DNA of 53,600 bases from Minwuia sp. Lineage in GTDB: Bacteria; Pseudomonadota; Alphaproteobacteria; Minwuiales; Minwuiaceae. The notes under the pieces were generated by a model. That model saw nothing but the letters and a program-made list of their open reading frames with translations, did not search any database and was not told the DNA's origin. Made by a program: the position numbers and the translations under genes. Location of the stretch: the NCBI GenBank assembly GCA_029213165.1, contig JARGNO010000015.1, forward strand, positions 23,215 to 76,814, in the 5' to 3' direction. Below are positions 1-53,600 of the stretch, one piece after another. Each line of letters opens with the position of its first letter. Position 1 is the first letter of the stretch.

Positions 1-446
1 CCCAGATGCACCAACGGTCCCTCACGCCCCGTCGAGGCACCTGCACCGATGGAGATGACGCTGGCGACCGCCGCGCCGAGGCCAGTACGGAACGACATGC
101 GTCCTTCGTTGTAGACACCCGCCTCGATCACATCAGGCACCCCCTGCGGGCGCCCGCCCGGCATGATGTAGCGCAGGAACAGCGCCAGGATGACCCCACC
201 AACAGCCGGCGCCAGCACGACGTGCCACCAGGGAAGTGCCTGTACTGCGGCTACCAGATATTCCGATGTCTCGCCAAAGAAGACGAACTGCGTTGCGCTG
301 AGCGCCAGGCGAAACAGGATCGCGGCATAGCCGACGGCAAGACCGACGATCACGGCTATGCCGATCAGATAGAATTGGTGCCGCGGAACGAAATCACGGA
401 AGGGGCGAAAATCGCGGAACGAATTGCGAAACAGGGGACCAAGCAT
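1..446 (-). CDS. ClC-family chloride channel/antiporter, N-terminal part (gene runs off the left edge)
   Basis: Reading the minus strand from an ATG at 446 gives an open frame that leaves the window at base 1, about 148 codons. The protein starts with a short basic and aromatic cytoplasmic segment, then has hydrophobic helices. It contains the motif GASTGREGPLVHLG, where the GREGP signature is the anion-selectivity sequence of ClC channels and Cl-/H+ exchangers. An AGGA lies 4 bases before the ATG. The gene starts 45 bases after the stop of the upstream thioesterase on the same strand, so the two may be co-transcribed. The C-terminal half, including any CBS domains, is not visible, so channel and antiporter types cannot be told apart. 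The family call is firm. Confidence 0.9.
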   Translation of the reverse strand, partial: MLGPLFRNSFRDFRPFRDFVPRHQFYLIGIAVIVGLAVGYAAILFRLALSATQFVFFGETSEYLVAAVQALPWWHVVLAPAVGGVILALFLRYIMPGGRPQGVPDVIEAGVYNEGRMSFRTGLGAAVASVISIGAGASTGREGPLVHL

Positions 447-491
447 CAGTTCCTGTCCGGCGCGCGTGGGGTCATGCCGCCGGTCCCTGCA

Positions 492-977
492 TCAGGACTT
501 GCGACGGATACGCATGCCCTGACCTGCCTGTTCCGGCCAGGCAAGATCCTTCTGCGTTTTGGCCAGACGGGCCACGTTCTGCTGAATGGCGTCGGGCATC
601 TCGGCTGAACGGCGCGTACCGAGATCCACGTGCAGGCACATCTGTTCGGATGTGGCGGACAGGAATCCCTCCGTCGCATGGTACATGCGGAAGAAGGCAT
701 GGATCCGTTTCGCGTCATGGTCCAGCAACTGCACATCATAGCGCAGCGGCGCACCCTCCAGCACCTCACCCATGTAATGGACATGGGTTTCCAGCGTGAA
801 GAAGGACTTGTTGGTCTGGCGTACATAGTCGATGCCGATGCCCAGATGATCGAACAGGGCGTCCGTCGCCTTGTCGAAGGCAACGTTGTAGTAGCCGACA
901 TTCATGTGGCCGTTGTAGTCGATCCAGTCGCTCAGAACGGTGGCATCGAGGATATGCAAGGGTTCGGAATTGCTCAT
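492..977 (-). CDS. Hotdog-fold thioesterase (4-hydroxybenzoyl-CoA thioesterase/FadM-like)
   Basis: The protein has 161 residues, a normal length for single-domain hotdog thioesterases. The N-terminal part has DWIDYNGHMNVGYY, the Asp/Asn-Gly-His-Met-Asn signature of the 4HBT group, where the acid acts in thioester hydrolysis. Substrate is unknown. Similar stand-alone proteins, and the C-terminal domain of some carnitine dehydrogenases, act on betainyl-CoA-like or short and medium acyl-CoA thioesters, but nothing here proves that. It precedes the ClC gene on the same strand and is divergent from the alpha/beta-hydrolase-like gene. The start is the ATG at 977. Confidence 0.88.
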   Translation of the reverse strand: MSNSEPLHILDATVLSDWIDYNGHMNVGYYNVAFDKATDALFDHLGIGIDYVRQTNKSFFTLETHVHYMGEVLEGAPLRYDVQLLDHDAKRIHAFFRMYHATEGFLSATSEQMCLHVDLGTRRSAEMPDAIQQNVARLAKTQKDLAWPEQAGQGMRIRRKS

Positions 978-1129
978 GATTCGATCCTACCGCGAACGCG
1001 GCGACAGGCAAGCGCCGTTGACGGCATGGCACATGATCTCCAACTATGAATGCAACGGAGACATCACACCCACTCGCGATGCCGTGGATTGACACGCCAG
1101 ACCGTCTGGCGAGCGAAGGAGGCGTCGAC

Positions 1130-1741
1130 ATGATTGGCCTGCAACGTTCGGCGGTGAGACTGCCCGATGGAACGGAACGGGTGATCCTGCGCAGCGAGAA
1201 CAGCAGCGGGCATCCCCTGCTGCATGTTCATGGTGTGGATGGCGCGGATGCGGAAATGGCGCTGCTCTCGGCCTTGTCAGCCGATTTCGCTGTCACGGCA
1301 CCGGTCATGAATGAGTTCAGGTCCATCAACGATGTCCCGCTGATCCAGCGGCTGGTCGCGGAACTGCTGAGCGTTTCGGCGCTGAAGTCGCCGATGCTGT
1401 CAGGCCATGCCGCCGGCGCCGCTGTGGCCGCCGAACTGGCAGCCGCGCTGCCCGGCAGTTTCAGTCATCTCTTCCTGCTGTCCCCGACCGGTCTGGATGC
1501 CGGGCATCGCCCCGTGTCCGGAGAGGGCGTCGGCAACCGGCTGGCACATATCGGCTGCCGCACGACACTTGTATGGGGCAAGCAGGATGCGAATGTCAGC
1601 ATGGAATCGATCCTAGGCCTCGCGCGCGTGATCCCGTCCGCCGGGATCACGACCGTGCCGCAGGGCACCAGCGACATGGTCTCCGCCCTGCCCGCCAATG
1701 TCGCCCGCGCGATGCGGCACGGGCTTCGTATCCGCGGTTAG
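1130..1741 (+). CDS. Alpha/beta-hydrolase-fold protein lacking catalytic residues (probable pseudoenzyme)
   Basis: The 203-residue product has the layout of an alpha/beta-hydrolase: an early strand with LLHVHG, a nucleophile-elbow region, and a late strand WGKQDANV that keeps the usual acid-loop Asp. The elbow reads GHAAG instead of GxSxG, so the nucleophile is Ala. The C-terminal position where the His normally sits reads GTSDM. Both catalytic residues therefore appear lost. I chose the ATG at 1130 because AAGGAGG lies 7 bases before it. An in-frame ATG at 1046 would add 28 residues but has no ribosome binding site. The frame is intact, so the gene is probably expressed. Role unknown: a binding protein or a dead paralogue are both possible. 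Confidence 0.6.
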   Translation: MIGLQRSAVRLPDGTERVILRSENSSGHPLLHVHGVDGADAEMALLSALSADFAVTAPVMNEFRSINDVPLIQRLVAELLSVSALKSPMLSGHAAGAAVAAELAAALPGSFSHLFLLSPTGLDAGHRPVSGEGVGNRLAHIGCRTTLVWGKQDANVSMESILGLARVIPSAGITTVPQGTSDMVSALPANVARAMRHGLRIRG

Positions 1742-1809
1742 GCCGTTCCATCAGATGACGGACCAGCGCCGCAATCAAACAGTGGAACGGTCCGGGCGGA
1801 AGCGCTGTC

Positions 1810-2610
1810 TCAGCCCTTTGCCGGTTTCACGTCCAGCCGGATGACCTTGCCTTCCTGCCCCTCGACTGCCGGATAGCGGTCGAAGACCCTTGGATCATGG
1901 CCGGGGACGATGCAGTCCGGGTCGTCTGCCAGACGGCGCATGGTACGGAAGGCGTCGAGCATCTCGCCCTGGTTGAAGACAATGACGAACGGTCTGTCGG
2001 CCTCCATGTTCTCGTAGTAATGGCTGGCGTCGGAGGCGAGGACGATCCAGCCCACCTGCGTCCAGACCCGCACGACCTGCAGCCCCTGGGTATGGCCACC
2101 GACATGATGGATCGACAGGCCGGGTTCCAGTTCCATGTCCCCGTCATGAAACTCCACGCGGCCCTGGAACACGTGATGCACCAGATCAGCGATATGATCG
2201 GCGGTATAGGCGTGGCTGATCGCCGGGCGGGTCATCTGGCGACCGGTGGCATAGGACATCTCGCTGTCCTGCAGGTGAAACCGGGCCTTCGGGAAGTGTG
2301 CATGACCACCGATATGGTCGTAGTGCAGATGGGTGACGATGACGTCCCGGACGTCGTGGCTTTCGATGCCGATCAGGGCCAGCCCCTCCCTGACGGTTCT
2401 GACCAGACGACGGTTTCGCCGTTCCGCGTCCAGCACGTCGAAGCCGGTATCGACGACCCAGACCCTGTCCCCGCGCACCAGGGCCCAGACAAAATAATCC
2501 ATGTCCATGGGGGCGTCGTGCGGATCGCCGCCGATGAAGTGATCGCCCCGACGTGCCTCCCGTTCAGCATACTTGATGGCATAGACCTGGAATGGTTCGG
2601 CACTGGTCAT
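1810..2610 (-). CDS. MBL-fold metallo-hydrolase, N-acyl-homoserine-lactonase-like subgroup
   Basis: The product (266 residues) is a stand-alone metallo-beta-lactamase-fold hydrolase. THLHYDHIGGH is the dinuclear zinc signature HxHxDH, followed by GGHTQG and LASDASHYY with further ligands and a C-terminal PGHDP. This order matches the AHL-lactonase/AttM-like subgroup, which opens lactones, but many members hydrolyse other esters or thioesters. No luxI/luxR genes are near, so quorum quenching is not implied. I chose the ATG at 2610 because a GGGGGAG precedes it by about 6 bases. An in-frame start at 2661 would add 17 residues without a good ribosome binding site. Confidence 0.85.
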   Translation of the reverse strand: MTSAEPFQVYAIKYAEREARRGDHFIGGDPHDAPMDMDYFVWALVRGDRVWVVDTGFDVLDAERRNRRLVRTVREGLALIGIESHDVRDVIVTHLHYDHIGGHAHFPKARFHLQDSEMSYATGRQMTRPAISHAYTADHIADLVHHVFQGRVEFHDGDMELEPGLSIHHVGGHTQGLQVVRVWTQVGWIVLASDASHYYENMEADRPFVIVFNQGEMLDAFRTMRRLADDPDCIVPGHDPRVFDRYPAVEGQEGKVIRLDVKPAKG

Positions 2611-2743
2611 CGCTGTCTCCCCCTGCGTCACGGTCGCGTTTTCCGCATGGGCTATCGTCACCAGCCGTCCGGCCCTTGCAAGCCCTTTGACCTTCCCCTA
2701 TCGCTGGGCCAACCTGAATTCCCCTTGAGGAGGATGCGGAAAC

Positions 2744-3931
2744 ATGGGCGCTCTCGACGGTCTTCGGATCATTGACCTGACGCGGGTCCTGGGTGGACCA
2801 TATTGCGCCCAGATCCTGGCCGATCACGGGGCGGATGTGGTCAAGCTGGAGCCCCCGCAGGGGGACGAGGTCCGCGACTGGGGTCCGCCGTTCCAGGACG
2901 GACTCTCAGCCTATTTCTCCGGCGTCAATCGCAACAAGCGCAGCCTCGGCCTTGATCTGGCACAGGCGGAAGGCCGCGAGGTCCTGATGACGCTGCTGGA
3001 AGGCGCGGATGTGCTGATGGAGAACTTCAAGCCCGGCACGCTGGAGAAATGGGGCATCGGATACGAGGAGGTGCTGTCGAAGCGTTTCCCGAAGCTGGTG
3101 CACTGCCGGATCTCCGGTTTCGGGGCCGATGGCCCATTCGGGGGCCTGCCCGGATATGATGCCGCAATCCAGGCGTGGACCGGTCTCATCTCGGTCAATG
3201 GCTCCCCCGACAGCGGTGCGGTTCGCCTTGGCATTCCGCTTGTTGACCTGGGTACCGGGCTCTATTCCGCCATTGGAATCCTTGCGGCCTTGCAGGAACG
3301 CAGCCGCTCCGGCAAGGGCCAGTATGTCGATGTCAGCCTGTTCGACTGCGGTGTGGCGATGCAGCATCCGCACGCGCCGAACTTCTTCCAGTCAGGCAAT
3401 GCGCCAAAGCTGACCGGCAATGCGCATCCCAACATCTATCCCTACGATCTGTTCCGAACCCGGGGCGCCGACCTGTTCCTGGCAGTGGGCAACGACAGGC
3501 AGTTCCAGCGCCTGATGGAAATTCTTGGCCGACCCGAAGTCGCGAAGGACGCACGCTTCCTGCACAATCCCGACCGCAGCGTGAACCGCGCCGAACTGGA
3601 TGCAATCCTGGAGCCGCTGTGTGCGGAATGGGACGGGCTGGAACTGGCGACGAAGCTGCTTTCCAGCGGCGTGCCCGCCGGTGCCGCCCTCACCGTCCCG
3701 GAGGTTGCCGTGCATCCGCATACGCTGGCGCGGGAAATGGTGGTGTCGAAGGGCAACTACCGGGGCACCGGCATTCCCGTGAAACTGTCCCGGACACCAG
3801 GCTCGGTACGCTCGACACCACCAGACTTCGGCGTGGACGGGCGTGCCATCCTGCGCGAAGCCGGTCTGGATGACGATGCGATCGACAAGCTCTACGCCGC
3901 CGGCATCACGCTGGAAGAACGGCGGAACTGA
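2744..3931 (+). CDS. Family III CoA-transferase (CaiB/BaiF type)
   Basis: At 395 residues this is a full-length class III CoA-transferase, which moves CoA between carboxylic acids through an aspartyl-CoA intermediate. The N-terminus has the family strand LRIIDLTRVLGGPYC and GADVVKLE, then NRNKRSLGLDL. The catalytic Asp is D168 in PLVDLGTGLYSA, and the C-terminus has the GIPVKLSRTPG segment. GAGGAGG precedes the ATG by about 10 bases. It opens a three-gene run with a carboxymuconolactone-decarboxylase-like protein (21 bp gap) and panB. Substrates of this family cannot be read from sequence; the neighbours suggest small branched or aromatic-derived acids. Confidence 0.92.
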   Translation: MGALDGLRIIDLTRVLGGPYCAQILADHGADVVKLEPPQGDEVRDWGPPFQDGLSAYFSGVNRNKRSLGLDLAQAEGREVLMTLLEGADVLMENFKPGTLEKWGIGYEEVLSKRFPKLVHCRISGFGADGPFGGLPGYDAAIQAWTGLISVNGSPDSGAVRLGIPLVDLGTGLYSAIGILAALQERSRSGKGQYVDVSLFDCGVAMQHPHAPNFFQSGNAPKLTGNAHPNIYPYDLFRTRGADLFLAVGNDRQFQRLMEILGRPEVAKDARFLHNPDRSVNRAELDAILEPLCAEWDGLELATKLLSSGVPAGAALTVPEVAVHPHTLAREMVVSKGNYRGTGIPVKLSRTPGSVRSTPPDFGVDGRAILREAGLDDDAIDKLYAAGITLEERRN

Positions 3932-3952
3932 AACCCAACCGGGGGAGACACG

Positions 3953-4357
3953 ATGGACAAGGACCTGTTCGAGACCGGACTCGGAATCCGGAAGTCGGTG
4001 GTGGGGGCCGAGTATGTCGACCGCGCCATGGCCGCCGCCGACGCCTTCAACCAGGACTTCCAGAACATGGTGACAGAGTACTGCTGGGGTGGAGCCTGGG
4101 GTCGCGAGGGGCTGAGCCGCCGGGACCGCAGCCTGCTCAACCTGGCAATGCTGTCGGCGCTGAACCGTCCGCAGGAATTCAAGCTGCATTTCAAGGGCGC
4201 GCTGAAGAATGGTGCGAGCCTGGTGGAGATTCGCGAAGTGCTGCTGCAGGTCGCGGTCTATTGCGGCATCCCGGCTGGCGTGGAGGCGTTTCGACTGGCC
4301 CGGCAGGTGCTGGAGGAAGAAGGCATCGACCCTGATGTGGAGATGAAACCCGAATGA
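3953..4357 (+). CDS. Carboxymuconolactone decarboxylase-family protein (PcaC-like)
   Basis: The 134-residue length is typical of stand-alone PcaC-type proteins. The core has [18 protein letters not shown], then [18 protein letters not shown], which matches the helical CMD fold with the conserved His and the YxGIPAG segment. The CxxC of AhpD-type peroxidases is absent, so the decarboxylase/isomerase branch is more likely. Canonical PcaC acts in the protocatechuate branch of the beta-ketoadipate pathway, but no other pca gene is in view. GGGGGAG lies 5 bases before the ATG. The stop overlaps the panB start by 4 bases, which indicates translational coupling. Confidence 0.8.
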
Positions 4358-5169
4358 CGGACCAGAAGCCGATGACCGTACCCGGTATCCGGGCGCGCAA
4401 GGGTGGCACGCCGATTGTTTCGCTGACCGCCTATGACTGTCCGACAGCCAGCGCCATTGACGATCTCGTGGACTTCATTCTCGTGGGCGACAGCCTCGGC
4501 ATGGTGGTCCATGGCCTGCCGACCACGCAGGGCGTGACCATGGAGATGATGATCATGCACGGCCAGGCCGTGATGCGTGGCGCGAAACGGGCGCTGGTGG
4601 TCATCGACATGCCTTTCGGATCTTTCGAGGAAAGCCCGGAGGTGGCCTGCCGCAACGCAGTGCGCCTGATGAAGGAAACCGGTTGCGCCGCCGTGAAGCT
4701 GGAAGGCGGGCAGGAAATGGCGGAGACCATCCGTTTCCTGACGGAGCGTGGCATTCCAGTGCTGGCTCATGTCGGTCTGATGCCGCAGAAGGTCGCGATG
4801 ATGGGCGGGTTCCGCACGCAGGGCAGAAAATCGGAGATGGCCCTGAAGGTCATGGCGGATGCACAGGCCGTCAATGACGCCGGTGCCTTCGCCATGGTGA
4901 TCGAGGGGACGGTGGAGCCGCTGGCGCGGGAGATCACGGAGACCGTCGCCATTCCCACCATCGGCATCGGTGCCTCACCGGCCTGTGACGGTCAGATCCT
5001 GGTCGTGAACGATCTGATCGGTCTGGCCAGTGACTACATGCCGAAGTTCGTCAAGCGCTACGCCGAAACCTCCGACACCATCCGCACCGCCGTCAGCGCC
5101 TACGCCGACGAAGTCCGCGCCCGCACCTTCCCCGGCCCTGAGCACTGCTTCGGGATGCCGAAGGCATAG
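4354..5169 (+). CDS. panB: 3-methyl-2-oxobutanoate hydroxymethyltransferase
   Basis: The product (271 residues) is a complete PanB TIM barrel, which transfers a hydroxymethyl group from methylene-THF to alpha-ketoisovalerate in pantothenate synthesis. It shows [14 protein letters not shown] and [11 protein letters not shown], carrying the two Mg-binding Asp residues, then AAVKLEGG with the metal-binding Glu, AHVGLMPQ, and [15 protein letters not shown] near the C-terminus. The ATG overlaps the stop of the PcaC-like gene. panC is not adjacent, and the gene sits in an operon with a CoA-transferase, which is not the usual panBC arrangement. It converges with dadA, whose stop is only 7 bp away. 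Confidence 0.96.
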
Positions 5170-5176
5170 TCACTGA

Positions 5177-6436
5177 TCAGCGCGAAACCGGCGCATAGGG
5201 GGCCGGGTCGATCTTCGGGAGCTGGCCGTCGATCAGGTGAGCAAGCAGGTCGGCGGAACCGGCGGCCATGGTCCAGCCCAGGGAGCCGTGACCTGTGTTG
5301 AGATACAGGCCTTCCATGTCGCTCGCCCCGATCAGTGGAATGCCGCTGGGCGTCATGGGTCGCAGGCCGGACCAGACCGTGGCGCGGCTGCGGTCGCCCG
5401 CTTCCGGGAACAGGCCGAACAGGTCATCGAGGACATTCTCGGCCCGATGCGGATCAATGGCGCGGTCGTGTCCAACAATGTCCGCCTTGCCCGCGACCCG
5501 CAGGTTGTCCCCCAACCGACTGACCACGAAGCGGTTGCCCTGATCGGTGATGCTGACCCGTGGCGCCCGGTTGGAACCGGACACTGGCACGGTGGCGGAG
5601 TAGCCTTTCACCGGATAGATCGGCAGGGACACGCCGAGGCTGCGCATCAGATCAACCGAGGCCATGCCCAGCGCCACAACCACACGCTCGGCACGGATCT
5701 CGTCCCTGTCCGTCCGGACCCCCGTGACATGATCACAGAATGACCGGATCGACCTGACCCGTTCCCCGTAGCGGAAACGGACACCGGCTTCTGCCGCATG
5801 ACGCGCCAGTTCGATGGCAAACTGATGCGCATCGCCGGTTTCATCCGTCGGTGCCAGAATACCGGCCCCGACCCGTCCACTGGCCACGGCATCGGCCAGG
5901 GCCGGCTCCAGCGCGGCGCAACCGTCCGGGTCAAGCAACTGCAGCGGCACGTCGTGATCTTCCATGACATGACCGATGTGAGCCAGTTCGGCCCGCGCCT
6001 TCTCCGGTCCATCATAGACGCGCAGGATTCCGCGCTGTTCGCGGTGGTAGTTCAGGTCATGGCTCTCGTTCAGCGTCTGCAGGCAGTGACGGCTGTGCTC
6101 CGCCAGCCGGACCATTGGCGGTGCATTGGCTTGCCAGCGACCGTCCGTGCAATTGCGGGCGAACTGCGCCAGCCAGGCCCATTGCTTCGGGTCTGCCCGC
6201 AGGTTCAGCCGGAACGGCGCATTGGCGCTCGCCATCCAGCGCAGCGCCAGGTGCAGCGATCCGGGTGAGGCCCAGGGCACGGCCTCCGACGGGCTGATCT
6301 GCGCACCATTGGCAAGACTGGTTCCGTTCGCCGGTCCCGCCTCGGCATCGACCACGGTGACTGCATGGCCACGGGCTGCAAGGGCATGGGCTGTCGTCAC
6401 ACCAATGATTCCCGCGCCGAGTACGACGATCCGCAA
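5177..6436 (-). CDS. dadA: D-amino-acid dehydrogenase small-subunit type (FAD-dependent)
   Basis: The protein of 419 residues matches the usual DadA length. It begins with the FAD-binding strand RIVVLGAGIIGVTTA and has DGCAALEPALAD, YPVKGYSATVP and a C-terminal GLRPMTPSGIPLIG followed by LNTGHGSLGWTMAAGS, the typical DadA end. DadA deaminates D-amino acids to 2-oxo acids and passes electrons to the membrane quinone pool. I placed the start at the TTG at 6436 because AGGAGG lies 7 bases before it and homologues begin at this Met-Arg-Val-Val position. A GTG at 6454 would place the ribosome binding site inside the gene. It is divergent from the acetylpolyamine amidohydrolase gene, with 77 bp between the starts. 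Confidence 0.92.
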   Translation of the reverse strand: MRIVVLGAGIIGVTTAHALAARGHAVTVVDAEAGPANGTSLANGAQISPSEAVPWASPGSLHLALRWMASANAPFRLNLRADPKQWAWLAQFARNCTDGRWQANAPPMVRLAEHSRHCLQTLNESHDLNYHREQRGILRVYDGPEKARAELAHIGHVMEDHDVPLQLLDPDGCAALEPALADAVASGRVGAGILAPTDETGDAHQFAIELARHAAEAGVRFRYGERVRSIRSFCDHVTGVRTDRDEIRAERVVVALGMASVDLMRSLGVSLPIYPVKGYSATVPVSGSNRAPRVSITDQGNRFVVSRLGDNLRVAGKADIVGHDRAIDPHRAENVLDDLFGLFPEAGDRSRATVWSGLRPMTPSGIPLIGASDMEGLYLNTGHGSLGWTMAAGSADLLAHLIDGQLPKIDPAPYAPVSR

Positions 6437-6513
6437 CGACTCGCCTCCTGTCACCTGTGATCGGGTCCAGCGACGGCTTGCCGGGGCCAGCCGTCTGGTC
6501 CAACATCCGTCGC

Positions 6514-7536
6514 ATGAAAGTCATATACAGTCCGAAACAGGAACTGCACGCGCCGGAGTCGTTCATCTCCAGCGGACGTGTCCTCCCCAGTCCCGAATGT
6601 CCAGAACGGGCCGACCGGCTTTTTGCCGCAGTGCGTGGCGCTGGGCATGAGATCGTCGCCCCCGAACCTGCCCCCGACAGCGCAATCGCCGCCATTCACA
6701 GCGTCGATTACCTGCGGTTCCTCGCAACGGCCCACACACGCTGGCAGGCGCTGCCCAACCCCTCACCGTCGGTCATTCCCAACATGCATCCGGGGCGGCA
6801 CATGGAACACTATCCGGCGCATGTCATCGGGCAGGCGGGCTGGCACATGGCCGACACGGCCTGCCCCATCGGGGCCGGAACGTGGGAGGCGGCACGGGCC
6901 GCTGCGGACTGTGCGGTGACCGCCGCCGCGGATGTTCTCAGCACCGGTTCACCCAGCTACGCGCTCTGCCGCCCGCCGGGACACCACGCCTATCATGATC
7001 AGGCTGGTGGCTTCTGCTTCCTGAACAATGTCGCGATCGCGGCCGACTGGGTGCGGGAACAGGGCCACCGCGCGGCGATCCTGGACATCGACGTTCACCA
7101 TGGCAACGGCACGCAGGGCATCTTCTATCACCGCAAGGACATCTACTTCGTTTCGATCCACGCGGACCCGAGCAACTTCTATCCCTTCTTCGCGGGCTAC
7201 GCAGGGGAGCGGGGCGCCGGTGAAGGCCTGGGATACAATCTCAACCTGCCGCAGGCGCCCGGCACCGGCGACGAAGGCTGGCTGCAGACCATCGACCACG
7301 CCCTGACAGAGCTGCAGCGGAACGGGACCGAAGTCCTGCTGTTGTCACTTGGCCTTGATCCGCAGGAGAATGATCCACTCGGCGTGCTGAAGATCACGAC
7401 GGAGGGGTTCCGGCGCGCGGGCGCTGCGATCTCCGCCTTCCCCGGTCCGGTGGCGATCATTCAGGAAGGCGGCTATCTGTGCGAGGAACTGGGCGCCAAT
7501 CTGGCGGCCTTTCTGGACGGCTTCGAAAACGGCTGA
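6514..7536 (+). CDS. Acetylpolyamine amidohydrolase (class II histone-deacetylase-family)
   Basis: The product has 340 residues, essentially the length of the characterised Mycoplana acetylpolyamine amidohydrolase (341). Expected active-site residues are present at nearly the same positions: H157/H158 in RPPGHHAY, the zinc ligands D193 and H195 in DIDVHHGNG, D282 in SLGLDPQEND, and Y321 in QEGGYLCEE. The enzyme removes acetyl groups from acetylputrescine or acetylspermidine so that the amines can be recycled or degraded. An upstream in-frame start at 6457 is possible, but the ATG at 6514 fits the family N-terminus. The divergent neighbour, dadA, is also an amine/amino-acid catabolic enzyme. 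Confidence 0.93.
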   Translation: MKVIYSPKQELHAPESFISSGRVLPSPECPERADRLFAAVRGAGHEIVAPEPAPDSAIAAIHSVDYLRFLATAHTRWQALPNPSPSVIPNMHPGRHMEHYPAHVIGQAGWHMADTACPIGAGTWEAARAAADCAVTAAADVLSTGSPSYALCRPPGHHAYHDQAGGFCFLNNVAIAADWVREQGHRAAILDIDVHHGNGTQGIFYHRKDIYFVSIHADPSNFYPFFAGYAGERGAGEGLGYNLNLPQAPGTGDEGWLQTIDHALTELQRNGTEVLLLSLGLDPQENDPLGVLKITTEGFRRAGAAISAFPGPVAIIQEGGYLCEELGANLAAFLDGFENG

Positions 7537-7557
7537 GGGTCACAGGACGAAAGCAGC

Positions 7558-8226
7558 CTACTCGAAAGGAATGTGCCATTCCCGCATCGGGCACTTGTCC
7601 TGTTCCGCACGATAGGCGCTGCGGGTATCAAGCGCTCCGTTCTGTCGCGTTGCCTCTGCATCGACGCGTCGCCGCGCATCGCCGACCAGCACATTGATGG
7701 CCTGCCGGAACCGTTCGACGGCGACCTGGATGGTCTCCGCCGGAATCGCCTGGCGCATTGACGGCACGCGCATGTCGTTCTCCAGCTCGGCAAGCAGGTT
7801 CTCCGCTGCTTCGCGGAACACCTCGACGTGCTTGTCCTCATGCGCCAAGGTCACGCGATAGGGGCAACTGTCCGGGTCCAGTTCGCTGGCAACAAAAATC
7901 CTGACCGGACCCGCCACAATGTTGACCACCAGTCTCGACAGGGCATAGCAGCCGCGATCTGCCGCAAGTTCCGAAACCACAAGGCTTGTCCGCACGTGCA
8001 GCGATGATTCGGTGGAGCCAAGCTTGCGCCGGTTGGCGCCGGGAAACCCCTGGCCACGCCGACGGCTGGCAGGCAGCGCGGCGGATGCCTGGTCCTGGAT
8101 CAGTTCAGGCTCCAGCCATTCGATACTGGCGCTGAAATCCGCGGCATCGGCCACCGGACAATCAGCGGCATGACCGGTACCCGTCATCAGCAACATGGCC
8201 AGAATGGCAAGGACAATTCTCGACAT
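7558..8226 (-). CDS. Secreted hypothetical protein with HExxH motif
   Basis: The protein has 222 residues with a classical signal peptide (MSRIVLAILAMLL..., cleavage probably after GTGHA). The mature part has cysteines at C23, C93 and C121. Residues 129-133 read HEDKH, an HExxH motif of zinc proteases, in the context VTLAHEDKHVEVFREA, followed by a helical Glu-rich stretch. This is reminiscent of the HExxH proteins grouped as DUF922, but I cannot confirm membership. If a metalloprotease, it would act in the periplasm. It converges with the acetylpolyamine amidohydrolase gene (22 bp between stops). Function unknown. Confidence 0.6.
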   Translation of the reverse strand: MSRIVLAILAMLLMTGTGHAADCPVADAADFSASIEWLEPELIQDQASAALPASRRRGQGFPGANRRKLGSTESSLHVRTSLVVSELAADRGCYALSRLVVNIVAGPVRIFVASELDPDSCPYRVTLAHEDKHVEVFREAAENLLAELENDMRVPSMRQAIPAETIQVAVERFRQAINVLVGDARRRVDAEATRQNGALDTRSAYRAEQDKCPMREWHIPFE

Positions 8227-8340
8227 GGACGCAGCATTTCAGCAGGCCAGTACACGTGCAACTGCTTCCCGCAGATGATCAAGGATTGACGGTTCCGCAG
8301 TGACCGCTATCTCGACATCCGGACAACACGGAGCAGATCA

Positions 8341-8946
8341 ATGGTGAAAGAGGTCGAGTTCTGGTTCGATTTCTCCTCCCCCTATGCCTATCTGGCGTCG
8401 GAGCGGGTCGAGGACATGGCCGCGAAGCATGGGCACCGCGTTGCATGGCGGCCCTTCCTGCTGGGGATCGCGTTCCGCGCGGAGGGTACCAAGCCCCTCA
8501 CCCACTATGATGCCAAGGGACGCTATTCCACGCATGACTTCGCCCGCTCGGCCCGTCTGTGGAACATTCCCTTCACAATGCCAGACCCCTTCCCCGCAGC
8601 GGCGCAGGACGCATCCCGGCTGTTCATCTGGCTGGACCGGCACCAGCCAGCACGTGCGGTGGCGTTCCTGCATGCCATCTATCGCGCCTATTTCGTGGAC
8701 AACCGCTTCATCGGCGACAAGGCGGTCGTGCTGCAGGTCGCAGGCGAACTCGGCATCGACACGGGTCAGGCCGCATTGGCAATCGCCGATCAGGGCATCA
8801 GGGACCGGCTGCGGGAACTGACGCAGGAAGCGGTGGGCGACAAGGGTGTCTTTGGTGCCCCGACCATGATTGTCGATGGGGAGCTCTTCTGGGGCGCTGA
8901 CCGCATCGACATGCTGGACCAGTGGATGACCCGCGGCGGCTGGTAA
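8341..8946 (+). CDS. 2-hydroxychromene-2-carboxylate isomerase-family (DsbA/GST-kappa fold)
   Basis: The 201-residue length is right for the HCCA isomerase/kappa-GST group. The N-terminus EFWFDFSSPYAYLAS has the conserved active-site SxxY, and the C-terminus has GVFGAPTMIVDGELFWGADRI, the cis-Pro (APT) loop and final helix of the DsbA-like thioredoxin fold. Canonical NahD isomerises 2-hydroxychromene-2-carboxylate with glutathione during naphthalene degradation. No other aromatic-ring pathway gene is adjacent, so the substrate is open. A GGAG lies 7 bases upstream of the ATG. It converges with the GFA gene; only 3 bp separate the stops. Confidence 0.88.
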   Translation: MVKEVEFWFDFSSPYAYLASERVEDMAAKHGHRVAWRPFLLGIAFRAEGTKPLTHYDAKGRYSTHDFARSARLWNIPFTMPDPFPAAAQDASRLFIWLDRHQPARAVAFLHAIYRAYFVDNRFIGDKAVVLQVAGELGIDTGQAALAIADQGIRDRLRELTQEAVGDKGVFGAPTMIVDGELFWGADRIDMLDQWMTRGGW

Positions 8947-8949
8947 GGC

Positions 8950-9444
8950 TCAGTCGCCTTTGGTCAACCCGAGACGCCCATGCCAGTCGGCGATTGATTC
9001 ATCGGGATATCCGCCATGCTGGCGATCCCCCGGATCAGGTCGGAACATGACCCAGTCCGGCCTGAAATCGGTCATGAGGTGGGTATGCTCCGGCGGAACC
9101 GGCAGCGGTGTATCGATCGCGCTGGCCAGCGGGTGGATCAGGTCCGGCCATCTGGAATCGAACAGCCACAGGTGGCTGCCGCAGGTTCCGCAGAATCGCC
9201 GCTCCGCATTGCTCCGCACAACGGCTCCATCCTCACCTTCAATGCGCGCGTGATAGCTGCGCAGGTACTCTTCCCCCTGGAGGATGTCGAGACTGTCAGC
9301 CTCCGCGCCGATATTGATCGCGGAACCGCCGCCGCCGCCGGTCTTTCGGCAGATGCCGCAGTAACAGACATTGAAGGGGTAGGGATGCGGGCAGCGAACC
9401 TGGAACCGAACTGCCTGACAATGGCATGAACCCTCAAGCAACAT
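8950..9444 (-). CDS. GFA family protein (glutathione-dependent formaldehyde-activating enzyme-like)
   Basis: The protein (164 residues) has the zinc-binding cysteine pattern of the GFA/CENP-V fold: GSCHCQAVRF near the N-terminus, CYCGICRKTGG, and FCGTCGSHLW. Family members are small zinc proteins; the founding enzyme condenses formaldehyde with glutathione, but most homologues have no proven role. I chose the ATG at 9444 because the domain begins right there and AGGGAG precedes it. The open frame extends further to 9690, but that extension overlaps the 3' end of the MucR gene and looks non-coding. Confidence 0.88.
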   Translation of the reverse strand: MLLEGSCHCQAVRFQVRCPHPYPFNVCYCGICRKTGGGGGSAINIGAEADSLDILQGEEYLRSYHARIEGEDGAVVRSNAERRFCGTCGSHLWLFDSRWPDLIHPLASAIDTPLPVPPEHTHLMTDFRPDWVMFRPDPGDRQHGGYPDESIADWHGRLGLTKGD

Positions 9445-9587
9445 GCTTCTGATCTCCCTGCGCCGGGTCCGGCGGCGGAGGCGCAGCCTGACCATGGGGG
9501 ATTCTAGACCGGTATTTCGGATGATGGAAACTTGCCGGTCGGAAACAGGTCCGTACAATCTTTGCGCGCAGTCTTCGCATTCGGAAT

Positions 9588-10007
9588 TCAGGCGTCCGGC
9601 TTCTTCCCCAGACCGCTCTTCCGGGCAAATTCGGAACGCTGCCGAGAATAGGCCGGGGCGACCATCGGGTAATCGGGCGGCAGCAGCCACTTTGCCCTGT
9701 ATTGCTCAGGTGTCATGCCATATGCCGCATGCAGATGCCGCCTGAGTGTCTTCAGCTTGCGCCCGTCCTCAAGACAGATCAGGTACTGGTCCTTGACCGA
9801 CTGTTCTATCGGCACGGCCGGTTGCTGAACCACCTGTCGTGACGGCGCTTCGCCGCCTTCGATCTCGGCAAGCACCGACTGGGTGTTGTTTATCAGGGAA
9901 ATGAGGCCATCAACTCCGATCTCGTTCTTCTCGACATAGGCAGTCACGATCTGAACGGTCATGTTCATGATACGCGCAAGTGACCCATATTCATTGTCAC
10001 TGCTCAC
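9588..10007 (-). CDS. MucR/Ros-family zinc-finger transcriptional regulator
   Basis: The product (139 residues) has the full MucR layout: an N-terminal oligomerisation helix region with MTVQIVTAYVEKN, a linker, then the compact zinc finger CLEDGRKLKTLRRHL with downstream His, and the basic tail segment TPEQYRAKWLLP ending at GLGKK. MucR/Ros proteins bind AT-rich DNA as oligomers and act as global, H-NS-like repressors in alphaproteobacteria, for example of exopolysaccharide and cell-cycle genes. The start is a GTG at 10007, preceded by GGGGGA at 6 bases. The upstream spacer is richer in A+T than its surroundings, as expected for an autoregulated mucR promoter. Confidence 0.95.
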   Translation of the reverse strand: MSSDNEYGSLARIMNMTVQIVTAYVEKNEIGVDGLISLINNTQSVLAEIEGGEAPSRQVVQQPAVPIEQSVKDQYLICLEDGRKLKTLRRHLHAAYGMTPEQYRAKWLLPPDYPMVAPAYSRQRSEFARKSGLGKKPDA

Positions 10008-10230
10008 CCAATTTCCCCCAGATCCCGTTCCGAAGCCTTGCCAGCGTTTCAGACAGTTGAATTAAGTTGTTGCTTTCAAACAATATGCTGATCGGGCGCA
10101 AGCAGAAATGCAACCCCAAAACAGCAGTACTGCAGACAACGCCATCAAGAGTGGAAATTGCCGTCCGCAAAAATGACTGAAGCGCACCGACCACGGCAAT
10201 GCAACGGGCGGGTGCATCCGCAGAACCGGG
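10008..10230. other. Gene-free spacer upstream of the MucR gene
   Basis: No open frame with coding character is seen. The half nearest the MucR gene (about 10040-10130) has many A/T runs and TA steps, which stands out in this GC-rich window. This is the kind of DNA MucR proteins bind, so it probably carries the MucR promoter and autoregulatory sites. I could not place exact -10 and -35 boxes. Confidence 0.4.
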
Positions 10231-10847
10231 TCAGAAAGTGGCCAGTTCACCAGCGATGTCGGCCACTGTGCGGATTTCGGCCAGCACCTGCATGGCCGAA
10301 AGGGAGGCAGTGTGCTGAACCTCTGTCGCCATCGAGCGGGCGTCTGTGGCGACGGTGACATGGTAGCCGATATCACAGCCGTGCCGTACCGTCGATTAGA
10401 CCGCATAGGCGGTCGACACACCGCAACAGATGATATCCCGGACTTCCAGAGCCAGCAGCACTTCCTGCAGGGTCGAATTGTGGAAACCACTGTTGCGGGT
10501 ATGGGACACGACGGCTTCACCGGCGACGGGTTCAAGCCATCGGGAAAGCCGACGCCCCAGGCACCTGCGCGCCAGGCCCCGAGATCGATCCATTCCCGTA
10601 TCAGTTGCGTCTTGGCCACCACGCCCAGAAAGTCAGATGGCACCGCAAGCCGGACATGCACGATCGGCACGGATGCGCTGCGTGCGGCGGCAAACAGGTG
10701 CCGGGCATTTGCCGATCACTGCCCACGCGTGGCGCTGTCGTCGGCGATACCGACCCTGATCTTTCCGTCGGGATGGCAATTCCCGTTCTGGTAATGCAGC
10801 GCAACAACCGCTGGCCGCCGCGCCTGCCGGCGGGACAGTCCGCTCAT
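10231..10847 (-). pseudogene. Isochorismatase-family cysteine hydrolase, disrupted
   Basis: Minus-strand translation gives a recognisable isochorismatase-superfamily protein broken three times. It starts at the ATG at 10847 with PAVVALHYQNGNCHPDG, where the usual catalytic Asp of a DxQN strand is already His, and meets a TGA at 10716-10718. The same frame resumes with ARHLFAAARSASVPIVHV and runs to about 10530, where the frame shifts to continue as GEAVVSHTRNSGFHNSTL and DIICCGVSTAYAV, including the CGVST region near the catalytic Cys. It then hits a TAA at 10396-10398 exactly where homologues have Glu, and reads on as STVRHGCDIGYHVTVATDA to a stop at 10231. It lies 8 bp behind the nitroreductase gene, so both probably once shared an operon. 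Confidence 0.85.
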
Positions 10848-10854
10848 GCCCTGA

Positions 10855-11538
10855 TCAACCATCAAATCCGACAAAGGTGGCAACTTCCGAAACCGGACGC
10901 CGGACCGACTTCACCGTATTTGCAGCGAATTCCTCATCCGGATATCCCATGGCGACGCAGGTCATGATCACCTGATCGTCGGGTATCTGCGCATGTTCAC
11001 GCACCACCGCCGACTGCATGATGCCCTGCCCGTTGATGACCGCACCCAGGCCGCGGGTCCAGGCGGCCAGCACCAGTCCGTAGGTCACCGCACCCAGATC
11101 GAAATGCGCGATCGTGGCGCCGGGGTCCAGATCCTTGTCGTAGGTCACGACAATCGAGACAGGGGCATCGAACTGGCGGAAGCCCCGCATCACCCAGTCC
11201 TGCCGCCGTTCCTTGTCATAGCGGTCAATCCCCATCGCCTCGAACAGTTGCACGGCGATGTCGATCTGGCGCTGGCGGTGCACGCCCTCATACTCCCCAT
11301 GTGTCGGGATCTCGCGTTGCGGCTTGATGCCGGCCAGCATCCGCTCGCTGTTGCCCTGCCGGATCCGGTCCAGCGGCTCCCCTGTGACGACATGCAGATG
11401 CCAGGGCTGGGTGTTCATGGAAGACGGCGCACCGGTCGCCAGTTCGATGATTTCCTCGATCAGCGCCTGCGGCACCGGATCGGCCTTGTAGCCACGGATA
11501 CTGCGGCGCGCGCGCACCAATTCGTCGAATTGCATCAT
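10855..11538 (-). CDS. Nitroreductase-family FMN oxidoreductase
   Basis: The product has 227 residues and the NADPH/FMN nitroreductase layout: RARRSIRGYKADPVP (FMN-phosphate-binding RRSIR), APSSMNTQPWHLHVV, then a central helical section, and HFDLGAVTYGLVLAAWTRGLGAVINGQGI and a C-terminal MGYPDEEF. The family reduces nitro groups, quinones or enones using FMN; substrate is unknown. Two in-frame ATGs are adjacent at 11538 and 11535. The gene is intact although the isochorismatase-family gene directly downstream is dead. Confidence 0.92.
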   Translation of the reverse strand: MMQFDELVRARRSIRGYKADPVPQALIEEIIELATGAPSSMNTQPWHLHVVTGEPLDRIRQGNSERMLAGIKPQREIPTHGEYEGVHRQRQIDIAVQLFEAMGIDRYDKERRQDWVMRGFRQFDAPVSIVVTYDKDLDPGATIAHFDLGAVTYGLVLAAWTRGLGAVINGQGIMQSAVVREHAQIPDDQVIMTCVAMGYPDEEFAANTVKSVRRPVSEVATFVGFDG

Positions 11539-11630
11539 CTACCCCAAGACATCTGACCAGGGGCGATGCCCCGACAAGCCAGGACGATACAACGCAACGC
11601 CGGGCGGGCAAAGTTCGCCGCCGCCAATGT

Positions 11631-11647
11631 CATGCCGGTATGGCATG
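11631..11647. promoter_or_regulatory. Inverted repeat CATGCC-N5-GGCATG in the divergent promoter region
   Basis: A perfect 6-bp inverted repeat with a 5-bp spacer lies between the nitroreductase and histidine kinase genes, followed directly by an A/T-rich stretch (tatacgcaacattaac) that could hold a promoter. A dimeric regulator site is plausible; no cognate regulator is identified. Confidence 0.3.
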
Positions 11648-11694
11648 TCCTATACGCAACATTAACAAAAACCGCCGAGAATGGATGGTCGAGC

Positions 11695-11709
11695 CGTGCC
11701 GAGGGCACG
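11695..11709. promoter_or_regulatory. Inverted repeat CGTGCC-GAG-GGCACG ahead of the histidine kinase gene
   Basis: A perfect 6-bp inverted repeat with a 3-base loop ends 20 bases before the kinase start. It could be a small hairpin in the leader RNA or an operator. No T-tract follows, so it is not a terminator. Confidence 0.25.
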
Positions 11710-11729
11710 CATTCAAACCAGGGACATGA

Positions 11730-13145
11730 TTGCCAGCGATGCAGCGGCCGGGAAACAGCGACATAGCTGCGCACAACTTCTGGACGGGTGAGTTCCGCGA
11801 CCGCGCCTGGGAAGAGCGGTTCAGGCAGGCCAGCATCACTGCCCAGCGCAGGCAGACCATCCTGCTCGGCGCAATCATCATGATCGCGTCCTGGCCAATC
11901 ATCATTTTCGACTATCTGGCCGCCACTTCACATCCGGATATCATCTGGGTCACGGCCACGCGTTCCCTGATCGCCATTTCTCCGGTTGTCTGGTTCATGC
12001 TGGTGCGCCTGAAAGCATCCTGTCGGACGATGGATCATTGCCTGTTCTGGTACGCCATCTACGTCGTCGCCGATCTGGTGTTGCTCACCCATTTGTTTCA
12101 TGCGGACATCACCGTGATCGCTGCCCGCGCCCCGCTGTATGTCATGATCGCCAACGTCATGTTGCCAATGGCGGCAAGACTGCGTGTCGTCCTGAACCTT
12201 GTTGGCATCACCTGCATCACCGGTGGTTTCTGGCTGCTGGCGAATGCGCCGGTCGAGACACTGGGCACCGTCAGTTCGATCCTGATGACTGCGCACCTGT
12301 TCGGGTTCGCAGCCGGAAGCTGGCTCGCGAGGCTGCGACGGGCCGAGTTCGCGCGGGCATCGGAACTGGAGGAGGCCAACACGGCGCTGCGCCTGTCGCA
12401 TCAGCAGATGGAAGAGGCCAATGCCGCCAAGAGCATCTTCCTCTCCAATGTCAGTCACGAACTCCGCACCCCCCTGAACGCGATCATCGGCTTCTCGGAG
12501 ATGCTGGACCACAAGGTATTCGGCCCCCTGGGTGATCGACGCTACGAAGGATATGCCCACGACATCAGCAAGAGCGGACGCCTGTTGCTTGACCTGATCA
12601 ATGACCTGCTTGACCTGAACAAGGTGGAGGCAGGCAAGTTCGACCTGGACCCTGAATGGGTCAATATCCGGGAATCAGCGAAGGACTGGATGACGATGAT
12701 CCGCATGGCGGAACGTCTCAAGGGGGCTGACAGGATCGTCGTGGCCGAATTGCCCGATGTGGATGCGCTGGTCGATATTCGGGCGCTGCAGCAGATCATC
12801 CTCAACCTTCTCACAAACGCGCTGAAATATGCGGGAGACAACGCCAGGATCACGCTCATTGCCGAGGTCGATGGTCAGGGCCGCCTGCATTTCGGTGTGG
12901 CCGACACGGGTGTGGGCATGCCTGCAACGACTGTCGCCCGTCTGCTGCGCCCCTTCGAGCAGGAAGATGCACGGATTTCGCGCAGGGCCGAAGGCTGGGG
13001 ACTGGGCCTGCCCCTCGCCAATGGCCTGGCGACAGCGATCGGCGGAGAACTGTCGATCGAGAGCACGCCGGGCAAGGGTACGCGGGCCGTCATTGTCCTG
13101 CCGGCAGCACTGTTACGTCAGCACGGAAAGGCCGACGCAGCCTGA
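11730..13145 (+). CDS. Membrane-bound sensor histidine kinase (HisKA-HATPase)
   Basis: The product has 471 residues. About six hydrophobic helices lie between residues 43 and 200 with short loops, so sensing probably occurs within the membrane. A short helical linker follows, then the H-box FLSNVSHELRTPLNAIIGFSEML with phospho-acceptor H243, the N-box LLTNALKYAGDN, the G1 box DTGVGMP and the G2 region WGLGLPLANGLA. There is no receiver domain and no adjacent response regulator, so it is an orphan kinase. The likely start is the TTG at 11730, five bases after GGGA; the ATG at 11739 is the alternative and would drop only three residues. Confidence 0.9.
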   Translation: MPAMQRPGNSDIAAHNFWTGEFRDRAWEERFRQASITAQRRQTILLGAIIMIASWPIIIFDYLAATSHPDIIWVTATRSLIAISPVVWFMLVRLKASCRTMDHCLFWYAIYVVADLVLLTHLFHADITVIAARAPLYVMIANVMLPMAARLRVVLNLVGITCITGGFWLLANAPVETLGTVSSILMTAHLFGFAAGSWLARLRRAEFARASELEEANTALRLSHQQMEEANAAKSIFLSNVSHELRTPLNAIIGFSEMLDHKVFGPLGDRRYEGYAHDISKSGRLLLDLINDLLDLNKVEAGKFDLDPEWVNIRESAKDWMTMIRMAERLKGADRIVVAELPDVDALVDIRALQQIILNLLTNALKYAGDNARITLIAEVDGQGRLHFGVADTGVGMPATTVARLLRPFEQEDARISRRAEGWGLGLPLANGLATAIGGELSIESTPGKGTRAVIVLPAALLRQHGKADAA

Positions 13146-13190
13146 TCCGGACAGGCCGATCCAGATTGCTCAGAGTCTGCAGAGAAGAAA

Positions 13191-13266
<76 letters not shown>

Positions 13267-13380
13267 ACCGGTCTTGTGGCGGGTCCGGCAATGCGCCCCG
13301 CGACGGAGGCGGAAACTAGGCAAAGCCGATGCGGATTGCAAGTGCTCAATACGCCCCGACAGCGACGGGCGAACGGACGG

Positions 13381-14829
13381 TCATTCAGCGGCGGCCGATA
13401 CACTTTCCGGGGACCGCGAGATGCCGCGCAGGGTCAGCCAGCCCAGGGCAAGAACCGGCACGAAACCCGCGAAGACCCAGAACCCGACCGCAGCGGTATC
13501 CACGGCGTCGATCCCGTCCGCGAAACCGGCCATGTTGGCAAACAGACCCGCAAGCGCGGCACCCAGGCCATAGCCGATCATCTGTGTCGTTGGCACGGCC
13601 GCGGAAGCCCGCTCACGATCCCCCTCCAGGGCTGACGCGATGATGCGGCGCAACACGAAGGCCCATGCCGCACCGAACCCGGCGCCCAGGCAGAAGGTCA
13701 GGGGCAGCAGGCTCCATATCGATCCCTGCGGCAGGGCCACCGCCATCCCCAGGACACCCACGGTCATCAGTGCCGCGCCGCAGCGGATGACCCGCATCTC
13801 ATGGCGCTCGGACAGGCCTGAAACCGCCAGCGCCGCAAGCGTCCATGCGACCGACTCGGAGGCCACGAGGTAGCCGCCGACCAGCGGCGAGACGCCGAAA
13901 CGCATCTGCGCCAGCAGCGGCCCGTAGAGCGTGAAGGAGATTGTTCCTGTCGCGAAGAACAGCACGAAGAGGATACCCCCGCCGACGGGTGTGCCGATCA
14001 AGATGGTATTGCGCGGAAACAGCCGGACAACGCCCTGACGGTCGATCCGGAAGAAAGCCACGAGCATAAGCAAGCCGACGAGGATCAGGCTGACCGAGGC
14101 AAGGCCCGATGCCAGTGTGCCTGCTGTCGCGATGGCGACAATGGCCAGCAACAGCAAGAGCAGGCGCAACCAGGGAACCGCCGGGGCCCCGGTGGATGCC
14201 GCGTTGTCCCGCCTTGGCTTGTCGCCGCGCAGCAACAGAAGGGCCAGCAACACCAGCAGGAAGGCCTGCACCGCGAAGGCCACGAAACCCATGCGCCAGA
14301 GACCGGCATTGGCGAAGACACCGCCGATCAATGGGCCACAGAAGGCGGATGCACCCCATATGGCAGAGATGAGTGCCATCACCACGGGCAGCAGCCGGTC
14401 CGGGAACATCCGGTCTGCCGCGACGAAGACGATGGCGACAAGCGCCCCGCCGCCCAGCCCCTGCGCCAGCCGACCGATCAGGATCACCGCCATGTCGGGG
14501 GCTGCCGCGCTTGCCAGGCAGCCAAGCGCGAACAGGCTGGCGGAACCGCACATGGCCAGCCGCAATCCGATCCGGACGGCCAGAAGGCCCGTGGCTGCAC
14601 CGGCCACGACAGAACCGATTTCGTAGAGCGCCAGCGTCCAGCCCAGCCAGGGGGCACCCCCGACCTCGATCACTGCACTCGGCATCAGGGTCGCGACCAT
14701 CAGCGCATCCGCTGCATGCAGCCAGACGCCCAGACAAAGCACGATGAACCGCGGCAGATGCCCGCCGCGCAGCAGCTCCTGCCAAGGGGCATGACCGATC
14801 GGGCGCGGTGCTTGTGTCGGAATGGTCAT
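13381..14829 (-). CDS. MFS transporter, drug:H+ antiporter type
   Basis: The protein has 482 residues with 12 to 14 predicted hydrophobic helices. It carries MFS marks: WTLALYEIGSVVAGAATGLLAVRIG in the first helices, a loop with LIGRLAQGLGGGALVAIVF, and FCGPLIGGVFANAGLWRMGF, which resembles the G-rich motif C of drug exporters. Substrate unknown. The frame is open as far as 15051, but I start at the ATG at 14829 because the upstream part overlaps the divergent hyuA start and has no transporter similarity. Its position opposite the hydantoinase genes makes export or uptake of a related compound possible. Confidence 0.88.
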   Translation of the reverse strand: MTIPTQAPRPIGHAPWQELLRGGHLPRFIVLCLGVWLHAADALMVATLMPSAVIEVGGAPWLGWTLALYEIGSVVAGAATGLLAVRIGLRLAMCGSASLFALGCLASAAAPDMAVILIGRLAQGLGGGALVAIVFVAADRMFPDRLLPVVMALISAIWGASAFCGPLIGGVFANAGLWRMGFVAFAVQAFLLVLLALLLLRGDKPRRDNAASTGAPAVPWLRLLLLLLAIVAIATAGTLASGLASVSLILVGLLMLVAFFRIDRQGVVRLFPRNTILIGTPVGGGILFVLFFATGTISFTLYGPLLAQMRFGVSPLVGGYLVASESVAWTLAALAVSGLSERHEMRVIRCGAALMTVGVLGMAVALPQGSIWSLLPLTFCLGAGFGAAWAFVLRRIIASALEGDRERASAAVPTTQMIGYGLGAALAGLFANMAGFADGIDAVDTAAVGFWVFAGFVPVLALGWLTLRGISRSPESVSAAAE

Positions 14830-14886
14830 GGCCTCGACAATCTGGGGCAGCGGTGGTGCGGCGACAAGCTGACCGAGCCACGAAGC

Positions 14887-14916
14887 CTGCATCGACAACG
14901 TGGTATCGCGATGCAG
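14887..14916. promoter_or_regulatory. Inverted repeat CTGCATCG-N14-CGATGCAG in the MFS/hyuA divergent region
   Basis: Two perfect 8-bp arms are separated by 14 bp. The site lies 57 bp upstream of the MFS start and 86 bp before the hyuA start, a position from which a dimeric regulator could control both genes. No regulator gene is adjacent. Confidence 0.35.
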
Positions 14917-15002
14917 CACGTATTGGCAATCATTGGTGCGCCTCAGTCGAAGCATGCCCGGCCAGCATGCCCGTAAGCTTTCACCCACAAGCACATGAAC
15001 GG

Positions 15003-17090
15003 ATGGAGAGCACCTTGGCCTATCGCATTTCCGTGGATACCGGGGGAACATTTACCGACGTGGTCGTGACCGACGCGCAGGGACACATGACCATCGGCAA
15101 GGCGCTGACGACGCGGGACCGGATTTCCGTCGGCATGAAGGAAGCCATCTCGGCAGCGGCAAGCGAACTCGGGATCACCTTCGCCGAACTGCTGGCACAG
15201 GCCGACCTGCTGATCTATGGCACCACGCGGGCAACCAATGCCATTGTCACCAAGACCGTGGCCAAGACCGCCTTTGTCACCACGGAGGGCTTTCCCGATA
15301 TCCTGCTGCTGAAGGAAGGCGGCAAGTTCAATCCTCATGACTTCACGGAGGAATATCCCGACCCCTACATCCCGCGCCGCCACACGTTCGAGATGTCGGA
15401 GCGTATCGGCGCACAGGGGCAGGTGACGACCCCACTGAACGAGACACAGGCCCGCGCCACGCTGGAAACCATCAGGGATCGCGGTTTCGAGGCGATTGCC
15501 GTCTGCCTGATCTGGTCCATCGCCAATCCGGAGCATGAGCTTGCCATCGGCGCGATGATCCAGGAGATCATGCCCGACGTGCCGTTCACCCTGTCGCATG
15601 AGCTGATCCCCATCGTGCGCGAATATCGCCGCGCCTCCGCCACCGCCATCGACGCCTCCCTGAAGCCGTTGATGCAGTCACATCTGCGCGGCCTGGAGCA
15701 GGACCTGCGCGAAGCCGGCTATGCAGGTGAGATCCTGGTCAGCACCACGGCGGGTGGCTGCAACCATGTCGAGGCACTGGTACAGAAGCCGATCTATACC
15801 ATCGGCTCCGGCCCCGCGATGGCACCCATTGCCGGTCTCACCTTCTCCCAGGCAGAGGCCATGGGCGACAATGTCATCATCTGCGATACCGGCGGCACGA
15901 CGTTCGATGTCGGGCTGGTGCGCGACGGTCGACTGACCTTCAGCCGCGATACCTGGCTGGGTGGTCTCTATACCGGAGACCTGCTGGGGGTTTCCTCGGT
16001 CGACATGCGCTCCATCGGTGCGGGTGGCGGGTCCATCGCCTGGGTCGACGAGGGCGGGTTGATGCGTGTCGGCCCGCAGTCGGCCGGCGCCGATCCGGGT
16101 CCCGCCTGCTACGGCAACGGTGGTGAGGATCCGACGGTGTCCGATGCCGCCGTGGTGCTTGGGTACTTCGATCCGGATTACTTCCTTGGCGGCCGCATGA
16201 CACTGGATGTGGAGGCCGCGCGCCGAGCCGTGAAACGGGTGGCAGACCAGGCGGGCTATACTGTCGAGGAAACCGCCTTCCGCATCATGGGACTGGCAAG
16301 TGACCTGATGATGCGCGCGATCAGCGACATCACCATCAACGAAGGCTTCAACCCCCGTGAGAGCACCATCGTCGCCGGCGGCGGCGCTGCAGGGGTCAAC
16401 ATCATGACCATTGCCAGCGAGCTTGGCTGCAACCGGGTGATCCTGCCCAAGGTTGCCTCCGCGCTTTCCGCATCGGGCATGCAGTTCGCCGATATTGTGG
16501 CGGAGGAGGCGACAAGCCTTGTCACCCTCTCCAACCGCTTCGACATGGCGGCGGTCAATGCGACGCTGGAGGAACTGGAGAACCGGCTTGAGGCGTTCCG
16601 GCGCACCTTGCCCGGCGGCGGGGACCGCTATCGGCTGGAACATGTCGCGGAGGCCAGGTATCTGGCGCAGGTCTGGGAACTGGACACCCCCATCGGCACC
16701 TCGCGGTTCGGGTCGCAACAGGATCTCGACAACTTCGTGGAGGCTTTCCATCAGGTTCATGAACGGGTCTTCGCGGTGCGCGACGAAGGCAGCCCGGTGG
16801 AGGTCGTGACCTGGAAGGTCCGGCTGGTGGTGCAGATTTCCGAGCCGCCGGTCATCGCCGGGGCCATCGACAGCACGACCGAGGCGGGAAAGCCGACCGT
16901 CAGTCGCCAGTGCTACTTCGGTGATGCGACCCCGGTGACCACCCCGATCTTCAAGGCATCGGACATCGAACCCGGCAACCGCATCAGCGGACCTGCGATC
17001 ATCGAGGAGCCGACGACCACGCTTGTCGTCTATCCCGGAATGTCGGCAACGGTCAGCGCCGCTGGCAATTATCGTCTCGACGTGGCCTGA
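15003..17090 (+). CDS. hyuA: Hydantoinase/oxoprolinase subunit A (ATP-dependent amidohydrolase)
   Basis: At 695 residues the length is normal for HyuA. Residues 9-22 read ISVDTGGTFTDVVV, the ATP-phosphate-binding start of the Hydant_A_N domain. YGTTRATNAIV and KFNPHDF follow, then the hydantoinase A domain with ICDTGGTTFDVGLV (second phosphate loop), GAGGGSIAWVD, GADPGPACYG and AGGGAAGVNI. HyuA and HyuB together hydrolyse five-membered cyclic amides such as N-methylhydantoin, hydantoins or 5-oxoproline with ATP. The start is the ATG at 15003; a TTG at 15015 is possible. hyuB follows after 14 bp. Because hyuB is frameshifted, the complex may not be functional. Confidence 0.93.
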   Translation: MESTLAYRISVDTGGTFTDVVVTDAQGHMTIGKALTTRDRISVGMKEAISAAASELGITFAELLAQADLLIYGTTRATNAIVTKTVAKTAFVTTEGFPDILLLKEGGKFNPHDFTEEYPDPYIPRRHTFEMSERIGAQGQVTTPLNETQARATLETIRDRGFEAIAVCLIWSIANPEHELAIGAMIQEIMPDVPFTLSHELIPIVREYRRASATAIDASLKPLMQSHLRGLEQDLREAGYAGEILVSTTAGGCNHVEALVQKPIYTIGSGPAMAPIAGLTFSQAEAMGDNVIICDTGGTTFDVGLVRDGRLTFSRDTWLGGLYTGDLLGVSSVDMRSIGAGGGSIAWVDEGGLMRVGPQSAGADPGPACYGNGGEDPTVSDAAVVLGYFDPDYFLGGRMTLDVEAARRAVKRVADQAGYTVEETAFRIMGLASDLMMRAISDITINEGFNPRESTIVAGGGAAGVNIMTIASELGCNRVILPKVASALSASGMQFADIVAEEATSLVTLSNRFDMAAVNATLEELENRLEAFRRTLPGGGDRYRLEHVAEARYLAQVWELDTPIGTSRFGSQQDLDNFVEAFHQVHERVFAVRDEGSPVEVVTWKVRLVVQISEPPVIAGAIDSTTEAGKPTVSRQCYFGDATPVTTPIFKASDIEPGNRISGPAIIEEPTTTLVVYPGMSATVSAAGNYRLDVA

Positions 17091-17104
17091 AAGGAGTCCC
17101 TCCC

Positions 17105-18890
17105 ATGACTGAAGCCAAGAACGAGAAATTCGATTCCTACATGACTGCCATCATCGCCAACCGCGTTGACGGGATCATCCGGGAAATGACCAACACCCTG
17201 CTTCGGGCGGCGCGATCCGCGGTCATCAACAGCGCGCGGGATTTCAGTTGCTCCATCTGTACCGGCGACAACCAGTTGCTCGCCGCGGCTGAGGGTCTGC
17301 CGATCCACATCTTTGGCAGCCACATGCAGTCCAAGGCCATGACGGACTTCAATGATGATATCCGTGAAGGCGACTGCTACCTGCACAACGATCCATATTC
17401 CGGCAATACCCATGCGGCGGACCATACCTTCCTGGTGCCCGTGTTCTTCGAAGGCGAGCACCTGTTCACAGCCGTTGCCAAGGCGCATCAGGCCGACATC
17501 GGCAATTCGCTGCCCACTACCTACATGGCCAGCGCCAAGGACCAGTATGAGGAAGGCGCCCTGATCTTCCCTGCTGTCCGCATCCAGCGCGACTACACCA
17601 ACATCGATGACGTGGTGCGCATGTGCCGGTCCCGCATCCGCGTGCCGGGACAGTGGTACGGTGACTATCTGGCAGGCATCGGCTCGGCCCGGATCGGCGA
17701 ACGCCGCCTGAAGGAACTCTGCGAGAAATACGGCAAGGAGACCATCAAGGCCTTCATCCGCGACTGGTTCGACTATTCGGAGGAGCGGATGGCCCAGGCC
17801 ATCGCCAAGCTGCCGAAATCGACCCTGAAGAACTCCGGTGCCCATGACCCCTACGGCGATCTGCTGCCGGAGGGTATTCCGCTGAATGTGGAGGTCCGGA
17901 TTGATCCCGACGACCGCATGATCGACGTGGATCTGACCGACAACATCGACAATGTCGATTGCGGCCTGAACGAGAGCGAGGCCTGTGCCTCCGCCTCCAC
18001 CATCGCCGGTGTCTTCAACTCGCTGGACCCGACGGTGCCGCGCAATTCCGGCTCCTTCCGCCGTATCCGGCTGCACCTGAAGGAAGGCGCCATCGCCGGA
18101 CGACCGAAGTTCCCGCACAGTTGCTCCGTCTCCACCACCAATGTCGCCGACCGGCTGATCAACATCGTCCAGTCGGCCTTTGCGGAGATCGGTGACGGGC
18201 CTGGCGGAAGGCGGTGTCGGCATGGGGGCTGGCTTCGCCGTTGTCTCTGGCAAGGACGACCGGGCCGAGGACGAGCCTTACGTGAACCAGCTCATCATCG
18301 CCAGTTCCGGTGGCCCGGCCAGTCCCGTGGCGGACGGCTGGATCACCTATGGCATTCCGGTGGTCGCAGGGCTGATGTATCGCGACTCCGTGGAAATCGA
18401 CGAACTGAAACATCCGCTGCAGTTCCAGTACCTGCGCATCGTGACGGGCAGCGGCGGTGCCGGGCGGCTGCGTGGGGCTCCGGCAATGGAACTCTCCTAC
18501 GGCCCGACCGAACTGCCGATGGATGTGCTCTGGCCCTGCGACGGCACTGTCTATGCGCCCAAGGGCGTCCGGGGCGGGGATGCCGGGTCCGCCTGCCAGC
18601 ATTTCAAGGTCAGCGCCAACGGGCTGGAAGAGGAACTGCCGAGCATCGTCGAGGTGCAACTGCAGAAGGGCGAGCGGGTGCGGGGCAACCATTCCGGCGG
18701 CGGCGGCTACGGCAGTCCCATGGACCGCGACCCGCGCAAGGTGCTGCGGGACGTTCTGGAACGCTACGAAACCCCGGAACGGGCACGCGACGTCTATGGC
18801 GTGGTGCTGACAGGATCCGGTGACGATGAGTCACTGGCCCTGGACGTTGCCGCGACCGAGAAACTGCGCGCGGAACGCACCGCCGCATGA
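17105..18890 (+). pseudogene. hyuB: Hydantoinase/oxoprolinase subunit B with a single +1 frameshift
   Basis: The first part, from the ATG at 17105, is a good HyuB: EMTNTLLRAARSAVINSARDFSC, HIFGSHMQSK and HNDPYSGNTHAADH. It runs to QSAFAEIGDG at about 18195. The rest of the domain (GLAEGGVGMGAGFAVVSG, then GSGGAGRLRGAP and NHSGGGGYGSP) continues in another frame to the stop at 18890. Removing one base from the string GACGGGCCTGG (18194-18204) restores a protein of 594 residues, the normal HyuB length. No other lesion is seen, so this is either a recent inactivation or a one-base error in the GGGCC run. Uncorrected, the first frame would end at 18823 with a nonsense tail. Confidence 0.85.
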
Positions 18891-18977
18891 CCTGAAACCA
18901 TCACAGTCCACAAAGAACGAACGCCCCTTCCCCCGCAGGAGGGAGGCAAGCAGTGACGGTTCAGTCTTAGCCGTGAG

Positions 18978-20153
18978 TCACGCTCGGTTACGCCGACCGC
19001 TCCCCGCGATGATGATCTCGCGCGGGTAGTCGGTCAGGTAGTCGCAGCCATCCGCCGTCACCACGATGGAATCGCCGATGCGTCCGCCCAGGCTGCCGTC
19101 CAGGCTGATGCCCCCGTCAACGGCGAAGGTCATGCCGGGCTGCAGGATGGTCCTGTCCCCTGCCTTCAGTTCCGGGGCCTCCAGGTACGACATGCCTATG
19201 GAGCGACCTGTCCGGTAGCCGGTGACATAGCCGCGCTCGCTGTAGACGGCGTTGGCCGCTTCTGCGACGGACTCTGCCGTCACGCCGGGCCGGATCGCCG
19301 CAATCGCGGCCTGTTGCGCGTCGATGGCGGCCTGCTGCACGCGGGCCGCATCATCGCTCACCTCATCGACGAAGAACATGCGGTCAAAGCCCAGCTTGTA
19401 GAGCTTGAACTGCGCCATGTTGCAGAAACAGAAATAGACCGGATCCCCCACCGCGAGCGGCTTCACACTGGCCCGCCGGTGGACCATCGACGTGTCGCGG
19501 CCGGACTGCATGACCTGCAGATTGTGGATCATGGGGGAGACGAAGGCCTCCCATCCCCGCGCGGTCAGGAAACCGGCTGCCTTCCGTGTCCCCGCATTGA
19601 TGACGGCCAGCGCGGCCTCGTATTCCGGCGCACCGGCCGCCAGCGCCCCTTCAGCCGCCGCCATCATCGCCCCGGCAATCTCGCCCGCCTGACGCATGAC
19701 GCTGATCTCTTCCGGTGACTTGATCATCCGCATCGGTCCCAGCACCGGCGCAATGTCGGCCAGATGGGTGTCCGGCAGGCTTTGATCGAACCAGTTGCGC
19801 ACGATGGCGGGCAGGGTCGCCGCCTCCACAGCCACAGACCGGTGCCGGTCCCCCAGCACCCGCGCCAGCACATTCTCCCAGCGATTGCCGCCCGCATCCT
19901 CCCAGGTCTCGATCCGGCTGACCCAGGTCATGGCCCCGACCATCTCGCTCTCCATCAGCGGGGTCAGAACCGTCGGTTCCTCGTCCGGGCGAATGATCAG
20001 GAATGTCGGCCGCCCGAATTCCACCGAAAGATAGCCCCAGAACCCGGCGAGCCAGGCAATCGAGCTTTCGTCGGTCAGGACCGCAACCCCGATCCCCTCC
20101 TCCCGCATCCGCTGCTGAAACGCGATGGTCCGCTGACGTGCCTGCTCCAGCAT
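18978..20153 (-). CDS. M24-family (creatinase/Xaa-Pro peptidase fold) hydrolase without metal ligands
   Basis: The product of 391 residues has the two-domain creatinase layout: an N-terminal creatinase domain (VLTDESSIAWLAGFWGYL) and a pita-bread C-terminal domain that includes MRMIKSPEEISVMRQAGEIA. The five metal ligands of M24 metallopeptidases are not kept: the GDxVxxD position reads GDPVYFC, the GHxxG His reads GRSIG, the EPG Glu reads AVDGG, and the last Glu reads IGDSIVVT. Creatinase and ectoine hydrolase are metal-free members of this fold that cleave C-N bonds in small molecules, and YRTGRSIG is reminiscent of the ectoine-hydrolase branch. The ATG at 20153 has GAGGGAG upstream. It is divergent from the racemase-like gene. 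Confidence 0.85.
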   Translation of the reverse strand: MLEQARQRTIAFQQRMREEGIGVAVLTDESSIAWLAGFWGYLSVEFGRPTFLIIRPDEEPTVLTPLMESEMVGAMTWVSRIETWEDAGGNRWENVLARVLGDRHRSVAVEAATLPAIVRNWFDQSLPDTHLADIAPVLGPMRMIKSPEEISVMRQAGEIAGAMMAAAEGALAAGAPEYEAALAVINAGTRKAAGFLTARGWEAFVSPMIHNLQVMQSGRDTSMVHRRASVKPLAVGDPVYFCFCNMAQFKLYKLGFDRMFFVDEVSDDAARVQQAAIDAQQAAIAAIRPGVTAESVAEAANAVYSERGYVTGYRTGRSIGMSYLEAPELKAGDRTILQPGMTFAVDGGISLDGSLGGRIGDSIVVTADGCDYLTDYPREIIIAGSGRRNRA

Positions 20154-20275
20154 CGGTGCTTCTCCCTCAGGTCTTCCGCGCGATCGGCCTTCCGCCGACA
20201 CCAGCGGTCGCAATCGGAACTGGCAAGGCGATCAGGCACATGGAACTCTTGCAACAGGTTGGGAGAGCGATACGG

Positions 20276-21040
20276 ATGACGCAATATCCATCAGCGACAC
20301 GGAATGTCCGGTTCGACGCCGGTCGCCATCCGCGCGCCAAGATCGGCTTCGTGCTGCTGGCGACGGAGCAGACGATCGAAGAGGACATGATGCGGCACGC
20401 CCCGGACGGGGTCGGCATGCATTTCACCCGTGCGGCAATCCCCGATTCCATCACCAATGCCACGCTCTCCGCCCAGGCCGACCTGCTGGCCGACGCGGCA
20501 GCGACCCTGTTGCCGGACGGATCACTGGATGTCGCCTGCTATGCCTGCACGTCCGGCAGTCTGGTGATCGGGGAGGAACGGGTCTTCGCCGAACTGCAAC
20601 GCGGTGCGCCGGACGCGACGCCCACATCGCTGATCACCGGCGTCATCCGCGCCCTGCGCGCCGTTCGCGCGCGCCGGATTGTCGTCGCAACCCCATATCT
20701 GGACGAGATCAACAGTCGGGAAGCCGAATACCTGGCACAGGCGGGCTTCACCGTGCTCGACATCCAGGGACTCAACCTCGAGAAGGACAGCGACATGATA
20801 CGGGTCGACCCCGGCTTCATTCGGGAGTTTGCCCTGTCCCTGGACCGGCCCGACGCGGACGCGGACGCGATCTTCGTTTCCTGTGGTGCCCTGCGCACAA
20901 TGGATGTGCTGCAACAGATGGAGGAACAGGCGGGCAAGCCGGTCATCGCCAGCAATCAGGCGATGCTGTGGGACACCTTGCGGCTGGGCGGCGTCAATGA
21001 CCGGCTGGACGGGCTGGGTCGCCTGCTGCATCTGCCATGA
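20276..21040 (+). CDS. Asp/Glu-racemase-superfamily enzyme, maleate isomerase/EutA-like
   Basis: The protein of 254 residues has the twin-cysteine arrangement of the maleate cis-trans isomerase/arylmalonate decarboxylase group: C91 in CYACTSGS and C203 in FVSCGALRTMD, each in a similar half. The N-terminus KIGFVLLATEQTIEEDM fits that family. These enzymes use Cys-based proton shuffling to isomerise, racemise or decarboxylate small dicarboxylates. A homologous protein (EutA) occurs in ectoine-utilisation operons, which is notable given the ectoine-hydrolase-like M24 gene opposite. A GGGAG lies about 10 bases before the ATG at 20276. The stop overlaps the next start by 4 bp. Confidence 0.85.
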   Translation: MTQYPSATRNVRFDAGRHPRAKIGFVLLATEQTIEEDMMRHAPDGVGMHFTRAAIPDSITNATLSAQADLLADAAATLLPDGSLDVACYACTSGSLVIGEERVFAELQRGAPDATPTSLITGVIRALRAVRARRIVVATPYLDEINSREAEYLAQAGFTVLDIQGLNLEKDSDMIRVDPGFIREFALSLDRPDADADAIFVSCGALRTMDVLQQMEEQAGKPVIASNQAMLWDTLRLGGVNDRLDGLGRLLHLP

Positions 21041-21810
21041 AGGTCGCTGTGTTCCAGTGTGATCTGGCCGGGGCAACGGCGCAGACCAGGCTCACCAGAC
21101 TGCATCAGGTGATGCAGCAGACAGAGGCCAGCCTGGTGCTTTGTCCGGAACTGTTCATGTCCGGCTATCACATCGCTGACCGTATCCCGGATCTGGCGGA
21201 GAGCCGCGACGGGCCCTTTGCCCGGCGGGTGGCGGAGATTGCGCGGGCCACGGATACCGCGGTTGCCTATGGCTACCCTGAAATGACGGAGGGCCGGATC
21301 TACAACAGCGCAGTCTGTATCGGACGCGATGGCGCCATGATCGCCAATCATCGAAAGCTCGTTGTTCCGCCCGGTCCGGAAATCCGGTACTTCACAGCCG
21401 GAGACCGCCTGACCCTGTTCGATCTCGACGGCATCCGCATGGCCCTGCTGATCTGCTACGACATCGAGTTTCCGGAGGCAGCACGCGCGGCCTCCCTGGC
21501 GGGTGCGGAGGTGATCCTGGCACCCACTGCCCTTGCCGCGCAGTGGTCCGTGGTCGCCGAACGGGTGATTCCGGCACGGGCTTTCGAGAATGGCGCCCAT
21601 ATTGTCTATGCCAATCATGCGGGAATCGAGAATGGTCTCGAATATGCCGGATCAAGCGTGATTCTTGACCCGATCGGGGGTGATCAGGCTCGTGCAGGCG
21701 CGTCAGAGACTGTAATCACTGAAGTTCTTGATATTCAGAGAGTCCATCGCGCGCGCACCAGATTGCCGTATCTGAAGGATGTAGCTGCACTGCACGACCG
21801 GCTGCGGTGA
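21037..21810 (+). CDS. Carbon-nitrogen hydrolase (nitrilase superfamily amidase)
   Basis: The protein of 257 residues is a single-domain nitrilase-fold amidase with its catalytic triad intact: E38 in CPELFMSGYH, K107 in NHRKLVVPPG, and C140 in LLICYDIEFPEAAR. These enzymes hydrolyse terminal amides or N-carbamoyl groups in the cytosol. It is translationally coupled to the racemase-like gene. With a hydantoinase and a creatinase-like enzyme beside it, a role in removing ammonia from a ring-opened amide or carbamoyl intermediate is a reasonable inference but not shown. It converges on the TPR gene (stops 6 bp apart). Confidence 0.92.
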   Translation: MKVAVFQCDLAGATAQTRLTRLHQVMQQTEASLVLCPELFMSGYHIADRIPDLAESRDGPFARRVAEIARATDTAVAYGYPEMTEGRIYNSAVCIGRDGAMIANHRKLVVPPGPEIRYFTAGDRLTLFDLDGIRMALLICYDIEFPEAARAASLAGAEVILAPTALAAQWSVVAERVIPARAFENGAHIVYANHAGIENGLEYAGSSVILDPIGGDQARAGASETVITEVLDIQRVHRARTRLPYLKDVAALHDRLR

Positions 21811-21816
21811 GGCGGA

Positions 21817-24800
21817 TCAGTTCTGACGCAGCAGTTGCTCCGCCCGCCCGAAACGTTCCGTCTCGATCAGCATGGCGACATAGTCTGCAAGCAGTGACCG
21901 GTCAGATGGACGCTCCGCCACAAGTCCCTCATAGACCGCTATCGCTTCCTCGTCTGCGCCGATTGCGGTGAGGCCGGTTGCCTTCCTGCGCCGGGTCTCG
22001 AAGTCGTTCTCCTGCTTCGCGGCGATGCGTTTCAGCATCTCGCGATAGGCCGCCCGCCCCTCCTGCGGGCGATTCATGGCGGACAGGGACTGCCCGTAGT
22101 AGTACCAGGGGCGATGGTCAGCGCGTCGCTCGGCATCGGCGACGCGGAAGTATCTGTCCAGAACCTCCACCGCCTTCTCTGCCCGGCCCGCGAACGTGAA
22201 GCTGCGACCTGCCTGCAGCAGACGGTCCGGGTCATCGCCGATGCGATCCAGCAGCTTGTCCCAGGCCTGAACAGCCACATCCGGCTTTGCCGCCTGCTCC
22301 GCCCAATCGGCCATCTGCAACAGGGGCCGGGTATCGTCGGTCGATGGAATCAGGCGACCGAGCAACTGTCCGACCTCGTCGAAACCACGTTCCACGATCA
22401 GCGCATTCACATAGGGCGCGAGCACCGGATCGGCCCCCGACACCGGTGGCTTGGGGGCAACAAGTGCAATGGTCCGCGCCGTGGCACCAACATCGTTCAG
22501 CAATTGCAGCCATGCCGCACGATCCTGGTCCGTCCCGGCGGAGCGCGCCCGGCGGGAAAGCCATTCGAGCCCACGTTCGGGCGGGCGTGGCCCCCAGAGG
22601 AACACCAGTTGCTGCACATCGGGCGAATCCGGGCGCGCATCCTGTGCGAGCAGGCTGAAGGCCTGTTCCGCTTCCGGCTTGGCCCCCAGATCAAGCAGAC
22701 GGAAGGCGGCATTGCGCCGATCCTGTGCCTTCAGGCGCTTGTCGATGGACCGGCGTGTGACCCAGACAATCAGGTCATCCCGCCGTCCGGCAGTGGCCAG
22801 GGCTTCCTCATAGACCGGGGGCCATGGGCCAGTGGGTTCGGCCCGCGCAACCGTCTCAAGGAAAGGCAGGGCACGGGTCGGCCCGGCAACTTCCAGCAAT
22901 TCATACAGCAACGCGTCACGCTGGGCCTTCGGGAGACCGGATCGCAGGCGCCGGACCAGAACGTCGGCACGCTCCTTGTCCGCCTTTGCCAGGCGCAGTG
23001 CCTGGACATAGGCTTCCTCCCACCGCGCCGGGTCCGACCGTGCCAGATCGCGCAGGGTCGGCAATGCCACATCCCCAAGCCCGGCATCAAGCAGGGCGAA
23101 CAGCAGGCCTTCGCGCGTCGCGGCATCCATGGTCGGGTCAGCCAGGGCGGACTCCGCGAAACTGCGCAGATCAGCCGGATCACCGCCCCGCCCCAATGCC
23201 GCGACATAGGCACTGCGGACCTCCGCCGTCCCGGGCAGCAGCGCGCGCAGGATCGGCACGGCCTCCTCTGCCCGTCCGGCATTGGTCAGCGCCTGCCCCC
23301 AGACCAGCGATGCCTCGTTTCCGGGATACAGGGCTTGCAGCTTCTCTGCCGCCGCGAAAGCCAGGTCCGGCTTCGCGCTCTGTGTGGCAAGGTAATAGAT
23401 ATCGGAGAGCACCTGGCGTCCCGGCTGCGGCGTGGACTTCAGCCATGCAAGCACCGGCCCGGCTTCGCCAGCCTGTGTCTCCAGCCGGGCCCATCCCTCC
23501 TGCACCTGCGGTGCGTCACGTTGCGCCCGCAAGGTACGCAACAGGGGCAATCCGTCCTTCGCCTTGCCCAGTTCGAGGTAGAGGTTGGCGAGATTGGCTA
23601 TGGCAAAGGGCGGTGTCGCCGGATCACGGGCCACCGTCTCCAGCAATGCCAACGCGCGCGTGTTCTCCCCCAGATCGGTCAGGGTCCGCGCGATCGAAAG
23701 ACGCGTCGCAAGCGGCGGATCGGCGACAGCCAGAGCTTTCTCCACCCATTCCCGCGCGGCCTTGTTGTCGCCACGCGCCACCGCGATGCGGGCGGCCATG
23801 GCAGGTCGCTTCGCCAGGAATTCGGGTCCGGTTTCCGCCAGCAGCCAGTCGATCAGCGCGAAGTCACCTTCCTCAGCCGCGTTCTCGGCGAGTGATGCAA
23901 CTGTATCCTCCGGCAGCAGGCGCGGATTCTGCCGCCGCGCCTCGGCAAAGGCGATCTGCGGCTGGTCCAGTTCTATGGCCAGCGCCATCAGGTCGTCAGC
24001 AAGCAACAGGGGTTGCGGCTCACCGGCTGAGCGGGCCTGCAGGTAGGCCAGCGCCTGCGGCTTCCGCCCCGCCGCAGACAAGGCGGCGACATAGACCTCT
24101 GCGTCCTCCGGCGTGCCGGGCAGCAACTCCTTCAGGATCGGCAGCGCCTCCTCCGCCCGCCCACGTCCGATCAGGGAATTGGCATAGATGCGCCGGGTGC
24201 GTTCATCCTGTTCAAGCTGGTACAGGCGTGCCGCGGCATCGAAGGCCAGCGGTTCGGCCCCGCTCTCCGCAGCCAGGAAATGGATATCCTCCAGCAATTG
24301 CCGGTTCGTGACGCGGTTTCGCTTCAGCCAGTCCTGCACCCGCCTCGGATCACCGGCCCGGGTTTCCAGCCGCGCCCATCCAGCCTGGACCTGAGGCTCT
24401 GCCCGTTGCTCGGCCAGGGATCGCATGAGCGCCAGACCATCGCGGGCGCGGTCCAGTTCCAGATAGAGTGCGGCAAGGTTGCCAATCGCCCAGGCGGGCG
24501 TATCAGGATCGCGCGCCAGACCCTCCAGCCGTTTCAGCGCCCCGGCCTGATCACCAAGTTCGGCCTGCACCCGTGCGAGATCGATCCGGTCATTCAGCCG
24601 CAAGTCGGGCAAGGCACTGGCCCTGGCCAACCACTCGGCCGCCGCCTTCCGGTCACCGCGGGCAATGGCGATCCGTGCGGCGGTCACGGGGCGTGCGGCC
24701 AGAAACGCCGGGCCAAGCGTGGAAAGCATGTTGTCGATCAGTTCAAATCGCCCCTCCAGCGCTGCGGTCTCCGCCAGGTAGGCGACGGTGTCGCCCGGCA

Positions 24801-26661
24801 ACCGGGTCGGGTCCTGGCGTTGCAGCTCTGCGTACGCGACGGCTGACTGCCCCTGATCAATGGCCAGTGTGATCAGATCATCGGCAATTTGTGGCGGCAG
24901 CGCTGCGTCGGCACTGCGTTCCTGCAGGAACGCCAGGGCATCCGCTTTCCTGTCGGCGGCGATCAGGGCCTCCACCCACGTCTCGGCATCCTCGGCATTG
25001 CCTGGCAACAGGACCTCGAGAACCGCAAGAGCCTGACCGGCACGCCCATTGGCGGTCAGCGCCTGGCCATAGAGGCGACGGGATTCCCGGTCCGGATGGT
25101 CGCGGAACAACCGCTCTGCGGCAAACAGGGCCGAGACCGGTGCCAGTCCCGGCGTGGAAAGCGCGACGATATCCGTCAGCACATCCCGGTCGACCAGTCC
25201 CTGTTGCTGCAACCAGGCGAGCAGGGCCTTGTCCCTGCCCGATTTCGCCGCGAGCCGGGCCCAACCCGCTTCCGCTTCGGGAGAAGGATTGTCTCGCCGC
25301 AGGCTGCTGAAAGCCGCCAGTCCGGCTTGCAGTCGCTCGGTACCGATGTAGAGCTGTGCCAGCGACCGGATCATCGGCGCATCAAGATCAGGACGTGACG
25401 CGATCTGATCCAGCAGACGCGCTGCCTTCGGGTCCTCGCCCAGCTTCAGCCAGGCGCGCGCCAGGCGGAACTGTTCGTGCGTCGGCAATTCCGCCTCGTC
25501 TGCGGCCCGCTGCGCTTCGGCCATGGCATCATCGCGGCGGCCAACGCCGAGCAGCAGTTCAGCCATCAGCGCCGGGTGCCCGGCACGGAACGGCGCCTGC
25601 AACTCCTGCAACAGCCTCTGCATCAGGGCCTGGCGGCGGAATGCCACCGCGACGTCACCGAGAGCACGCAACCGGAAATCCGTCAGGCCGGAGAGGTCGC
25701 GCCGCAGGGCCACCTGTTCCAGCAGATCAACTTCCTGGCCCTGCAAGGCGAGGTCGATGAAGACCGGAAATGCAAGGTCCGGCAGCTTGTCTTGCCTGTC
25801 CAGCGCCACAAGACGCTCCAGCGCCACGGTCGTGCGATCCAGGCCGTCCTGCATCCGCGCCCAGAACACAAGCAGTTGCGGCGAAAGGTGAAGCTGCTGT
25901 TCGAATGCGCTCAGCAGGCGGATACCCAGAGCATTCTGCTCACGCTCAGCGGCTTCGCGAATGATCGGGATGATCGCACCCTGGCTGCCCTTGGCCTCCG
26001 CGAAGCGGGCAACGATGTCCGCGGCCCTGTCCTCTTCGCCATAGGAACCTGCGATCATTGCGTAGAGCTTGACGGAGCGGACTTCAAACGAGGTCGGATT
26101 GCTGCGCCACATGCGTTCCAGAAACGCCAGAGCCTTCTGCGGCTCCTGATCCGCCGCCGCGAGTTCCGCCGCCTCCAGGAAGTCCGGGGGACGGGCATTG
26201 CCGTCGTCAATCAGCTGCGCAAGACTGCCCCGCAGCTTCGCGTAATCACCGCGATAGCGGTACAGATCGACAAGTTGCCGCTCCTCCTCCGGCTTGTGCT
26301 GCGCCTCCACAACCTCTGCCAGCGTCCGCACGAAATCGTCCTGGCGTTGCGCGAAACGATAGAATTCGGCCAGTTTCCGTTTCGCCCCGACGTCCTTCGG
26401 TCGCCGGGTGAGATAGGCTTCCATCACCCGGATCGCCTTGTCGATATCGCCATCATGCAAGGCAATATCGGCGAGCGAAGCCACGACCACGACAGACGTG
26501 TCGCCTGCGTCCATTCTTTCCTGCAACGTGTCCCGCGCCAGATCCACCTTGTCCGAGCGCAGTTGCAGCAGCGCCACGTCTTTCTGGCTGGGGATCAGCA
26601 ACAGGCTGAGTCCCACACCCAGAATGACAACAACGACCAGCAGGATCAGGTTCAGGCGCAC
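21817..26661 (-). CDS. Giant membrane-anchored TPR protein, PelB-TPR-like, with an internal 295-residue repeat
   Basis: The 1614-residue product begins with one transmembrane anchor (LILLVVVVILGVGLSLLLI) and is otherwise alpha-helical TPR-like repeats rich in Ala, Leu and Arg, so it is probably periplasmic. Segments from residues 401, 696 and 991 align with an exact 295-residue period: GWARL at 466, 761 and 1056, and LLPG at 551, 846 and 1141. The start is a GTG at 26661 behind a weak GGA, 7 bp after the PelA-like stop. In Pel systems PelB combines periplasmic TPRs with an outer-membrane barrel; here the chain ends in TPR helices (EQLLRQN) and no barrel is present. Pairing with the PelA-like gene suggests a scaffold for exopolysaccharide modification or export. 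The Pel link is inferred from gene order and domain type. Confidence 0.8.
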   Translation of the reverse strand: MRLNLILLVVVVILGVGLSLLLIPSQKDVALLQLRSDKVDLARDTLQERMDAGDTSVVVVASLADIALHDGDIDKAIRVMEAYLTRRPKDVGAKRKLAEFYRFAQRQDDFVRTLAEVVEAQHKPEEERQLVDLYRYRGDYAKLRGSLAQLIDDGNARPPDFLEAAELAAADQEPQKALAFLERMWRSNPTSFEVRSVKLYAMIAGSYGEEDRAADIVARFAEAKGSQGAIIPIIREAAEREQNALGIRLLSAFEQQLHLSPQLLVFWARMQDGLDRTTVALERLVALDRQDKLPDLAFPVFIDLALQGQEVDLLEQVALRRDLSGLTDFRLRALGDVAVAFRRQALMQRLLQELQAPFRAGHPALMAELLLGVGRRDDAMAEAQRAADEAELPTHEQFRLARAWLKLGEDPKAARLLDQIASRPDLDAPMIRSLAQLYIGTERLQAGLAAFSSLRRDNPSPEAEAGWARLAAKSGRDKALLAWLQQQGLVDRDVLTDIVALSTPGLAPVSALFAAERLFRDHPDRESRRLYGQALTANGRAGQALAVLEVLLPGNAEDAETWVEALIAADRKADALAFLQERSADAALPPQIADDLITLAIDQGQSAVAYAELQRQDPTRLPGDTVAYLAETAALEGRFELIDNMLSTLGPAFLAARPVTAARIAIARGDRKAAAEWLARASALPDLRLNDRIDLARVQAELGDQAGALKRLEGLARDPDTPAWAIGNLAALYLELDRARDGLALMRSLAEQRAEPQVQAGWARLETRAGDPRRVQDWLKRNRVTNRQLLEDIHFLAAESGAEPLAFDAAARLYQLEQDERTRRIYANSLIGRGRAEEALPILKELLPGTPEDAEVYVAALSAAGRKPQALAYLQARSAGEPQPLLLADDLMALAIELDQPQIAFAEARRQNPRLLPEDTVASLAENAAEEGDFALIDWLLAETGPEFLAKRPAMAARIAVARGDNKAAREWVEKALAVADPPLATRLSIARTLTDLGENTRALALLETVARDPATPPFAIANLANLYLELGKAKDGLPLLRTLRAQRDAPQVQEGWARLETQAGEAGPVLAWLKSTPQPGRQVLSDIYYLATQSAKPDLAFAAAEKLQALYPGNEASLVWGQALTNAGRAEEAVPILRALLPGTAEVRSAYVAALGRGGDPADLRSFAESALADPTMDAATREGLLFALLDAGLGDVALPTLRDLARSDPARWEEAYVQALRLAKADKERADVLVRRLRSGLPKAQRDALLYELLEVAGPTRALPFLETVARAEPTGPWPPVYEEALATAGRRDDLIVWVTRRSIDKRLKAQDRRNAAFRLLDLGAKPEAEQAFSLLAQDARPDSPDVQQLVFLWGPRPPERGLEWLSRRARSAGTDQDRAAWLQLLNDVGATARTIALVAPKPPVSGADPVLAPYVNALIVERGFDEVGQLLGRLIPSTDDTRPLLQMADWAEQAAKPDVAVQAWDKLLDRIGDDPDRLLQAGRSFTFAGRAEKAVEVLDRYFRVADAERRADHRPWYYYGQSLSAMNRPQEGRAAYREMLKRIAAKQENDFETRRRKATGLTAIGADEEAIAVYEGLVAERPSDRSLLADYVAMLIETERFGRAEQLLRQN
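23212..23691 (-). repeat. Partial repeat unit 3 of the 295-codon module inside the TPR gene
   Basis: This covers about residues 991-1150. Similarity to units 1 and 2 is clear up to the LLPGTAE region and then fades into unrelated TPR sequence. Confidence 0.75.
23692..24576 (-). repeat. Repeat unit 2 of the 295-codon module inside the TPR gene
   Basis: This covers residues 696-990 (885 bp). It is close to unit 3 in the shared part, for example LLPGTPEDAEVYVAAL against LLPGTAEVRSAYVAAL, and GWARLETRAG against GWARLETQAG. Confidence 0.85.
24577..25461 (-). repeat. Repeat unit 1 of the 295-codon module inside the TPR gene
   Basis: This covers residues 401-695 of the TPR protein (885 bp). It shares, in register, ARxxxxLG at its start, GWARL, LLPGN and ARIAIARGD with units 2 and 3. 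It is the most diverged of the three. Confidence 0.8.
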
Positions 26662-26668
26662 GGTTCCG

Positions 26669-28870
26669 TCAGCCCGCTTCCGCCGGGCGGATCACGATGT
26701 CGACCGGTTCGTAGGCATGGGTCGGCAGGTCCGTGATCAGCACACCATCCGAGCCGACGGTCTGTTCATCGCTGACTGAGGTCCCGTCCGGCAGGGTTGC
26801 CACGGCCTGCCACTGGCCCGGGCGCAGTCCACGCCATTGCATGGCACCATGGCCAAAACCCTGCCCCTTCATGCGCAACGCTTCGCCGTCGCGGGTCAGA
26901 GCCCAGAGATGCCAGCGCGCATCCACCAGTGACGGCTTCGCCTGGGGCTCGGCGCGTGCGATCAGACGATACTCCGGCTCGGCAACCGCTTCATCCAGGG
27001 CGACATAGAGATTGCCCTGAAACCGGGTATAGCCCAGAACCCCGATGGCAGATGCCATATCCACCGCCCGATCATCAGCATTGTCATGGCGGATGGTCTG
27101 CATCCGACCCCGGTCCAGCACACGCCAGTGGTCAGGTCCCAGCACGTCGAACCGGGTGGTGTAGAACCCCTCCCCGATCCGCGCGTAGTGAGTCGCCTTG
27201 ACCGGCGCGATACGCTGACTGCGCGCGAATTCGAGGTTCTTGAGCAGGGCCTGCAGCGCCGCAGGACGCTCTGCCGAATACATGTGGTAATAGACGTTGA
27301 TGCCCTTCAGCCGCCGCGGGCTCTCGGTATTGCGCAGGGTCAGGATCAGGTCCTGGTAACCGAAATAGCGGCCTGTCCAGAGGTCGGTATAGGTATTCTC
27401 GTTGCTGTTGACGGCGAAGATCTGCACCTGCCCGCCGAAGGTCCGGCCCACTGGCGGAACATAGCTGACGGAGGGGAATTCCGGGTCAAAACGCGAGTCC
27501 CCGCCGTTCAGGTTCAGCAGCCCCGCCTGCCGTGAGGCCGCGATCATGCGTGGTGTGGGCGATGTATTGCCTGACCAGAGAACGATCTCCGCCTTCTTGC
27601 CCGGCGGCGCGAACTGCTCCACATACCGCGAGGCCTCACCGAACTCCCGCGCCAGGACAAACGGCTTGCTGCCGAATCCACGCGGCACGTCATAGGCGTC
27701 AGACAGCAGCCCGGACGGCTTGGCCGCGTCACTGTCAAGTACATCCTCCCCCCACGCGGCCCGGTCGAGGTGATTGTAGAGGGTAACGAATGGCGCTTCC
27801 TTCTCGGTCGTGTACGCGTCGAAGAAACCCCACTGGAACGGATGGCTGTAGGTATGGTGCCCGACCTCCACCTGCGGCAGTGCGAAAATCTCCCGGGCGA
27901 TCTGCTGTGCCTCCGGATCACCTGACCATTCCGGGTCCAGGTCGGCGGCGATCGGCCCGACCGTGATCGGCAGGTCGGGATAGGGCGCGATGGCCCGTTC
28001 CAGCACGACTCGTGACGAATAGATCTGGTCCTTCCGGTAGCCCTTCACCAGAGAGACATTGCGCCAGCCGTCACCATCGATGTGGCTGAAATAGATGCGG
28101 CGCCCGCTCAGCGTCGTCGTGTCCGGCTTCGGCAGGCTGTCCGTGCCGAAGATCCTGCGCACAAAGGCAAACGGATTGATGTACCACTGCGTGCGGAAGA
28201 ACACCGGGTCGCGATAGAACGCCCAGCCGATCTCGACGAAACCGCCACGGGGTGACGTGATCACCACATCGCTGGTCGATCCATCCTGCTGACGCCGGAC
28301 ACGCAGGTGAGATGTACCGACACCCGCCACGGCCTCATAGCGTTCGTGTGGCGGCAGCTTCCCCGCCATTGGCCGTTCGAAATCCACCATGTCGGGATCC
28401 CGTTTCACGACCTTGGTGTCAAACGTGACATTCGTCCATTCGCCCAGGATGCGCAGACCGACATGTTCCAGAAAGCGGTTGGTGCGCGCACGCGTTGGTA
28501 CTGGCGAGCCATCCGAAGAACCCAGAAAGCCCATGTCGCCGAAGGACGCGTACTTCTTGCCTGCGAGGACCATGTCCTCCAGCCAGTCCAGGAATGCTGC
28601 CGGGCGCGGGATCGCGCCATTGTCGAACCAGGTGATCACACCTGCCACGGTGGGATCTGTCACCGCATCCAGAGGCAGCGGATCGGCGATATTGTGAAAC
28701 GACAACTTCAGACCCAGGTGGTTGAACGGCATCTCGACCAGTACGTGCAGCGGGTTGGCGCGCAGTTCATCGCCATTGTCGTTGTAGAAGGCGAGCACGA
28801 TGCGCGGCGCCTCCACCGCGTTGGCGGCGTTGGCAACGAACACAATCAGAAACATGAGGATGAAACGCAA
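26669..28870 (-). CDS. PelA-like polysaccharide deacetylase (deacetylase and C-terminal domains only)
   Basis: The product has 733 residues with a signal peptide (MRFILMFLIVFVANAANA). A Rossmann-like region (PRIVLAFYNDNGDE, GVITWFDNG) is followed by a carbohydrate-esterase-4-like deacetylase: HIDGDGW with D265 and D267, and GHHTYSHP with H339 and H343, the Asp-His-His metal triad. A C-terminal beta-rich part holds SAIGVLGYTRFQGNLYVAL. This layout matches PelA, which partially deacetylates the Pel polysaccharide, but the N-terminal GH114 hydrolase domain of PelA is missing. The start is the TTG at 28870, with GGGGGAG 6 bases upstream. An earlier in-frame start at 28945 would place the signal peptide internally. 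It is followed directly by the TPR gene. Confidence 0.82.
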   Translation of the reverse strand: MRFILMFLIVFVANAANAVEAPRIVLAFYNDNGDELRANPLHVLVEMPFNHLGLKLSFHNIADPLPLDAVTDPTVAGVITWFDNGAIPRPAAFLDWLEDMVLAGKKYASFGDMGFLGSSDGSPVPTRARTNRFLEHVGLRILGEWTNVTFDTKVVKRDPDMVDFERPMAGKLPPHERYEAVAGVGTSHLRVRRQQDGSTSDVVITSPRGGFVEIGWAFYRDPVFFRTQWYINPFAFVRRIFGTDSLPKPDTTTLSGRRIYFSHIDGDGWRNVSLVKGYRKDQIYSSRVVLERAIAPYPDLPITVGPIAADLDPEWSGDPEAQQIAREIFALPQVEVGHHTYSHPFQWGFFDAYTTEKEAPFVTLYNHLDRAAWGEDVLDSDAAKPSGLLSDAYDVPRGFGSKPFVLAREFGEASRYVEQFAPPGKKAEIVLWSGNTSPTPRMIAASRQAGLLNLNGGDSRFDPEFPSVSYVPPVGRTFGGQVQIFAVNSNENTYTDLWTGRYFGYQDLILTLRNTESPRRLKGINVYYHMYSAERPAALQALLKNLEFARSQRIAPVKATHYARIGEGFYTTRFDVLGPDHWRVLDRGRMQTIRHDNADDRAVDMASAIGVLGYTRFQGNLYVALDEAVAEPEYRLIARAEPQAKPSLVDARWHLWALTRDGEALRMKGQGFGHGAMQWRGLRPGQWQAVATLPDGTSVSDEQTVGSDGVLITDLPTHAYEPVDIVIRPAEAG

Positions 28871-28881
28871 CGAACTCTCCC

Positions 28882-28901
28882 CCGTCACCAATGCGTGACG
28901 G
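28882..28901 (-). promoter_or_regulatory. Hairpin CCGTCAC-N6-GTGACGG next to the PelA-like ribosome binding site
   Basis: A perfect 7-bp inverted repeat ends against the GGGGGAG Shine-Dalgarno sequence of the PelA-like gene. In the leader RNA the stem could affect ribosome access; at the DNA level it could be an operator. No T-tract follows, so termination is unlikely. Confidence 0.4.
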
Positions 28902-29013
28902 CACCGTATTTCTGCCCGCAGGCGAATCAGGATAACACAGGTCAATCAAGCAATTGCCATGCCGCGCATGATCTGTTTGTGTGCCCCTCTGTCAGTTCTG
29001 GAAGGAACGAACC

Positions 29014-30387
29014 ATGCTGCGCGCCCTTGCCCCTGTAGCAGCCCTGTTGCTCAGTGTCGCTTTCATGCTGATGGGCAATGGCCTGCAATCGACCCTGCTG
29101 CCCATGCGCGCGCAGCTCGAAGCCTACAGTTCCGTCGAGATCGGCGTGCTGGGTTCGGCCTATTTCGTCGGCTTTGCGCTGGGTTGCTGGCGGGGCGCGA
29201 TCCTGATCCGGCGGGTCGGCCATATCCGCACCTTTGCCGCCGTTGTGGCCATTTCCTCGACCTCCGCCCTTGTCCACGCGCTGGTCGTCGAGCCGATGGT
29301 GTGGTGGGCCGTCCGGCTGCTTTCCGGCGCCTGCGTCGCTATCCTGTTCATGGTCATCGAGAGCTGGCTGAACGAGAAGTCCACCAATGAAACACGTGGC
29401 CTGGTCTTCTCGGTCTATACCGCCATCAACCTGACGGTGATCTCGATCGGCCAGTTGATGATCGCCTTTGGCAGTCCCGAAGGGTTTCCGCTGTTCCTGC
29501 TGGCCTCGATCCTCATCTCCTGGGCCGCTGTTCCCGTGGCCATGACCAAGTCGGAAAGTCCCGAGCCGCCAGAGCAGATCGGGGTCCGCATCGGGTATCT
29601 GCTGCGCCTGTCACCGGTCGGGTTCGTTGGCAGTTTCGTGGTCGGCGTCACCAACGGCGCCTTCTGGGCACTGGCACCTGTGGTGGCGCAGGGCGGCACC
29701 AGCAATACGGCACTTGCGGCGATCTTCATCGCGGTGGCGGTCATTGGCGGCGCAGTCGGCCAGTATCCGCTGGGCAAGATTTCCGACCGGATGGACCGCA
29801 GACGCTTGATCGTTGTCGTCACGGGGCTGGCGGCATTGTCCGGGCTGGGCCTTGGTTTCTTCGGTGCAAGTGGCGAGACACTGCTGATGCTCATCGGCTT
29901 CATCTTCGGCGTCTTTGCCTTCCCGCTCTATTCCCTGTGTGTCGCCCACGCGAATGACTTCGTCGAAGGCAAGAGCTTCGTCGAGGCGGCGAGCGGTCTG
30001 TTGCTGACCTATGCCGCTGGCGCTGTCGTTGGCCCGATCATGGCGTCCATCGTGATTTCCCAGGCAGGGACAGGCGGGCTGTTCTACTTCACGGCAGCCG
30101 TCCATCTGATCTTTGCCATGTTCGTCATCTTCCGCATCCGCCGACGCGACCCGGTTCCGGAGACAGAAAGAGGTGACTTCGTGGAGGCCGCCAATGCAGG
30201 CATGACCATTTTGCCAGTGGATACCGGTCTCTCGACGCATGACGAACGGACGGCGGAAGATGCCCATGCGGCAGAAGCCGGGGCCGCGTCAGGGGAACAG
30301 GCTGAAACAGCAGGAGAACCAGCCAGTCCCGCGTCCGAACCGGGGGACGACGGGCCGGACACCCGGGACGACAAGCCGAAACCCTGA
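29014..30387 (+). CDS. MFS transporter (YcaD-like group)
   Basis: The product has 457 residues with 12 hydrophobic helices. GSAYFVGFALGCWRGAILIRRVGH carries the MFS helix 2-3 loop, MVIESWLNEKSTNETRG is characteristic of the YcaD-like subgroup, and GQYPLGKISDRMDRR is the second-half loop. After the last helix (about residue 375) there is a soluble acidic tail rich in Glu, Ala, Pro and Asp with no known domain. Substrate unknown. The ATG at 29014 has GGAAGGA upstream. It is divergent from the PelA-like gene and converges with the EmrB-type gene, 4 bp between stops. Confidence 0.9.
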   Translation: MLRALAPVAALLLSVAFMLMGNGLQSTLLPMRAQLEAYSSVEIGVLGSAYFVGFALGCWRGAILIRRVGHIRTFAAVVAISSTSALVHALVVEPMVWWAVRLLSGACVAILFMVIESWLNEKSTNETRGLVFSVYTAINLTVISIGQLMIAFGSPEGFPLFLLASILISWAAVPVAMTKSESPEPPEQIGVRIGYLLRLSPVGFVGSFVVGVTNGAFWALAPVVAQGGTSNTALAAIFIAVAVIGGAVGQYPLGKISDRMDRRRLIVVVTGLAALSGLGLGFFGASGETLLMLIGFIFGVFAFPLYSLCVAHANDFVEGKSFVEAASGLLLTYAAGAVVGPIMASIVISQAGTGGLFYFTAAVHLIFAMFVIFRIRRRDPVPETERGDFVEAANAGMTILPVDTGLSTHDERTAEDAHAAEAGAASGEQAETAGEPASPASEPGDDGPDTRDDKPKP

Positions 30388-30391
30388 CGCT

Positions 30392-31966
30392 TCAGGCAGC
30401 AGCCGGAGCCGCCGCCTGTGAACGCTTGCGCCCCCTGACCATGTGCCAGGCACCGAACAGCGCAATCAGGAAACTGAAGGCGCTGGCCTGAAATGAGACG
30501 TGGAACCCCTGCTGACTGGCCTGCAGCAGCACTGCGCGGCTCAGATGCTCGGTCGCGACAGCCGCCTGCTGCACATCGGACAGGCCTGCGGCGGCGGCCA
30601 TCTCGGCGATCTGCGCCAGATAGGCCTCCGTCACGTGATTGGAGGGATCCTGCGTCGCCGCCAGCAGGTCCTGGAAAAACCCTGTCTGCTGGTCCAGCAG
30701 GATGGCGAGCAGATTGACGCCGAATGCACCACCAAGCTGGCGGGTGAAGTTCATGGTCGATGACCCCTGCGCCAGCAGATGCATCGGCAGCAGCCGCAGC
30801 GATCCGGCACTCAGCGAGGGGAAGATGAACCCCATGCCCATCCGGCTGATCATGATCAGCCCGGCCAGGGTGAGGAAATCGGTATTCACGTCCGCCGATG
30901 CCAGCAGGTAGAACGAAAGGGCAAACAGGGTCAGTCCGAAGCCGGTGATGTAGCCCGGTTCATAGCGGTCCGCCAACCGGCCGGTGATCGGGATCAGGCA
31001 GATCATCGAAAGACCAGCCGGAACCAGAAGCAGGCCCGACTGGGTCGGTGTCAGCCCCTGTATCGTCTGCACGAACAGCGGGATCAGGTAGGTCGAGCCG
31101 AAAAGGCCCGCGCCCAGCACGAAACTGATGATTCCCGCTCCGATGAAACCTGGTTGCAGGAAGATGTTGATCTGCAGCATGGGCAGCGGTGTCACCCGTT
31201 CCCACCAGATGAAGACGACAAAGGCCGCACCGGCCAGGAAAAAGCGACTGATCACCCAGGTATCCTGCCAGCCGTCGATCTGACCGTCCGTGAAGGCGGT
31301 CAGCAGGCTGATCAGGAAACCCACCAGCAGCCCGAAACCGATCCAGTCGAACTTCGGTCGCTCATCCGCCGTGGCACCCGATGGCATGAAGATCGAGGAC
31401 AACAGGATGCCGATCATGGCCATGGGCACCCCGGCGAAGAAGACATAGCGCCAGCCGAAACCATCCACCAGCAGACCACCGATGAACGGACCCACTGCCG
31501 GAGCCATGACCACGCCTACGCCATAGAGCCCCATGGCCGTGCCGCGCTTCTCCGGCGGGAAGACCTGATAGACCGAGACCATGGCCATGGGCTGGATCAC
31601 ACCCGCCGCCGCACCCTGCAGGATGCGGCTGAGAATCAGCGCATCAGTGGACGTGCTGAGACCGCCAAGCAGGCCGCCGAAGAGAAACAGCCCCAGACAG
31701 AACAGCATCGTCGCACGCTGGCCAAAGGACTTCATGCACCAGTCAACCAGCAGCATCGTTCCGGTCATGGAGGCCAGAAATCCGGTGGAGAGCCACTGGG
31801 CCGTGATCTGGTCAATCCCGAACGCGCCCATGATGTCGGGAATGGCGACATTGACGATGGTCGCGGCCAGCACGGCGGAAATCGTCGTCGACATGGCCGT
31901 CAGCATGGCCAGCCAGCGATAGCCGGGACCGAAGCGCCGGAATAGGACCTCAGTTGTTTCCGGCAT
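30392..31966 (-). CDS. EmrB/QacA-type DHA2 multidrug MFS transporter
   Basis: The product has 524 residues with about 14 hydrophobic helices. It has AMSTTISAVLAATIVNVAIPDIMGAF in helix 1 with the DHA2 motif, QWLSTGFLASMTG, SRILQGAAAGVIQPMAM and GPFIGGLLVDGFGWRYVFF (motif C). It works as the inner-membrane pump with a HlyD-type adaptor, moving drugs or fatty-acid-like compounds through a tripartite channel. I start at the ATG at 31966; a TTG at 32005 is possible. The start overlaps the end of the adaptor gene by 17 bp, which indicates coupling. No outer-membrane TolC gene is in view. Confidence 0.93.
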   Translation of the reverse strand: MPETTEVLFRRFGPGYRWLAMLTAMSTTISAVLAATIVNVAIPDIMGAFGIDQITAQWLSTGFLASMTGTMLLVDWCMKSFGQRATMLFCLGLFLFGGLLGGLSTSTDALILSRILQGAAAGVIQPMAMVSVYQVFPPEKRGTAMGLYGVGVVMAPAVGPFIGGLLVDGFGWRYVFFAGVPMAMIGILLSSIFMPSGATADERPKFDWIGFGLLVGFLISLLTAFTDGQIDGWQDTWVISRFFLAGAAFVVFIWWERVTPLPMLQINIFLQPGFIGAGIISFVLGAGLFGSTYLIPLFVQTIQGLTPTQSGLLLVPAGLSMICLIPITGRLADRYEPGYITGFGLTLFALSFYLLASADVNTDFLTLAGLIMISRMGMGFIFPSLSAGSLRLLPMHLLAQGSSTMNFTRQLGGAFGVNLLAILLDQQTGFFQDLLAATQDPSNHVTEAYLAQIAEMAAAAGLSDVQQAAVATEHLSRAVLLQASQQGFHVSFQASAFSFLIALFGAWHMVRGRKRSQAAAPAAA

Positions 31967-33116
31967 CACCCGAACCGGGTTCACCGGTATCAATGGCGAC
32001 TTCAACCATCATGCCCGGACGCAATTGCGCCCGCGGCCCCTGAATGTCGATACGGACCGGCACCCGCTGCGTCACCTTGGTGAAATTGCCCGACGGGTTC
32101 GGGTTGGGCAGCAGTGCAAACTGGCTGGTGGCCGCCGGGCCGATCCAGGTGATGCGACCGGAAAGCTTCAGATCGGGATAGGCATCCACGGTAATCGCGG
32201 CCGTCGAGCCGACCGCGAAGCGGTTGATCTCGGTTTCCTTCACATTCGCCGCGACCCAGACATTCTCCGGGTCATGCAGCATCAGCAGCCGCGTGCCGGG
32301 CCGAACATACTCGCCTTCCTCCACGAACGTCCGGTCGACGATGCCGTTGATACCACTGATGATATCCAGATCGGAGAGCTGGACCTCGTGCTGTTCCAGC
32401 CGGGCCTGCAGTGCCGCCGCCTCCGCAGTCAGGGCACCGAGTTCCTGCTCGATCACCGCAACCCGGATCTCTTCCGCCTCCACTTCGCCCAGTTCCGCCT
32501 CTGCCTCCCGCACGGCGGCGCGGGCCTGAAGCAACTGCCGGTCGGCATTGGTGAAGGTGGTGCGCAGCCCGTCGAGTCGCTGGGCCGCGATCACCTTGCG
32601 CTGGAACAGCTGTTCACCGCGATCCAGTTCGGTCTCGGCACTGGCGCGGGTGGCACTGGCTGCGTTCTCTGCCGCCACCGCCACGTCGATATGGGCCTTC
32701 GCGACCTTCAGCGCGGAACTGTTGCGCCGGATGATCAGGCTGCGCTCCGCTTCCAGCCGTCCCCGCTGTGCCACGATCCGGTCGATCTCCGCCCGGGCCT
32801 CGGCAATCCGCAGCCGCACGGTACGCTTGTCCATGCTGACCAGCACCTGACCGGGCTGCACCAGATCACCGGTCCCGACCTGCAGATCGACAACCCGACC
32901 GGCCTCCTGGGCGCTGATCGTCACCATGTCGGAGGCAATCCGGGAATCGATGATGAAGACATGCACCTGGCGGTCATGGAACCACTTGGCGCCGAACCAG
33001 AGGCCGGCCCCGAGGACCACGGCCAGAATACCGAAGCGGATCAGTCGCCCACGGCGGCCTTCGCGACGGCCACCCTGCGGCGCCATGGTCAGTTCCGGGG
33101 TTGTTGGCGCGTTCAT
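31950..33116 (-). CDS. HlyD/EmrA-family periplasmic adaptor (membrane fusion protein)
   Basis: The product has 388 residues: a short cytoplasmic basic N-terminus, one transmembrane helix (GILAVVLGAGLWFGA), a lipoyl-like half (VTISAQEAGRVVDLQVGTGDLV), a long alpha-helical hairpin, and the second lipoyl half and beta-barrel (ISGINGIVDRTFVEEGEYVRPG). This is the EmrA architecture. It links the EmrB-type pump to an outer-membrane channel. Its ATG overlaps the marR stop by 4 bp, and it overlaps the pump gene downstream, so the three genes form one operon. Confidence 0.93.
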   Translation of the reverse strand: MNAPTTPELTMAPQGGRREGRRGRLIRFGILAVVLGAGLWFGAKWFHDRQVHVFIIDSRIASDMVTISAQEAGRVVDLQVGTGDLVQPGQVLVSMDKRTVRLRIAEARAEIDRIVAQRGRLEAERSLIIRRNSSALKVAKAHIDVAVAAENAASATRASAETELDRGEQLFQRKVIAAQRLDGLRTTFTNADRQLLQARAAVREAEAELGEVEAEEIRVAVIEQELGALTAEAAALQARLEQHEVQLSDLDIISGINGIVDRTFVEEGEYVRPGTRLLMLHDPENVWVAANVKETEINRFAVGSTAAITVDAYPDLKLSGRITWIGPAATSQFALLPNPNPSGNFTKVTQRVPVRIDIQGPRAQLRPGMMVEVAIDTGEPGSGDAGNN

Positions 33117-33589
33117 GCGGCCTTCCCCCGGGCCGGTTCCCCCGACCTCTCACCGTCGAGACGCGCGCGCATGATGTCGAAAATCTCCGTACAGCGCGCA
33201 AGTTCATCCGGCGCGAAGCCTTCCGTGACTTCCTGTCTGAGGTCGTCGGCGATGGCTTCGATCTCCGCCAGGACCGGCACCGCACGCGCCGTCAGATGAA
33301 CCGTCTTGGCCCGGCGGTCACGCGGGTCGGCACGACGCTGGATCAGGTCAGCCGCCTCCAGGCTGTTCAGCAGCCGCACCAAGGTCGGTCCTTCGATACC
33401 TATGTGATCGGCAAGCTGTGTCTGCTGCATCCCGTCACCACCGCGCGCGATCTGCAGCAAGGCCGTCCAGCGCGCCTGTGTCAGTCCGGTCGCCCGCAGG
33501 CGCTGATCCAGCTTCCACCGCCAGCGGCGCGACATCCGCACCATGGCCAGCGCAAAGCCGATCCTGATCTCGTCTTCCCGTGTGCTCAT
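33113..33589 (-). CDS. MarR-family transcriptional regulator of the adjacent efflux pump
   Basis: The product has 158 residues with a winged helix-turn-helix: LTQARWTALLQIARGGDGMQQTQLADHIGIEGPTLVRLLNSLE, then the wing ADPRDRRAKTVHLT. This resembles the MarR/EmrR group, which represses efflux operons and is released by small aromatic ligands. It is the first gene of the marR-hlyD-emrB operon. A near-perfect palindrome lies 8 bp upstream of its ATG. The ATG has no Shine-Dalgarno sequence (GATTTCTC precedes it), which fits a leaderless transcript. Confidence 0.94.
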   Translation of the reverse strand: MSTREDEIRIGFALAMVRMSRRWRWKLDQRLRATGLTQARWTALLQIARGGDGMQQTQLADHIGIEGPTLVRLLNSLEAADLIQRRADPRDRRAKTVHLTARAVPVLAEIEAIADDLRQEVTEGFAPDELARCTEIFDIMRARLDGERSGEPARGKAA

Positions 33590-33597
33590 GAGAAATC

Positions 33598-33611
33598 ATT
33601 AGCAAGCTAAT
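33598..33611. promoter_or_regulatory. MarR operator candidate ATTAGC-AA-GCTAAT
   Basis: A perfect 6-bp inverted repeat with a 2-bp centre, read on the minus strand as ATTAGCTTGCTAAT, lies 8 bp upstream of the marR start. This is the typical form of operators next to MarR/EmrR-controlled pumps. It overlaps a possible promoter on the minus strand with -35 TTGGTG, a 17-bp spacer and -10 TAATGA. Binding would block transcription and give autoregulation. Confidence 0.7.
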
Positions 33612-33683
33612 CAAATTTCACCAATGCGTTTCAACGGCACCGGCCATGCGGTCGCCCGGAACCGGGTTCCCCCTTATGCGAAA

Positions 33684-35648
33684 TCACCCGGCATCGACAG
33701 ACATCAGCAAGGTGCGCGGGGCAACCTGAGCGCCCTCCGCGACCGTCACTTCAGCCACCTTGCCGGAGGCACCCGCGACAATCTCATGCTCCATCTTCAT
33801 GGCTTCCAGGATCGCGACCACCTGGCCTTTCCTGACCTGATCCCCGACTTTCGCGAGCAGCTTCAGCACGCGCCCGTTCATCGGTGCCGCAATGGCGCCA
33901 TCGCTGTCAGCCGCCGCGGCCGCACGGTCCCGCCAGGTGGTTTCCTCCGCAATCAGATCGACAGTCGCGGTCTGCAGGTGCAGCCGGTCATCGACAATCG
34001 CGAAGATGGCCCTGTGGCTGGCCCCATCGTTCCGCCAGACGACTTCTCCGGCACCAAAGCAGCAGTCGCCGAAGGCAACGGCAGCTTCCCCGGCAGTCAC
34101 TTCGTAGTCCTGTCCGCCATGCCAGATCACGGAGAGTTCGTGGCTCTGCCCATCAACCTCCAGCACCATCGGACTGCGGGGTGTCTGGCCGGAACTGCGC
34201 CAGCCCTGCCAGGATGGCGGCACGTCCCCCAGATGGTCGCGGAACAGGATCACCGCAGCCAGGGCCAGATCCGCATCGGTCACCTCCGCACGGGCCAGAC
34301 TGGCCTTCGGAAACTCCGTCTCGATGAAGGCCGTCGTCGCGCCGCCCGCCGCGAACGTCGCATTCTCCAGCGCATCGATCAGAAACCGCCTGTTGGTCTC
34401 CAGTCCCAGCAACTCGGTCCGGCGCAACGCATTCGCCAGGCGGATTCTCGCGGTATCCCGGTCCGGTCCATGCGCCATGATCTTGGCGATCATCGGATCA
34501 TAGAACGGCGTGATCTCCTGCCCCTCCGACAGGCCGGCATCGACACGTACGCCCTCTCCCTCCGGTACCCGCCAGCGATGGGCGGTGCCTGTGCGCGGCA
34601 GGAATCCCTTGGCCGGGCTCTCGGCATAGAGCCGGACCTCGATTGCATGCCCGCTCAGGCTGACCTGTTCCTGGGTCAGCGGCAGCTCTGCCCCCTCCGC
34701 CACCCGGATCTGCCATTCGACAAGGTCGGTGCCGGTGATCATCTCCGTCACCGGATGCTCCACCTGCAACCTGGTGTTCATCTCCAGGAAATAGAAGGCG
34801 CCGCTTTCATCCAGCAGGAATTCCACCGTACCCGCACCGCGGTAACCAATGGATTTCGCGGCCTGCACGGCGGCGTCCCCCATTGCGGCACGGATCTCCG
34901 GCGTTACGACAGGGCTGGGCGCTTCCTCGATGACCTTCTGATGGCGGCGCTGGACGGAGCAGTCACGCTCGCCCAGATGAATGACGTTTCCATGGGAGTC
35001 CGCAAAGACCTGGATCTCGACATGCCGCGGGCGGACCACGGCGCGTTCCAGGATCAGGCGATCATCGCCAAACGCGTTCTTCGCCTCCGACCGCGCGGTC
35101 TTCAGCGCCCGTTCCAGCTTCGCCGGATCATCCACCAGCCGCATCCCGCGACCGCCGCCGCCCGCACTTGCCTTCACCATCAGCGGGAATCCGATCCGTT
35201 CTGCCTCCTGCAGCAGGCGGGCATCATCCTGTTCGGCATCCTGATAGCCGGGAACACAGGGCACGCCTGCGTCAATCATGCGCAGCTTCGACCGCGCCTT
35301 GTCGCCCATCAGGTCAATGGCCTCGATCGGCGGGCCGACAAAGGTAACTCCCGCATCCGAGCAGGCGCTGGCAAACCCGGCGTTCTCGCTCAGGAAGCCG
35401 TAACCGGGATGCACGGCATCAGCGCCGCTTGCGGCCACCGCAGACAATATCCGTTCAATGGACAGGTAGCTCTCGCCGACCGGGGCCGGGCCGATCAGCA
35501 CGGCCTGGTCCGCCATGGCAACATGCGGCGCCCCGGTGTCGGCGGCCGAATGCACGGCCACAGTCCGAATGCCGAGACGCTTCGCCGTACGGATGACCCG
35601 ACAGGCGATCTCGCCACGGTTGGCAACCAGCAAGGTCCGGATCGTCAT
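33684..35648 (-). CDS. Acyl-CoA carboxylase biotin-carrying alpha subunit (biotin carboxylase + BCCP)
   Basis: The product (654 residues) fuses biotin carboxylase and biotin carrier. It starts with TLLVANRGEIACRVIRTAKRLG, has the ATP-grasp glycine loop KASAGGGGRGM and the catalytic segment EMNTRLQVEHPVTE, and ends with a BCCP domain carrying AMKMEH, where K618 is biotinylated. Length and order match methylcrotonyl-, geranyl- or propionyl-CoA carboxylase alpha subunits. The carboxyltransferase (beta) subunit gene is not adjacent, so the acyl-CoA cannot be named. The ATG at 35648 is preceded by GGGGAGG; upstream in-frame codons to 35813 are not coding-like. Confidence 0.93.
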   Translation of the reverse strand: MTIRTLLVANRGEIACRVIRTAKRLGIRTVAVHSAADTGAPHVAMADQAVLIGPAPVGESYLSIERILSAVAASGADAVHPGYGFLSENAGFASACSDAGVTFVGPPIEAIDLMGDKARSKLRMIDAGVPCVPGYQDAEQDDARLLQEAERIGFPLMVKASAGGGGRGMRLVDDPAKLERALKTARSEAKNAFGDDRLILERAVVRPRHVEIQVFADSHGNVIHLGERDCSVQRRHQKVIEEAPSPVVTPEIRAAMGDAAVQAAKSIGYRGAGTVEFLLDESGAFYFLEMNTRLQVEHPVTEMITGTDLVEWQIRVAEGAELPLTQEQVSLSGHAIEVRLYAESPAKGFLPRTGTAHRWRVPEGEGVRVDAGLSEGQEITPFYDPMIAKIMAHGPDRDTARIRLANALRRTELLGLETNRRFLIDALENATFAAGGATTAFIETEFPKASLARAEVTDADLALAAVILFRDHLGDVPPSWQGWRSSGQTPRSPMVLEVDGQSHELSVIWHGGQDYEVTAGEAAVAFGDCCFGAGEVVWRNDGASHRAIFAIVDDRLHLQTATVDLIAEETTWRDRAAAAADSDGAIAAPMNGRVLKLLAKVGDQVRKGQVVAILEAMKMEHEIVAGASGKVAEVTVAEGAQVAPRTLLMSVDAG

Positions 35649-35828
35649 CTGCGCCCTCCCCAAGGCAATAATGCAATGCCCGGGGAAGCTAGAACAATGT
35701 GCGTGCGTCGGGAAGGTGTCGTGATGCATGCGGGAGGTGCAGTCCGCACGACAAGGCGCGCATGGCCCGCAACATCGCACCCAGGTGGATGGGGTGATCC
35801 ACCGCGTTGTCACAAATTTCCGGAAAAC

Positions 35829-35903
35829 TGGAGCGGGCGATGAGATTCGAACTCACGACCCTAACCTTGGCAAGGTTATGCTCTACCCCTGAGCTACGCC
35901 CGC
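35829..35903 (-). tRNA. tRNA-Gly (anticodon GCC)
   Basis: The minus strand gives a complete 75-nt cloverleaf. The acceptor is GCGGGCG with CGCCCGC, the D arm is AGCTCAGGGGTAGAGC, the anticodon arm TAACC/GGTTA encloses TTGCCAA (anticodon GCC), and the T arm has GAGTTCGAATCTC. CCA is encoded at 35829-35831. No integrase is adjacent. Confidence 0.98.
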
Positions 35904-35998
35904 TCGCGAGGTCGGGGATTTAAGCCAGTTCGGCGGGACTGGCAACCCCCAATTTCAGCCATTCAACAACTGGGTCGGCGGGCCGCCCGGCGGTTGCC

Positions 35999-36391
35999 TC
36001 AACCGGTGGGGCTTGTCGTGTCCTCGATCCCGGCTTCCGCCAGCATCTCGCGGACTTCCGCGACCACATCCTTCAGATGGAATGGCTTGGAAAGTACCTT
36101 GGCCGGTGCGCGGTGGCGACGGTTGGACTGCATCGCAACCGCGGCAAAACCGGTGATGAACATGACCCTGATCTTGGGGTCGGCGCGCTCCGCCCGCCGT
36201 GCCAGCTCGATCCCGTCGATTTCCGGCATCACGACATCGGCCAGCAGCAGGTCGAACCGGTCCGGGCCCAGATGCACCAGCGCCTCGATCCCGTCACGGG
36301 CGGCGATGACTTCATGACCATCTCGCCGCAAAGCCCGTGCGAGATAGGGGCGGAGTGAATTGTCGTCTTCCGCCAGCAGTATGCGCGCCAT
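35999..36391 (-). CDS. cpdR: CpdR-type single-domain response regulator
   Basis: The product has 130 residues and is a lone receiver domain. It begins ARILLAEDDNSLRPYLARAL, has the phospho-acceptor D52 in LLADVVMPEIDG, the conserved FITGFA and K102 in VLSKPFHLKDV. CpdR controls ClpXP-dependent proteolysis of cell-cycle proteins and is phosphorylated by the CckA-ChpT relay in alphaproteobacteria. A divergent N-formylglutamate amidohydrolase-like gene is a common neighbour of cpdR in this class, which supports the assignment. The open frame continues upstream to 37504, but that part is antisense to the amidohydrolase gene and is not coding. Confidence 0.92.
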   Translation of the reverse strand: MARILLAEDDNSLRPYLARALRRDGHEVIAARDGIEALVHLGPDRFDLLLADVVMPEIDGIELARRAERADPKIRVMFITGFAAVAMQSNRRHRAPAKVLSKPFHLKDVVAEVREMLAEAGIEDTTSPTG

Positions 36392-36550
36392 GCCTTGTTC
36401 GCCCCGAACCGTTGTGTCGTTTCTCGGTCGACAGGGTGGCAGAACCGGCCGGTCCTGCACAACTGTCCACCGCATCCGTTCAACCGACGTTAAGGCCAAT
36501 TTGCGAAGAAAGCGTTGCAAAGGTCCCAGATAGCCGGATAGCTGAACATC

Positions 36551-37426
36551 ATGCAAATCGACCCGCGCCTTGTACTGATCGACCCGCCAGTGGCCATTCA
36601 ATGGCCAGCGAGCCAGACCCTGCCTGTGGTTCTGACCTCGCCGCACTCCGGCAGGCACTATCCGGCGCAGTTTCAGGCGGCCTCCCGCCTCGACGCCCTG
36701 GCGCTTCGCAAGTCGGAAGACAGTTTTGTGGAGGAGATCTTCCTGGCGGCCAGCCGTCTGGGGGCTCCATTGCTGCATGCCAGGTTTCCCAGGGCCTATT
36801 GCGACGTGAACCGCGAACCCTACGAACTGGACCCGACCATGTTCGACGACGACCTGCCCGCCCACGCGAACACCAGTTCCGTGCGCGTGGCGGGGGGACT
36901 GGGCACGATTGCCCGGGTGGTTGCGGGCGGCGAGGACATCTATCGCGCGAAACTGCCCTATGCGGAGGCGGAACGCCGTATCCGGCACTATTACCGCCCC
37001 TACCACGCCGCGCTGGCGGAACTGGTGGACGCCACCCTGGCCCGGTTCGGGAAGTGCATCCTGATCGATTGTCACTCCATGCCCTCCATCGCCCTGCCGG
37101 TGGCGGGACGCAGGGTCGGTGACAGGCCTGACATTGTGCTGGGAGACCGGTTCGGCACATCCTGTCACAGGGACCTGACGGACAGGGTCGAGACCGCGCT
37201 CAGCGCGCTCGGGTATCGCGTTGGTCGCAATGCGCCCTATGCCGGTGGTTTCACCACGGCGCATTACGGTCGTCCGACAACGGGACTGCATGCGCTTCAG
37301 ATCGAGATCAACCGCGCGCTCTACATGGACGAGGCCCGTTTCACACGTCGTCCGGAACTGCATGATATCAGTCGGGACATGGCGGAAATGGTGCGCCGCA
37401 TCATGTCGGGGATCCAACTGGGCTGA
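36551..37426 (+). CDS. N-formylglutamate amidohydrolase family protein
   Basis: The product (291 residues) has the family marks LTSPHSGRHYP near residue 30, HARFPRAYCDVNREPYELDP, the metal-site segment LIDCHSMPS and a C-terminal LQIEINRALYMDE. The founding enzyme (HutG) releases formate from N-formylglutamate in histidine degradation. This version, divergent from cpdR and without hut genes, is probably a related amidohydrolase with a different substrate. The ribosome binding site is weak. The intergenic region to cpdR is 159 bp and should hold both promoters. Confidence 0.9.
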   Translation: MQIDPRLVLIDPPVAIQWPASQTLPVVLTSPHSGRHYPAQFQAASRLDALALRKSEDSFVEEIFLAASRLGAPLLHARFPRAYCDVNREPYELDPTMFDDDLPAHANTSSVRVAGGLGTIARVVAGGEDIYRAKLPYAEAERRIRHYYRPYHAALAELVDATLARFGKCILIDCHSMPSIALPVAGRRVGDRPDIVLGDRFGTSCHRDLTDRVETALSALGYRVGRNAPYAGGFTTAHYGRPTTGLHALQIEINRALYMDEARFTRRPELHDISRDMAEMVRRIMSGIQLG

Positions 37427-37447
37427 ATGCCGGCACATGAAACAGGC

Positions 37448-37480
37448 AAAAAAATAGGCCGCCCCGTTGCCGGGACGGCC
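37448..37480 (-). terminator. Rho-independent terminator with GCAA tetraloop (minus strand)
   Basis: On the minus strand, GGCCGTCCCG pairs with CGGGGCGGCC over 10 bp (one G-U) around a GCAA loop, and TATTTTTTT follows. Read on the plus strand the same stem has a C-A mismatch and no T-run, so the direction is clear. It ends the sRNA candidate. Confidence 0.85.
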
Positions 37481-37540
37481 CAAGTCTAGGGAGGAAACGC
37501 CCAATCAGGGCCACGGCAGAGAGCAGACTCTCATGCCGCA
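37448..37540 (-). ncRNA. Candidate small RNA with CCUCCC anti-Shine-Dalgarno segment
   Basis: The minus strand between the amidohydrolase and transglycosylase genes reads as a compact sRNA of about 93 nt. A hairpin (37514-37538; arms CGGCA plus GAGAG and CTCTC plus TGCCG, one bulged U) is followed by a short GCCC/GGGC stem, a single-stranded GUUUCCUCCCUAGACUU segment, and a strong intrinsic terminator. A possible promoter is -10 TATGCT (37552-37547) and -35 TTGTTT (37576-37571), 18 bp apart. An exposed CCUCC is the hallmark of alphaproteobacterial trans-acting sRNAs that block ribosome binding sites. No protein-coding gene on this strand could use this terminator. Confidence 0.55.
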
Positions 37541-37652
37541 GGAGCGAGCATATCTCGCAATTGCGAAAAGAAACAAGGGAAATCTTGCGCATGCCGACTG
37601 TGGTCGCGCCTTTCCAGACCAAACTGGCCCGGAGCTTGCTGTTCAGGAACCC

Positions 37653-38375
37653 ATGAAAATATTCAGCCATATCCCCGATTTCGCTGGCCTGGCCTTGCTT
37701 GGCGGCCTTCTCTCACTCGCCCTCGCTGCACCTGTTGCGGCGAAACAGGTGGAATCCAGCGCACGCGCATCGATCTGCCGCGATGCGGCGCTGGCTGCGG
37801 AACGTCGCCACAACATCCCCAGCGGATTGCTGGCGGCAGTGGCGGTGGTCGAATCGGGGCGGGCAAATGATGCCGGGGCGGACATTTCTGCCTGGCCTTG
37901 GACCATCCATGCCGAGGGCAAGGGTCGCTGGCACGATGCAAAGTCGGACGCCGTTGCCTCGGTCCGCGCGCTGAAGGACCGGGGCGTGAAGAATATCGAT
38001 GTCGGCTGCATGCAGGTCAATCTGCGCTACCACCCGGAAGCCTTCGAGGATCTGGAAGGTGCATTCGATCCGGCGACGAACGTCGAATATGCCGCGACAT
38101 TCGTCAAACGGCTGTTCGCCGAAACGCGATCATGGTCACGGGCGATCTCCTTCTATCACAACCGGGAGCCGAAGCGCGCCAACGCCTATCGACGCAAGGT
38201 CATGGCCGCCTGGGCGGGTGAACGCCAGCACGCCGTGAACCAGATCCGACTGGCCAGCAAGCCCTCCAGCGATATCAGGTTCCGCACCCGGTCAAGTCAG
38301 GTCCGCAATCTGCGCCTGCGCCCCTCTCCCTATATCAGTGTGAAGTCCGGGCAGCCGCGCATTCGCGGGTACTGA
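37653..38375 (+). CDS. Periplasmic lytic transglycosylase (SLT domain)
   Basis: The product has 240 residues with a signal peptide (GLALLGGLLSLALAAPVAA). The SLT fold has NIPSGLLAAVAVVESGR with catalytic E67, then NIDVGCMQVNLRYHPEAFEDLEGAF-type sequence and SFYHNREPKRANAY near the end. These enzymes cleave the glycan strand of peptidoglycan with 1,6-anhydro product. The C-terminal 35 residues are basic and of unclear role. The ATG at 37653 has AGGA upstream; the frame is open back to 37467, but that part overlaps the sRNA candidate and does not look coded. Confidence 0.9.
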   Translation: MKIFSHIPDFAGLALLGGLLSLALAAPVAAKQVESSARASICRDAALAAERRHNIPSGLLAAVAVVESGRANDAGADISAWPWTIHAEGKGRWHDAKSDAVASVRALKDRGVKNIDVGCMQVNLRYHPEAFEDLEGAFDPATNVEYAATFVKRLFAETRSWSRAISFYHNREPKRANAYRRKVMAAWAGERQHAVNQIRLASKPSSDIRFRTRSSQVRNLRLRPSPYISVKSGQPRIRGY

Positions 38376-38508
38376 CCCGCCGCAGTTCAGGAATACCAGC
38401 TATCTCGCCGCCCCATGCGCCGCTGGTCATGGGATCATGGCACTGTCTTCATTCTGAAATATTCCTGCGCAATAAGGCTCCCGGATATTCCGTCAGCGGG
38501 AGGGTGCC

Positions 38509-39021
38509 ATGGCTGATCCGAAACCGTTCAACGTGCTCTTCCTGTGCACAGGAAACTCGGCGCGCAGCATCATCGCGGAGGCGATTCTGGCCCGGGAGGG
38601 ACAGGGGCGTTTCAATGCCTATTCCGCGGGCAGCAGCCCCGCGGGCAAGGTTCATCCCTACGCCGAGGAACTGCTGCGCAATCTCAATCACGACGTGAGC
38701 AGGTTTCGCTCCAAGAGCTGGGACGAATTCGGCGCGCCGGGTGCGCCGCATCTCGATTTCGTCTTCACTGTCTGTGACAACGCGGCACAGGAAGTCTGTC
38801 CGATCTGGCCCGGGCAGCCGATGTCCGCGCATTGGGGCCTGCCGGACCCTGCAGGCGTCGAAGGTGTTGAGGCCGTCAAGCGACAGGCATTCACCGACAC
38901 CTACCGGATGCTCAACAACCGGATCTCCATCTTCGTGAACCTGCCGCTCCGCACGCTTGACCGGACGCGCCTGCAAAGCAGGCTCAGCGACATCGGCAAG
39001 GACAAGCAGGAAACCGCCTGA
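38509..39021 (+). CDS. arsC: Arsenate reductase, thioredoxin-coupled / low-MW phosphatase fold
   Basis: The product has 170 residues. The phosphate loop is C13-TGNSA-R19, followed by the two resolving cysteines C89 and C96 in FTVCDNAAQEVCP. This three-cysteine cascade, with the last pair 7 apart, is the pattern of thioredoxin-dependent ArsC, which reduces arsenate to arsenite. No arsR, acr3 or arsB is adjacent, so a stand-alone reductase or a related tyrosine phosphatase activity is possible. GGGAGG precedes the ATG. Confidence 0.9.
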   Translation: MADPKPFNVLFLCTGNSARSIIAEAILAREGQGRFNAYSAGSSPAGKVHPYAEELLRNLNHDVSRFRSKSWDEFGAPGAPHLDFVFTVCDNAAQEVCPIWPGQPMSAHWGLPDPAGVEGVEAVKRQAFTDTYRMLNNRISIFVNLPLRTLDRTRLQSRLSDIGKDKQETA

Positions 39022-39048
39022 CGGTCAGTGAACCACACACGTGGTTGG

Positions 39049-40965
39049 TCAGGATGCGTCCGACCGGCTGCGCTCCACCTCTGCCTTGAACTCCGGCACC
39101 AGTTCCTTCAGCAAGGTCAGGGTGCGATCTGTCCGGCGGGCATTGGCATGGGCCCTGAGTTCGTCCAGTGCGCGACGCAGGATCGCCAGATCAACCGCGC
39201 GCGGGGAGGCGAGGAAAACGCCCTCCACAGCGGTTGCATCATCGGTTTCGGAGTTGTGCAGCAGTTCCTCGTAGAGCTTTTCGCCGGGACGCAGCCCGGT
39301 GAAGGCGATCTCCACATCCTTGTCCGGTCTCAGTCCTGCCAACTGGATCATCATCCGCGCCAGTTCCTGGATACGCACCGGATCACCCATGTCCAGCACG
39401 TGAATCCGCCCCGTCTCCGTACTGCCGGCGCCCCGGTGCGCGGCAGCTGCCAGCACCAGTTCCACCGCTTCGCGGATCGTCATGAAATAGCGCGTGATCT
39501 CGGGATGCGTGACGGTCAGCGGACCGCCTGCGGCGAGCTGGCGCTGAAACAGTGGCACCACGGAGCCGGTGGAGCCCAGCACATTGCCGAAGCGAACCGT
39601 GACGAAGCGCGGCGCGCCGCCAGCCCGCGCGCATTCGATATCCAGCGCCTGCGCATAGGCCTCCGCCAGCCGTTTCGTCGCCCCCATGACATTGGCCGGA
39701 TTGACCGCCTTGTCGGACGAGATCAGCACCATGACACCCACGCCATGCGCGCGACAGGCATCGGCGACATTCCGGGTGCCGATGACGTTGGTCAGCACGC
39801 CTTCCTCGATATTGGCCTCCACCAGTGGCACATGTTTCAGTGCTGCGGCGTGAAACACGATGTCCGGCGCGAATCCGGCGATGACACCGTTCATCCGGTC
39901 CGCATCACGCACGTCAGCCAGGGTCATGTGTCGGCGCAGGTCGGGCCACCGCTCCGACACTTCCATGTCAATGGTGTAGAGCGCGTATTCCGACAGGTCG
40001 ACAAGAGACAGCTCGGACGGGCCAAGATCGGCCACCTGTCGCACGAGTTCGCTGCCGATCGAGCCGCCGGCACCGGTGACCAGCACCCGCTGCCCCGTGA
40101 TCAGGCCCTGCATCGCGGCGCGGTCCAGCCGCTTCTGCGGACGGCCCAGCAGATCCTCCACCTGGACCTGACGCACCTCGACACGGTTTACGCTGACACC
40201 GCTCTCCAGCGCCCCCATGTCCGGCACCCGGCTGAGTGGCAGGCCGATCTTCTCTGTCCGTGCCAGCAGGTCGTGCAGCAGTTCCGGATTCAGCTCGCGC
40301 TTGGTGACAATGGCGCGCTGCGGCCGACGGTGCCTGGACTCCAGCGCAGCGACGACGGAGGCCATGTCGTCCAGCCCCCCCATGACCGGCACACCACGGA
40401 TGGAACGCCCGACACGCTTGCCGGATTCATCCAGGATTCCGACGGGCCGGTAGCTGGTCGTGCCGCGATCGACTTCCCGCAGGAAGAGTTCCGTGCCCGA
40501 GCCTGCCCCCACCAGCAGCACTGGCACGGCCTCACCCCTGGTCCTGCGCGCAAGGCCAGGCGAGCCAAGCCCACCCTCCACCCGCAGGCGCAGCAACAGT
40601 CGCGGCCCGGCAAGCAACGCCACCAGCAGGATGTAGTTGATGAACGGCACCGTGCGCGGCAGCGTGTCCAGCCGGTTATAGGCAAACAGCGCCAGATAGG
40701 AGAACAGCACCACAATGGCCGTCGCCTGCAGGATCTTCACCAGATCCCGCATCGAGACATAGCGCCATACCGCGCGATGCAGGCCGAACAGGGCAAAGAC
40801 AAGCACTGAAAGCGGCACCAGGATCAGCGTCGCCTCCAGCCACAGATGCGACGTGATCTCATAGCCGCCCAGGCCATAGCGCAGGATCATCGCCCCGATG
40901 AAGGCGAGCGGCGCCGCGGCCACGTCCCAGGCCAGGCTCATGTATGGTTTGAAACGCAGGCGCAT
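39049..40965 (-). CDS. CapD/PglF-type nucleoside-diphosphate-sugar 4,6-dehydratase, membrane-bound
   Basis: The product has 638 residues. Four hydrophobic helices lie in residues 10-125, a CoA-binding-like Rossmann domain (VLLVGAGSGTELFLREV) follows, and the catalytic SDR domain begins with VTGAGGSIGSELVRQ at about 296. It has SSDKAVNP (416-423) and VMGATKR with K431, where Met takes the place of the usual SDR Tyr, as in this family. These enzymes form UDP-4-keto-6-deoxy sugars for O-antigen, capsule or glycan synthesis. No glycosyltransferase cluster is adjacent. The ATG at 40965 opens the membrane domain; in-frame codons up to 41112 are not part of it. It is divergent from gatC. Confidence 0.93.
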   Translation of the reverse strand: MRLRFKPYMSLAWDVAAAPLAFIGAMILRYGLGGYEITSHLWLEATLILVPLSVLVFALFGLHRAVWRYVSMRDLVKILQATAIVVLFSYLALFAYNRLDTLPRTVPFINYILLVALLAGPRLLLRLRVEGGLGSPGLARRTRGEAVPVLLVGAGSGTELFLREVDRGTTSYRPVGILDESGKRVGRSIRGVPVMGGLDDMASVVAALESRHRRPQRAIVTKRELNPELLHDLLARTEKIGLPLSRVPDMGALESGVSVNRVEVRQVQVEDLLGRPQKRLDRAAMQGLITGQRVLVTGAGGSIGSELVRQVADLGPSELSLVDLSEYALYTIDMEVSERWPDLRRHMTLADVRDADRMNGVIAGFAPDIVFHAAALKHVPLVEANIEEGVLTNVIGTRNVADACRAHGVGVMVLISSDKAVNPANVMGATKRLAEAYAQALDIECARAGGAPRFVTVRFGNVLGSTGSVVPLFQRQLAAGGPLTVTHPEITRYFMTIREAVELVLAAAAHRGAGSTETGRIHVLDMGDPVRIQELARMMIQLAGLRPDKDVEIAFTGLRPGEKLYEELLHNSETDDATAVEGVFLASPRAVDLAILRRALDELRAHANARRTDRTLTLLKELVPEFKAEVERSRSDAS

Positions 40966-41170
40966 CGGCTGGGAATTCCCGAAACAGGGGCGATTCACGC
41001 TTCTTATCACGCGACAGGTGATTGGTGAAACATCGGGCGATTTTCTGCAGCCTGTCTGCGGAGGCCAATCGCCGCATCGCTTGCCGGTTTTCTGTCCCGA
41101 TGATAGGTACACCGCGCGTCGTCAAACTTATCCGGCGCAGGCCAGATTTCATGACCGGGAAGAGAATGCC

Positions 41171-41458
41171 ATGTCGCTTGACAAGGACACCGTGCGGCGC
41201 GTCGCCAGACTGGCGCGGATCGAGGTGGCGGAGGATCGGCTGGAGGCCCTGGGCCAGGAGCTGAACCAGATCATCGGCTTTGTCGAGCAACTGGACGAGG
41301 TGGACACATCCTCGGTCGCGCCCATGACCTCGGTCGCGAAGCAGAAGCTGCGCTGGCGGGCCGATGAGGTCACAAGCGGTGGACAGGCAGAGAAGGTGAC
41401 GGCGAATGCGCCCGCGTCCGACATGAACTTCTTCGTGGTGCCGAAGGTGGTCGAGTAA
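41171..41458 (+). CDS. gatC: Asp-tRNA(Asn)/Glu-tRNA(Gln) amidotransferase subunit C
   Basis: The product of 95 residues is a full-length GatC with [20 protein letters not shown] at the N-terminus and the typical [16 protein letters not shown] segment and C-terminal FFVVPKVVE. GatC stabilises the GatA-GatB complex that amidates mischarged Glu-tRNA(Gln) or Asp-tRNA(Asn). GGGAAGAGA precedes the ATG. The gatA start overlaps its stop (TAATG). Confidence 0.97.
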
Positions 41459-42945
41459 TGGCGATGAACAGTGATCTGACCGGCCTGACCCTGGCCGAGG
41501 CGCGGGACGCGCTGGCGAAGGGCGAAACGACCAGCGTCGAACTGACAGAAGCCTATATCGCCGCTGTCGCCGCGGCACGCCCGCTGAACGCCTTCGTCAC
41601 CGAGACACCGGAGAAGGCGATCGAGATGGCGAAGGCCTCCGACGCGCGGCGTTCCGCGGGCACGGTCGGTGCGATGGAGGGGTTGCCGCTGGGCATCAAG
41701 GACCTGTTCTGCACGAAGGACGTGTTGAGCACCGCCAGCAGCCACATCCTCGACGGCTTTCAGCCGCCCTATGAATCGACAGTGACCACGAACCTGTGGA
41801 ACGCGGGCGCGGTGATGCTGGGCAAGCTGAACATGGACGAATTCGCCATGGGTTCATCCAACGAGACCAGCTACTACGGCCCTGTCGCCAATCCCTGGCG
41901 ACCGGAGGGTGACAACCGCACCTTCGTGCCGGGCGGCTCGTCAGGCGGGTCGGCCAGTTCCGTTGCAGCGGAGATCGTGGTGGCGGCAACCGGCACCGAC
42001 ACCGGCGGTTCCATCCGTCAGCCCGCGTCCTTCACCGGCATCGTTGGCGCCAAGCCGACCTATGGCCGCTGTTCCCGCTTCGGCGTCGTGGCCTTCGCTT
42101 CATCGCTGGATCAGGCGGGCCCGATGACCCGCACAGTGCGGGATGCAGCCATCATGATGGGGTCGATGGTCGGCTTCGATCCGATGGACTCCACCTCGGT
42201 CGACATGCCGGTTCCGGATTTCGAGAGTGCGCTGACCGGCGACATTCGCGGCCTGAAGATCGGCATCCCGGCAGAATACCGCATCGACGGCATGCCGCCG
42301 GAGATCGAGAAGCTGTGGCAGCAGGGCGAGGCATGGCTGCGTGACGCAGGCGCGGAAATCGTGCCGATCAGCCTGCCACACACGAAATACGCCCTGCCCG
42401 CCTATTACATCGTCGCCCCCGCTGAGGCCTCATCGAACCTCGCGCGCTATGACGGCATGCGGTTCGGACTGCGGGTCGATGGCAATGACCTGACCGAGAC
42501 CTACGAGAAGACCCGGGCCGAGGGTTTCGGCGCAGAGGTGCAGCGCCGCATCATGATCGGCACCTATGTGCTGTCGGCGGGCTTTTACGACGCCTATTAC
42601 CTTAAGGCGCAGAAGGTCCGGACCCTGATCGGGCAGGACTTCGAACAGGCCTTCGGGCAGGTGGACGCGATCCTGACCCCGACCGCGCCGTCGGCAGCCT
42701 TCGCGGCGGGCGAGAAATCAGGTGATCCGATCGCCATGTACCTGAATGACGTGTTCACGGTCCCTGCCTCCATGGCCGGACTGCCGGGCATGTCGGTTCC
42801 GGCTGGCCTGTCCGACAATGGCATGCCCCTGGGCCTGCAGGTCCTGGCCCCGGCGTTCGATGAGATGACCATGTTCCGTGTGGGCGGTGTGCTGGAAAGT
42901 GCTGCCGCCTTCTCCGCACGACCCAGAAAGTGGTGGCTGGCATGA
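41458..42945 (+). CDS. gatA: Asp-tRNA(Asn)/Glu-tRNA(Gln) amidotransferase subunit A
   Basis: The product has 495 residues and is the amidase-signature subunit that releases ammonia from glutamine. The Ser-cisSer-Lys triad is visible: K81 in LPLGIKDLF, then [16 protein letters not shown] and [25 protein letters not shown] is the GatA-specific stretch. Its start is coupled to gatC, and gatB starts within its stop codon (ATGA). Confidence 0.98.
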
Positions 42946-44420
42946 GAGACATCCCGACCAATCCAGACAATCTGATTGCAGGCGAGACCGGTGACTGGGA
43001 GATCGTCATGGGTCTGGAGATCCATGCCCAGGTATCCTCCAACGCCAAGCTGTTCTCCGGCGCCTCGACCGAGTTCGGTGCTGATCCGAACAGCCAGGTC
43101 AGCTTTGTCGACGCCGGTCTGCCGGGCATGTTGCCGACCATCAATGAACGCTGCGTCGAGCAGGCAGTGCGTACCGGCATGGGGCTGAATGCGGAGATCA
43201 ACCTCTATTCGGTGTTCGACCGGAAGAACTACTTCTATCCCGATCTGCCGCAGGGCTACCAGATCAGCCAGTTCAAGCAGCCCATCGTTGGCCGCGGCAC
43301 TGTCACCATCGAACTGTCGGACGGCTCCACGAAGGAAATCGGTGTGGAGCGGCTGCATCTGGAACAGGATGCGGGCAAGAGCCTGCATGATCAGCATCCG
43401 TCCCAGACCTACGTCGATCTGAACCGCTGTGGCGTGGCGCTGATGGAGATCGTCTCCGACCCGGACATGCGCTCCGCCGAGGAAGCCTCCGCCTATGTGG
43501 AGAAGGTGCAGCGCATCGTGCGCTATGTCGGCTCGTGCGACGGCGTGATGGCGGAGGGGTCCTTGCGCGCAGACGTCAATGTCTCGGTCCGCCGCCCCGG
43601 CGGCGAGCTTGGTACGCGCTGCGAGATCAAGAACGTCAACTCCATGCGTTTCATCCGCCAGGCCATCGAGCATGAGGCCCGTCGCCAGATCGAGATTCTG
43701 GAGGACGGCGGCAAGATCGATCAGGAAACCCGGCTCTACGACCCGAACAAGGGCGTCACCCGTTCCATGCGGTCGAAGGAGGAAGCGCACGACTATCGCT
43801 ACTTCCCCGATCCCGATCTGCTGCCGCTGGAGATGGAACAGGAATGGGTGGACGCGATCCGCGCCAGCCTGCCGGAACTGCCCGACGCCAAGAAGGCGCG
43901 CTTCATGGCCGACTTCGGCCTGTCGGAATATGACGCCCGGACACTGGTGTCAGACCGGGATTCCGCTGATTACTACGAGGCTGTGGCCAGCGGGCGCGAC
44001 CCGAAGCTGTCCGCCAACTGGGTGACGACAGACCTGTTCGGATATCTGAACCGCACCGGCATCAACATCGCCGAAAGCCCCATAAAGGCGGCACAGCTCG
44101 GCCAGCTGATCGACCGCATCATCGACAAGACCATCTCCGGCCGTATCGCCAAGGAAGTGTTCGAGGTGATGTGCGAAACGCATCAGGACCCGGACGCGAT
44201 CATCGCGGAGAAAGGCCTGAAACAGGTCACCGACGAGGGCGCGATCACGGCGGTCGTGGATCAGGTGATCGCGGAGAACCCGGACAAGGTGGCGGATGTG
44301 CAGGGCGGCAAGGAAAAGCTGCTTGGCTGGTTCACCGGCCAGGTCATGAAGCTGTCAGGCGGCAAGGCCAACCCCCAGGCCGTCAACAAGATCCTGCGTG
44401 AGAAGATCCTGGGCGACTGA
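42942..44420 (+). CDS. gatB: Asp-tRNA(Asn)/Glu-tRNA(Gln) amidotransferase subunit B
   Basis: The product has 492 residues with [32 protein letters not shown] and HLEQDAGKS of the cradle domain, plus [17 protein letters not shown]; the C-terminal helical and YqeY-like tail ends [21 protein letters not shown]. GatB binds the mischarged tRNA and activates the carboxylate with ATP. The ATG at 42942 overlaps gatA by 4 bp; a GTG at 42930 is in frame but less likely. The gene is followed by a palindromic repeat region. Confidence 0.98.
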
Positions 44421-44453
44421 GCGAAGCTCCACGCCCCACCACGCCGTGCTGCG

Positions 44454-44644
44454 GGCGTGGGAGACTGGGCTCTCGGGTCAAGCCCGAGAGCATCGTGAAG
44501 GTGGGGATGCCGGTGCGCGTTCACTTCCGCCACACCCCCCAACCACGTCGTGCCCGGACTTGATCCGGGCATCCAGCAGTGCCGCGCAGGCGTGGGAGGC
44601 TGGGCTCCCGGGTCAAGCCCGAGAGCGTTGTGGGTTGGGGGTGT
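44454..44644. repeat. Nested palindromic (REP-like) element between gatB and msrA
   Basis: Three related palindromes lie between the convergent genes. Unit 1 (44469-44491) has 9-bp arms GCTCTCGGG/CCCGAGAGC around TCAAG. Unit 3 (44604-44626) repeats it with one change, in the same flanking text GGCGTGGGAG(A/G)CTGG. Unit 2 (44551-44571), TGCCCGG-N7-CCGGGCA, is in opposite orientation and has the CCCGGACTTGATCCGGGCAT form seen widely in alphaproteobacterial intergenic repeats. An outer inverted pair (about 44532-44545 and 44629-44644) encloses units 2 and 3. It may also serve as a transcription barrier for gatB and msrA. Confidence 0.7.
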
Positions 44645-44650
44645 TGCCCG

Positions 44651-45286
44651 TTAGACCGCCGCCTTCGTCTTGTCGCGATAGAGCTGATACAGCTTCTGCA
44701 CCTTCGGGGCCGCGAGGTGGGCGAGGTAGGGCTGTGTCGGGTTCCGGGCAGCGTAGTTCTGGTGATAGTCCTCCCCGTCGAAGAAGGCGTCCAGCGGCTC
44801 CAGCACCGTGGCGATGGGCTGGTCGAAGACCCCGGCTTCGTTGATCTGGGCGATATAGGCTTCCGCCACACGCTTCTGCTCGGCGTCCAGCCAGAAAATG
44901 GCGGAGCGGTACTGGCGGCCGATGTCGTTGCCCTGCCGGTCCTTCTGCGTCGGATCATGGGCGACGGCGAAGAAGATCTTCAGCAGTTCGCCATAGCTGA
45001 TCAGGTTCGGATCGAAGCGCACCTCGATCACTTCGGCATGATCGGTGCGCCCCGAGCAGACGCTGCGGTAGTCGGCGGTTTCCGCCGTGCCGCCCGCATA
45101 GCCCGAGACGACCGAATGAACACCCTTCAGCTCCAGATAGACGGCCTCCACACACCAGAAGCAGCCGCCGGCGAGGATCGCGATCTGCTCGTCTTCCGTC
45201 GGCGTGACATCGATCGCGGGATCGGGGAAATCCTTCGACACCACACCAAAGGCACCGTCATCTCGCTTGCTGCCGAATAGGGCCAT
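44651..45286 (-). CDS. msrA: Peptide-methionine (S)-S-oxide reductase
   Basis: The product has 211 residues. The active-site GGCFWC contains C42, followed by VEAVYLELKGVHSVVSGYAGG and HAEVIEVRFDP. These are the standard MsrA features for reducing methionine-S-sulfoxide in damaged proteins. EDYHQNYAARNP is the typical C-terminal segment. No MsrB domain is fused or adjacent. GGAGG lies 8 bases before the ATG. Confidence 0.97.
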   Translation of the reverse strand: MALFGSKRDDGAFGVVSKDFPDPAIDVTPTEDEQIAILAGGCFWCVEAVYLELKGVHSVVSGYAGGTAETADYRSVCSGRTDHAEVIEVRFDPNLISYGELLKIFFAVAHDPTQKDRQGNDIGRQYRSAIFWLDAEQKRVAEAYIAQINEAGVFDQPIATVLEPLDAFFDGEDYHQNYAARNPTQPYLAHLAAPKVQKLYQLYRDKTKAAV

Positions 45287-45346
45287 GTTCCGTTCCTCCG
45301 TTGGCGTTCCTCTGTCCCCTGCAGGTGGTTCCGGCCGGGGTGATTG

Positions 45347-46969
45347 TCAAACCGTTCCGGCCTCCAGCAGTTTACGGAGCTCGCCCTTCTGGATCTTGCC
45401 GGTTGCGGTCATGGCAAACTCCTCCACGAAGTGCACATGGCGCGGGGCCTTGTAGCCCGCCATGTTCGCGCGACAGTGCTCCTGCACGGCCTCGACCGTC
45501 AGCGAAGCACCCGGCTTGCAGAGGATGAAGGCGCCGACCTCCTCCCCGAACAGCTTGTCGGGCACGCCGATCACGGCGCAGAGCGACACCTCCGGCAGCA
45601 TGTAGATCACGTCCTCCACCTCCGTGGAGTAGATGTTCTCCCCGCCACGGATGATCATGTCCTTGGCGCGATCCACCAGGAACAGGTACCCGTCGGCGTC
45701 GCGATAGCCCAGGTCGCCCGTATGCAGCCACCCGCCGCGCAGGGTCTCTACCGTCGCTTCCGGACGGTTGAGATAGCCGACCATGTTCTGCGGACCCCGG
45801 CTGACCAGTTCGCCTACCGTGCCATGCGGCACCTCCCGGTCCTGGTCGTCCACGACCCGCAGCTCGCTGCCCGGTATGGCCAGCCCGACGGAACCGATCT
45901 TCGCGAAGGCCTCCGCCGATGACAGGGCAACCAGCAACCCCGTGCTCTCGGTCTGGCCCATCAGGTGGGTCAGGGCGGCATTTGGATACATGTCCTGCAC
46001 CGCCTGCAGCCGGTCCATGGCCATCGGCGCGGCACCGAAGCCGACCATCCGCACATGGCTGAAATCCAGTTCCTGCTTCAGCGGATGCTGCTCCATCATC
46101 AGCAACTGGCTCGGCACCGCGAAGAAGGCATGGATGTCCTGCTCCACGATCACCCGCATGGTGCGCTCCGTCTGGTAGCTGTCGATCACCAGCGTCGCGC
46201 CGAGGGTCAGGACCACCAGGAAGAAGACATGGCTGGCAATGTGGAACATCGGCGTGCAGGCGAGGAACCGCATGTCCGCGCCCGGATACTCCCAGGCCTC
46301 CGGCATCATCAGCGCCCCGGCGATCAGGCTGTGGTGGGTATGGATGACCCCCTTCGGCGTGCCCGTGGTGCCGGAGGTATAGTAGATGGCCGCATGGGCA
46401 TGCACGTCGATGCCCCGTGTCGGCTGCCAGTCGCCCGCGTCAGGGGGCGGCGGATCGCGATCCACGGTGAAGCGCGGCGGCGACCGCTCCGCCAGGGCCA
46501 GCGCCGCATCGATCAGTTCGTCGAAGCGGCTTTCCTGCACGAACAGCACCGGCGCGGAGTCCTGCACCATGAAGGCCAGTTCCCGCGGCACCAGCTTCGG
46601 GTTGATCGGCACCGCGACCGCACCGGCGGCCAGGATCGCGAGGTACCAGACCACGTACTGGTCCGAATTGTCGACCAGCAGTTCCACCCGGTCACCGGGA
46701 CGGACGCCGAAGCGCCCTGTCAGCAGATGCCGCGCCGCCTGCACCTGCCGCATCAGCGTGACGTAGCTGGTGAACCGTCCATGGAACTCGATGGCTGTCC
46801 TGTCCGGATCCTGCGCCGCAGCGCGCGCCACCAGATCCGTGAAGGTCATGTCACCGCTGATGCCATAGTGGTCGCGCATCTCCGCCACGAATCCGTCAGG
46901 GGAGACGTCGTAGCGGCGCGCGCGGGGTTGTGGCAGCGGGAATCCGGTCATCGCACCTGCCCCGTTCAT
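45347..46969 (-). CDS. AMP-forming acyl-CoA synthetase
   Basis: The product has 540 residues of the ANL superfamily: the ATP loop YYTSGTTGTPKGV, LMGQTESTG, the HTGDLGYRDADGYLFLVDR hinge region with KDMIIRGGENIYSTEVE, and the C-terminal catalytic Lys in TGKIQKGEL. It forms an acyl-adenylate and then acyl-CoA. The substrate is not clear; length and motifs fit medium- or long-chain fatty or aryl acids. The ATG overlaps the stop of the serine hydrolase gene (ATGA), so the two are probably made together. A second ATG six codons in is possible. Confidence 0.94.
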   Translation of the reverse strand: MNGAGAMTGFPLPQPRARRYDVSPDGFVAEMRDHYGISGDMTFTDLVARAAAQDPDRTAIEFHGRFTSYVTLMRQVQAARHLLTGRFGVRPGDRVELLVDNSDQYVVWYLAILAAGAVAVPINPKLVPRELAFMVQDSAPVLFVQESRFDELIDAALALAERSPPRFTVDRDPPPPDAGDWQPTRGIDVHAHAAIYYTSGTTGTPKGVIHTHHSLIAGALMMPEAWEYPGADMRFLACTPMFHIASHVFFLVVLTLGATLVIDSYQTERTMRVIVEQDIHAFFAVPSQLLMMEQHPLKQELDFSHVRMVGFGAAPMAMDRLQAVQDMYPNAALTHLMGQTESTGLLVALSSAEAFAKIGSVGLAIPGSELRVVDDQDREVPHGTVGELVSRGPQNMVGYLNRPEATVETLRGGWLHTGDLGYRDADGYLFLVDRAKDMIIRGGENIYSTEVEDVIYMLPEVSLCAVIGVPDKLFGEEVGAFILCKPGASLTVEAVQEHCRANMAGYKAPRHVHFVEEFAMTATGKIQKGELRKLLEAGTV

Positions 46970-48189
46970 GCGGCTGGCCGCCAGGCGCCACCGGCCTGTT
47001 CCATGCCCCCCAGCGCCTGATAGACCGCATCCACCAGTCCCTGCCCGCGCTCGTTCAGCAGCAGGCCCTCACCCATCCGGTTCATGGTGTAGCCAAAGCT
47101 CAGACCCGTCTCCGGATCGGCGAACCCCAGCGAGCCGCCCGCACCGACATGGCCAAAGGCCCGGCGACCGATGACCGCGCCCTCGATCCCCAACCCCCGA
47201 TTGTCCATCGATTTCATGAAGCCGGGCGCGAAACGCGTTGGTATCTGCAGGGTCGCGTCACGACCCGTGGCCATGGAAATCGTCTCCATGTCGGCCAGCG
47301 TCGCCGAATCCACCAGATCCACACCATCCCATGACCCACCATTGGCGAAGGGCCGGTACATGCCCTCCAGCCCGCGTCCATTGGTGATGCCGCCTGCGCC
47401 GCCAATTTCCGCCACATGTCCTTCGCGGCTGTTGCAGCCCTTCGACAGGAAGCCACCGGAATTGAACAGGAAGAGGTGCGGGATGGAGCCTGGCTGGTTC
47501 AGCCCGACCTCCAGGAAAGGTGGCTGTGCGTCGCCCGGTTCATGCCTGCGGAAGATCATCGGGGCCACACGCGGCTCGATCTCCTCCGGCAACCCGATCC
47601 AGAAGTCGAGGCCGAGCGGCCCGGCGATCACGTCCCGGAAGTAGGTGCCGAGCGACTTGCCCGATGTCCGGCGTACCAGTTCACCCACCGTCCAGCCGAA
47701 TGTCAGGCCGTGGTATCCGTTGCGGTCACCCGGTCGCCAGAAAGGTTCCTCCGCCGCCAGCCGCTCACACATGTAGTCCCAGTCATAGATGCCGTCGGTC
47801 TTCAGCTTTTCCCGCAGCACCGGCACACCGACCGAATGGTCCAGCATCATGCGGACAGTCGCTTCCTGCTTGTTGCCCGCCGCGAACTCCGGCCAGATGT
47901 CGCCGACCGGCGTGGCCAGGTCAAAGGCACCCTGACTGATCAAGGTGTGGGCGCAGATCGCCGTGGCGCCCTTGGTGCAGGAAAAGACGACGGATACCGT
48001 GTCCTCCTGCCAGGGTGCCTGGGTCTTCTGATCGGCGATACCGCCCCACAGATCGGCCACGACCTCCCCATGCAAGGCAACACGCAGGCTGGCACCAACC
48101 TCTCCGAAGTCCGAGAAATTGCGCGCGAACGCGTCCCGGACCGGCGCGAACTGATCCGCGACCTGCCCTTGAACAGCAGTTTCCGTCAT
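46966..48189 (-). CDS. Serine hydrolase of the beta-lactamase/EstB (class C-like) family
   Basis: The product has 407 residues with the SxxK motif at S70-CT-K73 (VVFSCTKGA), a downstream Tyr in RNGYHGLTFG (Y159) and the C-terminal block VGAGGSLGFADPETGLSFGYTMNRMG. No signal peptide is seen, so it is cytosolic and more likely an esterase (EstB/LACTB-like) than a beta-lactamase. It is co-transcribed and coupled with the acyl-CoA synthetase, so it may release a carboxylic acid that the ligase then activates. The ATG at 48189 is preceded by GGGGAGG; the longer frame to 48237 is not needed. Confidence 0.92.
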   Translation of the reverse strand: MTETAVQGQVADQFAPVRDAFARNFSDFGEVGASLRVALHGEVVADLWGGIADQKTQAPWQEDTVSVVFSCTKGATAICAHTLISQGAFDLATPVGDIWPEFAAGNKQEATVRMMLDHSVGVPVLREKLKTDGIYDWDYMCERLAAEEPFWRPGDRNGYHGLTFGWTVGELVRRTSGKSLGTYFRDVIAGPLGLDFWIGLPEEIEPRVAPMIFRRHEPGDAQPPFLEVGLNQPGSIPHLFLFNSGGFLSKGCNSREGHVAEIGGAGGITNGRGLEGMYRPFANGGSWDGVDLVDSATLADMETISMATGRDATLQIPTRFAPGFMKSMDNRGLGIEGAVIGRRAFGHVGAGGSLGFADPETGLSFGYTMNRMGEGLLLNERGQGLVDAVYQALGGMEQAGGAWRPAA

Positions 48190-48401
48190 CTTGTTTCCTC
48201 CCCGAAACCAGTTGGCCTTCAGTCTATCGCGCTCCAACTCCAGATGAAATCACTGCGATGCATTCGCGCTCCTGACCGGCAATGCCACAGACGTGTCACA
48301 GGTGTACCACGCCACGACCCCCGCCAGAGGTTCATCCTGTCCCGGTTTGCCATGCTGCGCGGTGAATCCCCGTGCGGCAGGCCAGATCGGGGGATCAAGA
48401 G

Positions 48402-49355
48402 ATGCGTTATCAACGAAAGACTTCCACATCAGGCAGGTTGCCGACCCTGGCCGGTGCCCTTCTCGCGGCCATCTTCGTGGCCATGGGTCCGGGCCTTGCG
48501 GCGTCCTGGGGCGGATCACCGATACCGTCACCCTATGCGACCTATGATTCGGCGCTGACGACCCGCTATGCCGCACTGTCGGACATGGAGTCGGCCGATG
48601 GCGACAGCAGCGACGAATGGCACTTCTGGTACAAGTCCCGGGATGCGGATGGCGGCTATCTGGTCCTGCCGGAAGATCCGGCCCACCGTGTACTGTCCGA
48701 CGGCGACCGCGCCTATGCGCGCCAGGCATATCGTCGGCTGCTGCGGGCCTACAGCTCCGGGATGCCGGCCACACGGACCGCAACGCTCGCAGATGCCCAG
48801 GCCAATTTTGACTGCTGGCTGAATGATACCGAGGAAGGAAAGAACCCGGCACGCGCTGACGCCTGTCGCCAGCGGCTGGAGGATTCGATGGCCCTGATCG
48901 ACCCGCAGATCTGGCCCGCACCGGCCCCGAAGCCGGTCAAGCAGGTCGCGGCGATAGATGCGACAGTCACGGACATGCCGGTCCGGCAGCCGCAACGGCT
49001 GGCCGCCGCCGCGCTGCCCGTGCGGCATCTGCTTTTCTTCCGGCTGAACAGCGCCGAACTGACGCCAGAGGCACTGGAAGTGCTGGATTCGGCAGCGCGT
49101 GATGCAGCCGCCTTTCCAACGGCCGATATCCGCGTTGCCGGCTTCACCGACCGGACTGGCGATGATGAGTACAACCGCAAGCTCTCCCTGCGCCGCACTG
49201 CAGCGGTCTCGCGCGCCCTCCGGGCACGGGGCATTGACGTGATCCGTGTTGACGAGGTGGCCATCGGTGAGACCACTCAGGCCTTCCCGACCGCTGACAA
49301 TGTTGCCGAACCCCGCAACCGACGCGTCGAGATCGAGATCGGGCTGGGGTACTGA
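48402..49355 (+). CDS. OmpA-domain periplasmic protein, copy 1 of tandem pair
   Basis: The product has 317 residues with a signal peptide (about 34 residues, ending GPGLAA). The N-terminal domain starts SWGGSPIPSPYATYDSAL and has a conserved Cys pair in NFDCWLNDTEEG and ADACRQRL. A linker leads to a C-terminal OmpA domain with GFTDRTGDDEYNRKLSLRR, the peptidoglycan-binding Asp and Arg positions. There is no beta-barrel and no lipobox. It is clearly paralogous to the next gene along its whole length. Its likely role is linking something in the periplasm to peptidoglycan; the N-terminal domain is not one I recognise. Confidence 0.85.
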   Translation: MRYQRKTSTSGRLPTLAGALLAAIFVAMGPGLAASWGGSPIPSPYATYDSALTTRYAALSDMESADGDSSDEWHFWYKSRDADGGYLVLPEDPAHRVLSDGDRAYARQAYRRLLRAYSSGMPATRTATLADAQANFDCWLNDTEEGKNPARADACRQRLEDSMALIDPQIWPAPAPKPVKQVAAIDATVTDMPVRQPQRLAAAALPVRHLLFFRLNSAELTPEALEVLDSAARDAAAFPTADIRVAGFTDRTGDDEYNRKLSLRRTAAVSRALRARGIDVIRVDEVAIGETTQAFPTADNVAEPRNRRVEIEIGLGY

Positions 49356-49379
49356 ACGCCTGCCACACACCCGTCCCTG

Positions 49380-49430
49380 CCCGTCACGACTCGGTCACAG
49401 TCACATCACTGACGGGTCATTCAGGTCACC
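49380..49430 (+). promoter_or_regulatory. Cluster of GTCA half-sites upstream of the second OmpA gene
   Basis: GTCA occurs at 49383, 49394, 49400, 49416 and 49425, three times as GGTCA, within 50 bp of the intergenic region. Such spaced direct half-sites could bind a regulator, but no spacing rule is clear and I cannot place a promoter. Confidence 0.2.
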
Positions 49431-49493
49431 CCAACTTGAAGGGACGGGCGCAGGACGATGCAGCCCGACAGAGCAACCTCAAGGAGATCGATC

Positions 49494-50417
49494 ATGATCA
49501 CGACCCGGATCCGTACCCTTCTGATGAGTGGTGTCGCGACGGCCTGCGTGCTGGCAGTTGCGGGTGGGGCAAGCGCCGCGAGCTATGGCGGCGCGCCGAT
49601 CAAGTCGCCCTATGCCAACTATGACTCGGCGCTGCAGCTTCGCTATGAAGCCCTGGCCAACATGGAAGCCGGTGAAGACGACAGCACCGACGAATGGGCC
49701 TATTGGAACAAGGCCGTCGATGCCCGCGATGGCTATCTGGTGCTGCCCGATGATCCGGCGAACCGCGACCTGAAGCCGGAAGACATGGCCTTCGCGCAGC
49801 AGGTCTACTCGCATCTGCTGAAGGCCTATCGCGCCGGTGTCCCGGGCAGTGCCGCCGCTGAACTCGCGGACGCGCAGGTCAACTTCGATTGCTGGATGAA
49901 CGACATGGAAGAAGGCACGAACCTTCGCCGTGCCGAAATCTGCAAGGCCCGCGTGGCAGAGACCCTCGCCCGCATCTCCGGCCCCGAGTCTGGCGCGGCG
50001 CCCGTCGCCAGCTCTGGTGAGCGCCGCGTCGCCGCCGCCTCGGACGCGGCAGCACCGGTCACCAAGGCTGTTCCCGTGCTGCCCGTCAGCCACCGTCTGC
50101 TGTTCGACTTCGACAGCGCCGAACTGGATGCGGACGCACGGGCCGAACTGGACGAGGTTGTTCGCCAGGCCGCAGCCTATCCCCAGGCCGATATCCTGGT
50201 GACCGGACACACGGACCGGGCAGGAGACGCCACCTACAACCGGATGCTGGCGGAGAAGCGCGCGGCGAACGTTGCCGAGGCCCTGCGTCTGCGCGGCATC
50301 AACCTCGCCCGTATTGACGAAATTCCGGCTGGTGAAAGCGATCCGGCCATCGCGACCCCGGATGGTGTTGCCGAACCGCAGAACCGTCGCGTCGAGATAA
50401 TGATCGACGATCGCTGA
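49494..50417 (+). CDS. OmpA-domain periplasmic protein, copy 2 of tandem pair
   Basis: The product has 307 residues with a clean signal peptide (cut after GGASAA). The mature part opens SYGGAPIKSPYANYDSALQLRYEAL and keeps the Cys pair C133 and C150, matching copy 1. A low-complexity Ala/Ser linker (about 165-190) leads to the OmpA domain with LLFDFDSAELD and GHTDRAGDATYNRMLAEKRA, then the C-terminal EPQNRRVEI. The Shine-Dalgarno sequence AAGGAG sits 7 bases from the ATG and a strong terminator follows, so expression is probably high. Copy 2 fits the OmpA consensus better (GHTDRAG) than copy 1. Confidence 0.88.
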   Translation: MITTRIRTLLMSGVATACVLAVAGGASAASYGGAPIKSPYANYDSALQLRYEALANMEAGEDDSTDEWAYWNKAVDARDGYLVLPDDPANRDLKPEDMAFAQQVYSHLLKAYRAGVPGSAAAELADAQVNFDCWMNDMEEGTNLRRAEICKARVAETLARISGPESGAAPVASSGERRVAAASDAAAPVTKAVPVLPVSHRLLFDFDSAELDADARAELDEVVRQAAAYPQADILVTGHTDRAGDATYNRMLAEKRAANVAEALRLRGINLARIDEIPAGESDPAIATPDGVAEPQNRRVEIMIDDR

Positions 50418-50444
50418 TCCCGGCGACGGATCAACCGGAACAGC

Positions 50445-50488
50445 AAGGCCCGCGCCGTGCGATCACGGTGCGGGCCTTCTTCTTTTTC
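50445..50488 (+). terminator. Rho-independent terminator after the second OmpA gene
   Basis: AAGGCCCGCGCCGTG pairs with CACGGTGCGGGCCTT (15 bp, one G-U) around a CGAT loop, and CTTCTTTTTCC follows. It lies 28 bp after the stop codon at 50417. Confidence 0.92.
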
Positions 50489-50510
50489 CGGTGGGAACGG
50501 GAACCGGTCT

Positions 50511-50798
50511 TCAGTCGTCGGTATTGGGCAGGGATTCCGATGTGGTCTCAGGCGTGCCGCCTTCGCGACGCTGCACCAGGCCGCGTTCCTCCAGTTGGGT
50601 GACAAGCCGGTCCAGCGATGAATAGACCTGCAGGAAACCCTGCGGGCTGGTGATCAGGCGCTGCGCGAACTGACGGGCAGGCTTGCCCTCCGCATCCCGC
50701 TGGGTCGGGGAATGGGTGAAGAAGTCGATGCGGACGGCACCATCCTGGATCCCGACATTGAAGACACCGTCAACGAAGACCTGATTCTGGTCAGCCAT
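50511..50798 (-). CDS. Small conserved hypothetical protein (possibly DUF3467-like)
   Basis: The product has 95 residues. The core reads FVDGVFNVGIQDGAVRIDFFTHSP, then RQFAQRLITSPQGFLQVYSSLDRLVTQLEERG, and a polar tail. The order of a short beta-rich half with DFF and a second half with an ItSPQGF-like turn and a long helix resembles the DUF3467 group, but similarity is partial. No signal peptide or membrane segment is present. It stands alone between convergent and divergent neighbours. Function unknown. Confidence 0.65.
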   Translation of the reverse strand: MADQNQVFVDGVFNVGIQDGAVRIDFFTHSPTQRDAEGKPARQFAQRLITSPQGFLQVYSSLDRLVTQLEERGLVQRREGGTPETTSESLPNTDD

Positions 50799-50881
50799 AT
50801 GCTGTTTCCCCTTGGTTCACGGGGCCCTTGCCCCGACTGAAAGACCCGTCAGGAATAGCTGAATTCAGGGACCCCATGCAA

Positions 50882-51889
50882 TCATTTCGGGTGGTCTGTA
50901 CCGGAATCAACCGCCGCCGCCCGACGCATCTGCCTGCGGGTCTGTGCTTCGCGATGCGCGATGTAGGTCGCGGAACCGACAATGATCGCGCCACCGATCC
51001 AGGTCCCCAGCGCCGGATCCTCTCCGAACATGTAGATGCCGATCAGCGACGCCCAGACGAGTTGCAGGAATTCAACCGGCTGGGTCACGGAAAGATCCGC
51101 CGCGCGCCATGCCCGGGTCATGCAGATATGCGCCAGCGTGGCCAGTCCGGCCACCGCCGCCAGGGAAACGACTTCCTCAAGGGTCGGTGTCCGCCAGACA
51201 ATGGCTGCCGGAATGGCGAGAACGACAGTCACCAGCAGCGACAGCCAGGCAACGATTGCGGTCGTCGATTCCGTGTCGGTCAGGCGTTTGGTGATGATCT
51301 TCGAGGCTGCGAACAGCGGTGCCGCCAGCAGCATGGCACCCTGGCCATAGCCAAGCGCGCTGAAGTTCGACTGCAGTTCCTCCAATGAGCCCGGCAGACC
51401 GAACAGGACCACCAGTGCCCCCAAGAAGCCCAGCATGACGGCAACGACACGGCGCAGCTTCACCACCTCGCCCAGGATCAGGATCGCGCCGAGTGTCGCC
51501 CAGACAGGGGATGTGAAGCCCAGAGCGGTCACTTCCGCCAGGGAGATCTTGGAGATGGCATAGAACCACAGCATGACGCCACAGCCATGCACCAGCCCCC
51601 GGAACAGATGCATCACAGGGCGTTTGGTGCGCAGTTCGCTGCGCCGGGCACCAAGAAAGATCGGCAGGATGAACAGGAAACCGAAGAGGTAGCGGATGAA
51701 CGCCGTCTCCGCCGGATGCAGATCGCTGGAGACGTAGCGGATGATGCCGGTGAAGATGGCAAAGATGACGCCCGATGCCGCCAGCCAGGCCATGCCGATC
51801 AGCGCACCGTCGCTGATCACCTTGCCTGACGGGTCACCAGAAGGTTTCTGCCCGTCGGGCACAATCTCGCTTTCGGCCACGTTTGTCAT
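50882..51889 (-). CDS. EamA-family (DMT superfamily) transporter
   Basis: The product has 335 residues with ten hydrophobic helices in two EamA halves. Typical sequences are SSDLHPAETAFIRYLFGFLFILPIF, SLAEVTALGFTSPVWATLGAILILGE and, in the second half, LATLAHICMTRAWRAADLSVTQPVEFLQLVWASLIGIYMFGE. Such carriers export small metabolites such as amino acids or purines; substrate unknown. The first 30 residues are a polar cytosolic segment. I use the ATG at 51889; its ribosome binding site is weak and upstream ATGs up to 51949 are also in frame. It is divergent from the TetR gene. Confidence 0.9.
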   Translation of the reverse strand: MTNVAESEIVPDGQKPSGDPSGKVISDGALIGMAWLAASGVIFAIFTGIIRYVSSDLHPAETAFIRYLFGFLFILPIFLGARRSELRTKRPVMHLFRGLVHGCGVMLWFYAISKISLAEVTALGFTSPVWATLGAILILGEVVKLRRVVAVMLGFLGALVVLFGLPGSLEELQSNFSALGYGQGAMLLAAPLFAASKIITKRLTDTESTTAIVAWLSLLVTVVLAIPAAIVWRTPTLEEVVSLAAVAGLATLAHICMTRAWRAADLSVTQPVEFLQLVWASLIGIYMFGEDPALGTWIGGAIIVGSATYIAHREAQTRRQMRRAAAVDSGTDHPK

Positions 51890-52064
51890 GCGCGGACAGT
51901 ACGACCGCAATGGAGGATATTCCATGATCATCATGAACAACCCGGCCATGCGACAGGGCGGCCCGCGGGGCAGGCCCCTTGACAGGGTGACGGCTGTTTC
52001 TGACTGTAGGTCAGCAGTTGCGTGTTCGCCGGGCGGATACGATCACGTCCGAAACAGGATACCC

Positions 52065-52742
52065 ATGCCGGATACAGCCGTTCATTCTGGAACCACCCCG
52101 CGTCGTGCAAGGGGCGCCGCCGACAAGGCTGCGCGTCGGCAGACAATCCTGTCTGCGGCGGGTGAACTGTTTGACGAGGCCGGGGGCGAACTGCCATCGG
52201 TCGATCAGGTTGCCCGCCGGGCCGGACTGGCCAAGGGCACCGTCTACCTGTATTTCCGCGCCAAGGAAGAGATGTTCCTCGCCCTGCTGACCCAGGAACT
52301 CGGCGGCTGGTTCCAGGCGCTGACATCCATCATGCAGGACGACGCGCTGGTACGCGCCGGTGCCGCCGCAGTCTCGCAGTCACTTGTCCGGGACCTGGCG
52401 CAGCGGCGCAACATGCTGCGCCTGGCGGTGCAGTGCCACGGCACGCTGGAGCGGAATGTGGCGGAAGACGCCGTTCTGGCGTTCAAGCAGGTGACCGCCG
52501 GCGGACTGGTCGAGCTGGGTGGCATGGTGGAGAACCGCTTCCCCGGGGTGAAACCGGGTGACGGGCCGACCCTGCTGCTGCAGCTCTACGCCATGATCGT
52601 CGGTCTGTGGCAGTTGGCAGAGCCACCGAAGTCCGCGCGTGCCATTCTGGAACGCCCCGAGTTCAGCAATCTGAAACCGGATTTCGAGCATGCGCTGACT
52701 GGCGGCATGACGGCTATTCTCAGCGGCGCCCTTGATAACTGA
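52065..52742 (+). CDS. TetR-family transcriptional regulator
   Basis: The product has 225 residues. The N-terminal helix-turn-helix reads RRQTILSAAGELFDEAGG, then SVDQVARRAGLAKGTVYLYFRAKEEMFLALL, and the rest is a helical ligand and dimer domain. AGGA precedes the ATG at 52065; longer in-frame extensions overlap the EamA gene and are not coding. It lies 70 bp before the iorA-like gene on the same strand and is divergent from the EamA gene, so it could regulate either, in response to an unknown ligand. Confidence 0.93.
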   Translation: MPDTAVHSGTTPRRARGAADKAARRQTILSAAGELFDEAGGELPSVDQVARRAGLAKGTVYLYFRAKEEMFLALLTQELGGWFQALTSIMQDDALVRAGAAAVSQSLVRDLAQRRNMLRLAVQCHGTLERNVAEDAVLAFKQVTAGGLVELGGMVENRFPGVKPGDGPTLLLQLYAMIVGLWQLAEPPKSARAILERPEFSNLKPDFEHALTGGMTAILSGALDN

Positions 52743-52812
52743 CCGTGGGTCATTTATATCCTGATGCATGGCCGAGGGGACGCATGATCCCTGCCTGACC
52801 GGGAGGCTGCGC

Positions 52813-53262
52813 ATGATCGACTTCGTTCTCAATGGCGAAATGGTTTCCGTTGACGTGGAACCGGATACCCCGCTGCTCTGGGTCATTCGCGATACCCTCG
52901 GCAAGACCGGCACGAAGTTCGGATGCGGTGTCGCCGCCTGTGGGGCCTGCACCGTGCATGTCGATGGGGTGGCAACCCGCACCTGCGTCCTGCCGGTCGA
53001 GGCAGTGGCGGGCGCAAGCGTCACCACGATCGAGGGCATTGCCGCGGGTGAGACCCGGAACCGGGTGCAGCAGGCCTGGATCGACGAACAGGTTCCGCAG
53101 TGCGGCTATTGCCAGTCCGGCATGATCATGGCCGTGACGGCATTGCTGGCCGAGAACCCGGCCCCAACGGACGCCGACATCGACGATGCCGTCACGAATA
53201 TCTGCCGCTGTGGCACCTACAGCCGCATTCGCAGCGCGATCCACCGCGCCGCACGCGCCTGA
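52813..53262 (+). CDS. (2Fe-2S) small subunit of a molybdenum hydroxylase, IorA-like
   Basis: The product has 149 residues with two [2Fe-2S] clusters: a plant-ferredoxin type (C38, C43, C46, C58 in [17 protein letters not shown]) and a second helical cluster (C97, C100, C131, C133 in QCGYCQSGM and NICRCGTY). This is the xanthine-oxidase-family iron-sulfur subunit, which passes electrons from the molybdopterin subunit. Pairing with an IorB-type subunit that has a Tat-like leader points to the isoquinoline-1-oxidoreductase/aldehyde-dehydrogenase group. The ATG at 52813 starts the family N-terminus; the frame opens at 52768. Confidence 0.95.
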
Positions 53263-53273
53263 GGGAGGGCAGA

Positions 53274-53600
53274 ATGGCACGCAAGCAGAAGAGTACCGAA
53301 GGCAAGCCGAAGAGCCGCGCCCGCCGTCGCTTCCTGATCGGCAGCACGGTTGCCGCAGGTGGCCTGTTCGTTGGCTGGCAACTGCTGGGGGGCGGCGCGC
53401 CCACCGATCCCGATGTCCTGCTTTCACCGGATGCCGATGAAACCGCGCTGAATGCCTGGGTCAAGATCGCCAGCGACGGCACCGTCACGATTGCCATGCC
53501 GCGCAGTGAAATGGGCCAGGGCATTCACACCGCCCTGCCGATGATCCTCGCCGAGGAACTGGATGCGGATTTTGATCAGGTGCAGATCGTCAATGCTGCG
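53274..53600 (+). CDS. Molybdopterin large subunit, IorB-like, N-terminal part (runs off the right edge)
   Basis: The first 109 codons are visible. A basic start with RARRRFLIGSTVAAGGLFVGWQLL looks like a Tat (twin-arginine) leader or an anchor. The mature start has LNAWVKIASDGTVTIAMPRSEMGQGIHTALPMILAEELD, the typical first domain of isoquinoline-1-oxidoreductase beta subunits. GGGAGG precedes the ATG at 53274, and the 2Fe-2S subunit stop is 11 bp upstream. With the small subunit it would hydroxylate an N-heteroaromatic compound or oxidise an aldehyde on the periplasmic side. The molybdenum-site residues lie beyond the window. Confidence 0.93.
   Translation, partial: MARKQKSTEGKPKSRARRRFLIGSTVAAGGLFVGWQLLGGGAPTDPDVLLSPDADETALNAWVKIASDGTVTIAMPRSEMGQGIHTALPMILAEELDADFDQVQIVNAA

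Follow-up and report, generated by a model that had tools for sequence, protein, structure and literature searches.

In Pseudomonas aeruginosa, PelB is described as one chain with an inner-membrane helix, 19 TPRs and a 16-strand barrel (PMC12022489, PMC12141448), and its N-terminus is proposed to fix it in the inner membrane (PMC12141448). Seven residues of PelA from this species (PaPelA), H526, D528, D530, H600, H604, E723 and H761, have been named as catalytic (PMC12022489). All seven pel genes are reported as needed in P. aeruginosa (PMC10269871), the role of the PelC ring is called puzzling (PMC12141448), and binding of c-di-GMP at the I-site of PelD is described as required in both P. aeruginosa and Bacillus cereus, with a streptococcal PelD lacking the domain (PMC7112168). 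The PelADA of B. cereus is a deacetylase-only PelA, and in bacilli a flanking gene of its own supplies the hydrolase (PMC7112168). Fission of pelB together with rearrangement of pelA and pelB is depicted for aquatic thermophilic species of other lineages (PMC7112194, Fig 5), in passages that carry no domain detail of the split. Here, we report a two-gene locus of Minwuia which we read, with high confidence, as a pelA without the GH114 domain followed by the TPR portion of a PelB that is made as two chains, i.e., as parts of one Pel machine whose genes were separated by rearrangement. PelB fission and GH-less PelA are thus already in print for other lineages; what is unusual here is the layout and a few changes at the level of the parts.

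The window, i.e., the whole 53.6-kb stretch of DNA that was analyzed, is part of contig C66 of a 4.12-Mb genome. Both open reading frames of the pair are on the minus strand. The first, pelA (26669..28870), has a TTG start and encodes 733 amino acids with a signal-like segment at the N-terminus; the relatives G001 and G002 share this TTG, and so does G004, where it sits one codon ahead of the matched stretch. Neither Pfam nor NCBIfam gave any match to this protein at E 1. Against the PDB sequence 9cgy (PelA of Pseudomonas thermotolerans), it aligned at E 5.8e-58 over chain residues 255-835 (phmmer), and a 46-sequence profile reached E 1.3e-101 in two stretches, 254-562 and 588-874, both far beyond chance. 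The AF2 model (pLDDT 90.6) also found 9cgy as its best Foldseek match (E 6.7e-46, 721 columns, TMq 0.73), with the runner-up at 4.3e-6. Residues were matched to PaPelA by hand on the alignments to 9cgy (chain index +36 gives the P. thermotolerans numbering and +47 that of P. aeruginosa). The HIDGDG motif (residues 263-268, 28067..28084, minus strand) contains H263, D265 and D267, equivalent to PaPelA H526, D528 and D530, and the HHTYSHP motif (residues 338-344, 27839..27859, minus strand) contains H339 and H343, equivalent to H600 and H604. D265, D267, H339, H343, E491 and H529 are present in all 46 aligned rows, and H263 in 43 of the 46.

The layout of the protein is a mixed alpha/beta domain, a CE21 deacetylase and a beta-rich C-terminus. 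These parts and the catalytic residues are common to the Pseudomonas PelA (CE21; 9cgy), whereas the N-terminal GH114 is missing from the 733-aa protein, as indicated by the empty Pfam search at E 1 and by the alignment to 9cgy, which begins only at residue 255. Because 9cgy is matched in sequence as well as in the model and the catalytic residues are kept, the 733-aa protein is, on sequence and predicted fold, a PelA (CE21) without the GH114 hydrolase domain, with a predicted activity on alpha-1,4-GalNAc. Its likeness to the PelADA of B. cereus is by description only, and the Minwuia set differs in being Gram-negative and in including both a TPR partner and a barrel for the outer membrane.

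The second gene (21817..26661, minus strand, GTG start) begins seven bases after the pelA stop and encodes a 1614-aa TPR protein with a putative inner-membrane anchor and no barrel. Its predicted transmembrane segment (about residues 5-23, 26593..26649, minus strand) is a hydropathy peak of 3.3 over 19 residues from residue 5, and nothing outside the N-terminus exceeds 1.6. In other words, the N-terminal membrane helix and the TPR scaffold of PelB are present in this chain, and the barrel is absent from it. As a lone query, the protein found no PDB chain at E 0.001. When the TPR and barrel families were each turned into an HMMER profile, neither recovered any of five canonical PelB proteins, with the cut-off as loose as E 10. 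Since HMMER misses canonical PelB, our reading of the gene relies on profile-profile comparison (TPR family against canonical PelB, hhalign probability 98.7, E 2.8e-16, with the caution that TPR regions align readily with one another), on the gene position, and on loci in which TPR and barrel share one open frame. There are six of the latter among the best 80 of 156 related loci (L060, L073, L083, L088, L090 and L100), and they support the reading of the two chains as halves of PelB. From these comparisons, the best reading of the 1614-aa protein is therefore that it supplies the TPR half of PelB, with the other half on a second polypeptide. An N-terminal membrane helix, a long TPR scaffold and a 16-strand barrel are common to PaPelB and this set; in Minwuia, however, scaffold and barrel are on separate chains in separate loci, and the scaffold has 1614 residues versus 1193 for the whole PaPelB. 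Please note that TPR-gene lengths in the related loci were taken from stop-to-stop frames and are upper bounds; the longest rows (L065 and L081) start within or ahead of pelA and are not true lengths.

Much of the TPR protein consists of three copies of a 295-residue module, recognizable by GWARL at residues 466, 761 and 1056. With an arbitrary register, copy 1 covers residues 436-730 (24472..25356), copy 2 residues 731-1025 (23587..24471) and copy 3 residues 1026-1320 (22702..23586), all on the minus strand; copies 1 and 2 are 48% identical, and copy 3 has 33% identity to copy 1 and 38% to copy 2. The TPR protein of the sister species G003 (1318 aa) has two modules and that of Azospirillum cavernae (1026 aa) has one. 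Outside the clade, copies 1 and 2 of the window are nearest to copy 1 of G003 (58 and 54%) and copy 3 is nearest to copy 2 of G003 (56%), and the last module copies are nearest to the sole module of A. cavernae (35-38%). Copy 1 of G003 resembles copy 1 of the window over the first ~120 columns and copy 2 of the window in most of the remainder. A simple stepwise duplication was dropped given this mosaic likeness. Because of the mosaic, it seems that one module was gained in one lineage or lost in the other, probably via recombination between copies.

The profiles for the barrel and for pelC, D, E, F and G match nothing in the window, and the neighbors of the pair encode a carbon-nitrogen hydrolase and an MFS transporter, both unrelated to Pel. 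The other pel genes were found on contig C45 of the same genome. The inner-membrane protein PelG was identified by PF16933 (415 bits), and the glycosyltransferase PelF, immediately upstream of it, by NF038011 (452 bits, cut-off 100). Before pelF, in one direction, are genes for a 751-aa barrel candidate, a 510-aa GAF protein (PelD) and a 422-aa protein (PelE). The last two names are taken from position, domains and hhalign; compared with three canonical proteins each, the PelD family gave probability 96.7 (E 3.3e-10) and the PelE family 98.2 (E 2.7e-14), both in small alignments, and plain HMMER profiles of pelD and pelE caught one and two of the three canonical proteins, respectively. A GH114 protein is encoded at C45:93296-94000, ~16.5 kb past pelG.

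The barrel gene (L012:8864-11119) encodes TPRs and has a weak Pfam barrel match below the cut-off. Its family matched the C-terminal end of the canonical, single-chain PelB at hhalign probability 89 and E 2.1e-6 (one comparison, five PelB). The A. cavernae homologue, which is 32% identical to the Minwuia protein, was modeled (pLDDT 89) with 16 barrel strands, and Foldseek ranked PelBC 9h80 first for this model (E 4.9e-17, TMt 0.76) and BcsC next. We consider the 751-aa protein to be the predicted outer-membrane barrel half of PelB, the strands being those modeled in the A. cavernae homologue. The A. cavernae barrel protein (L072:15294-16889) also has a beta-rich domain at residues 43-134 of the model, ahead of TPRs and barrel, and the Minwuia protein has a longer N-terminus which, as read from its sequence, looks like two such domains. 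Genes for a 302-aa P-loop protein and a MetA-like homoserine acyltransferase (PF04204) lie directly ahead of the barrel gene in this genome and in G002, and between the TPR and barrel genes in the sister species G003 and G006 (L012:6908-8764; L125 14334-16379; L122 7976-9816; L126 14197-16061). To our knowledge, neither gene has a known link to Pel.

The two arrangements can be compared directly within the genus. In G006, pelA, TPR, P-loop, metA-like, barrel, pelD, pelE, pelF and pelG are on one strand within ~16 kb, and G003 has the same gene order across two overlapping stretches. In the closed genome of G002 (L037; Kordiimonadales bacterium IMCC3096), which belongs to the window's clade, pelA and the TPR gene are at ~1.20-1.21 Mb (pelA at 1.209), and barrel to pelG at 4.13-4.14 Mb (pelG at 4.134), i.e., ~1.35 Mb apart along the shorter arc. 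G001 (L038; Minwuia thermotolerans, Alphaproteobacteria, Minwuiales), G002 and G004 (L039) all have the pelA-TPR pair with no further pel gene in the surrounding 10 kb. An assembly artifact as the source of the split was ruled out, as G002 is one closed contig and all three genomes show the isolated pair. Further splits were suspected in G052, G203, G168 and G085; in the stretches examined their pel genes reach contig ends, which gives no evidence of a split. The MFS gene upstream adjoins pelA in both the split and the contiguous arrangements. The genes of Azospirillum thermophilum run epimerase, GH114, pelA, TPR, TPR-barrel, a member of the GNA1162 family (assigned to pelC by profile), GAF (pelD), hypothetical (pelE), pelF and pelG, the last two carrying annotation. 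This plasmid operon (L021) has the same PelA form, a split PelB and pelD-G; unlike the Minwuia window, it is contiguous, with GH114 and pelC inside the operon and a TPR gene of 3057 bases (1018 aa). The aquatic thermophiles, as far as they are depicted in PMC7112194, share the split PelB and pel rearrangements. Since the sister species are contiguous and the pelA, TPR and barrel genes are also grouped in more distant relatives, contiguity is most simply taken, from gene order, as ancestral and the split as derived, with the break in the window's clade lying between the TPR and P-loop genes.

How far this organization extends was surveyed in related loci, with genes called by profile searches of all six frames. 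The following counts refer to the best 80 of 156 loci from a pattern-based search, and they are hence biased to this PelA group. The TPR gene is straight after pelA in 68 of the 80, and a GH114 gene is found within 3 kb on the same strand as pelA in 56, and in the frame of pelA in one. A separate TPR gene behind pelA with the barrel on its own gene is the commonest form. Among the 57 of these loci with more than 8 kb downstream, 53 have TPR after pelA and, anywhere in the locus, 44 have a barrel (five in the frame of TPR), 22 pelC, 52 pelD, 52 pelE, 52 pelF and 43 pelG; the five without any of pelD-G are the three split Minwuia loci (L037, L038 and L039), L089 and L108. An even draw of 192 alphaproteobacterial genomes contained 12 with PelA (profile A3) and 14 with PelG, the latter including all 12 with PelA (Fisher 2.5e-17, ignoring kinship). 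The 12 PelA genomes represent 9 genera of 167, and three of them are the Minwuia genome studied here and two of its genus. All seven Minwuia genomes have a PelA of this form, as one copy per genome (E 0.001), together with PelG and a GH114 match.

Some of the related loci have other layouts. L022, a plasmid of Cereibacter azotoformans, has a polysaccharide biosynthesis/export family gene beside pelA and pelF-G; TPR and barrel were not matched there by our profiles (the same profiles miss canonical PelB too), and it is possible that its exit through the outer membrane is a different one. The loci of Hyphomicrobium and related MAGs (L096, L097, L102, L106, L107, L109, L111 and L113) contain pelA and pelD-G along with a short TPR gene that matches only weakly, and no match to the barrel profile. 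L114, from a Chlamydiae bacterium MAG, has three consecutive pelA-like frames with pelG and pelF beside them on the opposite strand, and L062 and L129, apparently one record, have the shuffled order pelA, pelD, pelE, GH114, TPR.

Two components of the Minwuia set deserve separate mention. A 20-sequence PelC profile found nothing convincing in any of the seven Minwuia genomes (best E 0.026), where a very divergent PelC is possible. In 10 non-Minwuia genomes, the same profile was strong in four (one of them, G059, is itself in the profile) and weaker in a fifth (6e-10, inside a long frame), and nothing convincing was found in G022, G085, G127, G128 and G182, all of which have this PelA; the absence is therefore not special to Minwuia. 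As for PelD, 64 aligned rows were inspected at the RxxD place, some genomes being counted twice: seven are gapped, 47 have R and D, five have SPxV and five others depart from RxxD (L062/L129 has GSSS there). The SPxV rows are those of all four Minwuia genomes examined (G000, G002, G003 and G006, one twice; L012:11122-12654 on C45, L125, L122 and L126), and RxxD is kept in 47 of the 52 ungapped rows outside Minwuia. Because RxxD is replaced, and P. aeruginosa and B. cereus are described as needing c-di-GMP binding at the I-site (PMC7112168), the control of Minwuia PelD may differ, judging from this motif. The loss of RxxD is common to the unsplit sister species and so is not a consequence of the split.

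In the machine that we propose, PelF together with PelD, PelE and PelG would make a chain, presumably GalNAc-rich, and move it over the inner membrane. From its anchor in that membrane, the TPR protein would guide the chain through the periplasm and would hold PelA, provided that the two bind each other, and PelA would strip part of the acetyl groups. The chain would then exit via the separate 16-strand barrel, on which the TPR chain presumably docks, so that the two PelB halves would need to meet as separate proteins. This path, which starts at the inner membrane and leads past PelA to the barrel, is drawn by analogy with the PelAB (PMC12022489) and PelBC (PMC12141448) models as described there.

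Gene content, homology, predicted folds, contiguity in the sister species and co-occurrence were directly observed, and the reading of one Pel machine draws on PelA homology, on the barrel and pelD-G of the same genome, on contiguity in relatives and on co-occurrence. The earlier note, made from the window only, was right about the sizes and spacing of the two frames, the PelA-type deacetylase motifs and PelA-like character of the first protein, its lack of GH114, the membrane-anchored, barrel-less TPR protein in the pelB position, the unrelated flanking genes and the lack of pelC-G in the window. The comparisons it proposed placed the first protein on the PelA fold rather than outside it, and its suggestion that synthesis and export genes lie elsewhere was borne out by pelF, pelG, pelD, pelE and the separate barrel gene, all on C45. 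Its idea of a stripped-down system with a new scaffold was not supported: the other pel genes are in the genome, the pair is contiguous with them in two congeners and in Azospirillum, and a TPR gene after pelA with a separate barrel is the commonest form among the best 80 of 156 related loci. The two-gene unit is conserved across relatives, and in the contiguous ones its neighborhood is a pel operon. The note had also raised the action of the pair on another polymer, which we considered in the form of a stand-alone module independent of pelDEFG. In the window's clade the pair is indeed apart from every other pel gene, with neighbors of other families, as such a module would be; however, PelG accompanies PelA in 12 of 12 genomes (of 192) and in 7 of 7 Minwuia genomes, two sister species hold the pair inside the pel operon, and each Minwuia genome has a single copy of PelA (7 genomes, E 0.001), which leaves this reading very improbable.

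Scarcely more probable is that the split broke Pel production and that the pair is a decaying remnant drifting to loss. The divided operon, the PelC that was not found, the lost RxxD of PelD and the GH114 gene outside the operon could all be seen as signs of decay; yet both frames are open and similar among the split-clade species (PelA 74-88% identical to G001, G002 and G004; TPR protein 89% to G002 and 77% to G004), six catalytic residues are kept in every one of the 46 rows and H263 is kept in 43 of them, and the RxxD loss, being shared by unsplit sister species, did not result from the split. We therefore keep to one Pel machine with separated genes. A further-reaching suggestion, which we put forward only tentatively and hold to be somewhat doubtful, is that the Minwuia exporter has been reworked, with a two-chain PelB, no PelC ring, no c-di-GMP control via the RxxD of PelD, and a rod whose length varies by the 295-residue module.

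Our searches found no literature on pel for Minwuia or for the PelA group described here, as judged from titles and the beginnings of abstracts. With this result, one candidate for a new kind of exopolysaccharide system falls away, and the partners that the pair lacked in the window are probably identified. PelA of this group is labeled "hypothetical protein" in Azospirillum and Cereibacter records, to which the family name could be transferred. If the exporter is reworked as suggested above, rod length would be an evolvable quantity that changes in steps of one module (one in A. cavernae, two in the sister species and three here). Minwuia also offers a natural case of the PelB halves on two chains, apparently with no PelC, and so bears on the purpose of the PelC ring and on how a TPR scaffold joins two membranes.
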